From assembly GCA_903871875.1 (NCBI GenBank), contig CAIQIR010000079.1, positions 186,001 to 250,000 on the forward strand: 64,000 bases of DNA. The letters are read 5' to 3'. Of this stretch, positions 1 through 64,000 are shown piece by piece. Position numbers and translations under genes: made by a program. Source of the stretch: an uncultured Schlesneria sp. Its GTDB lineage: Bacteria > Planctomycetota > Planctomycetia > Planctomycetales > Planctomycetaceae. Position 1 is the stretch's first letter. Every line of letters starts with the position of its first letter. The notes beneath the pieces were generated by a model, which did no database searches, was not told the DNA's origin, and was given only the letters and a program-made list of their open reading frames with translations.

Positions 1-543
1 GATCACGCGTGGAAGCAGGCTTTTGTCGGCTAACCAAAGCATTTCGCACATTTGCCATGCCGAATGATTCGAAGCGCCGAAGCAACGAATCTTCCCCTGC
101 TTGACGGCGATGTCGAGTGCCCGCAGTGTCACTTCCAGGGGGACATGCTTGTCCGGCCAATGAATGATGTACAGATCGATGACATCGGTCTGCAGTCGTT
201 TCAAACTACGATCGAGCTCGCGCAGGATATGCACGGCGGACAAGCCCCTGTCTTGCGGTCCGGGACCTAACGGGGCGGCCACCTTTGTGGCGAGTATGAC
301 TTTATCGCGACGATCGCGCAGAGCCTTGCCGACAATCTCTTCGGTGATTCCACCCGGACTGCCAATGACGCGGGTGTACCCCTCGTACGCATTGGCCGTA
401 TCAATGAAGTTGATGCCCAGATCGATGGCGGCATGTGTCAGACGGATCGCGTCTGCCTCACCCACGGGAGTTCCAAAGGTCATCGTGCCGAGGCAAATTG
501 GTGAAACGAGAAGGCCACTCGAACCTAACGGGCGGTGTTGCAT
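1..543 (-). CDS. Aldo/keto reductase, N-terminal part (cut by window edge)
   Basis: The reading frame starts at an ATG whose complement lies at 541-543 and stays open to base 1, giving 181 residues without a stop. It begins MQHRPLGSSGLLVSP, the usual start of the aldo/keto reductase TIM barrel, which reduces carbonyls with NADPH in the cytoplasm. The catalytic tetrad is visible: Asp48 and Tyr53 in DTANAY, Lys87 in LATK and His128 in YIIHWP. The strand-6 motif GASNHS follows. The family is usually about 310-350 residues, so roughly half is missing. The substrate cannot be inferred. The upstream gene (ceramidase-like) is on the same strand 180 bases away, so co-transcription is possible but unproven. 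Confidence 0.9.
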   Translation of the reverse strand, partial: MQHRPLGSSGLLVSPICLGTMTFGTPVGEADAIRLTHAAIDLGINFIDTANAYEGYTRVIGSPGGITEEIVGKALRDRRDKVILATKVAAPLGPGPQDRGLSAVHILRELDRSLKRLQTDVIDLYIIHWPDKHVPLEVTLRALDIAVKQGKIRCFGASNHSAWQMCEMLWLADKSLLPRVI

Positions 544-723
544 GACTGTTGCCTTGGAAAAACGGGGGCGAGATGTTGATCTGATGGAGATTAAAACCGC
601 AATTCGGTCAGGTGGCCGAATCCACTTGCTCGATTAGACGACCAATCGACAGAGGTTTCCAGTCGCCAGCAGCGCCACGTACCCCTGGACGAATTCCTTC
701 ACTCCCTGGCCATGGATGAGAAC

Positions 724-2076
724 TCACGGCGCCGATTTGAGCAATCCTTGCATCGTCAGCAGGCGGACGATGGCCATGTCGACCATCGCTTCCCCGGCAC
801 TGACTTCGACCCGGGCGACGATGCCTTCCGCACCGTAACCGCCTTCCACCGCGGCGCGAATCGTGGGGAAGTAGCCGTGATAGCCGTTCAAATAGCCCGC
901 GAAATAGGAATTTGCTGCAGGCGCACGATCGCGAAAGTTCAGTCCCAGTTCGACGAATGGTTCACCGGGCATCCCCATGAGCGCAATCTCGCGGTTGATC
1001 AGCATGGTCGTCACGGGACACTCCGTCGGATTCGAGAGCGCTTTCTGATACCGTTCTAGGGCTTCTGGACTCGCTGTCGGGCGAAGCGCCGCCAGCAGCT
1101 TTTCGGTATCGTAGCGAAGTTGAAAACGGCGGGTCTCCACCGAGACCTGAATCTCTGGTGTTTTGGGCGCGGTGGGCGTGATCGTCTTTGTGACACGAAG
1201 CGCTTCGTCGCCCAGAGTTCGACCGGTCTGTCGCATCAACGTTTCTGCACCTGCCTCAAGTCGCATTTTGTCATAGTACGGGTTGATGTCGCCGGGAGCT
1301 CCCTGCAGGAAGAGGCACACACAATCGGCGTCGAACGCTCCTTCCACGACCTCGGCCATGGCGCCCGGGAAATCGGCGGAATACTGCAAGTTGTCGGGAC
1401 CATAAACCACTGGATGGCAGGAATAATTGACCACGACCGCGAGCGGTTTTCCGTTCTGGTTGTCGATTCGAATGATGCCCACGCGGGAATCCAACGGATG
1501 TGTCGGAACCTTTGTGGCATTTCGCCAGAGCATCTTGATCTTGCCATCGGGCTGCATCAGCCGGCGATTATGTCCGATGAACACTTCCCCTTCACCGGTG
1601 CCGATCAATGCGGTTTGAAGTTTTTTCGTAGCCGCCTCGATTGCTGCAGAAATCTTGTCGAGTGCCGTCGTTTCCCAAGCTGGACGCTTGCCGTCGGCAT
1701 AGGATTCGTCGATGACCGGTGCCGAATGAGTATGTGATGCAGAGAACGACACATGGGTGACATTGGCCGACTTGCGCACCCGATCACGTACGACGCTCAT
1801 CGATTCCATACCAAAGGTGCGACCGAGATCCAGTGTGACCAAAGCCATTCTCGTAGTACCGTCGTCCAGAACCAGTATCTTGGCGTACAGCGGATCGTGA
1901 GTTCCCGTCGCTGGGCCGGTGCGATCGGAATAACCCCATAGGTCGACTGAATCACTTGGGGTGATCTCCGTTTTTGCAGAAGCGGCACGAAATTCGGCGG
2001 CTGAAATCGCTTGAACGATCAACAGTAGTAGAGCTGCGAGCAGACCGATCGCACGATCGATAGAGATGCGAAACAT
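724..2076 (-). CDS. Secreted neutral/alkaline ceramidase-like hydrolase
   Basis: This 450-residue protein belongs to the neutral/alkaline non-lysosomal ceramidase N-terminal family. These are zinc enzymes that cleave N-acyl bonds, although planctomycete members have no proven substrate. I chose the ATG at 2074-2076 because it gives a clean signal peptide (MFRISIDRAIGLLAALLLL, cut near SAAEF) and has GGAG nine bases upstream; an in-frame ATG further upstream adds a polar, unlikely tail. Visible family motifs are SASHTHSAP, GHNRRL, NYSCHPVVYGP and LQGAPGDINP. The His residues in SHTHS and SCHP match the zinc site. Full-length ceramidases run to about 650-700 residues; the C-terminal immunoglobulin-like domain is absent. 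It probably acts in the periplasm or outside the cell. Confidence 0.85.
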   Translation of the reverse strand: MFRISIDRAIGLLAALLLLIVQAISAAEFRAASAKTEITPSDSVDLWGYSDRTGPATGTHDPLYAKILVLDDGTTRMALVTLDLGRTFGMESMSVVRDRVRKSANVTHVSFSASHTHSAPVIDESYADGKRPAWETTALDKISAAIEAATKKLQTALIGTGEGEVFIGHNRRLMQPDGKIKMLWRNATKVPTHPLDSRVGIIRIDNQNGKPLAVVVNYSCHPVVYGPDNLQYSADFPGAMAEVVEGAFDADCVCLFLQGAPGDINPYYDKMRLEAGAETLMRQTGRTLGDEALRVTKTITPTAPKTPEIQVSVETRRFQLRYDTEKLLAALRPTASPEALERYQKALSNPTECPVTTMLINREIALMGMPGEPFVELGLNFRDRAPAANSYFAGYLNGYHGYFPTIRAAVEGGYGAEGIVARVEVSAGEAMVDMAIVRLLTMQGLLKSAP

Positions 2077-2292
2077 TGCGTGACTCTCCAGTGGGGTTCC
2101 GATGCGATTGACCACGGACATTTCTGAAACGCTTTGGGGGGCATTGTATCGACGGTCACACATGGAGTCATGACGCTGGGCATTCAGATGAGTTGTCGAA
2201 AACTTGAAATCGAGACTCGATCGTCGTAGCGTTTTGGCTTGGGGCCTAACGTTTCATCTTCCTGGTCCCAATCAAAACAAAGGAAAAATGAG

Positions 2293-2871
2293 ATGAATCG
2301 ATGTCGACACATGTCGATCGTCCTCGTTGTGCTATTGAGCTTGACGACGGTGAGATCAAAGTCCGTTAGCGGTGAAGACAACGTTGAAAATCCGACCTAC
2401 ACCGCCTGGTCGAAGTTCAAACCGAAAACCTCGGTAAAATACAAAAACACTAACAAAATCAAAGTCATGGGAAACGATTTCACGAGTGAAAGCGATCTGA
2501 TCATGACTTTGACCGAAGTCACTCCGGATAAGGTCGTCGTCGAAACGGGAACAGTTACCCGAATCAATGGACAGGAAATCAAAACGTCACCGACCAAGCA
2601 AGAATACCATCGCATGATTCCGCTCAAGCCCGGTCAGAAGAAAGAAAATGTCGGAAAGCCAGATGGTGTCTTGGAGGAGGGTCAGGAAAAGATCAAAGTG
2701 GCGGCAGGTGAATATGCAACGACCTGGCACAAGAGCAAAGTTGAGGACCGAGTCCTGCAAAGTTGGGTTACGGATGCCGTTCCGGGGACGCTGGTCAAAA
2801 CTGTCACCACGCTGGGTGGTCAGACGAGCGGCACCAACATCCTGGAGTTGGTTCAAGTGACACTTCCCTGA
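2293..2871 (+). CDS. Small secreted protein of unknown function
   Basis: This 192-residue protein has an N-terminal signal segment (MSIVLVVLLSLTTV) and then a lysine- and threonine-rich beta-type sequence. The ATG at 2293 follows AAGGA at the right distance. An upstream in-frame start at 2239 would add 18 residues with no ribosome site. I do not recognise a named domain. The mature part alternates polar and hydrophobic residues (KVVVETGTVTRINGQ, TLVKTVTTLGGQ), as in beta-barrel or lipocalin-like secreted proteins that planctomycetes carry in number. It lies 39 bases before a papain-like protease on the same strand, so the two may be co-transcribed. It might be a partner or substrate of that protease, but nothing in the sequence proves it. 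Confidence 0.7.
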   Translation: MNRCRHMSIVLVVLLSLTTVRSKSVSGEDNVENPTYTAWSKFKPKTSVKYKNTNKIKVMGNDFTSESDLIMTLTEVTPDKVVVETGTVTRINGQEIKTSPTKQEYHRMIPLKPGQKKENVGKPDGVLEEGQEKIKVAAGEYATTWHKSKVEDRVLQSWVTDAVPGTLVKTVTTLGGQTSGTNILELVQVTLP

Positions 2872-2910
2872 ACGAGATCGTGCCATCAAAAGAATCGTCT
2901 GAGATCAACC

Positions 2911-4140
2911 ATGGGAATCAGGCTTCTTTCGTTTATCGTTCTGATCGTCCCGCTGTTGCCGGTGAATCTCGGCTGGTGCCAGGAGAATTCCCTGCCACCA
3001 CAGGTCGATCTCTCAACCGAGTTTCGAAAGCTGGCGTTGCCGCCGCGCGTCCAGGGCAATCGTGACGTTTGTTCGTTGTTCGCGATGACGGGCTTGGCCA
3101 GTTTTGAATATGCCCGCAGTCAGCCTGATGTTCATACGCCATTGTCAGAAGAATATCTGATCTGGGCTGCTCAAAAAGCGACCGGAAAATCGGGCGATCA
3201 GGCGATGTTCTACGAGGCGGTGTGTGGACTCAATCGTCTGGGGATTTGTGCTGACCGGTTAATGCCGTACGCCAATACCACCGACGCGCATCGACGACCG
3301 TCTGCTCAAGCCCAGGCCGAAGCTCATCTGTTAAGCGAACGCTGGAATGTGATCTGGATTAAGCGGTGGGATCTGAAGAATCCGTTGACCGACCATCAGC
3401 TGCATGAGATTAAAGCGGCACTCGCTGCCCATCATCCAGTCGCTTGTGGGATGCGTTGGCCGAAAAAAGACCAAGGATCGCGATTGATGCACGTGCTTTC
3501 TCCAGCCGAAGTTGAAGATGGTCACAGTATCTTGATGACGGGCTATGTCGAAGATCCAGTGGAAATTGGCGGCGGAAAGTTCTTGTTCCGCAACAGTTGG
3601 GGAACAGGTTGGGGCAACCACGGGTATGGAGAAATGTCTTTTGGCTATGCGAGGGCGTACATGAACGACGGTTTGTGGATGCATTTCGAGAAAGAGCGTG
3701 GCGAAGTTCCGACTTGGCACTACGAAGCGGAATCGTTACCGATTGTGGTGCTTCAACATTGCGATACCAACCCGCAAAAAATGAGCGACTTTCACGGAGC
3801 CATGTGGAGCGGTGGCACACAATTGTTTTGTGGCGCAAGCCGGGGTGGATTCGTCGAATTAGGGTTCGACGTCGGTAAGCCTGGTCGTTACCGCGTCCGA
3901 GTTCTCGCCACGGCTGCACCCGATTTTGCCATCGTTCGGATCGGATTTCCCGGTGGTCAAAAATCCCATGAATTCGATTTATACTCAGGTCGCGTAAGTC
4001 CGTCCGGTCCGCTTGAGATAGGGCAATTCGATTTCAATGCGGCGCGCTATGTCCTTCGATTCGCGGCGATCGACAAGAATCGATCGTCCGAGGGTTATCG
4101 ATTCGGAATCGACGCCATCGATTTGATGTTGGTGAAATGA
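2911..4140 (+). CDS. Secreted papain-family (C1) cysteine protease with C-terminal beta-sandwich
   Basis: The 409-residue product has a signal peptide (residues 1-23, ending GWC-QEN) and then a papain-type catalytic domain. Gln48 lies six residues before Cys54 in VQGNRDVCSLFA, as the oxyanion Gln and nucleophile do in papain. His205 sits in EDGHSILMTGY and Asn228 in FRNSWGTGWG, completing the triad. No inhibitory propeptide is visible between signal and catalytic domain, which is unusual for secreted papains. From about residue 270 to the end there is a cysteine-poor beta-rich region (FVELGFDVGKPGRYRVRV) resembling a jelly-roll carbohydrate-binding module. It probably degrades or trims extracellular protein while attached to a surface or glycan. 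Confidence 0.88.
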   Translation: MGIRLLSFIVLIVPLLPVNLGWCQENSLPPQVDLSTEFRKLALPPRVQGNRDVCSLFAMTGLASFEYARSQPDVHTPLSEEYLIWAAQKATGKSGDQAMFYEAVCGLNRLGICADRLMPYANTTDAHRRPSAQAQAEAHLLSERWNVIWIKRWDLKNPLTDHQLHEIKAALAAHHPVACGMRWPKKDQGSRLMHVLSPAEVEDGHSILMTGYVEDPVEIGGGKFLFRNSWGTGWGNHGYGEMSFGYARAYMNDGLWMHFEKERGEVPTWHYEAESLPIVVLQHCDTNPQKMSDFHGAMWSGGTQLFCGASRGGFVELGFDVGKPGRYRVRVLATAAPDFAIVRIGFPGGQKSHEFDLYSGRVSPSGPLEIGQFDFNAARYVLRFAAIDKNRSSEGYRFGIDAIDLMLVK

Positions 4141-4251
4141 CAGTATTAGGTGCGCTGGTCCGACGTTTGATGAATCACTGTCACGCCGACCTCGCTGGGT
4201 GTTTCCTTGGCAGTCGTTTTCCCTGAAGGCGTCGTGTCTCTCATGGGCCAA

Positions 4252-5364
4252 TCAACCGACATGCCTCAGGAAACTGACGCGGCCGGTGGGCACCCACTCC
4301 ACGACAAAGATATTGCCGTCTCGATCAAAACAGGCGTCATGGGGATGAATGAATTTGCCGGTCTGCCAGAGTGCGGTATTGCCACGAACTGGGAATTTAC
4401 CGTCGCCCAGAACTTGCTTGGTCCATTCGGGATCGTAGCCAAGGTGTGTGATCAGTTTATTGTTCCGATCAAACAACGACAGGCGGGCATGTAAATCGGG
4501 GACAAGTAGGACATCGCCACGAATATCGAAATGAGCGGGGAAACTGACCGGCGACTTTAGTGCGGACACGTCAGACGTAAGGCCAGGATGCCCTTCAGTG
4601 TCGGAGGTCAGGAACCCCAGATGCTGGCCATCGGGTGTCAGATATTGCAGACGCGCATTGGCTCGGTCGGCCACGACGAGTGACGGCTCGCGGCCTGGCC
4701 GGTTATCAACCCAATGGCCGTGCGGTGTTTGAAATTGTCCCGGTGCGGAACCTTTACCCCCGAACGTTCGTACCCAATTCGCATTTTTGTCGAACTGATG
4801 AATCCAGTGAGACCCATAGCCATCGGCAATATAAAAGCCGCCATCCGGCGAGAACGCGATGTTCGTCGGACTGTAGGGAGTTTGGGGATCGTCGTACTTG
4901 CCTGTTTCCAGCAGTCGTGTTTTCTTCCAGACGATTTCGCCGGTCAGAGTGGTTTTGGTGACGATGCCGACGCGTGTCGAACATAGGTAAAGAAACTCTT
5001 CGTTTCCTTCTTTGCGAATATCGATGCCGTGTCCGCCGGTGTGATATTCTTTGCCAAACGAGCGGACAAATCGGCCTTGGGGATCAAACACCAGAATCGC
5101 GTCCACCGGTTCCGGTTCACTCGATCGATGTTTGATGTAAACTAAGTCCGCTTCGTCAATCGCGACTCCATGGGTCTCACCCCATCGCAGGTGAGCGGGG
5201 ACTTCGCCCCAACTGTGCGAGACGACTTCGTATTGATATTCGCCCTCACCAAGTACCGGGTTTTTGAGTCCCGCCTTGTCGGTCGCTCGCAGCACGAGCG
5301 GCCCCACGCTGGCTGCTGCCGCGACGGCTCCTGCAGTCTTCAGAAAATGACGACGATCCTCCAT
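4252..5364 (-). CDS. Tat-exported NHL-type beta-propeller protein
   Basis: This 370-residue protein starts MEDRRHFLKTAGAVAAAAS, a twin-arginine export signal of the planctomycete form (RRxFLK). The start is supported by AGAAGGG a few bases upstream; the open frame continues 34 codons further but overlaps the neighbouring gene. The rest is a six-bladed NHL-like propeller. Repeated blades include HGVAIDEADLVYIK, NIAFSPDGGFYIADGYGSH, LVVADRANARLQYLTPDG and DACFDRDGNIFVVEWV. Similar planctomycete proteins are annotated as peptidylglycine-amidating-lyase-like, but the catalytic set cannot be confirmed here. It lies 77 bases downstream of the haem protein gene on the same strand. A periplasmic binding or lyase role is inference. 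Confidence 0.82.
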   Translation of the reverse strand: MEDRRHFLKTAGAVAAAASVGPLVLRATDKAGLKNPVLGEGEYQYEVVSHSWGEVPAHLRWGETHGVAIDEADLVYIKHRSSEPEPVDAILVFDPQGRFVRSFGKEYHTGGHGIDIRKEGNEEFLYLCSTRVGIVTKTTLTGEIVWKKTRLLETGKYDDPQTPYSPTNIAFSPDGGFYIADGYGSHWIHQFDKNANWVRTFGGKGSAPGQFQTPHGHWVDNRPGREPSLVVADRANARLQYLTPDGQHLGFLTSDTEGHPGLTSDVSALKSPVSFPAHFDIRGDVLLVPDLHARLSLFDRNNKLITHLGYDPEWTKQVLGDGKFPVRGNTALWQTGKFIHPHDACFDRDGNIFVVEWVPTGRVSFLRHVG

Positions 5365-5441
5365 TTCAACACCCTTCTGGAAGTGAGGTCTCAGTTCCCG
5401 TCCGATATCGTTCACGAATCCGAACTCGGGATGGTTTTGTC

Positions 5442-6194
5442 CTATCGTTTGAATGTCTCGTGGCATTTGTCACAGGATGCCTGTGCCGCTTTGAAATGTT
5501 CGAGAACAGCCGGTGCGTCTTGGCGACGCAGGGCGGCCGCTGTCAGGGTCATTTCGCGTTGGAATTCCAGCGACCATTCGTTCCACATCGGCCGGTCGGA
5601 CGGATTTGTGATCTCTTCTGCATGGGCCGAAACGGCGAGACCCAGCACGGCCATCGTCGAGGCTTGACGACTTTCGGCGGCGGGATCCTTGGAACGTCGC
5701 AATGCTTTGCGAATTTGATCCGTTCGGTCTCGCAGCGACTCCATTAACATTCGCGTTTTTGCGAGCTTGGCCCAATCGTACACGACCTTCGCACTGGTCA
5801 ACCCGTGTCCTTCCAAGGCCGCATTGAGGGCGTTCAGTCCATTTTGGGCATCTGCGTATGACGCGGCTTGTCGGATTTGCAGAGCGGCATCCCGGACCGC
5901 CGGAGCGGCAGCTTTCAGCTTCGTGTCGGTGTCATGTTCTGCCAGGGCCTGGGACAAGACGGCTAGTTGGGTGGTCGCCAGTTGTCGTTTTCCCGTCCCG
6001 CTTTGAAAGGAATCCGGTGATGCCAAGCCGGATGCGATCTCGTCGCGCTGAGCGATGATTTCGGCTTCGAGGTCGGCTGCCGAAACGACATTGGATAATT
6101 TGACTGGCAAACCAGCCCGTGCGGCCAACGTCATTCCTGCTACCAAGACAATTGCCGTTCCCATGCCGAGAACCCGCCAACGGTTTGACATCAT
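5442..6194 (-). CDS. Cytochrome c'-like haem protein with internal duplication
   Basis: The product is about 250 residues with an N-terminal export segment (VLGMGTAIVLVAGMTLAARA). It ends in a single CxxCH haem site (CDKCH, about residues 241-245), the far C-terminal placement typical of the cytochrome c' four-helix bundle. That family is normally about 130 residues, and this one is twice as long. The N-terminal half looks like a second, haemless copy: RQLATTQLAVLSQALAEHD aligns by eye with RQASTMAVLGLAVSAHAEE. The gene starts six bases after the mgtE stop and is followed by the Tat propeller, suggesting one transcript. Electron transfer or gas binding in the periplasm is inferred. A start one codon later (6191) is equally possible. 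Confidence 0.8.
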   Translation of the reverse strand: MMSNRWRVLGMGTAIVLVAGMTLAARAGLPVKLSNVVSAADLEAEIIAQRDEIASGLASPDSFQSGTGKRQLATTQLAVLSQALAEHDTDTKLKAAAPAVRDAALQIRQAASYADAQNGLNALNAALEGHGLTSAKVVYDWAKLAKTRMLMESLRDRTDQIRKALRRSKDPAAESRQASTMAVLGLAVSAHAEEITNPSDRPMWNEWSLEFQREMTLTAAALRRQDAPAVLEHFKAAQASCDKCHETFKR

Positions 6195-6200
6195 TTTTCC

Positions 6201-7580
6201 TTACAGCAGCGTGCCTCGCAGGACAAAGAGCGAAACAGAGAAGTAAATCACAAGTCCTGTGACATCCACAAACGTCGCCACAAAGGGGGCCGAGGATGTA
6301 GCGGGATCGAGACCGAGCCGTTTCAGACCAAACGGCAACATGGAGCCGATGATGGAGCCCCAGAGGACGATGACCACCAACGACAGACTGACTGCTGTTC
6401 CGACCAGTGCCCAATGCTGACCGTAGATATCGGAAAACGCACTCCACAGGGCGATGCGTAGAAATCCGATTGAACCCAGGATGACGCCGAGAATCGCTCC
6501 TGAGATCAGTTCGCGGCGAAAAACTCGCAGCCAGTCGCTCAGGCCGATTTCACCTACCGCCAATGCCCGCACAATCAATGTTGCCGCTTGAGAACCCGAG
6601 TTTCCGCCGCTCGAAATGATTAAAGGAACAAACAGTGCCAATACGACGGCTTTGGCGATTTCGTGTTCGAAATAACCCATGGCGGTGGCCGTCAAGAGTT
6701 CACCCAAAAACAGGATGACTAGCCAGGTGGCGCGTTTCTGAACCATCGTCAACAGTGGGGTGGTTGCATACGGTTCGGTCAGTGCTTCAAGACCCCCGAA
6801 TTTCTGAGCGTCTTCGGTGGCGGCCTGTTCGGCGACATCCAGAACGTCGTCGATCGTCACCACGCCCAATAAGCGATTCTGGTCATCGACGACGGGTAAC
6901 GCCGTTCGGTCGTAGCGGCGGAAAACCTCGATTGCCGATCGCTTCAAGTCCGTCGCATTCAGTTTGACGAAGTTGCGGTCCATCAACCTTTCAATGATCG
7001 TGTGGATGGGAGCCAGCAGAATCTGGCGGATCCGGAAATCGTCGATCAAATGCATGTCGTGATCGACGATATACACCACATTGAGCGTCTCGCTATCGTG
7101 TCCATGTTTGCGGACATGATCGAGCACATGTTCGACCGTCCAGTTCGAGCGGACCGCGATGAAATCGGGTGACATCAAACGACCGACGCTGTCTTCGGGA
7201 TAGTCCAGCAGCGAACGAGCGATGGCTTGCTGCTGAGCGGAAAGCGTTCGTAGATGTTTCTCGCGATCGGCGGGATCCAATTCTTCGAGAAGTGCTGTAC
7301 GATCGTCGGCCGCCATGTCGTTAAATAGGGCGCCAGCATCGGTCGGCTCGAGGCTTTCCAGCAATTTGTGCTGTGTCGGTCGATCAAGATATTCAAAGAT
7401 CAGCGTCCGCTGGGGACCATGCAGTAACTGAAAGGCTGCGCGTTCGTCGTCGTCATTCAGATCCGCGAACAACTCGGCGATGTCGGCCGGTTGCCACATA
7501 TCGAGGGCTTCGCTGAGTGTCTGACTGTCTCGCGTTTCGATCAATTCCCGAATCTCGGGCAGCATCAGCTTGCAAAGCAT
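6201..7580 (-). CDS. mgtE: Magnesium transporter MgtE
   Basis: The 459-residue product has the full MgtE layout. A superhelical N domain occupies about residues 1-125 (DLNDDDERAAFQLL, DMAADDRTALLEEL). Two CBS domains follow, with LPVVDDQNRLLGVVTIDDV at the end of the second. A five-helix membrane pore carries the signature PLIISSGGNSGSQAAT. The protein lets Mg2+ into the cell down its gradient and is gated by Mg2+ bound to the cytoplasmic domains. The start at 7580 (MLCKLMLPEIREL) is preferred over one 12 codons upstream because GGAG lies about 11 bases ahead of it. No magnesium riboswitch is obvious in the 60 bases separating it from moeA. Confidence 0.95.
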   Translation of the reverse strand: MLCKLMLPEIRELIETRDSQTLSEALDMWQPADIAELFADLNDDDERAAFQLLHGPQRTLIFEYLDRPTQHKLLESLEPTDAGALFNDMAADDRTALLEELDPADREKHLRTLSAQQQAIARSLLDYPEDSVGRLMSPDFIAVRSNWTVEHVLDHVRKHGHDSETLNVVYIVDHDMHLIDDFRIRQILLAPIHTIIERLMDRNFVKLNATDLKRSAIEVFRRYDRTALPVVDDQNRLLGVVTIDDVLDVAEQAATEDAQKFGGLEALTEPYATTPLLTMVQKRATWLVILFLGELLTATAMGYFEHEIAKAVVLALFVPLIISSGGNSGSQAATLIVRALAVGEIGLSDWLRVFRRELISGAILGVILGSIGFLRIALWSAFSDIYGQHWALVGTAVSLSLVVIVLWGSIIGSMLPFGLKRLGLDPATSSAPFVATFVDVTGLVIYFSVSLFVLRGTLL

Positions 7581-7641
7581 GGTGTTTATTTCTCCGCGGT
7601 CGCGGCCACTTTCCAACCGTCGACAATCTCAATCAATGACA

Positions 7642-8850
7642 TTACCAGACGAACGCTTCGACACTGTCACCGAGGCAATACTGTCGCGCCTCGCCCGGAA
7701 AATAGGCCATTCCGTTGGCTGCGACCGTCCCACAAAGATCGGACGAGCCGTGCCAAGGAACCAGCGTGATCCCTAAACCGTCGCGTGTCCAAGTCAATCT
7801 GGCGGGATGATATGTCGGCCGGTCGGCCCGGGTCGAGTATTCGTGTTCGAGCCTGCCCAGTTGAGGCGGAGCGATCGCCGGTTCGACGCCCATAAACCGT
7901 CGGATCGCCGTACGGACAAACAATTCGCAACAGACCAGGCTGCTGACCGGATTGCCCGGTAACCCGAAAACGTAGCAAGGGGAACGAAGGTCATGTCGTT
8001 TGACTCCAAACCACAGCGGTTTGCCGGGCTTCATTTCCACCTTGTGAAAGATCTCGCCAACGCTTGATTCGGCGAGCACGCTGGGGACCAGATCGAGGGT
8101 GCCCGCCGAGACGCCGCCCGACAAAACTAGCATGTCAGATTCAAGTCCTTGTTGGATTTTCGCTCGCAATTCGTCGCGATCGTCACGAGCGATGCCCAGG
8201 GGAACAGGGATGCCTCCCATCGATTCGATCTGGGCGGCCAACATTGGTTCGTTCGAGTTTCTGATTTGGCCAGGACCCGGCGTCTGTTGGAGCGGTACCA
8301 GTTCGTCCCCAGTTGCCAGGATTGCGACTCGTGGACGCTGCCGGACCGGAACGAATGTTTGTCCCATTTCCGCCAAGGCACCGATTCGCGACGCGTTCAA
8401 CGTCAGGCCCGCTCGCAGCACACAATCGCCGCTACGAATGGAGGTACCGCGACGGATCATGTTCGCACCGGCCGATGGAGGCTTGGTTTTGATCGACACG
8501 TCCTCGCCCGCGCGTTCGGTCTCTTCGATCTTAATGACCAGATCGGCTCCTTCGGGCAGCGGGGTACCGGTCATGATCTGGGCCGCTTCGCCCGGTCCAA
8601 TCGGTCGAGTGGGAACGCGGCCCGCCGTGATGACTTCGATCACTTTCAACATGGCCACACCTGTTGCCAGATCCGCTAACCTGACCGCGTAACCATCCAT
8701 CAGCGATTTATCAAACGGCGGCGAGTCGGTGGAACTGTGAATGTCCTTACTCAGCGTCAAGCCAAGTGTGTTTTGAAGCGGCTCTGTAGTGATTTCCTGG
8801 GGCGTGACCGACGCCAAAAGTTTTTCGAGTGCTTCGGTCACTGTCAGCAT
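7642..8850 (-). CDS. moeA: Molybdopterin molybdenumtransferase MoeA
   Basis: The 402-residue product is a complete MoeA, the enzyme that inserts molybdate into adenylated molybdopterin in the cytoplasm. Family motifs are SLMDGYAVR near residue 50, MTGTPLPEGADLVIKIEE, LATGDELVP, LSGGVSAGTLDLVP (the MPT-binding loop) and FGLPGNPVSSLVCCELF. The C-terminal beta-barrel domain is present. The start at 8850 (MLTVTEALEKLL) matches the family and has AAAAGG upstream; the longer frame to 9021 adds 57 unconserved residues. It lies 60 bases upstream of mgtE on the same strand and 283 bases after the kinase gene. Functionally it belongs with modBC, about 16 kb away. Confidence 0.95.
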   Translation of the reverse strand: MLTVTEALEKLLASVTPQEITTEPLQNTLGLTLSKDIHSSTDSPPFDKSLMDGYAVRLADLATGVAMLKVIEVITAGRVPTRPIGPGEAAQIMTGTPLPEGADLVIKIEETERAGEDVSIKTKPPSAGANMIRRGTSIRSGDCVLRAGLTLNASRIGALAEMGQTFVPVRQRPRVAILATGDELVPLQQTPGPGQIRNSNEPMLAAQIESMGGIPVPLGIARDDRDELRAKIQQGLESDMLVLSGGVSAGTLDLVPSVLAESSVGEIFHKVEMKPGKPLWFGVKRHDLRSPCYVFGLPGNPVSSLVCCELFVRTAIRRFMGVEPAIAPPQLGRLEHEYSTRADRPTYHPARLTWTRDGLGITLVPWHGSSDLCGTVAANGMAYFPGEARQYCLGDSVEAFVW

Positions 8851-9133
8851 GGTGCGGGCCTTTTCGTGGTCTGTGCGTCGGATTGTTTGGAGGATGGAGT
8901 GTCGTGGGCAGTTTGGAATTTCGGCCAGTTTATCAGCGGCACCAAAGACACGCGTGGTCGAAGCGGCTTTCAACGAGTTTTCATGGGCAAATTGTGAGCG
9001 GTGGGGCGAAGCGTTGAGCAACTCGTTTCGACCGTTTCAACGAGTCCCATCGACGCGAACGATCACGTCTCAAAAAGACGGAAATCATTCGTTGGGGCGG
9101 TCGATCAATTTGCCTCCGTGATGATTGATCTGG

Positions 9134-11563
9134 TCATCTGGGCAACGCGGCTGTTCGATTGGCCGGACCGATTTGAATCGGATCGATTCCCGGCATCTCT
9201 GCCGCATCGAGTCGTGCCCCTTTCAGTCCGGCCGTTTTCGATTCCACGATTCGGTCCAAATTGGCTCCGGCGAATTCGATCCCATTGGCGCTCAGACCGT
9301 CAAAGGGTTCGTCGAGATCGACTTCATTGGCCGATTGCCGAAGTGGATCGATCGCCATGAGGATCGTTGTTCCCGGAACGACGACCGAGTCATCGGCTGT
9401 CATGGCGACAGATTTTGCGACGTCCGGTCGTACCCGTTCCGATTCGATAACGATCAATCCTGAACTTGGTTCTGCGATTTTAAAGACGCTGTGGTTGGCT
9501 TCGATCTGAATCGGCGCGATTCCTGTCTGACTGGCGAAGTCCCCTGACAGCTTTAGCAGCGGACCCGTTTCACGCAGTGTCACGTGATCAAAGACCAGTT
9601 TCATTTCCCGGGCCGAACATTTGGGACGAGGAGACACCAACGCACCCGATCCCGTTTTGAGTGTATTGAGGACTCGCAGCGATTTCGGTGTTTGGGCCAA
9701 CAGGATGGCCGCACCGGCTCCGTGGAAGCTGGTGTTTTTGATTTCGATTGATCCAGAAGTGGAATCGGATTCGAGAGGCGCCCAGGCTACTGATGCGACG
9801 CCACGGGGTGACGAAGCGCGACTTCCGTCTGCATCGCCGCGAGCTGCGGGGAACTCGCAATTCGAGATTTCCAGTCGTTGACAGCGTGCCATCACGCGCA
9901 TGACGGGTTCGTTTTCGTGCAGATGGCGGACGGTGACCTGTTCCAGCAGAACTGACCGCGCCGTGAAACTGAGTGCGACATCGTCCACGATGATTTCGGG
10001 TTTGACTCCCAGTGCACCGCGGATTTTGAGATCTCCGTTGAAATTCACCTGGGTGGCTTGGTACGGGCCATGTTCGCTCAGGAAGATGACGCCGTCTGCG
10101 GAAGGAGTGGGCATCGCCAGCGGTTCACCGGTGGCGGCGCTGCTTCCGGTCGGGGTGACTTGGGGATCAACTATGGTGGTGTTTGCTGGAACCGCGGTCC
10201 GTTCGTATTTTTCACGAGCAAACGTTTTGACCTGTTGGACAATTTCCAACAGTTCGTTGCGTAGCCCACTTTCATAAAACACGGCGACCGCACCCGTCAT
10301 GGCAAACAACAGGGCGGCGACCCAGATTTTGTTGCTGAACCGGTCTTGGATCATGGGCCCCGCGAAATGAGGGACATCACGATCAAAAAGTCGGCGAAAC
10401 TGTTTGAGGCGAGATCGACTGAACGAACCGGGGCGGCCCCAACGCTGTAAGACTTCCTCAAAACTGCGAGGCCGTTGATCGGGTGAAGGGGAAGTCATCT
10501 GACGAATGGTTTCGGCCAGCATGACAGGGGTATCCGGAGCCCACATCCGGACGTCGCTAATCGTTTGAGTCTGGTGGGCTGCGAGCTTTGCCAGCGGATC
10601 GGCCGTGGTAAAGGGAGGCCGACCGGCCAATAACTGCCACAACAAACAACCGACGGCATACAACTCGGAACTTGCCGAGGCTGATGCACCGGTCCCGATC
10701 AATTCAGGACTCATCCCGTCGTAAGCTTCCAAGGCCATTGTGTCGTGAATGGTGATTTCGGGGTGAATCACTGGTCGAATTCCGCCATCGACCAACACGG
10801 CCAAACCGTGATCCGTCAGTCGGACATTCGACATGCGGATATCACCATGCACCAATGATTTTGCGTGCAGTGCTGCCAAGCCATCCATCAGTTGCCGGCC
10901 GATTTCGAAGACGACCGCCGCAGGAAAACGGCCGCGGCGAACCAACAATTCGTTCAGCGGCAGGCCCGGCACGAATCGGCTGACCGTAACCAATTCGTTG
11001 GTATTCGAAGGCAGGGATTCAGTAGGCATCACTAATTGGGGGTGTGCGAATCCTCGCGATCGTTCGAGGACGATGGCCATGCGTCGGGCGACGGCGTCCA
11101 TCCGATCTGGCTCGACCTGCTGGCATTTGACCACGCAGCGATCACGGCGGTTGAGCCTTTGAGCCAAATAGGTCGCGCTGTGGTGACCTCGTCCGATCTC
11201 GTCGATGACCACGAAGGGGCCAATTCTTAATTGGTCGGCATTCCCTTGTTCGAGCCGCTTCGCCTGGTAAGGGGTGAGTAAGCGAAGTTGTACCAGCGAA
11301 TCGATCCAGACCGAATCAAACGCGGGCAGATCGAAAGAAAGCCGGCGCACGCGCCCCTTTGCCCTGCGCAAATCGCTGGGGTGACACAACTGAAGTTCTG
11401 TCAGTTGGCGAACCAATTCATGAGAAGGAGGTTCATTCACGACGCGGGCATCCCTTGCTGCCAAGCTGCAGGGCAATTTGCCCCGAGGGTGATGAAACAG
11501 AACGGCCCATATTGCCCCGCCGGAAACGGGCGAAAGTGTTTTCGCAGAAGTCGCAAATTGCAT
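9134..11563 (-). CDS. Membrane-anchored Ser/Thr kinase-like protein with exported C-terminal domain
   Basis: About 809 residues. An N-terminal helical module containing LVQLRLLTPYQAKRL, typical of planctomycete kinases, precedes a kinase fold at about residues 115-375. The glycine loop is IGRGHHSATY, the strand-3 Lys is in CVVKCQ, the catalytic loop reads VHGDIRMSN (HGD for HRD, Arg for the usual Lys) and the metal Asp is in LVDGG rather than DFG. Catalysis is therefore possible but atypical, and a pseudokinase is an alternative. One transmembrane helix (VAALLFAMTGAVAVFY, about 413-428) leads to about 370 outer residues of beta-helix-like sequence. The start is uncertain: no ribosome site precedes the ATG at 11563, and a GTG at 11440 gives a more typical N terminus. 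Confidence 0.8.
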   Translation of the reverse strand: MQFATSAKTLSPVSGGAIWAVLFHHPRGKLPCSLAARDARVVNEPPSHELVRQLTELQLCHPSDLRRAKGRVRRLSFDLPAFDSVWIDSLVQLRLLTPYQAKRLEQGNADQLRIGPFVVIDEIGRGHHSATYLAQRLNRRDRCVVKCQQVEPDRMDAVARRMAIVLERSRGFAHPQLVMPTESLPSNTNELVTVSRFVPGLPLNELLVRRGRFPAAVVFEIGRQLMDGLAALHAKSLVHGDIRMSNVRLTDHGLAVLVDGGIRPVIHPEITIHDTMALEAYDGMSPELIGTGASASASSELYAVGCLLWQLLAGRPPFTTADPLAKLAAHQTQTISDVRMWAPDTPVMLAETIRQMTSPSPDQRPRSFEEVLQRWGRPGSFSRSRLKQFRRLFDRDVPHFAGPMIQDRFSNKIWVAALLFAMTGAVAVFYESGLRNELLEIVQQVKTFAREKYERTAVPANTTIVDPQVTPTGSSAATGEPLAMPTPSADGVIFLSEHGPYQATQVNFNGDLKIRGALGVKPEIIVDDVALSFTARSVLLEQVTVRHLHENEPVMRVMARCQRLEISNCEFPAARGDADGSRASSPRGVASVAWAPLESDSTSGSIEIKNTSFHGAGAAILLAQTPKSLRVLNTLKTGSGALVSPRPKCSAREMKLVFDHVTLRETGPLLKLSGDFASQTGIAPIQIEANHSVFKIAEPSSGLIVIESERVRPDVAKSVAMTADDSVVVPGTTILMAIDPLRQSANEVDLDEPFDGLSANGIEFAGANLDRIVESKTAGLKGARLDAAEMPGIDPIQIGPANRTAALPR

Positions 11564-11901
11564 CAAGACGCGAACGAAACGTCAAGCACGCGGAGACTTT
11601 AGACACTTCGACAACATCAGGCCAGACCAATTCTGCGGGCGGAAAGAATTGGCGCACAGCGAAGTCCAGACGACGACAATTCGTCTCGGTGAAGACGGGC
11701 GCTGATGACGCGGACAACAGGGTTTGGCGGCAGAGATTCGTTCGTGAAAACCGACTCTATTCGCCGTTGAGATTAGGAGCGATGCTGGTACGGTCGAGAC
11801 CGGGAAATCACCTGCTCACTAGGGAATGTTTGGAACCACCTGCTGACGTTTTGAGATCGCTGTTTCTCTGTCCAGTTGTGAGTCGAACAACTGGCAAATC
11901 G
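11564..11901. other. Intergenic stretch without a convincing gene
   Basis: This 338-base stretch separates the LRR gene stop from the kinase start, both on the minus strand. Open frames crossing it are antisense continuations of neighbours with no ribosome sites or recognisable product. The only structure I see is the short hairpin at 11872-11894. Confidence 0.6.
11872..11894 (-). terminator. Possible hairpin terminator behind the LRR gene
   Basis: An 8-bp perfect inverted repeat (ccagttgt / acaactgg) with a 7-base loop lies eight bases after the LRR stop codon in transcript direction. No U-run follows, so it is not a classical intrinsic terminator. It may instead stabilise the transcript 3' end. 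Confidence 0.35.
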
Positions 11902-12948
11902 TCATTGAGCGACCTTCAGGTTCGGCCGAGTCTTCTTCAATTTCTCCACGCTGGAGGGGGAGATTCTGGTCGAGGTCAAATCGAGCGATGTCAGTTCTGG
12001 GAGTTGGCCGATTTTCGACAAGCTGGCATCGGTCAGCTTGGTTTGAACCAGCGCAAGTGTAGTCAAGTTCTTCAGTCGAGTGATCTCCTGCATTCCGCCG
12101 TCCGTAATCTCGGTTCCGGAGAGATCCAGGTTCGTCAAACTTTTGAGCTCACCGATTTCATTCATGCTTCGATCCGAAACACGCGTCGAGCCGAGGCGAA
12201 GTGTTGTTAGTTGAGTCAATCGACTCAGCTGTCTTATGCCTGCGCCGGTGATTTTCAACGAAGAATTAAGGTCGAGCAATTTCAAATTCACGAGTTCCCC
12301 CAAGTCTTTCATGCCAGCGTCGGTGATTTGGCTGGAGGTGAGGTCGAGGTTCGTCAGATTTTCTAGTTCTCGCAGTTCCTGCAGTCCTTTGTCGGTGATC
12401 TGACCATTTCCCAGGCCGAGGGTCGTCAGATTTTTGAGTGTTCGCAGTTCTTTCAGTCCATCGTCCGTAATTTGCGTACCGCCAAGACTCAAGTTCGTCA
12501 GGCTTTCGATTTGGCTGATGTCCTTCAAACCGACATCAGTGATTTTAGTACCACCGAGATTGAGGGTTGTCAGATTTGTCAGCGAGATCAGTTCCTTTAC
12601 CCCCGCATCCGAGATTGGCACGCCGGTCAGACCCAATCCCTCGAGACTCTCCAGCTCACCAATCGTCTGCATGCCTAAGTCGGTAATGGGCGAGTAAGCC
12701 AACTGAAGCCGCTTCAATTGCGCAAATCCCTTCAACAGACTCAGGTCTTGGTCTTTCAGATGCTTTTTTGATTGAAAGATCACCATGGTCACGGGATGTC
12801 CCGGCAATGTTTCATCTTTCCTGACAATGCCACCTAACTGCGTCACTTTTTCAATCGTGACGGATTCGTTGACATCGTCGTCCGCGGCTCTGGTCGTCGT
12901 GTTGAATCCGATCAATGTGAGAAACATCGCAAACTGGAAAGCTCGCAT
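11902..12948 (-). CDS. Secreted leucine-rich-repeat protein
   Basis: The 348-residue product has a signal peptide (MRAFQFAMFLTLIGF, cut near TRAADDD). After a 60-residue lead-in come about eleven tandem leucine-rich repeats of 24 residues, such as TTLNLGGTKITDVGLKDISQ and TNLDLSGTEITDGGMQEITR. The consensus L-x-L-x-x-T-x-I-T-D-x-G-L-x-x-L is close to the ribonuclease-inhibitor-like type common in planctomycetes. One copy is a residue longer (KLLDLNSSLKITGAGIRQL). These proteins form curved solenoids that bind other proteins; no enzymatic domain is present. The gene stands alone, with untranslated stretches of more than 300 bases on both sides, so no partner can be inferred. Confidence 0.9.
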   Translation of the reverse strand: MRAFQFAMFLTLIGFNTTTRAADDDVNESVTIEKVTQLGGIVRKDETLPGHPVTMVIFQSKKHLKDQDLSLLKGFAQLKRLQLAYSPITDLGMQTIGELESLEGLGLTGVPISDAGVKELISLTNLTTLNLGGTKITDVGLKDISQIESLTNLSLGGTQITDDGLKELRTLKNLTTLGLGNGQITDKGLQELRELENLTNLDLTSSQITDAGMKDLGELVNLKLLDLNSSLKITGAGIRQLSRLTQLTTLRLGSTRVSDRSMNEIGELKSLTNLDLSGTEITDGGMQEITRLKNLTTLALVQTKLTDASLSKIGQLPELTSLDLTSTRISPSSVEKLKKTRPNLKVAQ

Positions 12949-13460
12949 GATTCTGCCTTTCCGGGATCATTGGGTTGCGAAGAGGTGCTCACTCACAATA
13001 GAGACGATATGTCATGTTATTGGCGGGTAGGGATGGAAGCAAGACAAAACCGCTTTGTTTTGACTGCGGCCGGAAAGGATTTGGTTGTCAACCGTTTGTG
13101 CTTTCGAGGTCAACGCCTATTCACCGCCGGCCGTGATTGACCAATCGATGGCGTGTTCGGGCCACTTATAAGGAGTGTCGAGTCGGATCGCGGCGGTAAC
13201 TGCTGGAAGTTCCCGTGATTGCTCGCATGATGGCCATGGGCGTCTTAAACTCTCGGATGCTACTCGTTAAGCCACCAATCAGTTTCTTGTACAGGGCCGT
13301 TGTCGCGGTACAAGAAACAACGGTGTTTCGGTGGAAAAGTCACGTTTGTCGAGTACATCACCGGAGTGGCCAAACCAGGGTGTTGACAGTGGTCGCTGTC
13401 CTGAAAGAGGGCAATAATCTTGTTCCTATTCCCGTTTGAAAGTCTTGGATCGTCTTGAAC
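12949..13460. other. Divergent intergenic region with an 11-bp inverted repeat
   Basis: These 512 bases separate the LRR gene (minus) from the ygfZ-like gene (plus) and must hold both promoters. I see no convincing gene; the short frames have no ribosome site. The one clear structure is the inverted repeat at 13282-13318. Confidence 0.6.
13282..13318. repeat. Perfect 11-bp inverted repeat with 15-base loop
   Basis: gtttcttgtac at 13282-13292 is the exact reverse complement of gtacaagaaac at 13308-13318, with a GC-rich 15-base loop between. No T-run follows on either strand. It could be an operator, an RNA hairpin in the ygfZ leader, or a processing site. Confidence 0.7.
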
Positions 13461-14453
13461 ATGTCATCTGAATCATCAACGTCCTCGCCGGCAGTCTGGA
13501 AAGCCGCCCGAACCAATGTGGCTGTCTTCGACCTCAGTGATCGAACGCAGATCGAAATCACGGGATCAGATCGAGCTCGGTTTTTGCACAGTTTTACCTC
13601 TGGCGACATTAAGCGGCTGAAGCCGGGCCAAGGCTGCGAATCCTTTGTCACCAACCTCAAGGGCAAGGTCGTCGCGCATGTTTTCGTGTTCTGTACCGAA
13701 CAATCTCTGTGGTTAGACGGTACCCCTGGTCAGCTAGAGGGCATCGTCGGTCATCTGGGCAAATTCCTTCTGATCGACGATGTCCAGTTGATTCCCCGCA
13801 CGGCTGAACGCGGTGACCTATTTGTCACGGGTCCGTTGGCGGCGGCGCTGCTGCAATTGGAAGGAAGCCTCGCTGTTGGTGGGCATGTCACTCGTGAAAC
13901 AGAAGGCAATGCCTTTGACATCCGTCGCGTTGATCTTTTGGGGGAACCCGGCTTCCTGTTATCGATACCGCTGGCCCGCATCGACGCGGTCAAACTCAGC
14001 TTCCGCGCACTGGGTATTCCCGAAGGATCACGAGAACTCTTTGAATCGTTGCGGATTGAAGCCGGCTATCCTCGCTATGGAGTCGACGTCACCGATGATA
14101 ATCTGGCCCAGGAAGTCGCCCGAACAAAACAGTGTATTTCATTCGACAAGGGATGCTATCTCGGCCAGGAAACGATCGCGAGGCTGGATTCCTTGGGGCA
14201 TACCAATCGAGAACTTCGACGACTGCAATTTTCCACGGACATCGTCCCGGAAGCCGGTCATCAGATCTTTGACGAAGCCGGAACAACCGAACTGGGCGTC
14301 GTGACGTCGTCCACCAAGAATTCTGGTGACACCGCGACGAATCAGGAACCGTCGGTCCTGGCCTTGGGATATCTGAAGCGATCCGCACTTCCCATTGGGA
14401 CCGTGTTGAGCTTGGTCATTGATGGGAAAACGATCTCTGGCCGCGTTCTTTAG
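13461..14453 (+). CDS. ygfZ: YgfZ/GcvT-fold folate-binding protein
   Basis: The 330-residue protein has the aminomethyltransferase fold and the YgfZ signature KGCYLGQE (seen in ISFDKGCYLGQETIARL). YgfZ uses tetrahydrofolate to help build or repair certain iron-sulfur clusters. The N-terminal part (RFLHSFTSGDIKRLKPGQG) matches the GcvT-like domain, and the C-terminal barrel ends VLSLVIDGKTISGRVL. The Cys of the signature is present. The ATG at 13461 is preferred; a TTG six bases earlier is in frame. The ribosome site is weak. It stands alone and ends in a shared strong terminator facing the sugar isomerase gene. Confidence 0.87.
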   Translation: MSSESSTSSPAVWKAARTNVAVFDLSDRTQIEITGSDRARFLHSFTSGDIKRLKPGQGCESFVTNLKGKVVAHVFVFCTEQSLWLDGTPGQLEGIVGHLGKFLLIDDVQLIPRTAERGDLFVTGPLAAALLQLEGSLAVGGHVTRETEGNAFDIRRVDLLGEPGFLLSIPLARIDAVKLSFRALGIPEGSRELFESLRIEAGYPRYGVDVTDDNLAQEVARTKQCISFDKGCYLGQETIARLDSLGHTNRELRRLQFSTDIVPEAGHQIFDEAGTTELGVVTSSTKNSGDTATNQEPSVLALGYLKRSALPIGTVLSLVIDGKTISGRVL

Positions 14454-14490
14454 CAGCAAGGTGTGGTGAGTGTCGTATCCCTCATCTCAA

Positions 14491-14528
14491 AAAAGACGCC
14501 TGCATCGTGATCGATGCAGGCGTCTTTT
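14491..14528. terminator. Strong bidirectional intrinsic terminator
   Basis: A 17-bp perfect stem (14491-14507 with 14512-14528) with a 4-base loop. The stem starts with AAAA and ends with TTTT, so each strand finishes in a U-run. It sits between the converging ygfZ-like and isomerase genes and can serve both. Confidence 0.92.
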
Positions 14529-14614
14529 GATGTGCAGTTATTTGATCTGTACCGAGTTCGTCGGCCGTTGATCAAACACGATTCTATTGCGAGCGGTCGA
14601 CTTAAGACGTCGGC

Positions 14615-16216
14615 CTAGCCGAGTTTCACGTCACCACACAGATGAACTTCGAGACCTAGTTCCGACAAGGCGGCGGCCTTAATCCTTGCTGCGCGGTGAG
14701 ACTGGGCTTCGTCTGGGGTGTAAACCACCTGAATGTGATTGGACTGATGCCTTGCCATCATCTGGTCTCGCGAGACACCATCAAACACAGTATGCATAAT
14801 CGGCCATTGCGACGTCGTTTCCTTCCAGCGACGCTCTGTTTCCTCGGCTGGCATCGAGACGACTTTCGCGGTGCCGATATCGGCGTGCAGCTTGCCACCT
14901 GCCACGAAAACGCGGCTCCAGACGATATGGCCGGGTTTGCTGATCCCCTTCATCGTGCCGCCGCCCAAGCGGAAGTACATTGGAGGCTGACGTTCGCTGC
15001 TGGCCCCTTTCCACCCGTCAATGAAGTGCTCCGGCGGAGCCGCACCGCTGATCAGCAGCACCCACACATAATCCTTGCCATAGGTCTGTGCCCAGCGCAG
15101 ATCGTGCAGCGTATTTTCTGGGGCAAAACCCAACTTGCGCCACAGCCGATAAGTGACGAGTCCGTCCAGGCCCGCACATTCGTCAACTTCATTGAAGTGT
15201 GGCAGTGCTTCGCCATCGTACAGGGTTCGCTTGCCGTCGGCCGATTTCACCGGCGGGCGATCCACGTTGTTCAGCATGCCCTCTACCAGATCGCTGGCCG
15301 GCGCCAGGTCCTTCAGACCTTGCTGATATTGAATTCCGATGGAATCACAGCCGAAGTCATCGGCGATGCGCAGCGCCGCGATATACATCTTGCACTGCAA
15401 CAGGACCTGGCCTTCGGTCAGTTCCGTGGCTTCATCCTTGCCGAGTTTCAATTTGATTCCGCGGGCGATGATCCAATCGTAGACCGCCTTGGCATCCGCA
15501 TCAGAAACGTCCTTCATCGCGGCAAACAACGTGGATTGCGACAGGCGTTCTTTGAAGCAGCCGGTGGCGTGCAGCAAGTCATCGGGAATGATCGCATTGA
15601 ACATTCCCATACAGCCTTCGTCGAACACACCCAGGATTGCTTTTTTCCGTCGGAAGTCTCGCGCAAAATCACGGCCCAGCTTGTCGTCGGCCGAAGGAAT
15701 CTTCAGCCGAGTCAGATCGCGAACATGCGAGGTGTCGTGCGTGACGCGGCCTGTCGTCAGCCATTCGTGCAGTCCGGTTTTGAAGAAGTTGTCAGTGAAA
15801 TCTTCGCTCCAGAGCGACGAATACTGCACACCCTGCTTGGTCAACGAGGCATTCAAATTGAGTAGTCCCACCAACCCCGGCCACTGCCCGCTCCAGTTGG
15901 CCAAGGTCAGGATCGGTCCCTTGTGAGTGGAAAGGCCTGCCAGCACGTGATGAGAATACTGCCAGACCGCTTCGGCGACGATCAGCGGCGCGTCGGCAGG
16001 AATATCTCGGAAGACTTCGATGCCGCGATGCTGCGAATTGATGAAGCCGTGTTTTTGATGAGAATCGTAGGCGTGAGCCCGCTTGACCGAGTAGCCTTCC
16101 GCGGCCAAGGCCTTGCCGATGGATTCTTCCATCCCGGCCTGGGCGGGCCAGCAAACCTGGTTGGCGGACAGACGCAAATCGCCACTGGCGACGAGATAAA
16201 CCGTTTTTGCATTCAT
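14615..16216 (-). CDS. L-fucose/L-arabinose isomerase-family protein
   Basis: The 533-residue cytoplasmic protein has the fold and length of the fucose/arabinose isomerase superfamily, metal-dependent enzymes that turn aldoses into ketoses. Typical stretches are PADAPLIVAEAVWQYSHHV, TLANWSGQWPGLVGLL, a metal-site candidate DEGCMGMFN, and NEVDECAGLDGLVTYRL. Its ATG overlaps the stop of the kinase gene by an ATGA, so the two are translated together. A ribulokinase-type partner suggests a pentose or related deoxysugar route (aldose to ketose to ketose phosphate). The actual sugar is not readable from the sequence. No epimerase or aldolase to finish the route lies in the window. Confidence 0.8.
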   Translation of the reverse strand: MNAKTVYLVASGDLRLSANQVCWPAQAGMEESIGKALAAEGYSVKRAHAYDSHQKHGFINSQHRGIEVFRDIPADAPLIVAEAVWQYSHHVLAGLSTHKGPILTLANWSGQWPGLVGLLNLNASLTKQGVQYSSLWSEDFTDNFFKTGLHEWLTTGRVTHDTSHVRDLTRLKIPSADDKLGRDFARDFRRKKAILGVFDEGCMGMFNAIIPDDLLHATGCFKERLSQSTLFAAMKDVSDADAKAVYDWIIARGIKLKLGKDEATELTEGQVLLQCKMYIAALRIADDFGCDSIGIQYQQGLKDLAPASDLVEGMLNNVDRPPVKSADGKRTLYDGEALPHFNEVDECAGLDGLVTYRLWRKLGFAPENTLHDLRWAQTYGKDYVWVLLISGAAPPEHFIDGWKGASSERQPPMYFRLGGGTMKGISKPGHIVWSRVFVAGGKLHADIGTAKVVSMPAEETERRWKETTSQWPIMHTVFDGVSRDQMMARHQSNHIQVVYTPDEAQSHRAARIKAAALSELGLEVHLCGDVKLG

Positions 16217-17799
16217 GGCTTAGACATCTTTGTAGTAAGAGCGAGGTAATCGGAATACAGCCGTTCGCAAATGCGAGCGGATTCGGGATGAGGCGAAACA
16301 GTGCGCGACGCGCCCAATTGCGTCATGGCTTTAATCGCGGAATTGGCATCGGGGAAGGCCCCTGCTGCTAACGCCCCCAGGATGGCCGCTCCCAGAGCCG
16401 GGCCTTGTTTGGATTCGGGAACGATAATGTCTTCATTCAACACGTCCGCACAGATTTGCAGGAACAACGGGCTGTGATGAGGAAGTCCGCCGGTGGCTAC
16501 GAAACGACGCACGGGAACCCCACCGTTTCGCAAAGTCTCGACAATCCATCGCAGGCCGCAGGCACTGGCCTCGAGCACTGACCGGAACAGGTGCGCGGGT
16601 CCGTGATTCAGGGTCAGGCCGGTAAACGACCCGGTCAGTGCTCCATTCATCAAGGGCGTACGGCAACCATTAAACCAGTCGACGCAGCGGACTCCATCAG
16701 AACCTGATGGCAACTTGGAGGCCTGGGCAGAAAGTGTTGAAAAGTCGGGTGAGCCGAGAAGACGTCGTATCCATTCGAATGCGTCACCGACAGCAGCTTG
16801 GCCTGTTTCGTAACCATAAAAACCGGGCAGGATGCCTTCTTTCACAATACCGGCGATGCCGGGAACTTTTTTTCCTACAGCCGAATTCAGCATGTGACAG
16901 CTGCTGGTTCCCATGACCATGACCAGCGTATCGGGTTCGTTGGCTCCGGCACCGGGAACACCAGCATGGGCGTCGATAATGGCGGCACTGACCGGCGTCC
17001 CAGGACGAAGTCCAAACCGTTCAGCCATCGCCGCGGTCAATCCACCGGCTCGTTCGCCCGGAGCCAGGAATCGACCGGGCATTTTTTCCGCGACAACATG
17101 TTCCAGTTTGGGATGCAGGGCTTTCAGGAACGAATTCGATGGAAACCCCTCTTCACGACTCCACATACCCTTATAGCCGGCCTGACAGGTCGAGCGAGGC
17201 AACTGAGCGGCGTCTCCGCCCACAAGGTGCCAGACAAACCAATCTCCAGCTTCGAGCCAGACCTGAGTGGCATCAAAAACAGTGGGAGCGCGTTCGAGCG
17301 TTTCGAACATCTTCGGGAAAAACCATTCCAGTCCGATAATCCCGCCATACCGATCCAGCCAGGGTTCGTTTCGTTCACGAGCGAGCGCGTTGATCCGGTC
17401 GGTTTGTGCAATCGCCGCGTGATGTTTCCAAAGTTTGGGCCAGGCATATTTCTCGCCCCGCCATTTTTCGGTCAGGCTTAACGGAGTCCCATCGGCCAGT
17501 GCCGGAAGCATGGTACAACTGGTGAAGTCGACACCGATGCCGATGACGTCGCCAGCCGAAGCGGGTACTTTCGTCAGTGCCTCGCGGACGGCGTCCGCGG
17601 TGGCATCGACCCAGTCTTGAGGATCTTGCAATGCGAAGTCGGGAGGAAGTTTTTCGTTGGTCCCTGGCAAGAACTCGGTGATCTGGCCGTGTTTGTATTT
17701 GACAACTGCAACACCCCGCTCGCGACCCTGCAGGTCGACGAGCAAAGCGCGGACGCTTTCGGTTCCAAAATCCAAACCGAGACTCAGTTGATCACTCAT
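16213..17799 (-). CDS. FGGY-family carbohydrate kinase, ribulokinase type
   Basis: The 528-residue product is a complete FGGY kinase, phosphorylating a ketose with ATP in the cytoplasm. Motifs in order are LGLDFGTESVRALL (phosphate 1), VDFTSCTMLP, WRGEKYAWPKLWKHH (AraB-like sugar site), AAIIDAHAGVPGAGA (with the catalytic Asp), VMGTSSCHML (phosphate 2) and VATGGLPHHSPL (adenosine). The resemblance is closest to L-ribulokinase AraB. The ATG at 17799 gives the usual start MSDQLSLGLDFG; the frame runs 35 codons further upstream without family similarity. Its stop overlaps the isomerase start. No regulator or sugar transporter is adjacent. Confidence 0.9.
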   Translation of the reverse strand: MSDQLSLGLDFGTESVRALLVDLQGRERGVAVVKYKHGQITEFLPGTNEKLPPDFALQDPQDWVDATADAVREALTKVPASAGDVIGIGVDFTSCTMLPALADGTPLSLTEKWRGEKYAWPKLWKHHAAIAQTDRINALARERNEPWLDRYGGIIGLEWFFPKMFETLERAPTVFDATQVWLEAGDWFVWHLVGGDAAQLPRSTCQAGYKGMWSREEGFPSNSFLKALHPKLEHVVAEKMPGRFLAPGERAGGLTAAMAERFGLRPGTPVSAAIIDAHAGVPGAGANEPDTLVMVMGTSSCHMLNSAVGKKVPGIAGIVKEGILPGFYGYETGQAAVGDAFEWIRRLLGSPDFSTLSAQASKLPSGSDGVRCVDWFNGCRTPLMNGALTGSFTGLTLNHGPAHLFRSVLEASACGLRWIVETLRNGGVPVRRFVATGGLPHHSPLFLQICADVLNEDIIVPESKQGPALGAAILGALAAGAFPDANSAIKAMTQLGASRTVSPHPESARICERLYSDYLALTTKMSKP

Positions 17800-18096
17800 G
17801 GTGTGTTGCCCGTCGTTGCTGTTCGTCGAAGTCTGGAAGTCGCCGGAAGTTGTGCGTGCTGTCGTCAATCGGAATTTCGAGTCAATGGTGCCGGTCTGTT
17901 TCACCGTGGTTTACGGAAGGTCTGGCTCCGTTCACCGGCACGGATGGTGCATTCATTTTCCGCAGTTCTTGAAAGGCTAGGCCCTTTTTCCATTTGCCGA
18001 TGAATCGTGCGAGACTTTACGATTTGCCCGCGTTTTTTTCCACTAAGCCCGTGGCTTCAGGATCCGTATTTCCTGCCTTACCAGATCATCGTCAAA

Positions 18097-18879
18097 TCAC
18101 TTTCGTAGCGGGCTGACCGCGATCACGGCGACGACAATTTGTTTGGCTCCTGATTGTTTGAGTGTACGGGCTGCGGCATTGGCTGTGGAACCGGTTGTCA
18201 GAATGTCATCCACCAACAGGATCGACTTCCCCGAGATGTCAGCGGCGCGACGGATTCCAAAACTACCTTGTTGCTGCCGACGTCGAATCGGTGTGGGGCT
18301 TGTCGCTTGCTTCGGAGTCCGCCGAATCTTGGTGAGCGTGGTTCGAGTCCAGCGAACGTGAAGCTGCCTGGCAATCTCCCGAGACACGGTCTCGGCGGCA
18401 TAGTGAGAATGAAGCAGGCGTCGCGTCCAGTGTTCCGGGATCGGCACGACGAGATCAGGCGCAAGCTGTTCGAACAAGGACCGTTTTTCGTTCACCAGGC
18501 TCGCCGCAAGGCCGCGCGAAAGGCCACTGCCACCTCGGGCTTTCGCGCGCAGGCAGGCCTGGCGCATGTCGCCGTCGTAGATTCCCAGTCGAATGACACG
18601 ATCAAAGGCAAATGATTCCCGTCGGCATTGTCCGCATCCGTCCGTGAGATCCGCGTAAGAACCGACCGGGGCACCACAGCGAGGGCATTCGTCCTTCAGC
18701 CGCGGTTTGATTTTCGACTGGCATTTCCCACAGAACGCCGGCCCACTCGAATCAACCTCGTCACCGCATAACAGGCATTCGGGCGGATAAACGAAATCCA
18801 AAGCGGCCATCGCGGCGGCCGAGATGACTCGTTCCGCCTGATCACGAACTTGTTCGATCATGCCGAAGATCTGGCTCAC
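18097..18879 (-). CDS. comF: ComF-family phosphoribosyltransferase-like protein
   Basis: The 260-residue product shows the ComF layout. An N-terminal zinc ribbon carries four CxxC-type pairs (CLLCG, CGKC, CPRCG, CGQC; residues about 35-85). A phosphoribosyltransferase domain follows with the PRPP loop ILLVDDILTTGSTANAAA. In transformable bacteria ComF supports DNA uptake, probably on the cytoplasmic side; elsewhere its role is unknown. A GTG at 18879 is used as start because GGAG lies seven bases ahead; an ATG at 18861 is the alternative. It follows the HD phosphohydrolase gene by 50 bases on the same strand. No other competence gene is adjacent. Confidence 0.88.
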   Translation of the reverse strand: MSQIFGMIEQVRDQAERVISAAAMAALDFVYPPECLLCGDEVDSSGPAFCGKCQSKIKPRLKDECPRCGAPVGSYADLTDGCGQCRRESFAFDRVIRLGIYDGDMRQACLRAKARGGSGLSRGLAASLVNEKRSLFEQLAPDLVVPIPEHWTRRLLHSHYAAETVSREIARQLHVRWTRTTLTKIRRTPKQATSPTPIRRRQQQGSFGIRRAADISGKSILLVDDILTTGSTANAAARTLKQSGAKQIVVAVIAVSPLRK

Positions 18880-18929
18880 TTCGGACTCCGTTGGCCCGTC
18901 AGCGAAACCGCGGACGGCCTGAGTTCCAT

Positions 18930-20336
18930 TTACATATTCGATTTGGCGTCACTGGCTTCGCCCAGAACGGCGTTCAATGCGGTATTGAGGACGTTGTCGT
19001 GCGAGTGGTCTTTCGAGTAAATGCGAAAGACGCAGAAACTGATCGGCAAAGCTCGAAACAGATCGTCGTCCGACAATTCTTGCGTTGTGCCCACTGCCGG
19101 ATCGAGCAGAAAATTCTGACCGCTGGCCGGTAGCCGGCTGCTGGGGCGATGGTAATGTTTCGCGACATCAATCTTGAGTTCCAGGTCTTTCAAGTCGCGT
19201 GGCAGTCGGTCGCGAACTCGTCGCAGAACCAGATCCGGCTCGGAAAAAATTGTGGTGCGTTCGGCTGTTCCCGAATGAAAGTTCAGCGTTCGCTCGCAGG
19301 CCATTTTCCACTGCACATGACGACAGATGACCTGGCGCCAACGCAGGCCCAGTTCCCTCAGTTCCGGGTCCTCGCTATCGGCCCAGCGTTGCACGTCAAC
19401 CATGAACGTCGTTTCGGTGAACTTGCGATAGTCATCCAGTTTTTCGAGGGGGTTACCTTGAAACAGGTGCTTCATGGTCGCGGGGAAGAGTTCTTCCAGG
19501 GCCAGGTCGACCGCGCGGACTGTGCGATGAAAATAAATCGTCCGGAACAGATTGGCTCGCGTTTCGATAAAGTTAATCAGCGTTGGCAGGCCGCGGGCAT
19601 GAATCGTTAAGCCGGCTGGAGTGAAGAACGTATAGTGCAGGATGCGATTCAGATCGAAGGCCTTGGTGTTGTAACCGGACATGTAAGCATCGCGCAGGAC
19701 AAAATCCATATTGTCGACCGTGTAGATGCCGCTGAACATTCCCCGCAGTTTGCGTAGCCAATCGGGGTGTCCTTCTTCTGAGGCCGATCCCGGCTTGGGG
19801 CGACGGATCAGCCACGAAATCTGCTGAGGATCAAGCTCTTCCAGCGGTTGCAGCTTTCCGTTGGGATTGCGGCGAATCCCACGTAAGAGGTCAGCCAGTT
19901 CCGACTCGATGACCGCCCCGCCGATGTCCTCATGAGTGATGCCGAATTGTTCGAGGTAGTGATCATCGAAAAAGTGTCCGAACGGTCCATGACCCACGTC
20001 GTGCAGCAGCGCCGCCATCCGCAACAGGCTTTCGACATAAGCCCGCGAAGGAACGTTCCGGCAGGCTTCACAGAGCGACTCGTACCAATGCTCGATCGCG
20101 ACCGACGCGAGATGCATGGCGCCCAGTACGTGCTGAAACCGCATATGTTCTGCCGACGGAAAGACCCACCAGGCCGTTTGCAACTGATGAATCTGGCGCA
20201 TCCGCTGGACCCAGGGATGATCGATCACATCCTGTTCGGCCGTTTCGTCCGCCGGTAAACCGGACCGGGCGATAAACGGGATGTACCCGTGAACGGGATC
20301 ATGCGACAGACTCTCGTTGACAAAATCACGAACCAT
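18930..20336 (-). CDS. HD-superfamily phosphohydrolase (dGTPase-like)
   Basis: The 468-residue protein belongs to the COG1078-type HD phosphohydrolases, relatives of SAMHD1 and bacterial dNTP triphosphohydrolases. The metal residues are readable: His in MRFQHVLGAMHLA, the HD pair in ALLHDVGHGPFGH, and a later Asp in YTVDNMDFVLRDAYMSG. Substrates may be deoxynucleoside triphosphates, but many members are uncharacterised. The ATG at 20336 has GAGG upstream. It lies 50 bases before comF, and both may be transcribed together. It is cytoplasmic with no membrane segment. Confidence 0.88.
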   Translation of the reverse strand: MVRDFVNESLSHDPVHGYIPFIARSGLPADETAEQDVIDHPWVQRMRQIHQLQTAWWVFPSAEHMRFQHVLGAMHLASVAIEHWYESLCEACRNVPSRAYVESLLRMAALLHDVGHGPFGHFFDDHYLEQFGITHEDIGGAVIESELADLLRGIRRNPNGKLQPLEELDPQQISWLIRRPKPGSASEEGHPDWLRKLRGMFSGIYTVDNMDFVLRDAYMSGYNTKAFDLNRILHYTFFTPAGLTIHARGLPTLINFIETRANLFRTIYFHRTVRAVDLALEELFPATMKHLFQGNPLEKLDDYRKFTETTFMVDVQRWADSEDPELRELGLRWRQVICRHVQWKMACERTLNFHSGTAERTTIFSEPDLVLRRVRDRLPRDLKDLELKIDVAKHYHRPSSRLPASGQNFLLDPAVGTTQELSDDDLFRALPISFCVFRIYSKDHSHDNVLNTALNAVLGEASDAKSNM

Positions 20337-20505
20337 GCGGTGGCCTCTTCAAACACGGCGAACTGCGGGGCCTGGCCCCCTGAGGCAGTTATAGCACAAC
20401 CGCTGGAGGCGAGTCTCGTCGGAGTTGTGAATCCATTTCAGGTTTCGGACGCCTCAATGGCACTCGCTGCCAGCGGCCCTAATTGAGCCGTCTTCGTTTC
20501 GTCTC

Positions 20506-21822
20506 CTAGAGACGGGTAATCCGATATCCGGGATGATCCGGTGTGAATAATTCATCCAGCAGCCGAACCCCCAAACCGGGACGAGTCGGCAGCGCGATGT
20601 GGCCGGCTTGGACGATGGGCGGCTCGTCAATCAACAGGGGATACAGCGTGCGGATGTGGGCTCGAACAGTTTCCTGATACGTCACATTGGCACACGCGGC
20701 CGAAACGTGCAGTCCTGCAAACAATGTCAACGGCCCGGTGCAATCATGCATCAGGGTTGGGATATTGAACGCCTGCGCCAACTCGGCGGCACGGCGTGTT
20801 TCGCTAATGCCTCCGACCCAGGTCGGGTCGATCATCGCGTAATCGGCCGCGTGTCGCTGCAGCACCAGTCGGTACTCCTCGCGACTAACCAGCATTTCGC
20901 TGACAGCAATCGGGACACCCGCTCGGTCGCGGAAATCGGCAATTGTGTCGACACAGTCGGGACGAATCACATCCTCCAGCCACAGCGGCTTCAAATCTCG
21001 CATCGATTCGGCAATGCGGAGCGCGGCGGGCAGCGAGAAAAAACCATGTCCGTCGAGCATCACCTCCATTTTCAGGCCGACCCGTTCCCGGATGGCGCGA
21101 AACGGTTTCAGTCCCTCTTCCAGATCGCTCCAACTGATCCGGTGTCCACCGCTTTGCTTATAGACGCGATCCAGCGACCACAGCTTCATCGCCGTGTACC
21201 CTTCAGACAACAGTTCTTCCGCCAGTTCAGCGGGGTGGTGAATGCTGTTGTAGTTGTCTTCGAGGGGGCCTGGTCGGCCTAAGTCGCCATGCCCGGGCCA
21301 GCCGGATGTCGCGGGTTCACTCGCACCTTCGGTGGTGTACGGGCGGCGTCCGTAACTCGGGCCACCGCAACTGTTGTAGACCGGAATCGAATCACGCACC
21401 GGACCGCCGAGCAGCTTCCAAACCGGCTGCTGAGTCAATTGGCCGAGGATATCCCACAAGGCGAGATCCACGGCGCTGATCGCCCGTAGTTCACAGCCTC
21501 GAACGCCGAAGGCGGTTCCTCGTTCGTACAAGAAACGCCAGTGACTTTCGATCGCGGTCGCATCGGCACCCAATAATCGTCGCGACATCCAGTCGTGCAG
21601 TGTGGCGGCCACAGCATGTGGAACGTAATAAGTTTCGCCGTGGCCGATGACCGGTTGGCCTCCGACGGTTCCTGCATCGGTATGCAGACGCAGCAGCAGC
21701 AATCCGCCCATGATGTCGAACGGGATCAGCGTTTCGATGGCCGTGATCCGAGGGCCGCGGCGAAAAGCATGCTCCTGCGTGGGGCTGGAAGCGAGAAGAA
21801 GAGGATCGTTCGATGGCGTCAT
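20506..21822 (-). CDS. Enolase-superfamily enzyme (mandelate racemase/muconate lactonizing subgroup)
   Basis: The 438-residue product has the two-domain enolase-superfamily fold: an N-terminal capping domain and a C-terminal barrel. Metal ligands fit MLDGHGFF (Asp), LWLEDVIRP (Glu) and IAVSEML (Glu). The acid-base dyad fits MIDPTWVGG (Asp) and LMHDCTGP (His). The second-strand motif is YTAMKLW instead of KxK. That set points to a sugar-acid dehydratase-like enzyme rather than a racemase. A Gly- and Pro-rich insertion (GDLGRPGPLEDNY) sits before the barrel. It lies 87 bases downstream of the Rieske gene on the same strand. The substrate is not predictable here. Confidence 0.85.
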   Translation of the reverse strand: MTPSNDPLLLASSPTQEHAFRRGPRITAIETLIPFDIMGGLLLLRLHTDAGTVGGQPVIGHGETYYVPHAVAATLHDWMSRRLLGADATAIESHWRFLYERGTAFGVRGCELRAISAVDLALWDILGQLTQQPVWKLLGGPVRDSIPVYNSCGGPSYGRRPYTTEGASEPATSGWPGHGDLGRPGPLEDNYNSIHHPAELAEELLSEGYTAMKLWSLDRVYKQSGGHRISWSDLEEGLKPFRAIRERVGLKMEVMLDGHGFFSLPAALRIAESMRDLKPLWLEDVIRPDCVDTIADFRDRAGVPIAVSEMLVSREEYRLVLQRHAADYAMIDPTWVGGISETRRAAELAQAFNIPTLMHDCTGPLTLFAGLHVSAACANVTYQETVRAHIRTLYPLLIDEPPIVQAGHIALPTRPGLGVRLLDELFTPDHPGYRITRL

Positions 21823-21909
21823 TACGATGATTCCGTTGTCAAAACGTCAGCGGGACTCTCATTTTGCAGGCCGAGCGTCGTCGATACGGTTCATCCCTGG
21901 TGGCCGCAT

Positions 21910-22260
21910 TCAGGGGGCCGGTGTGCCCGGTGGGGTCTTGGGTTGGGGAACTTCGACCTGTATCTCGGTTCCGACCACACGGACCGCGTAGGACTCGGTC
22001 CGTACCTTTGAGCGAGGATTGTCCATCCACAATCCATCTTTGACACAAAACTTCCAGGCGTGCCAGGGACAGATGACATCGGTGCCTTCCAGATAACCCG
22101 ATGCCAGCGAGGCCCCCATGTGCGGGCACGAATCGCTGATGGCAAAGTATTCACCGTTGCGCAGGAAGACGGCAACGAGCGTTCCATTTAACGGAAACGC
22201 TCGTCCTTCCCCTTCCGGGATCGCACCCACTTCGCAAACGGTTTGGAACTCGATCGTCAT
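21910..22260 (-). CDS. Rieske [2Fe-2S] ferredoxin
   Basis: This 116-residue protein is a stand-alone Rieske domain. The cluster ligands are the Cys-x-His in DSCPHMGAS and the Cys-x-x-His in ICPWHAWKF. It resembles NirD-like or dioxygenase ferredoxins, which pass electrons to oxygenases or nitrite reductase in the cytoplasm. No oxygenase or reductase partner is adjacent. It starts nine bases after the rny stop on the same strand, so it is probably co-transcribed with rny. The tail (PQPKTPPGTPAP) is proline-rich and probably disordered. Confidence 0.92.
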   Translation of the reverse strand: MTIEFQTVCEVGAIPEGEGRAFPLNGTLVAVFLRNGEYFAISDSCPHMGASLASGYLEGTDVICPWHAWKFCVKDGLWMDNPRSKVRTESYAVRVVGTEIQVEVPQPKTPPGTPAP

Positions 22261-22269
22261 GACTCAAAA

Positions 22270-23808
<1,539 letters not shown>

Positions 23809-23955
23809 ACGTGAACGCCCTTCATGATCCTGGCAACAGAGCCACCGGACCTCACGCAAAACGCAGGATTCGTTCGGCGGAAGCATGCGCCGACGATAAG
23901 TGATCGCATAATCACTGCGTCACGATTCAGAGAGATTGGCCCGGCATCACGAATA

Positions 23956-24231
23956 TCAGCGGATTGAGCGACGTGCGGGAACACGAACTCGTGCCAGTCG
24001 ATTCGGCCACAGAAACGATCGAACGAACGTCAACCAGCTCCCTGGGGGACCGATCGACGATCGCGTGTTCGCCATCGTCTGCTGAGGTGAATCAGGCGAC
24101 CCATCCAGCCAAACGCGGAAAAACTCCACACAGCCTTCGAACGACTGGTCAAGCTCTTCCACGATGCGCCAAGGTAGTCCCAATAGACACCTCAGCATCA
24201 TGCTGAATAAATCACCAAGAAATGAAAACAT
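23956..24231 (-). CDS. Possible 91-residue protein upstream of rny
   Basis: This short frame lies 147 bases upstream of rny on the same strand. It starts ATG with GGAAG seven bases before it. The N-terminal third (MFSFLGDLFSMMLRCLLGL) is strongly hydrophobic or amphipathic, followed by an acidic helix (VEELDQSFEGCVEFF) and a basic C terminus. I recognise no family. The ribosome site and ordered composition argue for a gene; the lack of any known relative and its position in a long divergent promoter region argue for caution. Confidence 0.45.
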   Translation of the reverse strand: MFSFLGDLFSMMLRCLLGLPWRIVEELDQSFEGCVEFFRVWLDGSPDSPQQTMANTRSSIGPPGSWLTFVRSFLWPNRLARVRVPARRSIR

Positions 24232-24835
24232 CCTGGCACTTCCACAAAAAGAATCGCTTAGCGACAGACAACCTTGGGACGGTTGTCATCAAACCATTCT
24301 ACTCCGAACTATCGTCAGCCCGGTCGCTTCTGGTGACTCGTCGTCTGCCGACGACAAAACCAAAAATTCTTACATTTATCCTAACAAATGCGAATCATAA
24401 CCTTCAACCGAACACCATAACCGAAATCAGACGCTGCCGCGACGCCCGCGTCACATCTGGTGCGACCCCTCTGGGGAACTCCTCCGAGGCGGGGGGCTGG
24501 ATCGGGTCTCCCGATTAAGTGAATCCTCCAACGCGGTGAAGAATGGCAGATCCCTGTTAGGGTACAAAAGATCTCTACTAAGTCGGATGCGGCAATCGTG
24601 TTAAAGCGACATCGTAATCTGCAGGATTAAAGAAACCGATGACTGACGCACCCCAGCCATCCAAAATACAAATCGACATCGAATGCCCGATTTTTCCGGG
24701 TGTTTTTGAAGAGTTGCCACACACGGGTCTATTCCGGTCTCTCGCGTTTCGATTTGATTAATGGTGAAATGCTCTGCGGTAGTGCATCGCTGCCGTGACT
24801 TTCGGACAAATTCCGTTTCCGGAGAGGGAATCGGC
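24232..24835 (+). other. Long leader region of modBC
   Basis: About 600 bases upstream of modB lack a convincing gene. The first part (24340-24420) is AT-rich and could hold the mod promoter. It is followed by a sharply GC-rich, fold-prone block at about 24430-24565 and then ordinary sequence up to a GGAGAGG ribosome site at 24821-24827. Confidence 0.6.
24440..24565 (+). promoter_or_regulatory. Candidate structured leader RNA, possibly a Moco-type riboswitch
   Basis: Several hairpins crowd this block: cccc/gggg at 24466-24476, a 6-bp atcggg/cccgat stem with a three-base loop at 24501-24515, and ccct/aggg near 24552-24562. Single-stranded purine-rich segments (GCGGTGAAGAATGG) lie between. The Moco RNA motif is a known leader of molybdate transport and Moco synthesis genes, and this block precedes modB. 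The assignment rests on position and general look, not on an alignment. Confidence 0.35.
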
Positions 24836-25498
24836 GTGGATTGGGCTGCGATCTGGCTGACGATGAAATTGGCCAGTGCGACCACACTGATCTTGTTTGT
24901 CGCTGGGTTGCCGCTGGCGTACTGGTTGGCGATGTCGCGGTGGCCGGGGCGATTTGTGATTGAAGCGGTTGTCGCCCTGCCGCTCGTGCTGCCCCCGACT
25001 GTCCTGGGGTATTACTTGTTGGTCACCATGGGGCCGTATGGTGTCTTGGGCCAGATTTCCACCAGCTTGTTCGGTGTACGTTTGCCGTTTACGTTTGCCG
25101 GAATCCTGGTTGGTTCGGTGCTATTCAATCTGCCGTTTGCAGTGCGCCCGTTCGCGGCTGCATTTGCGGCCATGGACCGCCAGTTAATCGAAGCCTCGTG
25201 GTGCCTGGGTGTATCGCGGTTCGAAACGTTTCGCCGCGTCACGCTGCCGCTGTGCTGGCCAGGAATTCTGGCGGGACTGATCCTGACGTTCGCCCATACT
25301 GTCGGGGAATTCGGAGTGGTATTGATGATCGGGGGGAACCTGGAAGGGAAAACCCGAACTGCGTCGGTTTCCATTTACGACAGTGTTCAGGCACTGGACT
25401 ACCAAACGGCCGGACAGACCGCCTTGCTGTTGCTGGTGTTTTCGTTCACCGTGCTTTGCCTGGCCCAATGGCTGGGACGCCGTGGAGGTCCGGTATGA
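24836..25498 (+). CDS. modB: Molybdate ABC transporter permease ModB
   Basis: The 220-residue inner-membrane protein forms the channel of the ModABC importer, which takes molybdate delivered by ModA. I place the start at a GTG (24836) because GGAGAGG lies eight bases ahead and the sequence then begins with the first membrane helix (TMKLASATTLILFVAGLPLA). About five to six helices are visible. The EAA loop that docks on the ATPase is EASWCLGVSRFETFRRVTLP, followed by GILAGLILTFAHTVGEFG. Its stop overlaps the modC start by ATGA. No modA lies in the window, so the binding protein must be encoded elsewhere. Confidence 0.93.
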   Translation: MDWAAIWLTMKLASATTLILFVAGLPLAYWLAMSRWPGRFVIEAVVALPLVLPPTVLGYYLLVTMGPYGVLGQISTSLFGVRLPFTFAGILVGSVLFNLPFAVRPFAAAFAAMDRQLIEASWCLGVSRFETFRRVTLPLCWPGILAGLILTFAHTVGEFGVVLMIGGNLEGKTRTASVSIYDSVQALDYQTAGQTALLLLVFSFTVLCLAQWLGRRGGPV

Positions 25499-26613
25499 CC
25501 ACGGACCTGGTCTCTCGATTTGTAAAACGCTACGTCGCCGGCGCCACGATCGACATCGATTTTCGTCAGTCGACGGATTCGTCCAATGTCACGGCACTTT
25601 TTGGCCCTTCGGGGTGCGGCAAGACCACATTGCTTCGCTGTCTGGCGGGACTGATTCATCCCGACGAGGGGGTGATCCAGTTCCGAGATCAAACCTGGTT
25701 TGCGGCTGATCGCAATATCGCTCTTTCGCCGCAACAGCGAGACATCGGTTTTCTTTTTCAAGAGTACGCGTTGTTTCCGCATCTGACCGTGACCGAAAAC
25801 ATCGGTTACGGCGTGCACGATCACACGAGTGCCCAACGACAACATCGCGTCGCCCAGATGCTCGAATTGTTCGATCTGAAAGGCCTCGAACTGCGTCATC
25901 CACGACAATTGTCGGGCGGTCAGCAACAACGAGTGGCCCTGGCCCGGACGTTGGCCCGTCGTCCTAAGCTGCTGTTGCTCGACGAGCCGCTGTCGGCGCT
26001 TGATACCTTGCTACGAGAGCAATTGCGGGGTGAACTGCGTGCCGTGCTCGCGGAATTGGGGACGCCCGTCATTCTTGTCACCCACGATCGGGTCGAAGCG
26101 ATCGCCTTGGCCGATCGCGTGGCAGTGATCGATGCCGGATCAATCCAGCAGATCGGATCTGTTCAAGACGTCTTTACTCGACCTAAGAACGCGGCATTGG
26201 CCCGCTTGGTAGGAATGGAAACCATTGTTTCGGGCGAGATTGTTGACGTGTTGGATGGGTTGGCCACGGTTCGTGTGGGAACGACCTCGTTGCTGGCCGT
26301 GGCACCCCTGACGGCAGTGCGCCAGGTCCATGTCTGCATCAAAGGGGAAGACGTCGCGTTGCAGAAAGGGTCTAGCGGTTCCAGCAGCGTCCGCAATCAT
26401 TTGAATGCCACCATCAGGTCGTTGACACAGGAAGGTCCGCTCGTCCGAGTGGGGCTGGATTGCGGTTTCGAATTGACTTCGCTGATCACGCGCCCGGCTA
26501 GCGAAGAATTGCAATTGAAGGTTGGCGATCCCATCACGGCCATGCTGAAGGCCCCCGCTATCCACCTCGTCCCCGCGGCCGCTGGCAGTTTGTCCGCGTC
26601 GCATCCAGGGTGA
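25495..26613 (+). CDS. modC: Molybdate ABC transporter ATPase ModC
   Basis: The 372-residue ATPase powers ModB. Motifs are Walker A GPSGCGKTT, Q-loop LFQEYALFP, signature LSGGQQQRVALART, Walker B LLLLDEPLSALD and the switch His in LVTHDRVEA. After about residue 290 a molybdate-binding (Mop/TOBE-like) domain follows (NHLNATIRSLTQEGPLVRVGL), which may let internal molybdate inhibit transport. The true start at 25495 overlaps the modB stop; a longer frame to 25198 is the shadow of modB. The two proteins are therefore made in coupled fashion. Confidence 0.94.
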   Translation: MTTDLVSRFVKRYVAGATIDIDFRQSTDSSNVTALFGPSGCGKTTLLRCLAGLIHPDEGVIQFRDQTWFAADRNIALSPQQRDIGFLFQEYALFPHLTVTENIGYGVHDHTSAQRQHRVAQMLELFDLKGLELRHPRQLSGGQQQRVALARTLARRPKLLLLDEPLSALDTLLREQLRGELRAVLAELGTPVILVTHDRVEAIALADRVAVIDAGSIQQIGSVQDVFTRPKNAALARLVGMETIVSGEIVDVLDGLATVRVGTTSLLAVAPLTAVRQVHVCIKGEDVALQKGSSGSSSVRNHLNATIRSLTQEGPLVRVGLDCGFELTSLITRPASEELQLKVGDPITAMLKAPAIHLVPAAAGSLSASHPG

Positions 26614-26739
26614 TGAATCGCGTCCACTTCAATCCTCGTCTTCTCGGGATCCGCTCCGCCCGGTAGAGTTTGGGCTCTGCACGGGAGGGAATCGACGCCA
26701 ATCCATTAAGCGGCGGTCACCGGCATGGAGGACCACAAG

Positions 26740-28047
26740 ATGCGTGTCGCATTATTTGAAGATCGAGCGGCGATGGATCAGTTCTCGCCGATCTCTTTGC
26801 TGCGTCCGGTGTTTGAATTGCTGTGTGGACAGTTCAGCTCTCGCGAGCGTGCTTTGCGATTTCTACCCGTCACTGATTGGGGAGCGTTTCTGAGGAGCGA
26901 ACTGGTCGACGTCTATCAGGAAGAGCACCCGGAATCGCACGTCAATGATCTTGATTGGCTGCGGGTGGCCCCCACCCTCTTTTTAAACGGTCGCTGGCAG
27001 GCCGATCCCAAATCGCTGACGACTTGCGATCCCGAAACCGCCGGAATCATCGACGGGTGTGTCGCTTATCTGACGCTCGATCCGACTGACGTGGCTCGGC
27101 TGACGGAAAATGATGCGGACGAGGCGCTGATGGGGATTGCACGTACCCGTCGTCGCGTCACCGCGCCGGGAAGACTCGTCAGTTATCCGTGGGATTTGAT
27201 TCATCACAACCCGACGCAGTTGAATGCCGATTTCGCGGCGCGACCGTTCGGTCCCTCGAAGGCTCATCAATTGGGACCACAGGTCGCCCTGATGGGCAAT
27301 CCCCGGCAGATTCATGTCGATCCTTCCGCCAGCGTGGATCCGTTTGTCGTGATCGATGCCCGCAAGGGACCGGTCACCGTCGAAGCGGGAGCCATGATTC
27401 AGGCATTCACTCGGTTAGAAGGACCGTGCCATATCGGTCGCGGCTCGCAATTGTTTCGTGCCAATGTGCGGGAAGGAACAACGATCGGTCCGGTGTGCCG
27501 TGTGGGCGGAGAAATCGAAGGCGCGATCCTTCATGGTTACGTCAACAAATATCACGACGGGTTTTTAGGCCACAGTTATGTTTGTCCCTGGGTCAATCTG
27601 GGGGCACTGACGACGAACAGCGATCTGAAAAATGATTATTCCGCCGTGAAAGTGCCGCTACGAGGCGAATCGATTGATTCGGGTGAACTGAAAGTCGGAT
27701 GCTTCATCGGTGATCATACGAAAACCGCAATTGGCAGTTTGTTCAACACCGGTTCCGCAGTGGGCGTGATGTGCCTGATTTTGCCGGATGGCGAACTATT
27801 GCCCAAGCATATTCCTTCGTTCAGCCGTATCTGGCACGGCGATTTGATCGATGGTCTGCCGCTCGAAAAAGGCCTGGAAACCGCGCGGGCCGCGATGGAA
27901 CGCCGCAACATCGAAATGTCCGATGCCCAGGAACGACTGCTCAGAACCCTGCATGCCGAAACACAACTCGAACGAGAACGCGCGATCGAACGGGCCTTCT
28001 CGAAATCCGAGTCGTCGTATTCCGGCGGGCTGCCCCAATCAATGTAG
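26740..28047 (+). CDS. GlmU-related sugar-nucleotide enzyme with left-handed beta-helix
   Basis: The 435-residue product has the GlmU N-terminal-like domain of the two-domain family once called putative UDP-GlcNAc diphosphorylase/glucosamine-1-phosphate acetyltransferase. It begins with ALFEDRAAMDQFSPISLLRPVFEL. From about residue 185 come hexapeptide repeats of a left-handed beta-helix (IHVDPSASVDPFVVIDAR, CHIGRGSQLFRANV, ILHGYVNKYHDGFLGHSYVC). The start at 26740 is chosen because GGAGG sits eight bases ahead. The likely role is activating or acetylating a sugar phosphate for envelope polymers. It converges on mraY, another envelope gene, but on the opposite strand. Confidence 0.8.
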   Translation: MRVALFEDRAAMDQFSPISLLRPVFELLCGQFSSRERALRFLPVTDWGAFLRSELVDVYQEEHPESHVNDLDWLRVAPTLFLNGRWQADPKSLTTCDPETAGIIDGCVAYLTLDPTDVARLTENDADEALMGIARTRRRVTAPGRLVSYPWDLIHHNPTQLNADFAARPFGPSKAHQLGPQVALMGNPRQIHVDPSASVDPFVVIDARKGPVTVEAGAMIQAFTRLEGPCHIGRGSQLFRANVREGTTIGPVCRVGGEIEGAILHGYVNKYHDGFLGHSYVCPWVNLGALTTNSDLKNDYSAVKVPLRGESIDSGELKVGCFIGDHTKTAIGSLFNTGSAVGVMCLILPDGELLPKHIPSFSRIWHGDLIDGLPLEKGLETARAAMERRNIEMSDAQERLLRTLHAETQLERERAIERAFSKSESSYSGGLPQSM

Positions 28048-28122
28048 TTGATTGGCGGACCGGGCGGTTGGCTCGAAAAAGTGGCTTCAGGGAGGGCGTT
28101 CTCGAATCGACTGCCGCCTGCC

Positions 28123-29226
28123 CTAGCGAATCTTCAGACTGGCCACGGCGACCATCGCCAGCAGCGCCGCGCCGATCCAGAAGCGGATCACGATCCGTGT
28201 TTCGGGTTCGCCGCGAAGCACAAAGTGATTGTGCAGTGGACTGCAGGCGAGAATTCGTTTGCCTGTCAGTTTGAAATAGCCCACCTGCAAAATCACACTC
28301 AGCGTTTCAATTACGAAGACGCCCCCCACAATCAAGAGCAAGACTTCCTGTCGCGTGACCAGGGCTCCATAGCCCAGCAATGCACCCGTCGGCAACGAAC
28401 CGCTGTCGCCCATGAAAACTTGGGCGGGGTGACAATTGAACCAGAGAAATCCCAGCATCGCGCCCACCAGTGCCCCAAACAGAACACCCAGTTCTCCGGC
28501 GCCGGTCATGTGGGCGATCGACAGATACTCGGCCATGATGCGGTGGCCAGAGACATAGGTCAGCACGGCAAACGCAAAGCCGGCAAAGATCAAGCAGCCG
28601 CTGGCCAATCCATCCAGGCCATCCGTCAGGTTCACACCATTGGAACTTCCGACCATGACGAAGGCGGCCCAGATAATGAAAAACACACCCAGCGGCAGGA
28701 CAAATTTTCCAAAGGGAAATACCAGGTCCAAACCTTGTGGCTTTTCGACCTGCAAGAAGAACAGCAGAACGGCGACAACCAGTGCCAGAGCCCATTGCCA
28801 GGCGAATTTGTCTCGAGCCGTCAGTCCTCGCTTTTGTGAACTGACTTTGATCCAGTCGTCATGAGCGCCAATCGCTCCGAATCCAATCACCAGTACCAGT
28901 GATTGCAGCAAATACCGGTTCATCAGGTCACCACAGCTGACGGCGGCCACCACAATGGCCCCAACGATGAAGATGCCTCCCATCGTCGGAGTGTCTCGTT
29001 TGCCGGCATGCAGTTCGTTCAGTTTCTGCGACGCGCTGTCGATTCGTTCGCGAAATCGTTTTTTCAGCCAACGGATTGCATACGGCCCAAAGATCAAGGC
29101 GGTCGCGAACGAGACCAGCGTGGCCAAAGCGATGCGGCCGGTTAGAAATACTTGTGAGTCCCCGGTCGAGACCCCGGCAACTCGTTCGAAGAAATTCGGA
29201 AAGTATTTGAGCAGCCAGACGAGCAT
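28123..29226 (-). CDS. mraY: Phospho-N-acetylmuramoyl-pentapeptide transferase MraY
   Basis: The 367-residue membrane enzyme joins UDP-MurNAc-pentapeptide to undecaprenyl phosphate, giving lipid I, the first membrane step of peptidoglycan synthesis. About ten helices are visible. Key stretches are [20 protein letters not shown] (the DD pair), [15 protein letters not shown] (catalytic Asp), [20 protein letters not shown] and [22 protein letters not shown]. The last normally reads HHH; here it is HNH, which may alter nucleotide binding. The gene stands apart from any division-cell-wall cluster. Its presence fits the view that planctomycetes do make peptidoglycan. Confidence 0.94.
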
Positions 29227-29352
29227 AGAGACAAATTCAACGAGAGGGTGTGACGTTCGCGCCGATGATAGAGGCGATTCCCAATGCTGACTAGTCGTGT
29301 TTCGTGGCCCGATGCCAGTCAGATGGGATGCCTCGCGAAGCGGTGCAAGTCC

Positions 29353-29586
29353 TTAGAAGATGCCGTAAATCACGATCTGCATCATCAGCGCCAACCAGGC
29401 CCAGATCTTGAGATCCTCGTACCATTTCGATTGATGATCTTGTGGCGTCGTTTCGCTGGAACGAAGCTGAACGACCCAAAAGATCAGGGCGAGGAATTGG
29501 CCGATCAGCAGCCATTTCGCCACCGATAAGGGAACCTGTTCGAACAGCTGACGCAGCGCATCGCCAATCCAATGCAAGAATGTCAC
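29353..29586 (-). CDS. Small two-helix membrane protein linked to the symporter
   Basis: This 77-residue protein starts at a GTG whose bases overlap the symporter stop (GTGA), with GGAGG six bases ahead. The open frame in which it lies runs further upstream inside the symporter gene, which hides the true start. Two hydrophobic segments are visible (SVAKWLLIGQFLALIFWVV and IWAWLALMMQIVIYGIF), with a charged loop between (RSSETTPQDHQSKWYEDLK). Small partners of sodium:solute symporters, for example DUF485- and DUF4212-type subunits, sit next to the large subunit in other bacteria. By layout this may be the equivalent, though I do not recognise the family. It lies 126 bases before mraY. Confidence 0.72.
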   Translation of the reverse strand: MTFLHWIGDALRQLFEQVPLSVAKWLLIGQFLALIFWVVQLRSSETTPQDHQSKWYEDLKIWAWLALMMQIVIYGIF

Positions 29587-31226
29587 GCCGGACCTCCTTC
29601 GGGACCAATCCCGCCGATCGCGTAGCAGGTCTTTTCGGGAGGATCGGATCGCAGGAAGTAGCTGAAGACCACGATGAACAACATCGCGACGACAAACGAC
29701 CAGATCGAATAATACAAGTAGGGTTGTCCAATCTGAAACAGGGGCTTCAGACCCAGCCAGTGGCAAATCCCTGGCTGATTCAACCCGAACAGTCCCAGTG
29801 ACGTCAGCACACCTGCGTAGAAGCCCGTGACGGCTGCGTCACCCGAAGCACTGCGCGACAACATGCCGGCCAAGAGGACTGCAAACGTCGGTCCCACGAA
29901 GAACGAGGCTAGCGTCTGAAAAATCGTGTAGATCCCCACGGGAAATTCCATCAACTGGAACGCGAAGTAGATCCCCCAGGCCACGAAACCGATCGTCGTC
30001 CAGCGGCCTACGGCCAGCATCTGCCCTTCATCGGCGGAAGGTCGATAGAATCGTCGGTAGAAATCATTCACATACAGCGATGTGGCCGAGTTCAAATACG
30101 AATCGACGCTCGACATCAATGCCGCGAGAAACGCCGCCACGAAGGCTCCGCGAAGTCCGGTCGGCAGCAACGCTCCGACCAATCGTCCCAAGGCTTCATC
30201 GGCGCGGCCGTGTCCGATCTCGGGAAATTTGACGAGTGCGATCAAACCGGGAATGGCCACCAGAAACGGGATCAGATTCTTGATTAAGGCCCCGTAAATG
30301 TATGACGCCTTCGCTTCATATTCCGATTTGGCACCCAGGGCTCGTTGGACCATGCATTGATTGCCGATCCAGTAGCCGGGGCCGACGATAAAACAAAGTC
30401 CGAACAAGACCGCGGGCCATGGAGCTGGTGAGCGAGTATCGACCGGCAGCACCAGCGACAGATGCTCGGACTCGGTCTGGAACCGTCGCTGATGGTTTTT
30501 TGCGCGGAAGGCGGCCAGTTCCTGCGGCGACATCGATTGCTCGCGCTGGCGGATGTCATCGCGATCTTTCAGGCGGGCTACCACATGCACTTTGTCCGTC
30601 AACGGTTCGATGCCACCCAACTCGAAGATGCCGATCACTACAAACAGAATGCAGCCACCGATGACGACGAATCCCTGCATGACGTCCGTATAGACTACGG
30701 CTCCCAGACCTCCGGCCCAGGTGTAAATTCCGACCAGTAAGGCCGTCACGAGAATGCAGACGGAAAGATCCCATCCTGCCAGGCTGTTCATGAACCGGGC
30801 CGACGCCAGCAACATGACTCCCAGATTGCAGGCCATAAAAAACAGCCAGCAGGCCGCGACTGCCGAACGAAGTTGGACGTTGAAACGCCGTTCCAGATAT
30901 TCGGGAATCGTTGTGACGCGGCAGCGCCACAGGTGCGGAATAAAGACGAACCCGCCGACAATCATCGCGGGAACACATCCGATCCACTCGAAATTTCCCA
31001 TCACGATGCCATAGCGATAGGCATCGCCGCCCAGGCCAATCAAATCGGTGCCGCCCATATCGGTCACGACCAGCGACATTCCGACCGCCCACCAGGGCAA
31101 GCTGCGACCGGCGAGAAAGAAGTCAGACCCGCTTCGCACGTAGCTGCCGATCCACAACCCGATGGCCATGGTCACTGCCAGATACGCGAAAATCACGAGA
31201 AAGTCGATCGAAGTGAGTTGCGTCAT
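29583..31226 (-). CDS. Sodium:solute symporter (SSS family)
   Basis: The 547-residue inner-membrane protein has about 12-13 helices of the LeuT-like fold. It begins with LTSIDFLVIFAYLAVTMAIGLWIGSYV. The family stretch PWWAVGMSLVVTDMGGTDLIGLGG and the helical VPAMIVGGFVFIP region fit sodium and substrate sites. A long hydrophilic loop of about 50 residues (KDRDDIRQREQSMSPQEL...) is inserted between two helices near residue 220. The start at 31226 is favoured because the additional 63 codons upstream look non-protein. The substrate is unknown; SSS proteins carry sugars, amino acids or organic acids. Its stop is translationally coupled to a small membrane protein. Confidence 0.88.
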   Translation of the reverse strand: MTQLTSIDFLVIFAYLAVTMAIGLWIGSYVRSGSDFFLAGRSLPWWAVGMSLVVTDMGGTDLIGLGGDAYRYGIVMGNFEWIGCVPAMIVGGFVFIPHLWRCRVTTIPEYLERRFNVQLRSAVAACWLFFMACNLGVMLLASARFMNSLAGWDLSVCILVTALLVGIYTWAGGLGAVVYTDVMQGFVVIGGCILFVVIGIFELGGIEPLTDKVHVVARLKDRDDIRQREQSMSPQELAAFRAKNHQRRFQTESEHLSLVLPVDTRSPAPWPAVLFGLCFIVGPGYWIGNQCMVQRALGAKSEYEAKASYIYGALIKNLIPFLVAIPGLIALVKFPEIGHGRADEALGRLVGALLPTGLRGAFVAAFLAALMSSVDSYLNSATSLYVNDFYRRFYRPSADEGQMLAVGRWTTIGFVAWGIYFAFQLMEFPVGIYTIFQTLASFFVGPTFAVLLAGMLSRSASGDAAVTGFYAGVLTSLGLFGLNQPGICHWLGLKPLFQIGQPYLYYSIWSFVVAMLFIVVFSYFLRSDPPEKTCYAIGGIGPEGGPA

Positions 31227-31724
31227 GACACCCAATCCGTGGGAATGTACCGACCGCGAAATGCTTTGCGGCTGCGCACTTTGCGCTGGCGGGCGATGGT
31301 TGCTTTCAGATCTGCCGAGTTCGCCATACCAACCCAAATCGCCCAGTTCACTGCGGAGCTTACACACAGGCCCTGTCAGCGTCCACTGTCGGTCGTTTTG
31401 GTTTCCCGCCCCCAACCGAAGGCCAAGCCGTTCTCATGCGGTTGATGAACGCCTGCTGGATGTACAGCGGCTACAATCCCCATATGTTCTGGAGGAAGCG
31501 GTGTCTGTTCTCAAGTCGAATGGGAATCTCGTCAAATGGTTTTAGGTCCGGAGTTTTGTTCGGGGAGCCCAGAGATTCAACAGGTATTACTGAATCGTTG
31601 TGTGTTAAACCACGAATTTGTCGCCGGTTTGAATGAAGTGGATTCGGTTGTTGCCGCAATCTGCAACTTCGATGATCGAGCTCAGTTTCGTCACGATATT
31701 TGACGGTCCCGATGAGGTGTTTGA
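31227..31724. other. Divergent intergenic region, no gene seen
   Basis: About 500 bases separate the symporter (minus) from the DoxX-like fusion gene (plus). The short frames inside lack ribosome sites and do not look like proteins. Both promoters should lie here; I cannot pick either with confidence. Confidence 0.6.
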
Positions 31725-32666
31725 ATGTCCGAGTACTTGGAGATGCCGCGATGGGTTCCTATCACGCTCAAGCTGGCGGCGATTTACAATCTCGTCTGGG
31801 GAGCCTTGGTTGTACTCGCTCCCCAAACCCCGTTCGCCTGGTTAGGGCTTGATGCCCCGAACTATCCATCGATCGTGCAATGCCTGGGAATGGTGATCGG
31901 AGTCTATGCGGTGGGGTACTGGATCGCTGCCCGTGACGCGGCGACGCATTGGCCGATCGTCCTGGTGGGGCTGCTGGGAAAACTGTTTGGTCCGATCGGC
32001 TTCGTTTATACGGCCAGCCGAGGCGAGTTACCCTGGTCCATGGGTGTGGCCATCTTAGCCAACGATGTTGCCTGGTGGCTGCCCTTCACTGCCATTCTGA
32101 TTCAGGCGGCCCGGATTCACGAAGCGCGTCGCACGACGGCCGAGGGCTTCACGCTGGAGCAAGCACTACGTTCCACCGTTCCGCCAAACGGACAGAATCT
32201 GTTTGATCAATCGTTTCAAACTCCGCTCTTGATCGTGTGTGTGCGACACCTGGGCTGCACCTTCTGTCGTGAAGCCCTCGCCGATCTGGCGAGTCACCGC
32301 AACGAACTCGACCACCACGGACTGACACCCGTGGTGGTCTCGATGGCCTCGCAGGAACAGGCCGCGCCGATGCTTGCCCGATATGGATTGAGTGATGTCG
32401 CTCATGTGAGCGATCCAGACCGCCGTCTTTACCGGACATTGGAATTGCGGTTCGGGACGTTGAGTCAGTTATTTGGTTGGAACGCCTTTTGGCGGGCCTT
32501 GGGCGAAGGAGCGGTGTTCCGATTTGGGTTCGGCCCCATGGTCGGAAACGGCTTGCAATTGTCCGGAGCCTTCATCGTGAAGAATGGTCGCATCGAGCGG
32601 GCGATTCGCCATCAGTCGTCCGCGGAACGAACGGACTTGTCCAAACTCAGTTGCGATCTGGGATAA
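31725..32666 (+). CDS. Four-helix membrane protein fused to a PRXL2-like thioredoxin-fold domain
   Basis: The 313-residue protein combines two parts. Residues about 14-130 form four membrane helices (LKLAAIYNLVWGALVVLAP, CLGMVIGVYAVGYWIAA, WPIVLVGLLGKLFGPIGFVY, ANDVAWWLPFTAILIQAA), reminiscent of DoxX-like proteins. Residues about 150-310 are a thioredoxin-fold domain of the AhpC/TSA or PRXL2/SelL type, with a CxxC redox pair (Cys178 and Cys181) in RHLGCTFCREALADL. The start has GAGGTG six bases ahead. It could use membrane-side electrons to reduce peroxides or disulfides. The arrangement looks unusual. There are no clear co-transcribed neighbours. Confidence 0.82.
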   Translation: MSEYLEMPRWVPITLKLAAIYNLVWGALVVLAPQTPFAWLGLDAPNYPSIVQCLGMVIGVYAVGYWIAARDAATHWPIVLVGLLGKLFGPIGFVYTASRGELPWSMGVAILANDVAWWLPFTAILIQAARIHEARRTTAEGFTLEQALRSTVPPNGQNLFDQSFQTPLLIVCVRHLGCTFCREALADLASHRNELDHHGLTPVVVSMASQEQAAPMLARYGLSDVAHVSDPDRRLYRTLELRFGTLSQLFGWNAFWRALGEGAVFRFGFGPMVGNGLQLSGAFIVKNGRIERAIRHQSSAERTDLSKLSCDLG

Positions 32667-32785
32667 GTTGTCGGATTTGACGACGTGAACGAACCACTTG
32701 CCGGCTGAGAAGAATTCCGGCACAGAATGACGAATACCGGCGAAGGATCGACCGAAACGAAAAGCACGATCGCTTGCTGGCCCCA

Positions 32786-34504
32786 TCAGGATTTTCGCAG
32801 CAGTCGTTTGAATTCCGCAAACGGGCGAGTGTTCGCCACGTCGTTCTTGGTGAGGCCTGCACGACGCGCTTGATCCACACCATACGGCAGAACATTAAAG
32901 CCGCTCGTATTGTGCGAATCGGTGTCGATGATGATCGGAATCCCATACGACTTGGCTGCAGCGGCCTGCACATCGTCGAGATCCAGACGTTCGGGACTGG
33001 AGTTGATTTCCAGCAGCACTCCGTGATCGGCGGCTGCTTTGAAAAAGGTCGTGAAATCGATGTCCGCAGGCGGACGGTTACTCAGCATGCGACCGGTGGG
33101 ATGTCCGATCGCGTCGACATTCGGATTCCGGATGGCGTTCAACAATCGCTGCATGATCTGTTCGCGCGGTTGCTTCAGGCCGTAATGTAAAACGGCAATC
33201 ACCCAATCGGCTTCGGAAAGAACTTCGTCGTCAAGATCCATGGTTGCGTCTTCGAGGATGTCGCATTCGATTCCACAGAGGATTTCGATGCCCGTCACCT
33301 CTTCCCGCACCTTTCGAATCGCCTTCCAATGTTCGCGCAATCGGGTGGCATCCAGGCCGTTGGCCATGCTGACCCGCTTGGAGTGATCGGTGATGGCGAT
33401 GTATTTCAAACCGCGCGCTTTCGCTGCTTCGGCCATTTCGCGAATCGTCGCTTTACCGTCCGAGGCGGTAGTGTGCATATGCAGATCGCCTTGGATATCG
33501 GCGACTTCGATCAGCTTTGGCAGCTTGCCCGCTTCCGCCAATTCAATTTCACCACGATTCTCGCGGAGTTCGGGGGGAATGAATGGTAGTCCGACGGCGG
33601 CGTAGACCTCTTCTTCGCTTCGACCAGCGACGTATTCCTCTCCGCGAAACACACCATATTCGTTGACTTTCAGCCCGCGTTCGATGGCACGGCGGCGGAT
33701 GACGATGTTGTGTTCTTTGGAACCGGTAAAATACTGCATGGCCGCGCCGTAGGAGGCGGCGGGAACGACGCGCAGATCGAGTTCGATGCCGGTGCGAAGC
33801 CGAACTCGCTGCTTCGTTTCGCCGCGTGCCAAGACCTTTTCGACCAGCGGATGGGCGGCCAGTCGATCCATGGCCTCCGCCGAGTTATCGGAAATTGCCA
33901 GCACGTCCAGATCGCCGCAGGTCTCTTTGCGACGACGGCACGAACCCGCGACAGCCACCTGGCTGATCGACGACAGCTGTTTCAAATCGGCGACAATTTC
34001 GTCAGCCGAAGCGGTGGCGATGCTGATCAGGAACCGCTTGCCGGCTTCCTGAGCGTGCGGAATTCCTTCCAAAATCGATTGTTGAGTCTTCTTTCCAAAC
34101 CCCTTCAGTTCGGCCACCTTGCCTGCTTCACAAGCCTCTTTCAGTTGGGCCAGTGAAATGAGTCCCAGCTCTTTAAACAGCGTGGCGGCTTTCTTCGGAC
34201 CCAGTCCCGGAATTCGCAGCATGTCCATCACGCCGGCCGGTACCTGCTGTCGCAGTTCCTCCAGTTGTGGCAACTGACCGGTTTCGACCACGACGGCGAT
34301 CTTGGCGCCCAGATCCTTACCGATCCCCTCCAGCGCTTCGATACTGCGACCAGGGGTTGCGAGCAGATCGGCGACAGACTCGGACAGATTTTCCAGCGTC
34401 CGCGCGCCATTGCGATACGCCCTGACGCGGAAGGAATTGGCTCCTTGAATCTCGAGCAGGTCGGCAACTTCGTTGAAGATGGCGGCGATATGTTGGTTCT
34501 GCAT
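32786..34504 (-). CDS. polX: DNA polymerase X with PHP domain
   Basis: The 572-residue protein has the bacterial PolX layout. Helix-hairpin-helix lyase-type repeats are at about 90-150 ([19 protein letters not shown]). A nucleotidyltransferase core with the metal triad in [11 protein letters not shown] and IELDLRVV is at about 190-315. The PHP domain, starting [20 protein letters not shown] and ending TDSHNTSGF, gives manganese-dependent 3'-5' exonuclease and phosphatase activities in relatives. It fills short gaps in base-excision repair. It is followed closely by pyk on the same strand (upstream), separated by 21 bases, though a functional link is unlikely. Confidence 0.93.
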
Positions 34505-34525
34505 GAGAGCGCTTCAATCCAGCAA

Positions 34526-35998
34526 CTATGAGACGACGTGAACGAGCATCATGTCATGTGATTCAAGTTTCCAGTCAGAACTTCCGACCAGAACGACTTT
34601 ACTGCCCGAATCCAGCATGTTGCGCTCGCGACCTTCCTTTTCAACATACGCAATCAGATCCCGCGGCGACATCGACACGGCCGTGGTCTCGATCGGGGTC
34701 ACGCCCCAGAACAAGCACATCCGGCGAGCGACTTCGGCACGATCGGTCAGGCCCAGGATCGGCACCTGCGGGCGTTGTTTCGAAATGGCCATCGCAGTCT
34801 TACCGCCGCGCGTCGCCGCGACGATCAAATCCGCATTCAAGTGCGTCACCGCGGTGCCGGCTCCGTGAGTCACCGCTTCGGTAATGGCTTTGGCTCGTGT
34901 CCGGTTGGTGCTGCGCGAGTCGCTGGCTGGGGGACGGGGTTCGAGCATCCGTTCGGCTTCGCGAGCGATCCGACTCATCATCGCCACCGCTTCGACCGGA
35001 TAATCACCGGCCGCGGTTTCCCCGGAAAGCATGACCGCATCGGAGCCATCCAGCACGGCATTGAAGACATCGCTGGCTTCGGCGCGAGTGGGGATTTCGT
35101 TCTTTTGCATCGAATCGAGCATCTGCGTCGCGGTGATGACGGGCGTGCGATGTTCGTTGCACATCCGAATGATTTGCTTCTGCAAGGCGGGCACGCGAAA
35201 GATATCGGCTTCCACACCCAAATCGCCGCGGGCCACCATGACCGCGTCGGTTTCAATCACGATCTGTTCAAGTTCCGCGATCGCTTCCGGCTTTTCGATC
35301 TTCGCTACGATCCAAGGCGGCGTTTTGGTCGGGTGAGCGGCAATCAACCTTTTCAGCAGCCGGATGTCTTCTGCGCTTCTTACGAAACTCAGTCCGACAT
35401 AGTCGAGACCATTGTCCAGCGCCCATTCCAGATCCTGGCGGTCCTTATCGGTCACGCTGGGGGTGCTCAGTGTCGCACCCGGCAGATTGACTCCCTGCCG
35501 GCTTCTAACCAGACCGGGCTGAACAACCTCGCAGACGACTCGTCCCGCTTTGGGATCCTGTTCAATGACGCGCAACGAAACCGATCCGTCCGCGAGCAGT
35601 ACACGGTCGCCCGGGCGTAAATCGTCGATTAGGCTTTCGTAGGTGCAGGTGAATTGGTCCTGGCGGCCTGTCTCAATCTCTCGCACGAATTCCATTCTCG
35701 CCCCGTGTCGGCAACGAACTCCTTCGGGGGGTAACTCGCCCAGACGAATTTTGGGGCCGGCCAGGTCCGCCAGAATGGCCAGTGGCTGATTGAGTTTCAC
35801 AGAGACCTGACGAATCCAGCCGACGACTTCTTTGAACCAATCGTACGTTCCGTGGGCGAAGTTCAATCGGAACACATCGACACCCGCCAGCACCAGTTCG
35901 GTCAGTTTTTCGTAAGACGCCGATGCGGGGCCCACGGTGGCGACAATCTTCGTTTTGACCAACGGTCCTTCCGCGTACTTGTGTTCCCAGAGATCCAT
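34526..35998 (-). CDS. pyk: Pyruvate kinase
   Basis: The 490-residue product catalyses the last step of glycolysis (phosphoenolpyruvate to pyruvate with ATP made). The A domain starts KTKIVATVGPASAS. Motifs are VFRLNFAHGTYDWF, ADLAGPKIRLGEL, the Lys in WIVAKIEKPEAI, VMVARGDLGVEAD and TPVITATQMLDSM. The family normally reads NFSHG, and here NFAHG. The start at 35998 (MDLWEHKYAE) is chosen with GGATGA upstream; the frame runs 15 codons further. The C-terminal allosteric domain is complete. It lies immediately upstream of polX. Confidence 0.94.
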   Translation of the reverse strand: MDLWEHKYAEGPLVKTKIVATVGPASASYEKLTELVLAGVDVFRLNFAHGTYDWFKEVVGWIRQVSVKLNQPLAILADLAGPKIRLGELPPEGVRCRHGARMEFVREIETGRQDQFTCTYESLIDDLRPGDRVLLADGSVSLRVIEQDPKAGRVVCEVVQPGLVRSRQGVNLPGATLSTPSVTDKDRQDLEWALDNGLDYVGLSFVRSAEDIRLLKRLIAAHPTKTPPWIVAKIEKPEAIAELEQIVIETDAVMVARGDLGVEADIFRVPALQKQIIRMCNEHRTPVITATQMLDSMQKNEIPTRAEASDVFNAVLDGSDAVMLSGETAAGDYPVEAVAMMSRIAREAERMLEPRPPASDSRSTNRTRAKAITEAVTHGAGTAVTHLNADLIVAATRGGKTAMAISKQRPQVPILGLTDRAEVARRMCLFWGVTPIETTAVSMSPRDLIAYVEKEGRERNMLDSGSKVVLVGSSDWKLESHDMMLVHVVS

Positions 35999-36395
35999 CT
36001 TGGATTCATCCTTTGTGAGTTGTAGCCGAACAGAAGGGCGCATTGCGGGTGGGAGTGTATCAAAGAAGGGCGGTTAGGTCGCAATCCAGTTTCCGAACCA
36101 TTTCCGAAAGGTTGAGGTGTTGAAGGTCCACGGATGAAGACACGAAATCGGTCGATTTGTTGGCCTAGTGAATTGGAATCCCTCGGTGTCGGCTCTGACG
36201 GATGGCCCAGGCACATTTTGTTTTTCTCCACTTCTTTGGATGCGACGGCTCACCGTGGTTCCATTGTCCGGGCAAGGCCCAGTCAGCGACTCGGAAACGG
36301 TACTTTGCCGTGTCGAACTCACTCGCCGTGATCATCCGATTGGGGCCACCGGATCTTCGTTTTTCGAAAGAATCCTCATCCATTTAAAGAACTGA

Positions 36396-36424
36396 TTGAC
36401 AAATTTCGACGACCTGTCGATAAT
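36396..36424 (+). promoter_or_regulatory. Near-consensus sigma70 promoter of the TetR gene
   Basis: TTGACA at 36396-36401, a 17-base spacer, and GATAAT at 36419-36424. The ATG lies only seven bases beyond the -10 box, so the transcript would be almost or completely leaderless. Confidence 0.8.
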
Positions 36425-36428
36425 CGAC
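36416..36428. promoter_or_regulatory. Palindromic operator candidate over the -10 box
   Basis: GTCGATAATCGAC is a perfect 13-base palindrome (two 6-base arms around one A) that contains the -10 box. TetR proteins commonly bind such sites to repress themselves. Confidence 0.6.
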
Positions 36429-36430
36429 GA

Positions 36431-37159
36431 ATGGGTACAATGACGCGAAAACAGCGAGAGGTTCGAGAACGCGAGCAGCGATTGCTGCAAATCGCTCGGA
36501 AAATGCTCATTGAACAGGGCTATGCCGGCCTGAGTATGGATCAACTTGCCGAGGCTGCAGAATATTCAAAAGGGACTATTTACCAACACTTTGCGACAAA
36601 AGAAGATCTGGTCACGGCGTTGGCCATTGAAAGTATGGAGCGACGCGTCGAACTGTTTTTGCGGGCCGAGCAATTTGCTGGACGACCGCGGGAACGCATG
36701 CTGGCGATTGGCGTCGCGGATGAAATCTTTTCCCGGCTTGAGACGCACCATTACCAGTCCGAATTCATCATTAAGCTGGCCAACCTGCGCGAACGAGCCT
36801 CGATCGAGCGTCGCGAAGCGCTGGATCGACTCGAATCAACCTGTTTCGGCTGCGTCGTTCGTATCGTTCGGGCCGGGGTGGAAAGTGGAGATCTTCCCAA
36901 GCATGTCGACCCGCGGGAACTGGTTTATTCCGTATTCACCATGGCGTTGGGCACACATATGACCGCCTTGCACTACTGCCCTATGCTCAAGGAATTTCAG
37001 ATCAACGACCCGATTAAGGTGCTGCTGAACGGCATCCATATCTTGCTCGACGGATTTGAATGGCATCCCCTGCGAAGCGAATGGGACTACTCCGCGACTT
37101 ACCAGCGGATCTTCACGGAGATTTTCAGTCATGAATGCCGGAGCTTGTCCGCTCAATAG
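36431..37159 (+). CDS. TetR-family regulator of the exporter cluster
   Basis: The 242-residue protein has an N-terminal TetR DNA-binding domain with LLQIARKMLIEQGYAGLSM and the recognition helix in YSKGTIYQHFATKEDL. The rest is the helical ligand-binding core, about 170 residues. A second ATG at 36440 is an alternative start. The gene precedes a permease, an ATPase and a membrane-fusion protein on the same strand (120, 5 and 64 bases apart). It therefore probably represses an exporter and itself until a ligand binds. The ligand is not predictable. The promoter has a palindrome across the -10 box. Confidence 0.92.
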   Translation: MGTMTRKQREVREREQRLLQIARKMLIEQGYAGLSMDQLAEAAEYSKGTIYQHFATKEDLVTALAIESMERRVELFLRAEQFAGRPRERMLAIGVADEIFSRLETHHYQSEFIIKLANLRERASIERREALDRLESTCFGCVVRIVRAGVESGDLPKHVDPRELVYSVFTMALGTHMTALHYCPMLKEFQINDPIKVLLNGIHILLDGFEWHPLRSEWDYSATYQRIFTEIFSHECRSLSAQ

Positions 37160-37279
37160 TCTTCGTCGCAGGCTTTTTTTTGGGCCACAATCGACGGATC
37201 GTCGAAAACCGACGAATTCCCTTCGGTCCGGCTTCCCCGCAGTCAATTCGGTTGTCGATGCTGTCAAAAGGGCGAATCC

Positions 37280-38419
37280 ATGAATTGGCTGGCTTTGCGG
37301 ATGTTGACCGGGGATCGTAGCAAATACCTCAGTCTCATTCTCAGCATCACGTTCGCCACACTGCTGATGTCGCAGCAGGTTTCCATTTTCATGGGAATTG
37401 TGACCCGATCGGCCAGTCAAATCCTGGATGTCCGTGATGCCGAGTTGTGGGTCATGGACAACAAAGTCCGTTACATCGACGAAGCCCCCTACCTTCCTTC
37501 GAACTCCCTGCAACGTGTGCGGGGCGTGCCCGGCGTGGAATGGGCGGTCCGGTACCATAAAAGCAACATGACGGCGCGACTGCCGGATGGCAACTTTCGA
37601 AACGTCATCGTTCTGGGTGTCGATGACGCGACGCTGGTCGGTTCTCCCCGACGCATGGTCGTTGGTGAGTTGAACAGCCTGCGTCTGCCGAATGCGGTGT
37701 TCATCGATAAAGCCGGCTACGAATACATGTGGCCCGGCGAGCCGTTCCAGATCGGTCGCGAATTTCATCTGAACGATCGGCGTGTGTTCCTGGCCGGCAT
37801 CTGCAAGGCCTCGGCACCGTTTACAACGTTGCCCGTGATGTACACGCGATTCAGCGAAGTCGAACGCTTTTTGCCTTCGAATCGCAACCTGATGAACTAC
37901 ATCCTTGCCAAACCTCTGGTCGGGTCTGATGCGCTGGAAGTGTGTCGCGCGATCGAAGAACAAAGCGGTTTGATGGCACTGACGCGGGACGGATTTTTCT
38001 GGAGAACGATTAGTTACTTCATGCGTTCCACCGGCATTCCCATCAATTTTGGGATCACGATCGCACTCGGCTTTATTGTGGGGGCGGCCGTTGCCGGGCA
38101 GACGTTCTACTTGTTCACACTGGAAAATCTGAAGCAGTTCGGCGCACTGAAGGCGATGGGTGTCACGAACATTCGTCTGATTGGGATGATTCTGTTGCAG
38201 GCCAGCGTTGTCAGCGGCATGGGTTACGGACTGGGGATGGGAATGACAGCCCTGTTCTTCACCTTTACCAATCGAATCGCACCGATGGCGGGAATTCATT
38301 TGACGACCATCGCGGCAACCGGAGTGGGGCTCGCCGTGCTGATGATTATCCTGTTAACCAGCCTGTTCAGTCTGCGAAAAGTGTTGTTTTTAGAACCGGC
38401 TGTCGTCTTCCGAGGTTGA
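37280..38419 (+). CDS. DevC/FtsX-type ABC exporter permease
   Basis: The 379-residue inner-membrane protein has one helix at the N terminus (YLSLILSITFATLLMSQQV), a large outer domain of about 220 residues (from VDDATLVGSPRRMVVGEL to NLMNYILAKPLVG), and three helices at the C terminus (NFGITIALGFIVGAAVAGQ, MILLQASVVSGMGYGLG, AATGVGLAVLMIILLTSLF). This is the MacB/FtsX type, and the sequence resembles the DevC permeases of the DevBCA exporters. AAAAGGG precedes the ATG. Such exporters use ATP to push a substrate through the fusion protein and outer-membrane channel rather than through the permease itself. Confidence 0.88.
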   Translation: MNWLALRMLTGDRSKYLSLILSITFATLLMSQQVSIFMGIVTRSASQILDVRDAELWVMDNKVRYIDEAPYLPSNSLQRVRGVPGVEWAVRYHKSNMTARLPDGNFRNVIVLGVDDATLVGSPRRMVVGELNSLRLPNAVFIDKAGYEYMWPGEPFQIGREFHLNDRRVFLAGICKASAPFTTLPVMYTRFSEVERFLPSNRNLMNYILAKPLVGSDALEVCRAIEEQSGLMALTRDGFFWRTISYFMRSTGIPINFGITIALGFIVGAAVAGQTFYLFTLENLKQFGALKAMGVTNIRLIGMILLQASVVSGMGYGLGMGMTALFFTFTNRIAPMAGIHLTTIAATGVGLAVLMIILLTSLFSLRKVLFLEPAVVFRG

Positions 38420-38424
38420 CTGGC

Positions 38425-39213
38425 ATGAACGTTCTCACCTCCGAATCAAAGTCTCACGCGCCGTCTGCGGGCGAAATGGCGGTCTATTGCCGTCAGATTG
38501 TCAAAGAGTTCGGCGCGGGGGACACCAAGACACTCGCGTTGCGCGGCGTCAATCTCGACGTGCTGTCCGGCCAAATGACGTTATTGGTGGGGCAGTCCGG
38601 TTGCGGTAAGACGACATTGATTTCGATTATCGCCGGGTTACTCAATGCCACTAGCGGTTCGCTGGAAGTCTTGGGCGAGAACATCATCGCGATGACCGGC
38701 AGTCAACTGGTTCGATTTCGCCAGAAGAATATCGGGTTCGTATTCCAGCAGTACAACCTGCTGCCGACTTTGACGGCTGTCGAAAATGCCGCCGTGCCGC
38801 TGATTATCGCGGGGCAATCGCGTCGCGAAGCGTTTGAAGCAGCCAAGCGAATTCTTGCCTCCGTGGGGCTGGCCAATCGCATGCACTTGTTGCCGAATCA
38901 ATTGTCGGGTGGTCAGCAGCAGCGAGTCGCGATCGCCCGGGCACTGGTTCACGAGCCGCGATTGCTGGTCTGCGATGAACCGACGGCCGCACTTGATGCG
39001 CATTCGGGTCAAACGGTCATGGAACTGTTGCGACGTGTGGCCCTGCAGGCCGACCGAGCGGTAATCGTAGTGACACATGACAATCGCGTGTTCAACTTTG
39101 GTGATCGAATCATTCACATGGATGACGGCGTTGTGACCCAGGTCGAAATTCCCGATCGCGTTTCACAAGAGGCGAATCAGATGTCGCACAAACCGGCGGC
39201 GTCACATCACTGA
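38425..39213 (+). CDS. ABC exporter ATPase (DevA/LolD type)
   Basis: The 262-residue ATPase drives the adjacent permease. Walker A is GQSGCGKTT, the Q-loop region reads FVFQQYNLLP, the signature is LSGGQQQRVAIARAL, Walker B is LLVCDEPTAALD and the switch His is in VVTHDNRVF. The start ATG at 38425 lies five bases after the permease stop; a TTG nine bases upstream is in frame. Members of this group (LolD, MacB, DevA) move lipoproteins, peptides or glycolipids. Confidence 0.93.
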   Translation: MNVLTSESKSHAPSAGEMAVYCRQIVKEFGAGDTKTLALRGVNLDVLSGQMTLLVGQSGCGKTTLISIIAGLLNATSGSLEVLGENIIAMTGSQLVRFRQKNIGFVFQQYNLLPTLTAVENAAVPLIIAGQSRREAFEAAKRILASVGLANRMHLLPNQLSGGQQQRVAIARALVHEPRLLVCDEPTAALDAHSGQTVMELLRRVALQADRAVIVVTHDNRVFNFGDRIIHMDDGVVTQVEIPDRVSQEANQMSHKPAASHH

Positions 39214-39277
39214 TCAAAATTCAAAATGGGCCGACTGACTTGTGGCTCGAAATTTTAGACGAATGCACAGGTGTTAT

Positions 39278-40342
39278 ATGACCAAGACTGTTCGAACGTT
39301 GTTCTTGCCGACGCTGGCCATGGGGCTGTTCGTCTTTTCGATTTATCACCTGCTGTTCGCGGCCGAGAAGCTGCCCAAAGAGGATCCGCTGCTGGAACCA
39401 CCGCGGCAGTCCTTCGCCTTGGGAATCTCGGGAACGGGGCTGGTCGAAGCCCGCGCCGAAAATATCTCGTTGGGGACCGCCGTGGCCGGTGTCGTCCTGG
39501 AAGTGTGCGTAACGAGCGATCAATTGGGGCAGCGGGTGACCGCCGGAACGCCGTTATTCCGCGTCGACGATCGCCATTTGAAGGCCCAACTGAGGACTCA
39601 TCATGCGAATCTGAGTCTGGCCGAAGCACAGCTGGAACGTTTGGAAGCGATGCCCAGGCCGGAAGATGTCCCACCCAGCGAAGCCAAGGTGAAAGTGGCC
39701 GAAGCGAATCGGACTCGCCTGAAGGACCAGCTCGAGCGGGGTGAACAATTGTTGGGCAAAAAGATGATGGTCGAAGAGGAATTTACTTCGCGCCGATTCA
39801 CTTTCCTGGCCGCTGACCAGCAATGGCAACAGGCGCAGGCCGAAGACGCACTCCTGAAAGCCGGGTCCTGGAAGCCGGATAAGACGGTAGCGCGCGCCTC
39901 GGTGGACGCGGCGAAAGCCAATGTGGCGAATCTTGAGACCGAAATCGACCGGTGCCTGGTTCGCGCACCGGTCGACGGTCAGATTTTGAAGATCGACGTC
40001 CGGCCCGGAGAATACGTGAACGCCGCTGCGGCAAAAGCCTTGATACTCCTGGGCGATCTCGAGCGATTACGCGTTCGCGTGGATATCGACGAACAGGATA
40101 TTGCGCGATTCAAGCCGACGGGCCGAGTGACAGCGACACCGCGCGGGGCGACCGGGCAACTCTTGAATTTGAAATTCGTGCGGGTCGAACCGTATGTCAT
40201 TCCGAAGAAAGCGTTCACGGGAGATAATACCGAACGCATCGACACACGGGTGCTGCAAGTTCTTTACGAAATCGATGACGATCAGCCAGGGGTCTATGTG
40301 GGCCAACAAGTCGATGTTTCGATTGAACAGAACAACGATTGA
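39278..40342 (+). CDS. HlyD-family membrane-fusion protein (DevB-like)
   Basis: The 354-residue adaptor starts with one membrane segment (TLFLPTLAMGLFVFSIYHLL). It has a split lipoyl-type domain (LVEARAENISLGTAVAGVV and VRAPVDGQILKIDV), a coiled-coil hairpin between (about residues 85-200, rich in LERLEAM and LKDQLERGEQ), and a C-terminal beta-barrel (LRVRVDIDEQDIARF). It links the inner-membrane pump to an outer channel such as TolC, which is not encoded here. The start at 39278 is preceded by AGGTG. It ends the TetR-permease-ATPase-fusion cluster. Confidence 0.9.
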   Translation: MTKTVRTLFLPTLAMGLFVFSIYHLLFAAEKLPKEDPLLEPPRQSFALGISGTGLVEARAENISLGTAVAGVVLEVCVTSDQLGQRVTAGTPLFRVDDRHLKAQLRTHHANLSLAEAQLERLEAMPRPEDVPPSEAKVKVAEANRTRLKDQLERGEQLLGKKMMVEEEFTSRRFTFLAADQQWQQAQAEDALLKAGSWKPDKTVARASVDAAKANVANLETEIDRCLVRAPVDGQILKIDVRPGEYVNAAAAKALILLGDLERLRVRVDIDEQDIARFKPTGRVTATPRGATGQLLNLKFVRVEPYVIPKKAFTGDNTERIDTRVLQVLYEIDDDQPGVYVGQQVDVSIEQNND

Positions 40343-40501
40343 GCACGAATCAAAACCAGGCCAGAAACCCCTGACCTGACGACCTGCCCCCATGCGTCGG
40401 TCCCGGAAGTCGATCGTGATGACGCTGACGCCGCGTCTCACGAACAACTCGTCGGTCGACGCACTGGGGCAAGCCTGAGGCGATTCCGATTCGGCTTTCC
40501 G

Positions 40502-40930
40502 TCAGGAGCCCGGCAGAATCGCTTCGAAATAGTCCAACTGACCATTTTCCCCGACGACCAAGCCGATCTTGTACGCCTTGAACAAGCTGGGCCAGGTCAG
40601 CACGGTCCGTTGTTGTTTTTTGCTCGTCTCTTTGCCTTTGTAGGGCAGCCCCTTGATTTCAATCGACTCTTCCGAGCGAATGACGTATCCCTGGATCATT
40701 TTATTGACGTCATCCAAAGAGAGTTTTTGTGGACGTCCTTCCTTGTCACGGCTGTTGAACGCTGTTTCCAGACTCTTGAAGGTCGCCTCATATTGTTTGC
40801 GCGAAGTCCATTCGACCAGCAATACCATCAACAGGACGAGAATCCCTCCCCATACCATCAATCGCTCGACAAAGGAACGTTTTCGCTCCGGTTTTTGCTC
40901 AGCGACAGGATCTGGTTTGGATTCTTCCAT
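40502..40930 (-). CDS. Single-helix membrane protein of unknown function
   Basis: The 142-residue protein begins with a charged cytoplasmic stretch (PERKRSFVERLMVWG), then one hydrophobic helix (GGILVLLMVLLVEWTS), then a mixed outer part (YEATFKSLETAFNSRDKEGR). The C-terminal half (GYVIRSEESIEIKGLPYKGK) has a regular beta-like alternation, and the end (YKIGLVVGENGQLDYFEAI) resembles a small sensing or lid domain. GAGGT precedes the ATG. I recognise no family. It converges on the exporter adaptor gene. Confidence 0.65.
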   Translation of the reverse strand: MEESKPDPVAEQKPERKRSFVERLMVWGGILVLLMVLLVEWTSRKQYEATFKSLETAFNSRDKEGRPQKLSLDDVNKMIQGYVIRSEESIEIKGLPYKGKETSKKQQRTVLTWPSLFKAYKIGLVVGENGQLDYFEAILPGS

Positions 40931-41279
40931 GGCAACCTCAATTCGAATGTGTGTTCTCGATCGAAAAATGACAATTTGACAACGGACGTATTAGAAAGGA
41001 ACGGTCACTCGGACCGCGTCTTTCGGGTCTCCCCTGACAATAAAATGCAGAATGATCTGGGCGAACGGGTGCAAAAAAGCATTCGAATGGAATGGCTTCC
41101 ATGGCCGCCGGGAGTAATGGATCGAGCGGCCATCAGAGTGTTTTCCTGCCAAGATTACAAGCAAAGAAAAACGTGAAGGGGTTACGCGGCCGGGATGATG
41201 CGTTAAAATTTCCCGGGATGGTGAAAACGATGAATGGCTTGGTCGATGAAACTGTTTTCTCAGTTGTTCAGGAAGAAAT
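40931..41279. other. Divergent intergenic region, nothing clear
   Basis: About 350 bases between the small membrane protein (minus) and DUF1501 gene (plus). TTGACA occurs at 40976-40981, with no good -10 box behind it. Short frames lack ribosome sites. Confidence 0.5.
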
Positions 41280-42734
41280 ATGACGATGTTCAATTTCTGC
41301 GGTCGAACCCGACGCGAGTTCCTGTGGCAAACAGGAGCAGGGTTTTCCGGAACAGCCTTGGCGGGCTTGTTGCAGCAGGACGGCTTTCGGCCCGCGAATT
41401 TGTTCGCGGCGGACGAAGTCACGCATCAAAACCCCCTGGCCCCCAAGCCACCGCACTTCGCACCGAAGGCGAAAAATGTCATTTTTCTGTTCATGTATGG
41501 CGGACCCAGCCACATCGACACGTTTGACTACAAGCCCGCCATGAAGGGGCGGGACAATCAAACGATCGAAGTCAAAACTTTTGGACGTGGCGGGCACAAG
41601 AACCAGGGACGAATTGTCGAGCCTCGCTGGAATTTCCATCAGTACGGTGAATGCGGCAAATGGGTCAGCGACCTTTTCCCGCACCTGGCCACCTGTGTCG
41701 ACGATATCGCGTTCCTGCATTCGATGACCGCCGATTCGCCCATTCATGGCTCGGCCATGCTGATGATGAATTCGGGCAAGATTCTTTCCGGTAGCCCTTG
41801 TCTGGGTTCTTGGGTGAATTATGGTCTGGGCAGCGACAACGAAAACCTGCCGGGATTCGTCGTGATGCTCGATCCGACCGGCGGTCCCATTTCCGGTGCC
41901 AAGAACTGGTCGAGCGGCTATATGCCCGCCACCTATCAGGGGACGATCCTGCGTTCCAAAGGCGCGCCGATCATTGATCTGAACACGCCCGCGGGAACAA
42001 CCCGCGCGATGCAGCGCGAATTGCTGGATACGTTGATGTCAGTCAATTCGTCACACGCGGCCACGCGGTCCGATAACTCGGAACTGGCGGCGCGTATCAA
42101 TAGCTACGAACTGGCGTTCAAAATGCAAAGACATGCGCCCGAAGCGGTGGATTTCTCGCAAGAGACGGCCGAGACCCAGAAGATGTACGGCTTGGACCAG
42201 CCGCGCACACAAGATTTCGGCAAGCGATGTCTGTTGGCCCGCCGATTGGTCGAACGCGGTGTCCGGTTCATCCAACTGTATTCCGGAGGCAGTCACAATG
42301 ACGCCAATTGGGACGCGCATGGAGATCTGGAAAAGAACCACAACTATCACGCGGGCAATACCGACCAACCGATTGCGGCCTTGTTGAAAGACCTGAAGAA
42401 TCGCGGCATGTTAAAGGACACTCTGGTCGTCTGGGGCGGCGAGTTTGGACGTCAACCGACCGCGGAATATGCTGCGGGGACCGGTCGCGATCACAATGCC
42501 TACGGCTTCACGATGTGGATGGCCGGTGGAGGCATCAAGGGCGGGACCAGTGTCGGTACCACCGACGAAATTGGATCGGCGGCCGTGGATTCGCCGATGC
42601 ACGTTAAACGATTGCACGCCACGATCCTGAATCAGATGGGGCTCGACCCGAACAGTCTCGCCTACTTCCACGGTGGCCTCGACCAGAAGCTGGTCGGCGT
42701 GGAACATGTTCAGCCAATCACGGAGATCATTTGA
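41280..42734 (+). CDS. DUF1501 protein, Tat-exported
   Basis: The 484-residue protein starts MTMFNFCGRTRREFLWQTGAG, a twin-arginine export signal of the DUF1501 family. The body has the alkaline-phosphatase/sulfatase-like fold: VIFLFMYGGPSHIDTFDYKP near the start and WGGEFGRQPTAEY with GRDHNAYGFTMW near the end. AGGAAG lies seven bases ahead. In planctomycetes DUF1501 genes usually follow a DUF1549/DUF1553 gene. This one stands without such a partner within 10 kb; the DUF1553 gene in the window lies at 53.6 kb. The function is unproven, possibly hydrolysis of sulfated or phosphorylated glycans. Confidence 0.9.
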   Translation: MTMFNFCGRTRREFLWQTGAGFSGTALAGLLQQDGFRPANLFAADEVTHQNPLAPKPPHFAPKAKNVIFLFMYGGPSHIDTFDYKPAMKGRDNQTIEVKTFGRGGHKNQGRIVEPRWNFHQYGECGKWVSDLFPHLATCVDDIAFLHSMTADSPIHGSAMLMMNSGKILSGSPCLGSWVNYGLGSDNENLPGFVVMLDPTGGPISGAKNWSSGYMPATYQGTILRSKGAPIIDLNTPAGTTRAMQRELLDTLMSVNSSHAATRSDNSELAARINSYELAFKMQRHAPEAVDFSQETAETQKMYGLDQPRTQDFGKRCLLARRLVERGVRFIQLYSGGSHNDANWDAHGDLEKNHNYHAGNTDQPIAALLKDLKNRGMLKDTLVVWGGEFGRQPTAEYAAGTGRDHNAYGFTMWMAGGGIKGGTSVGTTDEIGSAAVDSPMHVKRLHATILNQMGLDPNSLAYFHGGLDQKLVGVEHVQPITEII

Positions 42735-42768
42735 TCGCGCCAGTCATGTCCCAGTTGGCTGCGACAGT

Positions 42769-44289
42769 TCACTCGGCACTGAGGTATTTCGCTGGATCAC
42801 GACCGAACGCTTCGGCATTCTCGCGACTGCTGAACAGATACAGCTGGCGCTGATACCACTGGGCAAAGTTCAACGTGCCGGCGATTTGTTTCTGCTGGGT
42901 TTTCGCGGCGACCACATCCAGTCCTTCCGCGGCGGGAACATACCGCTGCGGTGACACGCGGAATCGGGTCAATGCGTCTGCCGATGAGAAGCGATAATGA
43001 CGTGATTGATATTCCATGGAAAACTCGGGCAAACCCAGCTCCAATCGATTTTCTTCGGCCAGTGTCACCAGGCAGACGCCCCATTCCTTTTTCTTGGCAT
43101 CGGTTGCTTCGCTGCTGGCCGATGTTTGCCAGATCTCGGGCTGATTCCAGTGAACCGGCTGTCCATCAACGATTCCGCTGCGCGAAGCCGGCGTCTTTCG
43201 CCAAATGCTTTCAGGGCGAGACGTCCAGGCTTGTTGCGAATCACTGGCCGGCACTTCTGGCAGCGATGCGGGGGGGGAAGGTGGTGATGGCATGGGGATC
43301 GCCGCGACGATTAGTTGGGAATCCAGTTGAACCACACCCGCGTTTTTGTCTTCCGCTTGTGTGCTGGGCGCCGCTGCAAATTCGAATGGCACTGAACTTG
43401 ATCGCGTTGATTCGGTGACTTCCACCAGCATCTCTGGGGCCGGTGGCAATTCTTCCGGCGCGGATTCAACTGGAAGCGGCGGCAACAGCGACGGCAATTC
43501 CACGGTCACTTCGGAAGTGACTTCGGTGGTTACGTCCATCTTCAGATCGGCCGATCGATCCACAGTTTCGATCGTGACCTGTTCCGTGGTCGAGACGGTC
43601 ACGATGTCCAAGGGGGCGGGTGCGGGCAGATCAACGGAGTTTGAATCGACAGCCGCGATCTTCGCTCGTCCCGATGCGGGAGTCCGGGGAGTCGCTTGAG
43701 CCATCGAGTTGGTGGAAGATTGAACGCGAGTATTTTCACCCCGGGTGGCCTGGATGGCCGTTAAGCGTTGTACCGCTTCTTCTTCCGAACAGATCGTGCG
43801 AAACGTGGCCAGGCTGGATTCGTCTTTCCCGCGCCAGGCTCGGGCGATGGCCAGATTGTTGATGTTTCGTTGATCGGTACCATTGAGACGCACGGATTGT
43901 TCGAGAAACGATTCCGCTTTTTCAAAATCTTTGCGTTGGTAGGCCAGATACCCCATATCGGCCAACAGTTCGGCATTGCTGGGGGTAATGGCATATGCCT
44001 GACGGAAATAGAGTTCGGCCTCTTCGTACCGATTGAGCATCGTGCAGACGACAGCCAGGCGGTGAGCGCAATCTGCGGCGCGCGGATCTTGCCGGTGAAT
44101 CTCGGCGTACATGTTCTTCGCTTGTGCGTAATTGCCCCGACTCTCTTCCCGCTTGGCCGCGGTCATGCGCGGATCGTAAGGAGCGGTGCGAGACGAGATC
44201 GTTTGCCGAGGCAACTGGGCACAGCCGATTCCCAACAAGGGAACCAGCGTGAGTGCGATCTTCCCTGCGACTCGGTGTAGAGAACTCAT
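42769..44289 (-). CDS. TPR lipoprotein with two YHS-like tails
   Basis: The 506-residue protein starts with a lipoprotein signal (ALTLVPLLGIGCAQLPR). About three tetratricopeptide repeats follow at residues 45-170 (YAQAKNMYAEIHRQDPR, YEEAELYFRQAYAITPSN, FEKAESFLEQSVRLNG). A long disordered Pro/Ser/Thr/Glu-rich region spans about 190-400. At the end lie two similar modules (YQSRHYRFSSADALTRFRVS and YQRQLYLFSSRENAEAFGRD), each followed by a PxxY motif. They resemble YHS domains but lack the metal-binding cysteines. The gene is transcribed away from the MarR cluster. Anchoring of a complex at the outer membrane or periplasm is a guess. Confidence 0.8.
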   Translation of the reverse strand: MSSLHRVAGKIALTLVPLLGIGCAQLPRQTISSRTAPYDPRMTAAKREESRGNYAQAKNMYAEIHRQDPRAADCAHRLAVVCTMLNRYEEAELYFRQAYAITPSNAELLADMGYLAYQRKDFEKAESFLEQSVRLNGTDQRNINNLAIARAWRGKDESSLATFRTICSEEEAVQRLTAIQATRGENTRVQSSTNSMAQATPRTPASGRAKIAAVDSNSVDLPAPAPLDIVTVSTTEQVTIETVDRSADLKMDVTTEVTSEVTVELPSLLPPLPVESAPEELPPAPEMLVEVTESTRSSSVPFEFAAAPSTQAEDKNAGVVQLDSQLIVAAIPMPSPPSPPASLPEVPASDSQQAWTSRPESIWRKTPASRSGIVDGQPVHWNQPEIWQTSASSEATDAKKKEWGVCLVTLAEENRLELGLPEFSMEYQSRHYRFSSADALTRFRVSPQRYVPAAEGLDVVAAKTQQKQIAGTLNFAQWYQRQLYLFSSRENAEAFGRDPAKYLSAE

Positions 44290-44598
44290 TGGCGGGTCCC
44301 TCGCGCAAACGGAGCAAAGTGGCCGGATTTTCCCCCCGGCTAGAAGTCATTGATAAGATGTATCGGTTGCAGGGGGCGTTCGGCTTAGGCAAAATTTTCG
44401 GCTGGGTTTTGATCGGCATCTTTCGCCGCTGTCGGGCGAGCCTGGATTCTTCGTGTTCCCTGGAATGGCGAAATTGGCCATTTTGATTCATGGTCCACAC
44501 GTTAAATCACCGTCCAGAGGCGTCTTCGATCGCGAGCCGGCCGACCCCGATGATGACCTGCCCTTGACCCTGATCTAATCCCTGTATATACATGTTTC
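44290..44598. other. Divergent intergenic region between lipoprotein and MarR genes
   Basis: These 309 bases hold the MarR promoter at the right end. Nothing else is distinct; a short frame in the middle has no ribosome site. Confidence 0.5.
44564..44592 (+). promoter_or_regulatory. Sigma70-like promoter of the MarR gene with palindrome
   Basis: TTGACC at 44564-44569, a 17-base spacer and TATACA at 44587-44592. The -10 box lies inside the perfect palindrome TGTATATACA (44583-44592). The ATG is seven bases beyond the palindrome, so the transcript is near-leaderless. Confidence 0.65.
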
Positions 44599-45042
44599 AT
44601 GGTTGAGGATGTTACTCGTACTGTTCGCACACCGTGCCTGTGTCATGCCCTGCGGAAAGCCTCTCGGGCCGTCAGCAGGCTGTATGACGACGAATTGCGT
44701 ACGGTCGGGTTGCGCACGACCCAGTTCTCGCTGCTGGCCTACTTACATCGTACGGGTGAAGTGCGTCAGGGTGATTTAGGTGAACTGATGTCGCTGGAAG
44801 AAACGACCGTCACGCGGAATGTGCGTCCCCTGGTTAGCGGCGGTTGGGTGTCCGTCCGCGTGGGGATCGACCGTCGGGAAAAGTGGGTCACGATTACGGA
44901 AGCCGGGATTGCCAAGTTGAAAGAGGCGCTGCCCGCCTGGGTCAGGGCTCAGCGAAAAATGAAAGCGGTCTTGCCGGAACAGGTCTGGCAAAATCTGCTG
45001 GCCGTCTTACCGGATGTCGCTCAAGCGGCCGTTCAAGGATAA
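44599..45042 (+). CDS. MarR-family regulator of the KAS cluster
   Basis: The 147-residue protein has the MarR winged-helix fold: LRTTQFSLLAYLHRTGEVR (first helix pair), GDLGELMSLEETTVTRNVRPL (recognition helix) and the wing in GIDRREKWVTITEAG. Two cysteines near the start (CLCHAL, Cys12 and Cys14) could act as a redox switch, as in OhrR. It precedes two ketoacyl synthase genes on the same strand. The first begins eight bases after its stop. It probably controls them and itself. Confidence 0.92.
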   Translation: MVEDVTRTVRTPCLCHALRKASRAVSRLYDDELRTVGLRTTQFSLLAYLHRTGEVRQGDLGELMSLEETTVTRNVRPLVSGGWVSVRVGIDRREKWVTITEAGIAKLKEALPAWVRAQRKMKAVLPEQVWQNLLAVLPDVAQAAVQG

Positions 45043-45049
45043 ATTTGTA

Positions 45050-46285
45050 ATGCTTCGTCGAGCGGCGATTACCGGTCTGGGAACGATCAATCCACTGGCC
45101 CACACGGCAACCGATCTTTGGTCGCGGCTATGTGCGGGTCAAAGCGGGGTACGAATGATCTCGCGCTTCGATGCGTCGCCATTCAAGGTGCGCTTTGCCG
45201 GCGAAGTGCGCGAGTTTGATCCCGAGACCCGGCTCGATGGCAAGGCGGCCAAACGTTTAGATCGTTTTGCCCAGTTTGCCATCGTGTCGGCCATCCAGGC
45301 CGTTGCAGATAGCGGTCTGGATTTTGATCGGGAATTGCCGCACCGTTGCGGAGTGATGATCGGCAGTGGCACGGGAGGGATGTCGGTATTTGAGGAAGAA
45401 TGCATTCGCTATCAACAAGTTGGTCCCCATCGCGTCAGTCCTTTTTTGATCCCGAAACTGATGGCGAACGCGGCCCCGGCGGCGCTTTCGATTCATTTCG
45501 GTCTACAGGGGCCGTCGCTTTCGATCGCCACCGCCTGTGCGTCGGCCGCGGACGCCATTGCCGCGTCTCTCGATGCGATTCGACTCGGGCGAGCCGACGT
45601 CGTCTTGACCGGCGGTGCCGAAGCGGCGCTGACACCGTTGGGGCTGGCGGGATTCTGTTCGGCGAAGGCGTTGTCGGAACGGAATGACAATCCCGCGCAG
45701 GCCTGCCGACCGTTCGACCGCGATCGAGATGGTTTCGTGTTGGGCGAAGGGGCGGGAATCATCGTGTTGGAAGAGCTGGAACATGCCCGCCAACGTGGGG
45801 CCACGATTTATTGTGAAGTACTGGGGGCCGGGCAAAGTACCGACGCCTATCACATCACGGCGCCGCATCCAGAGGGTGAAGGGGCATCCCGGGCGATTCG
45901 ACTGGCCATGGCCGACGCGCGACTGGAACCTGCTGAAATTCAGTATATCAACACACATGCGACAGGAACTCTCCTGGGTGACGAAGCGGAAACCAAAGCG
46001 ATCAAGCAAGTGCTGGGATGCCACAGCAAGAATCTCGTCGTGAGCAGCACCAAAAGCATGATCGGTCATTTGTGCGGGGCGAGCGGCGGTGTGGCCGCGA
46101 TCGTTTGCGCGTTGACCATTCGAGACGGCATCGTTCATCCAACGATCAACTACGAAACGCCCGATCCTGCCTGCGATCTGGATTGCGTTCCCAACGTGGC
46201 CCGTGAAGTTCCGGTCCGCCGCGCTCTCGCCACCAGCTTTGGTTTCGGCGGTCATAATTGTTGTCTCGTTTTTGGATCGATCTGA
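45050..46285 (+). CDS. Beta-ketoacyl-ACP synthase, FabF-like (first copy)
   Basis: The 411-residue enzyme joins malonyl-ACP to an acyl chain. The nucleophile Cys163 is in SIATACASAADAI, and the catalytic His303 and His340 are in NTHATGTLLGDEAE and STKSMIGHLCGA. So it is catalytic, not a chain-length factor. The thiolase fold is complete (MLRRAAITGLGTINPLA to SFGFGGHNCCLVF). The start at 45050 lies eight bases after the MarR stop with AAGGA at -12. A second KAS gene follows 97 bases later. Either the pair extends a special fatty acid or they form a KAS heterodimer. Confidence 0.92.
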   Translation: MLRRAAITGLGTINPLAHTATDLWSRLCAGQSGVRMISRFDASPFKVRFAGEVREFDPETRLDGKAAKRLDRFAQFAIVSAIQAVADSGLDFDRELPHRCGVMIGSGTGGMSVFEEECIRYQQVGPHRVSPFLIPKLMANAAPAALSIHFGLQGPSLSIATACASAADAIAASLDAIRLGRADVVLTGGAEAALTPLGLAGFCSAKALSERNDNPAQACRPFDRDRDGFVLGEGAGIIVLEELEHARQRGATIYCEVLGAGQSTDAYHITAPHPEGEGASRAIRLAMADARLEPAEIQYINTHATGTLLGDEAETKAIKQVLGCHSKNLVVSSTKSMIGHLCGASGGVAAIVCALTIRDGIVHPTINYETPDPACDLDCVPNVAREVPVRRALATSFGFGGHNCCLVFGSI

Positions 46286-46382
46286 CCGCTCTTGTGGCTG
46301 TGCCCCTGATGCCCATACGATGAACTGACCGGAACCCCGATAACTGAGTTCCACCGGTATCAACTGAACGAGGAGAGATGCG

Positions 46383-47672
46383 ATGCGTCGACGTGCTGTC
46401 GTCACGGGGATTGGTTGTGTTTCACCTGTGGGCAACGATCCCGCCACCGCTTGGAATGCCGTATGTCAGGGACAATCTGGCGTAGTGCCGATCTCACAGT
46501 TTGATACGTCGGGATTTCCCTCGCGGATTGCGGCCGAAGTCCAGAACTTTTCGCTCGCTCGTTGGCTCGATCAAAGCCAGATCGACGCTTGTCAAAGGAC
46601 GGGTCGGAATGTTCAGTTTGGCGAGGCGGCCGCAATTCAGGCGATGACCGATTCTGGATTGGATTACGCTCGGCTGCCGGACCCTACGCGATTCGGAGTT
46701 TATCTGGGAGCCGGTGAAGGAGTGCAGGATTTTGAACTGCTGATGTCAATGATTGCTGCCGCTCGTAATCAGAACGGTAGCTTCGATTTGGCTCGCTTCA
46801 ATGAAATGAGTTTTCAGCAGCTGAATCCAGAAACGGAATACAATCAAGAACCGAACGTGCTGTCGTCGAAAATCGCCGGCCTGTTTAATGCCCAGGGGCC
46901 CAGCCTTAATACGCTGACGGCTTGTGCGGCGTCGGCCCAGGCCATTGGTGAAGGAACTGAACTGATTCGCAACGGGACGGCCGACATCATGATGGTCGGC
47001 GGCTCGCACAGCATGATTCACCCCTTTGGGCTGACCGGCTTTTGTTTGCTGGGAACCTTATCCACGCGCAATGATGACCCGACGGCCGCATCGAGACCCT
47101 TCGATCGGGAACGCGACGGATTCGTATTGGGTGAAGGGGCTGCGATGCTGGTCCTGGAAGAGTATTCGGCCGCGCGGCGACGTGGTGCGCATATTTATGG
47201 CGAGATTCGAGGTTACGGAGTCGCCTGTGACGCCTACCGGATCACCGACATTCCCGACGATGGCAACGGTCTGGCGCGGGCGATGGAACAATCACTGCGT
47301 GACGCCGGGCTGAATGCCACCGATATCGGTTATGTCAATGCCCATGGCACAAGTACCGGGGCCAATGATCGCGCCGAAACGCAAGCGCTGAAACGGGCTC
47401 TGGGCCCGCATGCGCATGTCGTGCCGATCTCGAGTACCAAAAGTATGACCGGACATCTCGTGGCGGCCTGCGGCGCGCTGGAAGCGATGTTGTCGTTGTT
47501 GGCACTGCGCGACGGTACCGTGCCTCCCACCGTCAATTATGAATACCCGGACCCCGATTGCGATTTGGACTACGTTCCCAATACGGCCCGGGAAATGTCA
47601 TTGAACACGGTGATGTCCAATAATTCCGGTTTCGGCGGGCAAAATGTCTCTTTGATCCTGTCCCGCGTTTAG
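46383..47672 (+). CDS. Beta-ketoacyl-ACP synthase, FabF-like (second copy)
   Basis: The 429-residue enzyme is a divergent partner of the preceding synthase. Cys181 is in LTACAASAQAIGEG, and His321 and His358 are in VNAHGTSTGANDRAE and STKSMTGHLVAA. All catalytic residues are present. It carries an insertion of about 35 residues (ARNQNGSFDLARFNEMSF) after residue 125 that the first copy lacks. GAGGAGAG lies just ahead of the ATG. No ACP, ketoreductase or dehydratase gene is next to it, so chain building must use enzymes encoded elsewhere. Product identity is open. Confidence 0.92.
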   Translation: MRRRAVVTGIGCVSPVGNDPATAWNAVCQGQSGVVPISQFDTSGFPSRIAAEVQNFSLARWLDQSQIDACQRTGRNVQFGEAAAIQAMTDSGLDYARLPDPTRFGVYLGAGEGVQDFELLMSMIAAARNQNGSFDLARFNEMSFQQLNPETEYNQEPNVLSSKIAGLFNAQGPSLNTLTACAASAQAIGEGTELIRNGTADIMMVGGSHSMIHPFGLTGFCLLGTLSTRNDDPTAASRPFDRERDGFVLGEGAAMLVLEEYSAARRRGAHIYGEIRGYGVACDAYRITDIPDDGNGLARAMEQSLRDAGLNATDIGYVNAHGTSTGANDRAETQALKRALGPHAHVVPISSTKSMTGHLVAACGALEAMLSLLALRDGTVPPTVNYEYPDPDCDLDYVPNTAREMSLNTVMSNNSGFGGQNVSLILSRV

Positions 47673-48055
47673 TGGTTTGCAGGGCGTAGCTTGACGGGCC
47701 TGACCGTTTGGATTTTGCCCACATCGCACGCGCCGATGGCCGATCAGCGAATCTCTTCCAACCGACAATGATGTGGTCAATCCAGATGCCGCAGAGATCG
47801 TCTGCGGAGAAGCATTGATCGGCAACCTGAATTCCTGGCCGACAAAGGCAATTTCCGCGAGGATTTTCGGATGGACCGTATTCGCCGCAGTTCGGGGATT
47901 GACTTGCTTCCGCTAGACGGGACACTAGGTGGTGGCTAGAACAGAGGATGTTCGACGGTCTGCACAAGTCTCAATCGGACGAAGTCCTCTGGCGTCTTCC
48001 GTTTCACAATTTGACGAACACCACGGGATCAGCTCGTTTTCTGGAGGAGTTATTC
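47673..48055. other. Intergenic stretch between KAS genes and sppA, with a short hairpin
   Basis: This 383-base stretch has no convincing gene. A 7-bp inverted repeat (ccgcaga at 47789-47795, tctgcgg at 47801-47807) has a 5-base loop but no T-run. The sppA ribosome site GGAGGAG lies at its right end. Confidence 0.5.
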
Positions 48056-49882
48056 ATGGATCGGTTCATCGCGCTGCTTGTTTTCTTGGGAATGGCTTCC
48101 ACTGTCATCGCGCAGGCTCCGGCCGATGCGACGCAGCCCGCGAAAGAAGCTCCCAAAGAGGTGGCAAAAGAAGCACCTAAGAAATTGACAGTAGCCCACC
48201 TCGAACTGAAGGGCGGCTATTCGGAAGGCACTGAAGGGGTGGGGCTGTTCAGCGAAGCGGTTGAATCTCTCGGAGATATCCTGCAGCGGTTGAAGAAAGC
48301 CTCGACCGACGACACGCTGGAAGCAGTGGTCTTGCACATCGAAAGCCCGCACATTGGTTGGGCGAAATTGAATGAAATCCGCGTCGCGATTTCCAAGATC
48401 CGCCAGAAAGGACGCAAGGTCTACGCCTGGCTCGAAAGCGCCGATACGAAAGACTATCTGCTGGCTTCGGCCTGCGATCAGATCGTGATTCCCGAATCGG
48501 GCATGTTGATGTTGCCCGGTCTGCGTGCCGAAATCTCGTTCTACAAGAACCTGTTCGACATGTTGTCGATTCAGCCGGAAATGTTGCGTGTGGGCGAATT
48601 CAAATCGGCGGCCGAACCGTATAGCCGGTCGGAAATGAGTCCCGCGTTCCGCGAAGAGATGGAAGCAATTATCGATGACTACTATCGTCAAATCGTGGAA
48701 ATGGTGGCTACCTCACGAAAACTGACGGAAGACCAGGTCAAAGCGATTATCGACACGGGACTATTTTCCGCCGAGGATGCCAAGAAAGCGGGATTGATCG
48801 ATCACGTGGCCTACGAAGATCACATCGTGGCGACCATTAAGGGTGATCGCAAAGAGGTCGAAGTCAAACTGTCCAAGGGCTATGGCAAGAAAAAGATCGA
48901 CACTGACTTCAGTGGATTCGCCGGCATGGCGAAGATGATGAACATGCTGATGGGTGTTGAACCTTCAACTGCCAAATCGACCAAGCCCAAAATTGCGGTG
49001 ATCAGCGCCGTGGGACCGATCATGTCGGGAGCCAGTCGCGCCGACTTCTTTGGTGACGAATCGATGGGATCAACGACGATGATCAAGGCGATTCGTCAGG
49101 CCCGTGACGATGCCTCGGTGAAAGCGGTCGTATTGCGTGTCGACAGCCCCGGCGGCAGCGCGCTGGCCAGCGATCTGATGTGGCATGAATTGGAAACGCT
49201 CGAAGGCAAGAAACCGTTCGTGGTCAGCATGGGCGACACCGCGGCCAGCGGCGGTTATTACATCGCGATGGGGGCCGATCGCATTTTCGCCGAGCCCGGA
49301 ACATTGACCGGTTCGATCGGCGTCGTGGGGGGCAAGCTGGCCTTGGATAAGTTCTATGCCAAGGTGGGGATCACGACCAGCGTCGTGCAGAAGGGCAAGA
49401 ATGCGGGCGTGCTCAGCACGACCAAGCCCTGGACCGACGCCGAACGCGACGCGATGCAAAAGATGATGAATGACATCTACGCCCAGTTCACCAAGAAGGC
49501 GGCGACCGGTCGCAAGATGGACTACGAGAAGCTGGAAAAGATGGCTCGTGGCCGAGTTTACACGGGATCCCAAGCCTTAAAACTGGGACTGGTTGACGAA
49601 CTCGGTACGCTGGACGAAGCGATTGCCTATGCGAAAAAGGCGGCGGGGCTTGATCCCGAGTCCAAGACCGATCGCTTGAATCTGCCGAAGCCGGTCAGTC
49701 CCTTCGAAGCCCTGTTCGGCCCGATCGATCCGGCTGCCCGAGTCGGTGCGAATCTGGCCAAAGCCTGGCTGGACCGTCTTCCGTCCGAATTCGCGGCTCA
49801 ACTGCGAAGTCTGGAAGTGTATGACCTGTTGGCGCGCGAAAAAGTGCTGACGGTGATGCCGTATCGATTGCTGGTGAAATAA
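48056..49882 (+). CDS. sppA: Signal peptide peptidase SppA, long form
   Basis: The 608-residue membrane-associated protease cleaves leftover signal peptides. It starts with a signal segment (MDRFIALLVFLGMASTVIAQ) and an Ala/Lys/Glu-rich linker. Two tandem ClpP-like domains follow. The catalytic Lys183 is in VGEFKSAAEPYS of the first, and Ser398 is in GDTAASGGYYIA of the second, as in the Escherichia coli long form. GGAGGAG precedes the ATG. It lies nine bases upstream of the gspH-like gene, which is unusual company. Confidence 0.92.
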   Translation: MDRFIALLVFLGMASTVIAQAPADATQPAKEAPKEVAKEAPKKLTVAHLELKGGYSEGTEGVGLFSEAVESLGDILQRLKKASTDDTLEAVVLHIESPHIGWAKLNEIRVAISKIRQKGRKVYAWLESADTKDYLLASACDQIVIPESGMLMLPGLRAEISFYKNLFDMLSIQPEMLRVGEFKSAAEPYSRSEMSPAFREEMEAIIDDYYRQIVEMVATSRKLTEDQVKAIIDTGLFSAEDAKKAGLIDHVAYEDHIVATIKGDRKEVEVKLSKGYGKKKIDTDFSGFAGMAKMMNMLMGVEPSTAKSTKPKIAVISAVGPIMSGASRADFFGDESMGSTTMIKAIRQARDDASVKAVVLRVDSPGGSALASDLMWHELETLEGKKPFVVSMGDTAASGGYYIAMGADRIFAEPGTLTGSIGVVGGKLALDKFYAKVGITTSVVQKGKNAGVLSTTKPWTDAERDAMQKMMNDIYAQFTKKAATGRKMDYEKLEKMARGRVYTGSQALKLGLVDELGTLDEAIAYAKKAAGLDPESKTDRLNLPKPVSPFEALFGPIDPAARVGANLAKAWLDRLPSEFAAQLRSLEVYDLLAREKVLTVMPYRLLVK

Positions 49883-49891
49883 GAGCCGACA

Positions 49892-50503
49892 ATGCGCCGT
49901 TCAAGTCATCGCCGATGCGGCTTCACCCTGCTGGAGATGATGCTGGTGCTGGGGGTCATCGCCGCCTTTGCGGGGATGACCCTGCCATCGGTCCTGCGCA
50001 TGTTCGGTCAGCAGAAATTGACCGCTTCGGCGGAACGGGTTCGCGAGGCGATCGCCGGTGCGCGCGTTCGAGCGATTGAATCCGGCATTATCTATCAGTT
50101 CTGCTGCGAGTCGAATGGTGGTCATTTCGTGGTAGTGCCGTTCGAGCCCGACCATGTGAATATCAAAGACGGCAGTCATTCGGGCGGGACGCCGCTACTG
50201 AGTCGTGCTTGGGGGCTACTGCCCAAAGGGGTTATCTTCAGTTCGGTGACGGCGGGGATTCCCGGTGTGGCCGCCGCGGCGCAAAATCCTCACAAGTTGA
50301 CGGCCGAGGCGCTTGACGGCCTTCCCAATTCGGGAAATCTGGCCAGCGTCAACTGGTCATCACCGATCTTGTTCAATTGTGATGGCTCCGCCAGTATCGA
50401 TACCGAGATCACCGTCAGCGACAATCGATCTCAGCATGTCAAGTTGCGGGTTCGGGCGTTCACAGGCGCTGTCAGCATGGAACGACTCGGCATGGGAAAA
50501 TGA
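49892..50503 (+). CDS. Minor pseudopilin, GspH/FimT-like
   Basis: The 203-residue protein has a prepilin leader cut by the type IV peptidase at CG-FTLLEMMLVLGVIAAFAG, followed by a soluble beta-rich head. GspH-like proteins join the pseudopilus tip of type II secretion. Nine bases separate it from sppA; the start has no strong ribosome site. Its stop overlaps the next gene by ATGA. Confidence 0.87.
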   Translation: MRRSSHRRCGFTLLEMMLVLGVIAAFAGMTLPSVLRMFGQQKLTASAERVREAIAGARVRAIESGIIYQFCCESNGGHFVVVPFEPDHVNIKDGSHSGGTPLLSRAWGLLPKGVIFSSVTAGIPGVAAAAQNPHKLTAEALDGLPNSGNLASVNWSSPILFNCDGSASIDTEITVSDNRSQHVKLRVRAFTGAVSMERLGMGK

Positions 50504-50970
50504 TGATGAGAAAGCGATCTGCCAAAAAAAGGGGACAGCCCCCTTTATCGCGCGGCGGCCTGACGCTGCTGGAGATCGTTCTTGCCATGGCCATTTTCTT
50601 TGGTTCGATGGCCGCGCTGACACAGCTCGCCTGGAACGGGACTCGCGCGGCTGTACAAGCACGGTTGAAGACACAGGCGACAATTCGTTGTGAGGCCAAG
50701 CTGAATGAAGTGCTGGCCGGCGCGGTGCCGATGCAAAGCGTGTCGAATACGCCGTTCCCTGACGACAGTCACTGGACCTGGAGTCAGGTTGTCAATGCCG
50801 GTAGCCATCCGGAATTAGTACAGCTCGATCTGACCGTCAGTCATCGTGGCACCAGCCGACTGGCCAGTATGGATGTCACGCTGCGGAGGTGGGTGCGTTT
50901 GCAATCACTGTTCGTGAAGGCGGTTACTCAGGAAAAAGCCGAAGCCGACGCGGTGGCCAAACCACAATGA
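50500..50970 (+). CDS. Minor pseudopilin, GspI-like
   Basis: The 156-residue protein has a basic leader and the prepilin motif RGG-LTLLEIVLAMAIFFGSM (Leu at +1), then a compact head. In GspI the core tip complex with GspJ and GspK starts pseudopilus assembly. It overlaps the preceding gene by ATGA and the next by ATGA, showing coupled translation. Confidence 0.85.
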   Translation: MMMRKRSAKKRGQPPLSRGGLTLLEIVLAMAIFFGSMAALTQLAWNGTRAAVQARLKTQATIRCEAKLNEVLAGAVPMQSVSNTPFPDDSHWTWSQVVNAGSHPELVQLDLTVSHRGTSRLASMDVTLRRWVRLQSLFVKAVTQEKAEADAVAKPQ

Positions 50971-51884
50971 GAACGAAACTTCATCGCAAGGAATCGCGGT
51001 TCGGTTCTCAGGCTGGCTTCACGCTGCTGGAGACGATGCTGGCGTTGTCGCTGGCGGCGATCCTCTTGGCCGGCATCTATGCCGCCATGGATCAATCGTG
51101 GCGAATGTCGGCCAGTGGCCGTGAAGAAATGGAACGAGCCCAATTGGCCCGGGCACTGATTCGTCGCATCGAACTGGACATTCGCGCGATCACCTACGTC
51201 CCACCCCCGCCCACGGACGATGCCTCCACATCAACAACAACATCATCGACCAGCACAACTTCAAGTACGTCATCCAGTTCGAGCAGTGGATCGTCCAGTA
51301 GCAGTTCGAGTACTAGCTCGAGTAGCAGCAGTGCGTCGACGGCCAGTTCCACTGACACTACTGATGACACCGTCCCGCCGGTTCCCAATTCCAAAAGCAT
51401 TGGAATTCGTGGGACCAATGTGATGATGGAGATGAGTATCTCTCGTCCGCGGCGCGATCTGCTTCCTGGAACGTCAGCCAATGCCGTGATGGCGGGAACG
51501 AGTGATTTGCGAGACGTGACCTACAGCTTTTTCCGGCCCGGTTCGACCCCCAGTGGGCTGGTCCGCACTGAGGGAGACCGAATGGCCGTTGAGGTCGTCG
51601 AAGCAGGCGGTGGGACGGCACCTCAGATTTCGGGCATGCAGGTTCTAGCCCCCGAAGTCGTGGCACTCAGCTTTCGTTACCTCGATGGACAGACCTGGTT
51701 GGAGATGTGGGACAGCGAGACGAACGGACGCATTCCACGGGCGATCGAAGTTCAGTTTGCGTTTCCTCCGCCGCGACAAAAGCCTTCACTTTTCAACACG
51801 GCTGTCAGTCGTTCCACGGATTCGTTTCGAGCGGTGATTTTGATCCCCGTATCCGATCCGTTCCCGAAGGAGTTTTTGCAATGA
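50967..51884 (+). CDS. Minor pseudopilin, GspJ-like, with a Ser/Thr-rich insert
   Basis: The 305-residue protein has the leader and prepilin motif AG-FTLLETMLALSLAAILLAG, then an alpha/beta head. An insert of about 48 residues (residues 86-133) is nearly all Ser and Thr. The tract sits early in the head, likely as a flexible surface loop that could be glycosylated. GspJ normally has no such insert. It overlaps gspI and gspK by ATGA on each side. Confidence 0.84.
   Translation: MRTKLHRKESRFGSQAGFTLLETMLALSLAAILLAGIYAAMDQSWRMSASGREEMERAQLARALIRRIELDIRAITYVPPPPTDDASTSTTTSSTSTTSSTSSSSSSGSSSSSSSTSSSSSSASTASSTDTTDDTVPPVPNSKSIGIRGTNVMMEMSISRPRRDLLPGTSANAVMAGTSDLRDVTYSFFRPGSTPSGLVRTEGDRMAVEVVEAGGGTAPQISGMQVLAPEVVALSFRYLDGQTWLEMWDSETNGRIPRAIEVQFAFPPPRQKPSLFNTAVSRSTDSFRAVILIPVSDPFPKEFLQ
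51222..51365 (+). repeat. Low-complexity Ser/Thr codon tract inside the GspJ-like gene
   Basis: About 48 codons for Ser, Thr, Ala and Gly, built from AGT/AGC/TCG/TCC and ACA/ACT mixtures. It stays in frame. Confidence 0.85.
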
Positions 51885-53620
51885 AACGCAAACGGGGCTC
51901 AAAGTCGATCGGACGACCCGGTCACGTTGCATCGCGCATGGCACGCGGTCAGGCGGACTTACGTCCCCGCCGTACTGGAAGTGTGCTGCTGCTGGTCGTG
52001 GTCGTCGTCGCGATGTTGACGCTGGCTGCTTTCAATTTCGCCCAGAATATGACGACCGAGTTCGAAGCGGCGTCGATGTACACGATGGATATTCAGGCTC
52101 GCGCCACGGCCGATTCCGGCGTGGAGTTTGTCGCGACCGTGCTTGGCAACAAAGGAAGTGTCACAGCCGAGAACTTGATTCATAACCCGCAACTGTTCAT
52201 GGGCCAGGTCGTGTCCGCCTCGCCCCATCTGCGGGCCAACAGTCGATTCACGATTATTGCACCGGTCGAACACGATGCGACAAATAATGCGATTCGGTAT
52301 GGGCTGATGGACGAATCGGCCAAGTTGAATCTCAACTATCTCCCCAATATGGGGCTGAGTCCTGATGACATCAGTACGATGCTGATGAACATTCCCAACA
52401 TGACGGCCGAGATCATCGACGCGATTATTGATTGGATGGACACCGACGATACCGTGAGTCCATACGGAGCCGAATCGGAAACGTATCAACAGATGCAACC
52501 TCCGTACAAAGCGAAGAATGGTCCGTTCGAAACGATCGATGAATTGCTGCTGGTGAAAGGCATCACGCCGACATTGCTGTATGGAGAAGATGCCAATCGA
52601 AATGGGTTGCTCGATCCAAATGAAAACGACGGCGACGCCAGCCCACCGCTCGATAATGCCGATGGCGTGTTGAATCATGGTTTCATCGCCTATTTCTCGG
52701 TTCACGGGCGTGAATCGAACAGACGGCTGGATGGAAAGCCCAAGATCAATGTCAACAACGGCTATCTGACGGACCTGTACGATCAGTTGATTGAAGCCTT
52801 CGACGAGAATACCGCCAAATTCATCATTGGCTATCGCATCAACGGACCATCGGGAAAGCAAGCGGTTTCGTTGACGAATCCGGTTCCGACACCGTCCGCG
52901 AACACGTCGTTGTCCGGCGCGACAGCCACGGCGCCGCTCTCGATTGTGAATCAGGAAGCTGCGGAAGGACTGACGAGTTTTCTGAGCTATGTGACGAATT
53001 CGGGTGGGGCCGTCACGCGCGGTGGTATCGACTTGTCCAAAGGGGGGCCGACCTCCATCGAATCGCTGTGGCAATTGATCGGCACATCCACCCGCATCAC
53101 GGTGAATGGCGCGGCACAAACCATCACCAGTCCCTGGCCAGCCGAGACCTCATCAGTCACGACGTCGTTACCCGACATGCTCGACAAACTGACCGTCACG
53201 GCCGACACCTATCTCGAAGGGCGGATCAACATCAATCAAGCGCGACGCGAGATCCTGATCGGCTTGCCCACGATGACGGAAGAAATTGTGAATGCCATCA
53301 CCAACGCTCAACATCTCGATGCCAACGGTCAACCGTCACTCGATACCATCAGTCAGCACACCACGACCGCCTGGCTCTTTGCGGAAGGTCTGGTCGATCT
53401 GCCGGGGATGATTAATCTCGACCCCTACATCACGGCGCATGGCGATATTTATCGAGTGCAGGTTTTGGGGTTCTTCGATGGAGGTGGACCCGTGTCGCGA
53501 ATCGAAGCGATGGTCGACAGCACGCAACTTCCTCCACGCGTGATCTTACAGCGGGATCTGAACGAATTGGGACGCGGATATTCACGCAGTCAGTTGTTAC
53601 CGATGTTGCCTAGCCGCTGA
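51881..53620 (+). CDS. Type II secretion tip protein, GspK-like
   Basis: The 579-residue protein caps the pseudopilus. The hydrophobic segment RTGSVLLLVVVVVAMLTLAAFNFA replaces the standard prepilin motif, as in GspK. The head has two SAM-like helical parts, with DESAKLNLNYLPN in the core. A calcium-type loop (DANRNGLLDPNENDGDASP) resembles an EF-hand or dockerin loop. It is the last gene of the ATGA-coupled series. No gspD, gspE, gspF or gspG is in the window. Confidence 0.86.
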   Translation: MKRKRGSKSIGRPGHVASRMARGQADLRPRRTGSVLLLVVVVVAMLTLAAFNFAQNMTTEFEAASMYTMDIQARATADSGVEFVATVLGNKGSVTAENLIHNPQLFMGQVVSASPHLRANSRFTIIAPVEHDATNNAIRYGLMDESAKLNLNYLPNMGLSPDDISTMLMNIPNMTAEIIDAIIDWMDTDDTVSPYGAESETYQQMQPPYKAKNGPFETIDELLLVKGITPTLLYGEDANRNGLLDPNENDGDASPPLDNADGVLNHGFIAYFSVHGRESNRRLDGKPKINVNNGYLTDLYDQLIEAFDENTAKFIIGYRINGPSGKQAVSLTNPVPTPSANTSLSGATATAPLSIVNQEAAEGLTSFLSYVTNSGGAVTRGGIDLSKGGPTSIESLWQLIGTSTRITVNGAAQTITSPWPAETSSVTTSLPDMLDKLTVTADTYLEGRININQARREILIGLPTMTEEIVNAITNAQHLDANGQPSLDTISQHTTTAWLFAEGLVDLPGMINLDPYITAHGDIYRVQVLGFFDGGGPVSRIEAMVDSTQLPPRVILQRDLNELGRGYSRSQLLPMLPSR

Positions 53621-53652
53621 TAAGATAATCATGTGGGCGGGATTTGTGCCTG

Positions 53653-56600
53653 ATGGGGGCTGACGACGTGCGAACCGTATTGTGGATCGGGTTAATCGAA
53701 TTGCTGACGCTGAGTGGGCCAGCCTGGAGTGACGAGTCGCCACAATTCGATCGGGATGTGGCGCCCCTGCTAAAACGGCATTGCGTGAAATGTCACGGTC
53801 CGGCCAAGCAGGAAGCAAAACTCAATCTGGCCGCGGCTGGTGGTTTGATTCGAGGTGGGGAATCAGGGACCTCGCTGGTTCCCCACGACGCCGACGCGAG
53901 TCTGATCTGGCAGAAGATCAATGCGAATGAGATGCCTCCCGAGGCACCGCTATCGGCCGAGGAAAAATCGCTCGTCAAACGATGGATCGTCGAAGGGACG
54001 CCTGGCCTCAAACAGGCGGATACGGACGTCGGTGATCATTGGGCCTTCCGTCCCTTGGAACCTTCGCTGTGGCACAACCCGGCGGCCGAAACGACGGCGG
54101 CGACAGAGGCCGCGGTCTCGCCGGTCGATCGATTTCTATTGTGGAATCTCGCACAGGACGGCCTGTCGTATTTGCCCGAAGTTGATCGCTACACACAAAT
54201 CCGCCGCGTGAGTCTTGATCTGCTCGGGTTGCCTCCGACTCCCGCAGCGATCGATCAGTTTATCAGCGACACGAGCCCGGATGCCTATTCGAGGATGGTC
54301 GATCGGTTTCTGGCATCGCCTCATTTTGGCGAACGGCTGGGCAAACTCTGGTTGGATGCTGCGGGCTATGCGGATTCGAATGGTTACTTCAATGCCGATA
54401 CAGACCGCCCCTTGGCCCATCGTTATCGTGACTATGTGATTCGGTCGCTGAATGCCGACAAACCGTTTGATGAATTTATCCGTGAACAGATCGCGGGTGA
54501 CGAACTGTCCAGTGTCACGGCGCGGACGGGCGAAACCGTCGTGCTGCCCGCAACCTCAATTGACGGTTCCGATGCAGCGGGCCGCGTGATGGAACTTTGG
54601 GAAGCCACTCATTTCCTGCGGAACGGGCAGGACGGTACTGGTGAGAGCGATGGTAATTCCGACGAAGTTCGAGTCGATCGCTACACCGTGATCGAAACCG
54701 CGATGCAGAATATTTCGACTTCTGTGTTGGGCCTGACGATCCAATGTGCGAAATGCCATGACCATAAATTTGAACCGTTGACCCAACGAGATTACTACAG
54801 TTTTCAAGCCGTGCTGATTCCCGCTTTCCCCCCGTCGGAATGGAAGAAGCCCAACGAGCGATTTGTCTACGCCACCCGCCCCGGTGAGATGGAAGCCTGG
54901 CAGTCGGCATTGAACGAGATCGAAACGACCATCACGGGAGTTCAATCGGAAGTCGACGCTTGGGCGAAATCGAATCGACCACATGGCACGATCCTATTTC
55001 AAGATGATTTCAACGGTCCGTCAGAATCGTTGCTCGCTGGATGGAGTCATACAGCACCGGGCGACGATCAGCCCGGCGGTACGGCCGCGGTCCATTTGAA
55101 CTCGCGCGAAGCTCCGGCAGCCATCATTGATGATGGGCGTTTGCAGGTGATTGAGGGTGGACCGGGCGGAGATAAATGGCTGTCGACCAAGAATGCCTTC
55201 GATTGGACCCCCGATATGGTCGGAGCGTCCATTCAGGTCACGTTCGATCTGGTCGCGAATCAGATTGAGCAATCACCACCTGCCGAACGAATCGGTTACT
55301 TTTTCGCTCTGCACGACTTCCACAACGATAGCCCGATTGGCGGTGGTAACATTCTGGTTGACGGACATCCGTCGAGCGGGACCGCCGTTGTTCTCGATTA
55401 TCCCGGCGCCAGTTCGAAGCCGTTGGGGACGCTGGGAAAAACCGGGTATGTTCCCGGTCGCAACTATGGCATTCGGATCACGAATCTGGGCAAAGACAAA
55501 TATCAACTGCAGCAGCTGGTCGATTGGCAAGTCGATGAGCCTGCGATCAAGCTTAAGGCCGAGGATCTGCCACCGGGTGGTTTTGGTTTTGAGTACTGTT
55601 GCGGCCGAAGTTTTGTCGTCGACAACGTCGTGATTGAAACATTCACACCCAGCGAGAGATCCGATCCACTCGCCGCGTTTTCGAAGGAACTGGGGACTCG
55701 ACGTGAGCCGTTGGATGCGGCGCTCAAAACAAAGGACACGCTAACGAATTCACGTCCCGGCAAGATCGCCTGGACCACGGATATTGTCGACCGACCACCG
55801 CCAGTCCATTTGCTGGAACGGGGTAACTATGCCGCCCCCGGTCCGCTCGTCGAACCGGCTGGCTTCGCGGTACTTGGTGGCACTGCTGCGTCGACCCCGG
55901 TTGTCACAGCATCCGGTTCTTCGCCAGAACGAATCGTGAATCTCGCTGGTGCCGAGCTCAAGTCGTCGGGACGTCGCCTGGCGTTTGCGAATTGGCTGAC
56001 CGCACCTGATTCTAAACCGGCGTCATTGATGGCGCGAGTCCAGGTGAATCGTTTCTGGCAACACCATTTCGGAACAGGACTGGTCGCCACGGCTGACAAT
56101 TTCGGACTCAGTGGCCCGGTACCCTCCCACCGCGAACTGCTCGACTGGCTGGCTGCCGAATTCATTCGTTCGGGTTGGAGCTCCAAGCATGTTGTGCGAT
56201 TGATCGTCAATTCCGACGCCTATCGACAGAGTTCACAACGATCCTCGCCGAATGGGGAATCGACCCAGACCCTGGCAGCTCACGTTACGAATACAGACGA
56301 CCGCAATCAGCGCGATCCCGACGCACGAAGATTATCAAGATTTCCCGTTCGTCGGTTGGATGCCGAGGCAATCCGCGACATGCTGCTTTTCTCAAGCGGC
56401 GATTTCGATGATCGGCTCTATGGTCCCTACATCCCGACGACACGAACCGACCAGGGTGAAACCATCGTGGCGGAGGACAACCCGGGTGTTCGTCGGCGTT
56501 CGATCTATTTGCAACAGAAGCGGACACAGGTTCACAGCCTGCTGCAAGTTTTCGACGCTCCCAGTATTGTCTTTAACAGTACCCGACGGGCTCGTTCGAC

Positions 56601-56889
56601 GATGCCGCTGCAGTCACTCAGCTTGATGAATTCCGAATTCGTGGTCGCGAGGTCTCAGCATCTGACGCACTATCTTCAACAGGATTTTGTGAGTGATTCT
56701 GAACGGTTGCAGCAAGCATTCGTAGTCTGCACGGGGAGGCCTCCGACGGAAGCGGATATCCGTGCCGCGATGAAATTCCTGCACGAACAGACGAAGGAAT
56801 ATGGCGAGCAATCGGATGCCCAATTCCGAGCCTGGGCCGACCTTTGTCAAATGCTGCTCATCGAAAACGCTGCGCTCTATGTCGACTGA
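53653..56889 (+). CDS. Planctomycete cytochrome C/DUF1549/DUF1553 protein with inserted lectin-like domain
   Basis: About 1,078 residues, with a signal segment (TVLWIGLIELLTLSGPAWS). It begins with a planctomycete cytochrome domain (CVKCHG, a haem CxxCH). DUF1549 at about 150-430 includes LSLDLLGLPPTP-like sequence and a second haem-like CAKCHDHKFEP. An inserted domain of about 200 residues (from ILFQDDFNGPSESL to VVDNVVIETFTP) looks like a concanavalin/LamG-type glycan-binding fold. DUF1553 follows (NRFWQHHFGTGLVATADNFG). The start is ambiguous: ATG at 53653 or a GTG at 53668. A typical DUF1501 partner gene does not follow. The function is unknown, perhaps surface glycan breakdown. Confidence 0.9.
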   Translation: MGADDVRTVLWIGLIELLTLSGPAWSDESPQFDRDVAPLLKRHCVKCHGPAKQEAKLNLAAAGGLIRGGESGTSLVPHDADASLIWQKINANEMPPEAPLSAEEKSLVKRWIVEGTPGLKQADTDVGDHWAFRPLEPSLWHNPAAETTAATEAAVSPVDRFLLWNLAQDGLSYLPEVDRYTQIRRVSLDLLGLPPTPAAIDQFISDTSPDAYSRMVDRFLASPHFGERLGKLWLDAAGYADSNGYFNADTDRPLAHRYRDYVIRSLNADKPFDEFIREQIAGDELSSVTARTGETVVLPATSIDGSDAAGRVMELWEATHFLRNGQDGTGESDGNSDEVRVDRYTVIETAMQNISTSVLGLTIQCAKCHDHKFEPLTQRDYYSFQAVLIPAFPPSEWKKPNERFVYATRPGEMEAWQSALNEIETTITGVQSEVDAWAKSNRPHGTILFQDDFNGPSESLLAGWSHTAPGDDQPGGTAAVHLNSREAPAAIIDDGRLQVIEGGPGGDKWLSTKNAFDWTPDMVGASIQVTFDLVANQIEQSPPAERIGYFFALHDFHNDSPIGGGNILVDGHPSSGTAVVLDYPGASSKPLGTLGKTGYVPGRNYGIRITNLGKDKYQLQQLVDWQVDEPAIKLKAEDLPPGGFGFEYCCGRSFVVDNVVIETFTPSERSDPLAAFSKELGTRREPLDAALKTKDTLTNSRPGKIAWTTDIVDRPPPVHLLERGNYAAPGPLVEPAGFAVLGGTAASTPVVTASGSSPERIVNLAGAELKSSGRRLAFANWLTAPDSKPASLMARVQVNRFWQHHFGTGLVATADNFGLSGPVPSHRELLDWLAAEFIRSGWSSKHVVRLIVNSDAYRQSSQRSSPNGESTQTLAAHVTNTDDRNQRDPDARRLSRFPVRRLDAEAIRDMLLFSSGDFDDRLYGPYIPTTRTDQGETIVAEDNPGVRRRSIYLQQKRTQVHSLLQVFDAPSIVFNSTRRARSTMPLQSLSLMNSEFVVARSQHLTHYLQQDFVSDSERLQQAFVVCTGRPPTEADIRAAMKFLHEQTKEYGEQSDAQFRAWADLCQMLLIENAALYVD

Positions 56890-57065
56890 TCAGACTCCAT
56901 GACGGCGCTGAATGAAATCACCCTTGGCGGTTCACGGCATTTGCCAGTTGTGGGGGATTGAACTGCCGGCAGCAGGGGGCCGAGTACTAAGCCGATGATC
57001 CCGATAGATACCAGCAGTTCGACCAACGAAAAGCCGTGACGTCGATGGGGCCAGTTTCCTCTCAA
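56877..57065 (-). pseudogene. Truncated prepilin-like (DUF1559-type) fragment
   Basis: The 62-codon frame starts at TTG with AAGGTGG ahead. It encodes RHGFSLVELLVSIGIIGLVLGPLLPAVQ, a close match to the N-terminal prepilin helix of the DUF1559 proteins that planctomycetes make in dozens. The normal continuation (QAREAARRxQC) is replaced by unrelated residues and a stop. It overlaps the 3' end of the previous gene by 13 bases on the opposite strand. It looks like a decayed remnant, although a tiny prepilin peptide is possible. Confidence 0.6.
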
Positions 57066-57384
57066 GCTTCCACCTTGTGTTGTCGGGATCGATCGATCGA
57101 TCGCTTTCCGCGTGGCGTGATCGACGTCTTTGATTCATCGAGGCCCTCGCGAGTTGCGGCCGATTCGAAATTCGATCGTCGAGTCACGGAATTAACAGAG
57201 TCGGCGCTGGTTGTCTTCAACGACTTCCCCCATTCTCCTTTCGGAAACGGGTGACTTGTCGAGGCTGCTGAAGTCAGTACGTACGACGCCCGAAAAGTGA
57301 TCGCGAAAATGATCGTCGTCGTTTTTCTTCGCAAACAACTCGTGTAATCGAAGTTGCCGAACAAATACCTTAATCCCCGATGAC
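57066..57384. other. Intergenic stretch downstream of the sigma-factor gene
   Basis: These 319 bases follow the sigma-factor gene (minus). The short frames crossing it look non-protein, and I find no terminator hairpin. Confidence 0.5.
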
Positions 57385-59520
57385 TCAAGTGGATTGTCGG
57401 CGTTTGATGACGACGTAAACCAACACTCCGCTGAGCAGGACGGCATTGACGATGATCAAAACCGGCAGGAAGGAATTTCGTCTGCCTGTCGCGGCAATTG
57501 GATTCGACGACGTTGTCTGGCCCTGCACCGCCAGCTCCGGTGGATGCAGCACCCGTGTGTCGACTTTCACGACGGGCTTTGAATTCGGATTGATGTTGAC
57601 GGTCAGATGTCGATCTTTGCAATCGGTTCCAGGGGGCGGAGTCAGTTCAAAAAAGTTCTCGCCCATGGGCAACCCTTCCAGGCGATAATGTCCCTGTTCG
57701 TCGGTGATCGTGTGAACGGCTCTCGTTTGGTACGAATTGCCCACCGCGTAAGAGGCGATCCGTGTGGCTTGAACTGTGACGTTGGCGAGCGGACGTCCTG
57801 TCTTGTTGTCGGTGACATCTCCTTCCACGGGAATCGACGGTCTCAGTTTGTGCGTGAACTGTGCGGGATAATAAATTCCCCACTGCGATTCAGAATCCTG
57901 CTCGTGTTTGTCTCCCGCCAATCGAATGACCTCACCGGGGCGCGACAGCGCGTACAAGACGACCGTCTCGACGCCTGGTCCGCGAGCGACCAGAAAGGCC
58001 AGCCGTTCCCGGCCGACTCCTTTCAAGGTGAACCGGCCATCCCGATCGGTCTGGACCCGCGGAACGACAAGGCTGTCGAAGCCACGGAAAGCGCCATAGA
58101 GCAGGCGAAGCTGTTGACCACTCGAGTACCAGTTCGCATCAAGGCCCTTTGTCCGGGCAACCCAGGTATCCAGTGTGTCGTTAACGCCACCATAGACGAT
58201 GAACACTTCAACGGTGGCACCGGCAATGGGGGCGTCCTGCCAATCAATCAACCGACCTTGAATGGGAACATCATCGGCAACCAGCTTCAGTGTGTTCGTG
58301 GGGTGATCCCAAAACTCGTCCGACTGCTGTTTTTGTTCCGCCGAATACTCCGCGTTCACACGACCGGTTGTTTCGAAGTAAACCGAGTCGGTTGCGGTGA
58401 GCCCCGATCCTTCCTTTGTCGCGAGGATCACGGCGTGTTTCCACGGAGGCGAATCGCCTCCCCTGGCCTCGGCGGTCTCGTCGACGAAATCACGACTCTG
58501 GCGTGAGAATTCGAATTTCCCCTGTGCGTCCGCGATGGCCAGAGGTTCGGTGTAATTCGAAAACTTCCGCCACGAATACATCCAGATCTTGGCTCCTGCC
58601 GCGGGGTTGCCTCGTTCATCAATGACCGTGCCGGCATAGTGGAATGTCATGTCCTCCCGCGGCTGTTGAACGTTGGCCTGTGGTGCTGGCGGTAGCGGAG
58701 GTGGAGGTGGTGTGACGCCCCAGGCCTGATAGAGAAATCCCATTGTTCCCAGGCCCAAGACCGCGGCCCCGACCAGACCCGCCGCGGGTTTGAGGCCGGC
58801 AACGAACAGGGAATTCTGGACGCTGTTCGTCAGTTCGGTGACTTGCGGTGAGATCGCCGTGTTCGACAAGGACAGCTGCGTGACGGAAAGCTGGGCCGCT
58901 TTGAGGGCCGGTAGGATCACAGAGTTCGGCACGGCCGCCGAGGCGGCATTTTGTGTGAGCAGCACGGTCAGCGATCCGACCGACAAGGCAACGCCGAGTC
59001 GACCGAGTCGTTCTGCCAGCAGATTACGGGCTCGCATCAGTCGACTGGACAACGTTCCCTCGGGGCACCCCAGTTCCTGGGCGACCTCTTTGTGGCTGCG
59101 GCCCTGCAAATCGCAAAGCACCACGGGAACGCGGTACTTCTCGGGCAAGGCACTGATGGCGTCGTCCAGCAGCGGAGCCAATTCCGTCCATTTTTCGGCC
59201 GAGTGCATTTCGGGTTCGGCCGCGTTGATGTCTTGAATCTCTCGTCTTCGTCGTTGTGCTCGCAGACTGCGGGATTTGAGGGCCGTGCGGTACGCCACTG
59301 CATACAACCAACTGCCAATCCGAGCTCGTGGCATAATCGATGCGGCCTTACGTGAAAGAACCAGAAACGTGGCTTGGAAGGCCTCTTCGGCGTCGTGATG
59401 ATCGCCGAGAATCCGTTTGCAAACACCGAAGACCATCGGTCCGTGAAAACGCATCAACGCTTCAAACGCCGCGTCATCCCGTTGTTGGATGAATTTGTCC
59501 AGCAATTGTCCGGTGGTCAT
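57385..59520 (-). CDS. ECF sigma factor fused to membrane segments and an outer beta-sandwich domain
   Basis: The 711-residue protein begins with a sigma70 ECF module. Region 2 is at about 10-80 (DDAAFEALMRFHGPMVFGVC, RILGDHHDAEEAFQATFL) and region 4 at about 118-168 (LPEKYRVPVVLCDLQG, HKEVAQELGCPEGTLSSRL). A membrane helix at about 244-266 (GLVGAAVLGLGTMGFLY) and a proline-rich linker (TPPPPPLPPAP) follow. Then comes a large region with carboxypeptidase-regulatory-like repeats (YAGTVIDERGNPAAGAKI, DVTDNKTGRPLANVTV, TDEQGHYRLEGLP). The C terminus has a second helix (FLPVLIIVNAVLLSGVLVYVV). AGGAG precedes the ATG. The long outer region could sense an envelope signal and control the sigma part directly. 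Confidence 0.88.
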   Translation of the reverse strand: MTTGQLLDKFIQQRDDAAFEALMRFHGPMVFGVCKRILGDHHDAEEAFQATFLVLSRKAASIMPRARIGSWLYAVAYRTALKSRSLRAQRRRREIQDINAAEPEMHSAEKWTELAPLLDDAISALPEKYRVPVVLCDLQGRSHKEVAQELGCPEGTLSSRLMRARNLLAERLGRLGVALSVGSLTVLLTQNAASAAVPNSVILPALKAAQLSVTQLSLSNTAISPQVTELTNSVQNSLFVAGLKPAAGLVGAAVLGLGTMGFLYQAWGVTPPPPPLPPAPQANVQQPREDMTFHYAGTVIDERGNPAAGAKIWMYSWRKFSNYTEPLAIADAQGKFEFSRQSRDFVDETAEARGGDSPPWKHAVILATKEGSGLTATDSVYFETTGRVNAEYSAEQKQQSDEFWDHPTNTLKLVADDVPIQGRLIDWQDAPIAGATVEVFIVYGGVNDTLDTWVARTKGLDANWYSSGQQLRLLYGAFRGFDSLVVPRVQTDRDGRFTLKGVGRERLAFLVARGPGVETVVLYALSRPGEVIRLAGDKHEQDSESQWGIYYPAQFTHKLRPSIPVEGDVTDNKTGRPLANVTVQATRIASYAVGNSYQTRAVHTITDEQGHYRLEGLPMGENFFELTPPPGTDCKDRHLTVNINPNSKPVVKVDTRVLHPPELAVQGQTTSSNPIAATGRRNSFLPVLIIVNAVLLSGVLVYVVIKRRQST

Positions 59521-59959
59521 TTCTGCTCCTGTTGCGGCACGAAGGATCCCAATTGACGCGGGAAGATCGCGTTCATGAATCATTCGTTTGCTGTTGTTGG
59601 CCGCAAAGTGTGAACTCCTACAGACAATTGCCTGATCGCCGCTGTTTCATTGCAAGAATTTCTCAGAAATTCTCGAATTCGATCTGATCCTTTGAATTCC
59701 GGCGGTGTTTGATCACCGTAACTGCTTTGACCACACCGCCTGGCCAAGCCGAATCCATCGCCTTCCAGGGATTCGCCGCCAGAGCATGACGATGAGAAAT
59801 CAGAGACGTGATCTCTCGACCGCCTGAAATGATTTGCACCTCAAAATTGAATCGCCGCTCGAGGTTCATTAGGATCTGTCACAATTGAGAAGTCATGGGA
59901 GTGGCGATTCTGCCAGCTTCTGATGTCAATTTCCCAGCACTGATGAAAATGGAGTGAGT
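59521..59959. other. Divergent region between sigma-factor and propeller genes
   Basis: About 440 bases hold the promoters of both neighbours and, in the middle, one possible small gene (59663-59869, minus). No operator-like palindrome stands out. Confidence 0.5.
59663..59869 (-). CDS. Possible 68-residue protein of unknown function
   Basis: The frame codes for MNLERRFNFEVQIISGG at the start and a Lys/Arg-rich end (TVIKHRRNSKDQIEFENF). Codon choice looks like that of its neighbours, and residue order (alternating beta-like stretches) seems natural. No ribosome site precedes the ATG, and I recognise no family, so it could be chance. Confidence 0.4.
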   Translation of the reverse strand: MNLERRFNFEVQIISGGREITSLISHRHALAANPWKAMDSAWPGGVVKAVTVIKHRRNSKDQIEFENF

Positions 59960-61141
59960 ATGCATCGACTGAGTGTTCAACCGACAATCGCCTTGCTGGC
60001 CTTGCTGGCTTTTGCCCCGATGGTGTTCGCACAAGATGCTCCCAAGGCGGAAGAGAAGAAAGCCGAAACCAAAGCGGAAGAAAAACCTGCTGATAAACCT
60101 GCCGACAAGCCTGCCGAAAAGCCTGCCGAAAAGCCTGAGGAAAAGCCTGAGGAAAAGCCTGCCGAAAAGCCGGCTGAGAAGCCGGCCGAATTGCCCACGA
60201 AACTGTCGGTCATTCATCTGGATAACCCTTCGGGCGTGACCGTGCATCCCGGCACCGGGCATGTGTTCATTACTTCGCGTCAGGGTGTCTTTCGCTACGT
60301 GCCCGCCACGAAGAAGATTTATCTGGAAGTCGAAGGCTTCCCCACCGACGAGTATGGCAAGGGACCGAAGTACAACATCGGTCCGCTGGGCTGTACGCTG
60401 TGGGGCACCGATCGTCTGATCGTTCCCGATGGCAGCCAGAAAGATGGCGAAGAAGTCGTGCGGATTTATAAGATCGCCGATGAACTTCCCGCCAAGCCAC
60501 GCAAGGCCACAGAAACCGAATTCGTGCTGGGCCCCATTAAGGGGAACCCGGAAGCTAACTACAAGGGCGAAGGCAATTACTACGCGGCCGTCGTCTGGAA
60601 CGACACGATCTACGTGACCGCCAATGGCGATGATACCAAGGGATGGATCGTCACTTCGAAGATCACCGATGGCAAGCCGGGCGAATTGACCGGAACGATT
60701 GCGACCAAGGAAGCGACCCAGGTTGACGCCCCCGTCGGCATCACGACAACACCTGACAGCTCCAGCCTGGTCGTCGGTCAAATGGGTGAAGTTTCGGTTC
60801 CTGGCGATTCGCTGCTGTCGTTCTACGACAAAGAAGGCAAGCTGACCAAGAACTATAAGACCACATTGAATGACATCAGTGGTCTGGCCTACAGCCCCAA
60901 AACGGGCAAGCTGTATGCAACCGACTTCGCCTGGGCCGAAGAGATCAAGGGCAACGGGGGATTGTTCGAACTGGTCATCGAGGGCGACGAAGTGAAGCCT
61001 AAGAAAATTCTCGGCCTCGATCGTCCCACCGCTTTGGGCTTCGACAAAGAAGGAGCCTTGTACGTCACGGTCTTCGGGACCGGCAAAGACACTGGCGACA
61101 AGCCCAACGGTGGCTTGATCCGCCTGGAGCCCGGTCTGTAA
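59960..61141 (+). CDS. Secreted propeller-like protein with a PEKP-repeat linker
   Basis: The 393-residue protein starts with a signal peptide (TIALLALLAFAPMVFAQ, cut before DAPK). A charged linker at about residues 43-77 repeats the four-residue unit P-A-E-K. The rest is a beta-propeller (GVTVHPGTGHVFITSRQGVFR, GLAYSPKTGKLYATDFAW, ALGFDKEGALYVTVFGTG), reminiscent of SMP-30/NHL proteins. GGAG precedes the ATG; a GTG six bases earlier is in frame. The linker could anchor or space the propeller in the envelope. It ends at a strong terminator. Confidence 0.85.
   Translation: MHRLSVQPTIALLALLAFAPMVFAQDAPKAEEKKAETKAEEKPADKPADKPAEKPAEKPEEKPEEKPAEKPAEKPAELPTKLSVIHLDNPSGVTVHPGTGHVFITSRQGVFRYVPATKKIYLEVEGFPTDEYGKGPKYNIGPLGCTLWGTDRLIVPDGSQKDGEEVVRIYKIADELPAKPRKATETEFVLGPIKGNPEANYKGEGNYYAAVVWNDTIYVTANGDDTKGWIVTSKITDGKPGELTGTIATKEATQVDAPVGITTTPDSSSLVVGQMGEVSVPGDSLLSFYDKEGKLTKNYKTTLNDISGLAYSPKTGKLYATDFAWAEEIKGNGGLFELVIEGDEVKPKKILGLDRPTALGFDKEGALYVTVFGTGKDTGDKPNGGLIRLEPGL
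60086..60190 (+). repeat. Tandem 12-base repeat coding for P-A-E-K units
   Basis: 35 codons of repeating Pro, Ala/Glu, Asp/Glu, Lys units (CCTGCCGAAAAG type), nearly identical from copy to copy. Copy number may vary between strains. Confidence 0.85.
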
Positions 61142-61170
61142 CGGATCGTCCGCTCGATTGGCAATTCACC

Positions 61171-61204
61171 GAACCCGCAACTCGATCTGTCGAGTTGCGG
61201 GTTC
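61171..61204. terminator. Strong hairpin between converging genes
   Basis: A 15-bp perfect stem (61171-61185 with 61190-61204), loop tctg, followed on the plus strand by ATTTTGTTG. It probably ends the propeller gene and may also stop the opposite gene. Confidence 0.88.
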
Positions 61205-61244
61205 ATTTTGTTGCTGGAAGCGTTGCCACAAAACGAACATCACC

Positions 61245-62477
61245 CTACGGCGATGCCGCATCTCCCAGCAATTTACGAGCGATTTCCATCTGATTTTCAA
61301 AGATCTGTTCTGAACCGAAATAAGTGATGGGATTGTTCAGCATCGGCATCAAGCCCTCTTGCCCGGCCAGATAAAGCGCACGTTCGAGCGGATAACGGTC
61401 CGATGATCGGGACCTTAATCGATCGACAATGCTGCCGATACGAGGCCGGTATCGGGTGGTCACCAGATCCCATTCGGCTCGTCCAACACGTCGTTCCTGC
61501 ATGCGTTTCAACGCCGTTCGGCAGTTCGTGAATTCGCGATAAACAGTGCTGGCGGGCGGTGGTTGTTGCCACCACGTCATCACGAGAAAAATCGCCGCCG
61601 CCGATAACACAAGGCCCCACAGTCGCTTTGGGCCACCGACCATTGCGGCCACGGAACGCCATCTGTTCGCCATCCAACCGGGACGTTTGTGATCTCCGAC
61701 CGACCACGATTTCTCTGGAAAAACAAATCGATTCTTCGATGTGGAACTGTCGGGTTGTTCGGCGAGACCATTCCCCTGCTCGACAGTAGAATCGAAGTCG
61801 TTCGACTCGGGGCCTGGCCCGTCTGTTGCCGGCGACCCGCTCAAGGGAGCCGCGGTAGCGAAACCATCGGCGCTCGACTTGTCGGCATCGGGCACCGATG
61901 ACGAGTAATGTGATTTGGTCCAGGGCAATGCTCGCCAGTCATTGCGTCGTTGTTGATTGAAGCCAGAGCGAGGCGAATCACGATTCTCTCGCGGTCTGGC
62001 GGCGGCGAGCTCTGGGATTTCGTCGGGGCTCTGCCAAAGCCCATTGACGCCCTGCCGCACCACATCGGCCGAACGCAATTCGCTTGATTGCCGCATCCGG
62101 CACAGTGTGGCCAAATCCACGGGGCCACGAACGACACCGGCTGCCATCAACCACCAGTCGGCGACCAACTCGATTTCTGCCGTTTCCGAATCGGATGGCC
62201 GAGATTCCTCATCGGGTGACCCGATTTCCTCGTCCACGCAGGCAAATTCGCCAGTCGCATCGGACTTCGCTGATGACGCGTTTGGCGTTCGATCTGTTCG
62301 AACCAATCCGACACCCGATCGGTCCTCGGCGACGCCTTCCAGAATCAGTCGATTCCGCACCTGGCGGTACAGATCCTCGTCGGCATTGACGAGACGGAAC
62401 AGATGGGCGTTCAGCAGCTGGCCTCGCTGGCGAAGCAAATCGATTGCCGCTTCGAACGCTTGATCCAACGTCGTCAT
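61245..62477 (-). CDS. Membrane protein with a GYF-like domain
   Basis: The 410-residue protein starts MTTLDQAFEAAIDLLRQRG. A GYF_2-like domain lies at about residues 105-160 (WWLMAAGVVRGPVDLATLCRM, ending QGVNGLWQSPDEIPEL). A disordered, polar part follows (about 165-270). One helix at about 290-310 (LWGLVLSAAAIFLVMTWW) and a helical outer tail (FTNCRTALKRMQERRVGRAEW) complete it. GGAAATGG lies ahead of the ATG at 62477; the frame is open 25 codons further. GYF domains bind proline-rich stretches. The function is unknown. Confidence 0.75.
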   Translation of the reverse strand: MTTLDQAFEAAIDLLRQRGQLLNAHLFRLVNADEDLYRQVRNRLILEGVAEDRSGVGLVRTDRTPNASSAKSDATGEFACVDEEIGSPDEESRPSDSETAEIELVADWWLMAAGVVRGPVDLATLCRMRQSSELRSADVVRQGVNGLWQSPDEIPELAAARPRENRDSPRSGFNQQRRNDWRALPWTKSHYSSSVPDADKSSADGFATAAPLSGSPATDGPGPESNDFDSTVEQGNGLAEQPDSSTSKNRFVFPEKSWSVGDHKRPGWMANRWRSVAAMVGGPKRLWGLVLSAAAIFLVMTWWQQPPPASTVYREFTNCRTALKRMQERRVGRAEWDLVTTRYRPRIGSIVDRLRSRSSDRYPLERALYLAGQEGLMPMLNNPITYFGSEQIFENQMEIARKLLGDAASP

Positions 62478-62735
62478 GTCACCATTTCCGGCAAAACTGA
62501 GGCGGGATTTCCAATGAGCCAGGTCAGTAACGTTAAGAAACGATAACGGCAAAAATGATCAACAACAAATTTTGCTCGCGTGACGCGTTTCTGCATTACC
62601 TCGTTTGATTGTACGACATTGCGTCACACGCACGTCCAGCAATTTCGGGGACAGCGGCGGCCAAAAGTGACATTCCGTCTGGCGCAGCCGGATCTGGTTC
62701 CCCAGCTTTCCCGAAATGAATCTGGCTTGGTCACT

Positions 62736-64000
62736 TTACGAAACGCGGCGGCAAAGCAGATCGTCGACGACTTCGCCGGCCGGTACGACTCGAAATGGCC
62801 GCTGGAACGGATCATAAATATGGGACGCGTGATCGACGCCTAACGCGGTGTAGATCGTCGAAATGATATCTCCGGGGATTAGCGGGTGGCTGGCGGGAAA
62901 CGCACCAGTGCTGTCGCTGCTGCCGTAAATCAGACCTGGCTGAAATCCGCCGCCCACCAGCATGACACTGTAACAGAAATTCCAATGGTCCCGGCCCGCG
63001 CCGTTGGCATTGATGCGGGGCGTTCGGCCGAAGTCGCCCAGAACGGCGACGATCGTTCGTTCCAGCATTCCGCGTTCGGCCAAATCGGCGATCAAGCTGG
63101 AACAGGCCGAATCGAACTGGGGCAGCAGCGTGCTTTTCAACGTCTTGAAGTTGTTGGAATGTGTGTCCCAGGTCGCGTTCGCGTCGGGAGCCCACGAAAT
63201 CGTCACGATGCGGGTTCCGGCTTCCAGCAGCCGCCGCGCCAGCAACGTACTTTGACCATAAATATTGCGACCGTAGCTTTCCCGAGTCGCGTCCGATTCT
63301 TCCGTCAGCCGGAAGGCTCGCTGCGTCTGTTCGGACGTCAGCAGGTCGAGCGCCCGTGATTGCATCCGGGTCATCTCGATACTGGCCGAAGGACTGGAAT
63401 CGAAGGCCACTCCGGCGTTCTCGAACAGTCGTCGTCGGGCCGCCAGCCGATCCGACGTGACTTCATTTTGCAGCGTCAATTCGGGCACGCGGAAATCGGG
63501 TGCGTTCGGATCCTTCAGCACAAACAATGGATCGAACGAATGGCCCAGAATCCCACCGAAGAAGCCGGGTTGCGGCGGACCACCCGCTCCTTCTTTCGTG
63601 ATGTAAGGCAGGCAGACGTGAGGGACAACATTCGCCGCGGTCGGGCGCAGTCGAGCCATAATCGAGCCGAGGGCCGGATGATCGGTCGGCTTGGTGCCAC
63701 CCCCCTGCTCGCCTCGGTCATGGCCGGTCAGCGAGGCATAGACGGCGGCGGCGTGCGAGTTATTAACGGTATGGTTCATCGACCGCACGACGGTCGCTCG
63801 ATGAACTTGCCGAGCCAGTCGCGGCAGGTGCTCGCACATCTGATAGTCGGGCAGCGACGTGGCGATCGGTTGGAATTCACCCCGGATGCCATCCGGCGCG
63901 TTCGGCTTCATATCCCACATGTCGAGATGGCTGGCCCCGCCGTTCAGAAACAGCAGAATGCAGTTATCGGCCAGCGGTTGCGAGGTTCCCTTGGAACCGG
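62736..64000 (-). CDS. DUF1501 protein, C-terminal part (cut by window edge)
   Basis: The frame continues upstream to the window edge, so the real start is outside. The visible 421 residues begin with GSKGTSQPLADNCILLFLNG and run through the DUF1501 core: HLDMWDMKPNAP near the start, and ERTIVAVLGDFGRTPRINA with GRDHWNFCYSVMLVGGG near the end. It is similar in role to the DUF1501 protein at 41280 but clearly a separate paralogue. The twin-arginine signal is presumably beyond the window. A DUF1549/DUF1553 partner might lie upstream, outside the window. Confidence 0.92.
   Translation of the reverse strand, partial: GSKGTSQPLADNCILLFLNGGASHLDMWDMKPNAPDGIRGEFQPIATSLPDYQMCEHLPRLARQVHRATVVRSMNHTVNNSHAAAVYASLTGHDRGEQGGGTKPTDHPALGSIMARLRPTAANVVPHVCLPYITKEGAGGPPQPGFFGGILGHSFDPLFVLKDPNAPDFRVPELTLQNEVTSDRLAARRRLFENAGVAFDSSPSASIEMTRMQSRALDLLTSEQTQRAFRLTEESDATRESYGRNIYGQSTLLARRLLEAGTRIVTISWAPDANATWDTHSNNFKTLKSTLLPQFDSACSSLIADLAERGMLERTIVAVLGDFGRTPRINANGAGRDHWNFCYSVMLVGGGFQPGLIYGSSDSTGAFPASHPLIPGDIISTIYTALGVDHASHIYDPFQRPFRVVPAGEVVDDLLCRRVS

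Follow-up and report, generated by a model that had tools for sequence, protein, structure and literature searches.

A predicted membrane-tethered ECF-type sigma factor with a closing C-terminal helix in an uncultured Schlesneria sp.

The gene and its sigma regions

The gene lies in a window of 64,000 nucleotides (positions 186,001 to 250,000 of contig CAIQIR010000079.1) and encodes a 711-aa protein in which sigma regions 2 and 4 are followed in turn by a linker, a hydrophobic helix, a stretch rich in proline, beta domains including a CarboxypepD_reg (CRP) module, and a C-terminal helix (Table 1). The ATG at 59520 is preceded, 5 bases upstream, by AGGAG (59530-59526), whereas inspection by eye finds no AGGAG upstream of the ATG at 59583. 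Residue numbers are those of the 732-aa frame (start 59583); for the 711-aa protein (start 59520), 21 is to be subtracted.

Table 1. Features of the sigma factor gene (positions in the window; residues in the 732-aa frame)
Feature	Position	Strand	Basis
Whole gene, 711 aa	57385..59520	(-)	M22 of the 732-aa frame 57385-59583; AGGAG 5 bp before ATG
Sigma-70 region 2, residues 45-112	59248..59451	(-)	Pfam Sigma70_r2 PF04542, E 1.5e-8
Cys55	59419..59421	(-)	Conserved in 85/87 alignment rows
Sigma-70 region 4, residues 139-187	59023..59169	(-)	Pfam Sigma70_r4_2 PF08281, E 4.4e-15
Cys157	59113..59115	(-)	Conserved in 85/87 alignment rows
Conserved linker, residues 196-258	58810..58998	(-)	Holds NAASAAVP; modelled helices 202-214, 220-234, start of 246-270
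Putative first membrane helix, about residues 259-285	58729..58809	(-)	Peak 1.71; family peak in 97/97; charge bias
Proline-rich stretch PPPPPLPPAP, residues 292-301	58681..58710	(-)	Sequence and family Pro fraction
Predicted outer beta-domain region, residues 313-675	57559..58647	(-)	AlphaFold2 model; homologous region behind M56 peptidase domains
CarboxypepD_reg / transthyretin-like domain, residues 586-642	57658..57828	(-)	PF13620, E 5.2e-18
Closing C-terminal hydrophobic helix, residues 708-726	57406..57462	(-)	Peak 2.84; shared tail profile A1
Basic tail KRRQST	57388..57405	(-)	Sequence; expected inside the cell

Both sigma matches exceed the Pfam cut-off, TIGR02937 (sigma70-ECF) scores 85.9 bits against a cut-off of 42.9, and no region 3 family is found among the Pfam matches (E up to 0.1); judged by its sequence, the protein is an ECF sigma factor, with regions 2 and 4 and without region 3. 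The sigma part is followed by an extension of ~535 residues. Pfam detects no anti-sigma domain in the protein, although sequence profiles can miss one, and yields 0 anti-sigma family matches among the 5 neighbouring ORFs given to it (E up to 0.1). It appears plausible that the fused design replaces a separate anti-sigma factor. The preliminary description of this locus had claimed that one chain combines sigma regions 2 and 4 with hydrophobic helices and a domain of outer type, which the Pfam matches and hydrophobic peaks bear out.

Autoregulation through an ECF-type promoter was considered and rejected: the motif GAAC-N15-18-CGT, an ECF consensus loosened for the scan, is found in 0 of 9 paralogues including the window gene (up to 400 bases before the near-start point), with 0.8 expected from shuffles. 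No sigma-70 promoter-like site is present in 56880-60000 (shuffles 0.9). Eight terminator-like sites lie in the same interval (4.1 in shuffles, sd 2.8), but their significance is not evident.

Membrane helices and outer domains

Hydrophobic peaks were calculated on the Kyte-Doolittle scale over 19 residues. The first helix of the window protein, judged alone, appears weak and is convincing only through its relatives, because 21.6% of 20,000 shuffles of residues 241-732 reach at least its peak. A scan of the whole extension places a peak of at least 1.6 at 53-78 residues past the sigma part in 86 of 86 named relatives, and such a peak occurs, at 52-77 residues, in 97 of 97 relatives (the 86 named and 11 from the window's genus) when the stretch 40-110 residues past the sigma part is measured. 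In both counts the relatives had been ranked by whole-sequence similarity, a choice that favours this trait. The charges around the helix in the 97 relatives (K/R 224 before and 122 after; D/E 18 before and 119 after) favour an N-inside orientation. The 40 residues past the helix have a family Pro fraction of 0.134, compared with 0.071 beyond.

The linker between the sigma part and the first helix (about 65 residues) is well conserved (G197 in 84/87, P219 in 69/87 and L251 in 81/87 alignment rows), and its NAASAAVP motif would face the cytoplasm in the favoured topology. On direct reading, the hydrophobic segment that ends in this motif (about 196-216) resembles the h- and c-region of a signal peptide, and a peak of 1.6 is reached there in 15 of the 97 relatives, so that it might itself be the membrane helix or an internal signal peptide-like element, with the outer domain left in the cytoplasm or the chain cleaved by signal peptidase after AxA. 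This reading is improbable: the median peak of the segment is 1.39 compared with 2.09 for the first helix, whose peak exceeds that of the segment in 96 of 97 relatives; AxA is patchy beyond the close paralogues (A214 41/87, A216 63/87); AlphaFold2 models short helices here (block pLDDT 74-91); and the charges around the first helix point to N-inside. The preliminary description had also called for a search for conserved cleavage sites between residues 170 and 245, and the analysis established none.

The remainder of the extension includes about 400 residues of beta domains, with a Pfam match to DUF6795 at residues 320-366 (E 1.9e-9). Reading of the AlphaFold2 model by eye distinguishes three beta-rich stretches (about 313-404, 431-546 and 570-675), which makes the earlier term "repeats" a fair one, and model residues 584-680 match the transthyretin-like (TTR) domain of carboxypeptidase D (5aq0_B, Z 11.2, 81 aligned, 2.5 A). 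The model is no test of the membrane helices because its confidence is below 50 at residues 266-294 and 676-732. Its sigma part can be superposed on RsiW-bound SigW (156 of 157 residues aligned, rmsd 8.4), whereas polymerase-bound ECF sigma chains, when most of their length is aligned to the model, give rmsd above 20. This packing would be a weak hint at an anti-sigma-like hold and may be an AlphaFold default; it is absent from the model of the paralogue L005, where the SigW alignment is confined to a single domain (93 residues) and sigma matches along the whole length give rmsd values of about 12 or higher.

The closing helix is a genuine feature, though one of restricted range. Its peak is equalled or exceeded in 0.06% of 20,000 shuffles of residues 241-732, and RR is present in 90% or more of 11 tails. 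The helix is found in 9 fusions in the window's genome and 3 in a congener (G007), whereas none of the 82 named relatives with complete sequences has a matching tail and none of 17 relatives from other genera has the helix. The preliminary description had staked its claim on orthologues retaining the C-terminal part, and this holds for these 12 fusions but not for the distant relatives. A single origin of the helix (12 rows) is neither rejected nor demonstrated by the tree (p-AU 0.13; 2 label changes on the sigma tree). The tail alone matches TIGR01167 (LPXTG) with a score of 16.6 against a cut-off of 15.9 (E 0.0091); this NCBIfam match was judged generic and an LPXTG surface-protein reading was rejected, given that the protein contains no LPXTG motif, and two paralogue tails lack the TIGR01167 match. 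A general sorting tail (PEP-CTERM or LPXTG-like) was likewise rejected: in the window's own genome (150 of 276 candidates scored), a profile of the 11 tails matched the 9 sigma fusions and one stub of 37 aa (C170:16873-16968, E 9.7e-7), besides one chance-level match (E 0.88).

Relatives and module sharing with M56 proteases

The window protein probably belongs to a large, ECF57-like planctomycete family, the relatives being abundant in Isosphaeraceae and Gemmataceae. The design described as unusual in the preliminary description is no one-off: the genome encodes 11 other long relatives, 8 of which possess both anchors. The closest, L003, is 57% identical to the window protein over residues 20-345 and retains the sigma part, both helices and CRP. 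Non-functional copies are common in expanded families, and for one of many paralogues it is conceivable that the sigma part is defunct and the chain an envelope protein. Given the intact frame, the sigma regions scoring above cut-off and the architecture preserved in L003, this is highly improbable.

In 85 scanned extensions, a sample ordered by similarity to a query that itself carries CRP, Pfam identifies WD40 in 4 and CarboxypepD_reg in 29 (the window protein and L003 included); no WD40 is found in the window protein. For one paralogue with both anchors, a moderate-confidence model (one model, mean pLDDT 65.5) suggests a LolA/LolB/LprG-like fold for the outer domain (Foldseek 3buu, E 1e-5; 3bk5, Z 12.8, 201 aligned, 4.4 A); such folds are typical of exported proteins. 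This putative assignment comes from the fold, because the sequence searches gave no link: a profile of 7 LolA-type outer domains retrieved a single match among PDB sequences (E 0.29, unrelated by name), and the outer parts of L004 to L010, L026 and L028 have no Pfam match above cut-off. RseB is not among the 50 matches listed for the model.

In 28 of the 29 non-sigma carriers scanned, the CRP region lies behind a Peptidase_M56 domain, that is, on the C-terminal side of planctomycete BlaR1-type proteases, which differ from the window protein in that the other part is a protease domain rather than a sigma factor. Pfam finds no Peptidase_M56 domain in the window protein, the outer module alone being shared. 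The modules of the window protein and L003 are nested in a clade (support 98/99) whose members are mostly carried by M56 proteins. The module has changed carrier several times. A single origin of the sigma-CRP fusions is rejected (31 rows as a single clade, p-AU 0.00026 on the sigma tree, 7 label changes), where the CRP label was assigned by BLAST, with the module of the window protein as query (25 of 86 named proteins labelled), a few unlabelled rows may carry CRP given that Pfam finds it in 29 of 85 extensions, and the tree had already been seen before the test. The M56 proteins of the same genome were rejected as the source of the module: in this genome, the search for the module across the class retrieved the window gene and L003 and no others (4 of 8 candidates scored), and the window extension has 0 BLAST matches to the 6 own M56 proteins at E 1. 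BLAST of the paralogue extensions against these 6 gave one good match, between L012 and L215 (E 2.4e-11), which have in common a module that weakly matches secretin-N-terminal (STN). WD40 modules, like CRP, occur both behind sigma tethers and behind M56 proteases.

The outer location of the CRP region is suggested by its homolog following the M56 domain, at the place where BlaR1 has its extracellular sensor; by POTRA, OmpH-like or secretin matches at the equivalent position in 3 of the 6 own M56 proteins, these families belonging to the periplasm and outer membrane; and by the LolA/LolB/LprG-like fold in the paralogue. The WD40 extensions of the same family (4/85) fit this location less well, WD40 domains elsewhere being often cytoplasmic.

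Proposed mechanism and comparison with known systems

The domain order, the family-wide first hydrophobic helix, the charge bias, the closing helix with its limited range and the sharing of the module with M56 proteins were obtained directly; from these we infer topology, inhibition, signal and release. With moderate confidence, we interpret the protein as a membrane-tethered, ECF57-like sigma factor that is inhibited at rest and freed by regulated proteolysis. The sigma regions would be located in the cytoplasm, joined by the conserved helical linker and the first helix (in to out) to outer transthyretin/prealbumin-like beta modules, and the closing helix (out to in) would return the basic C-terminus to the inside. 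In the resting state, sigma would be kept away from RNA polymerase by the tether, with a possible contribution from linker helices packed on regions 2 and 4. When the outer domain meets a ligand or envelope stress, a membrane-adjacent stretch would become exposed to a site-1 protease, and a site-2 (M50-type) protease would then cut in or near the first helix and free sigma. The genome has 6 frames for M50 homologs, which says little because M50 is present in 14 of 14 control genomes. ECF sigma factors of Tuwongella immobilis are reported from Triton/SDS fractions (PMC8567305).

The same tether could instead act by conformational change through the helices without cleavage, sigma being active at the membrane or the whole chain engaging polymerase, as proposed for the extensions of ECF41 and ECF42, which are said to work via conformation or protein contact (PMC8999054). 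The closing helix, by placing the C-terminus inside, should hinder C-terminus-seeking Prc-type proteases, and the two conserved cysteines have been taken to indicate a conformational switch in ECF57 (PMC8999054). Promoter access, however, would be limited for a membrane-fixed sigma, and IutY, a characterised membrane-fused ECF, is activated by proteolysis (PMC8999054), which leaves the cleavage-free variant rather unlikely.

ECF57 (e.g., WP_015250107.1 from Singulisphaera acidiphila) resembles the family of the window protein in its C-terminal extension, with WD40 in some members (WD40-like repeats are prevalent in ECF57 extensions), and in a conserved cysteine in each of regions 2 and 4 (PMC8999054), which correspond to Cys55 and Cys157; the review's account of ECF57 covers WD40 and protein contact and does not mention a membrane helix, CRP, LolA-like domains or a closing helix (PMC8999054). 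ECF52 SCO4117 of Streptomyces coelicolor likewise combines sigma, a membrane region, a proline-rich stretch and an outer binding domain, there carbohydrate-binding, in one chain, but it also contains a zinc-finger (anti-sigma) domain between sigma and the membrane helix, and its group is described as confined to Actinobacteria (PMC5826349); no zinc-finger family is found among the Pfam matches of the window protein up to E 0.1. Since ECF48, ECF52 and ECF53 are said to have one to two membrane helices (a variable number in ECF52), the presence of a second helix is in itself no novelty in fused sigma factors, whereas the passages on these groups in the two papers describe no helix that follows the outer domain at the extreme C-terminus (PMC8999054, PMC5826349). 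Proteolytic freeing of sigma is proposed for ECF52 and demonstrated for IutY (PMC8999054, PMC5826349). IutY (ECF243) of Pseudomonas putida is a single chain of sigma and a membrane-bound inhibitory part, freed by Prc and RseP; it differs in belonging to an iron-siderophore surface-signalling system, with a fused anti-sigma factor as its extension (PMC8999054).

The LolA-fold paralogues resemble sigmaE-RseA-RseB in the succession of sigma, membrane helix and LolA-like outer domain, RseB having a LolA-like fold; the difference is one polypeptide instead of three, with no RseA-like domain recognised. More tentatively, planctomycetes may possess a stock of envelope sensor modules plugged onto tethered sigma factors or BlaR1-type M56 proteases; in this genus, the sigma-type sensor would be held by helices at both ends, without a free outer terminus, so that opening it would take an internal cut or a change of shape, and the LolA-fold version would be the sigmaE-RseA-RseB cascade in one chain. 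The second anchor and the sharing of sensors with BlaR1-like proteases look new, whereas the broad kind is already known.

The study of regulation by ECF extensions has only just begun (PMC8103513, PMC8999054), and Gemmataceae are described as having many young ECF paralogues (PMC8567305). The family offers a natural swap experiment, with one sigma and tether combined with many outer domains, and a single chain would do work that is usually split over two or three proteins. The doubly anchored form would separate two release routes, because a Prc-type, C-terminus-seeking protease should find no outer C-terminus. If sensors are common to sigma and M56 carriers, the ligand of one would suggest that of the other.

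Domain layout and the first membrane helix

The window protein belongs to a broad, already known kind of membrane-type sigma factor and is well formed. Its sigma regions are recognized by Pfam, and the protein exceeds the cut-off of the ECF superfamily model TIGR02937 (85.9 against 42.9 bits). The frame stays open up to an upstream ATG at 59583, which gives 732 aa; as judged by eye, a ribosome-binding-like AGGAG precedes the ATG at 59520 only, with none before that at 59583. The preliminary description had placed sigma regions and two membrane helices in one chain. The regions stand, as does the closing helix, whose hydrophobic peak is far above chance (reached in 0.06% of shuffled sequences), but the peak of the first helix, taken alone, is not above chance (reached by 21.6% of shuffles). 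Among the five neighboring ORFs scanned, Pfam finds no anti-sigma family (E up to 0.1). In the divergently encoded NHL-like protein, the N-terminal part is made up of KPAEKP-like repeats.

Features of the window protein (residues of the 732-aa frame) and of the neighboring ORFs (window positions)
Feature	Position	Strand	Remarks
Fused sigma factor gene	57385-59520	-	711 aa
Sigma region 2	residues 45-112		Pfam
Sigma region 4	residues 139-187		Pfam
First hydrophobic helix	about residues 259-285		
Beta-rich stretch	between the two hydrophobic helices		roughly 400 residues
DUF6795	residues 320-366		Pfam
CarboxypepD_reg	residues 586-642		Pfam
Closing helix	residues 708-726		followed by KRRQST
T2SS K-like protein	51707-53620		Pfam
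PSCyt1/PSCyt2/PSD1 protein	53644-56889		Pfam
NHL-like protein	59954-61141	+	Pfam
Protein with weak GYF_2 match	61245-62552		Pfam
DUF1501 protein	62736-63920		Pfam

The 7.61 Mb source genome (178 contigs) contains 60 matches to sigma region 2, and the window protein, used as query, has 22 matches there, with 12 long sigma proteins, whose frames, that of the window included, span 567-898 aa, and nine shorter ones. On the contig of the window, four region 2 matches lie within about 20 kb (245-266 kb; 245248, 253146, 258755 and 265531); two of these are closing-helix fusions, namely the window gene and L007, the window itself ending at 250 kb.

A contig scan with a 12-protein alignment yielded at least 591 stretches, 464 of them confirmed; the best 80 of the 464 (79 loci) hold 86 sigma proteins, from Singulisphaera, Gemmata, Zavarzinella, Limnoglobus, Aquisphaera, Fimbriiglobus and many metagenome assemblies. 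Because whole sequences were ranked, this sample is biased towards window-like proteins. In all 86, hydrophobicity peaks at 1.6 or more between 53 and 78 residues past region 4, with a weaker additional peak ahead of this one in some. Together with eleven proteins of the genus, the first helix is present in 97 of 97, its peak beginning 52-77 residues after the sigma part (median 67; stretch 40-110 measured). Within 15 residues of this helix, K/R number 224 before versus 122 after and D/E 18 versus 119; K/R are more numerous before it in 64 proteins, after it in nine, and equal in 24. Cys55 and Cys157 are each conserved in 85 of 87 alignment rows, a likeness to ECF57, for which PMC8999054 gives two conserved cysteines as a trait. 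The extensions match CarboxypepD_reg in 29 of 85 cases and WD40 in four of 85 (Pfam). The minimal sigma proteins L138:3166-4161 and L154:3797-4855 have almost no outer domain.

Distribution of the closing helix

The closing helix is local in distribution. The preliminary description had named orthologues devoid of the C-terminal part as something that would refute its design; the helix is indeed absent from all 17 fusions of other genera examined (some overlap the 86) but present in nine fusions of the source genome and three of another Schlesneria genome, G007. A loose rule flagged four of the 86 proteins (from the best 80 of 464): L138 and L154 stop at most 40 residues past the first helix, and L167 and L188 have marginal peaks (1.61 and 1.65) without a basic tail. 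None of the 82 complete proteins from the same sample has the tail pattern (aromatic-hydrophobic, Asn, two basic residues). The sigma half is matched at E 1e-30 or better in eight of 15 genomes of the genus, the source genome included. All 14 loci of the other genomes were inspected: the tail is found in L113, L121 and L125, all from G007, and is absent from ten complete others, while L123 runs off its contig. Within the source genome, both anchors are present in eight long proteins besides the window's (L003 to L010), and the tail is absent from L011, L012 and L013. The extension of L011 (712-2460, minus strand), which has no closing helix, matches DUF1559 (SBP_bac_10; E 6e-22).

The tail consensus is WFxxANxxxLLxVxxxxxxRR, with the Asn invariant in 11 tails. 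A profile search of the source genome (150 of 276 candidates scored) retrieved nine sigma fusions, a 37-aa stub and one chance-level match; since the matches are practically confined to sigma fusions, a general sorting signal is rejected at that sensitivity. The stub, an open frame (L110, G000:C170:16873-16968; E 9.7e-7), is perhaps a remnant of a lost fusion. The fused sigma factors ECF48, ECF52 and ECF53 are reported to have one to two membrane helices, so that a second helix alone is already known.

Outer modules shared with M56 proteases

The last 431 residues of the window protein, with the carboxypeptidase-regulatory (CRP), transthyretin-like module, have matches in 70 of 397 genomes drawn from the class (E 1e-8; up to four candidates per genome scored). 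The carriers are of two kinds: in a set of 70 distinct modules, 36 are sigma-borne and 34 are not. The BlaR1-type Peptidase_M56 domain is found in 28 of 29 non-sigma carriers (N-terminal 480 residues scanned; 31 of 34 rows); the scan left out L048 (contig edge), L090_2192 (overlapping the end of a sigma frame) and L079_2 (cut by its stretch). In genome G050, about 60 bases are common to the sigma and CRP frames of L090 (352-2250 and 2192-4402), which points to either a split gene or a frameshift in sequencing.

In the module tree, the window module pairs (100/95) with that of L003, its closest paralogue, and this pair is nested in a set of 25 rows with 98/99 support. Of these rows, 13 have HExxH upstream, four are sigma-borne and eight are others; seven of the eight are giant frames with HExxH at residue 276-421. 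Several of the giant single frames L229-L235 (1,958-4,741 aa, HExxH near residue 276-421; families f1, f11 and f13) are matched by the module more than once in BLAST. The sigma label changes nine times on the best module tree, where branches with good support force at least four changes. On the sigma tree, built from 119 rows (118 of them different), seven changes of the CRP label are required, and placing all 31 CRP-labelled rows in a single clade is rejected (p-AU 0.00026). These repeated changes on both trees indicate that the module and the sigma half have recombined more than once; both trees are unrooted and hence silent on the direction of transfer. Within the source genome, the M56 protein L215 and the sigma fusion L012 have matching extensions (E 2.4e-11). 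All six M56 proteins of this genome (L214-L219) match Peptidase_M56, and their remaining parts are highly diverse: secretin in L214, HEAT in L215, four POTRA repeats in L216 (E 3e-42), OmpH-like in L217 and WD40 in L218, with no match except peptidase families in L219.

Structure models, proposed release and an alternative outer domain

The AlphaFold2 model of the window protein (46 rows; mean pLDDT 76.6, pTM 0.56) is mostly well scored in the sigma part and linker, with residues 266-294 and 676-732 below 50. Residues 584-680 match carboxypeptidase D in its transthyretin-like domain (Z 11.2, 81 residues aligned, 2.5 A). As a weak hint, the modelled sigma part resembles inhibitor-bound ECF chains: it aligns over its whole length with SigW bound to RsiW (rmsd 8.4), and with CnrH bound to CnrY (6.4) and RpoE bound to NepR (8.7), versus more than 20 for polymerase-bound ECF chains whose alignment covers most of the chain and about 2 for 6dv9 and 6jbq, where one domain is aligned. 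This compact arrangement is not repeated in the model of the paralogue L005.

The likeliest reading is that the sigma part would be sequestered by membrane tethering and set free by regulated proteolysis. Such release is shown for IutY (PMC8999054), whereas for the window protein it is inferred, and tethering with proteolytic release is proposed for ECF52 (PMC8999054; PMC5826349). For ECF factors in a wider sense, membrane association has some outside support: PMC8567305 reports five ECF factors of Tuwongella immobilis from fractions obtained with Triton or SDS, three of the five in no more than one experiment. M50 peptidases match six frames of the source genome, but such peptidases are universal in control genomes. 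Three features of the window protein are new: its second anchor at the C-terminus, its outer modules of transthyretin-like type, and the occurrence of these modules in M56 proteases as well. The open literature searched yielded no link of sigma factors to CRP or to M56/BlaR1 in planctomycetes, nor RseB/LolA with a fused ECF factor; within that literature, then, neither the helix that closes the C-terminus nor the sharing with M56 proteins is reported.

The paralogues L005 to L010 have a common outer domain, other than that of the window protein, with no Pfam match above cut-off; six other aligned regions, L026 among them, are 24-45% identical to L005. The AlphaFold2 model of L005 (mean pLDDT 65.5, pTM 0.52), built from nine sequences, gives a predicted LolA-superfamily fold for residues about 275-645, with Foldseek hits to 3buu (E 1e-5) and 9tp6 (E 1.5e-5), a match to 3bk5 (Z 12.8, 201 of 235 residues, 4.4 A) and further matches to 4z48 (DUF1329, Z 12.8), LolA3 (Z 11.8) and LolB (Z 11.3); sequence profiles of the domain found no link to the LolA superfamily. 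A LolA-like domain occurs in RseB, the sensor of envelope stress in the sigmaE pathway, and the parallel with these fusions would be an attractive one. On the sigma tree, ten of the twelve fusions with a closing helix fall into one clade (100/98), all but the window gene and L003; these two pair (100/99) apart from it, their placing unresolved, and a grouping of all twelve is not rejected (p-AU 0.13). If the pair and the clade are sisters, the outer domain would have been swapped between two retained anchors.
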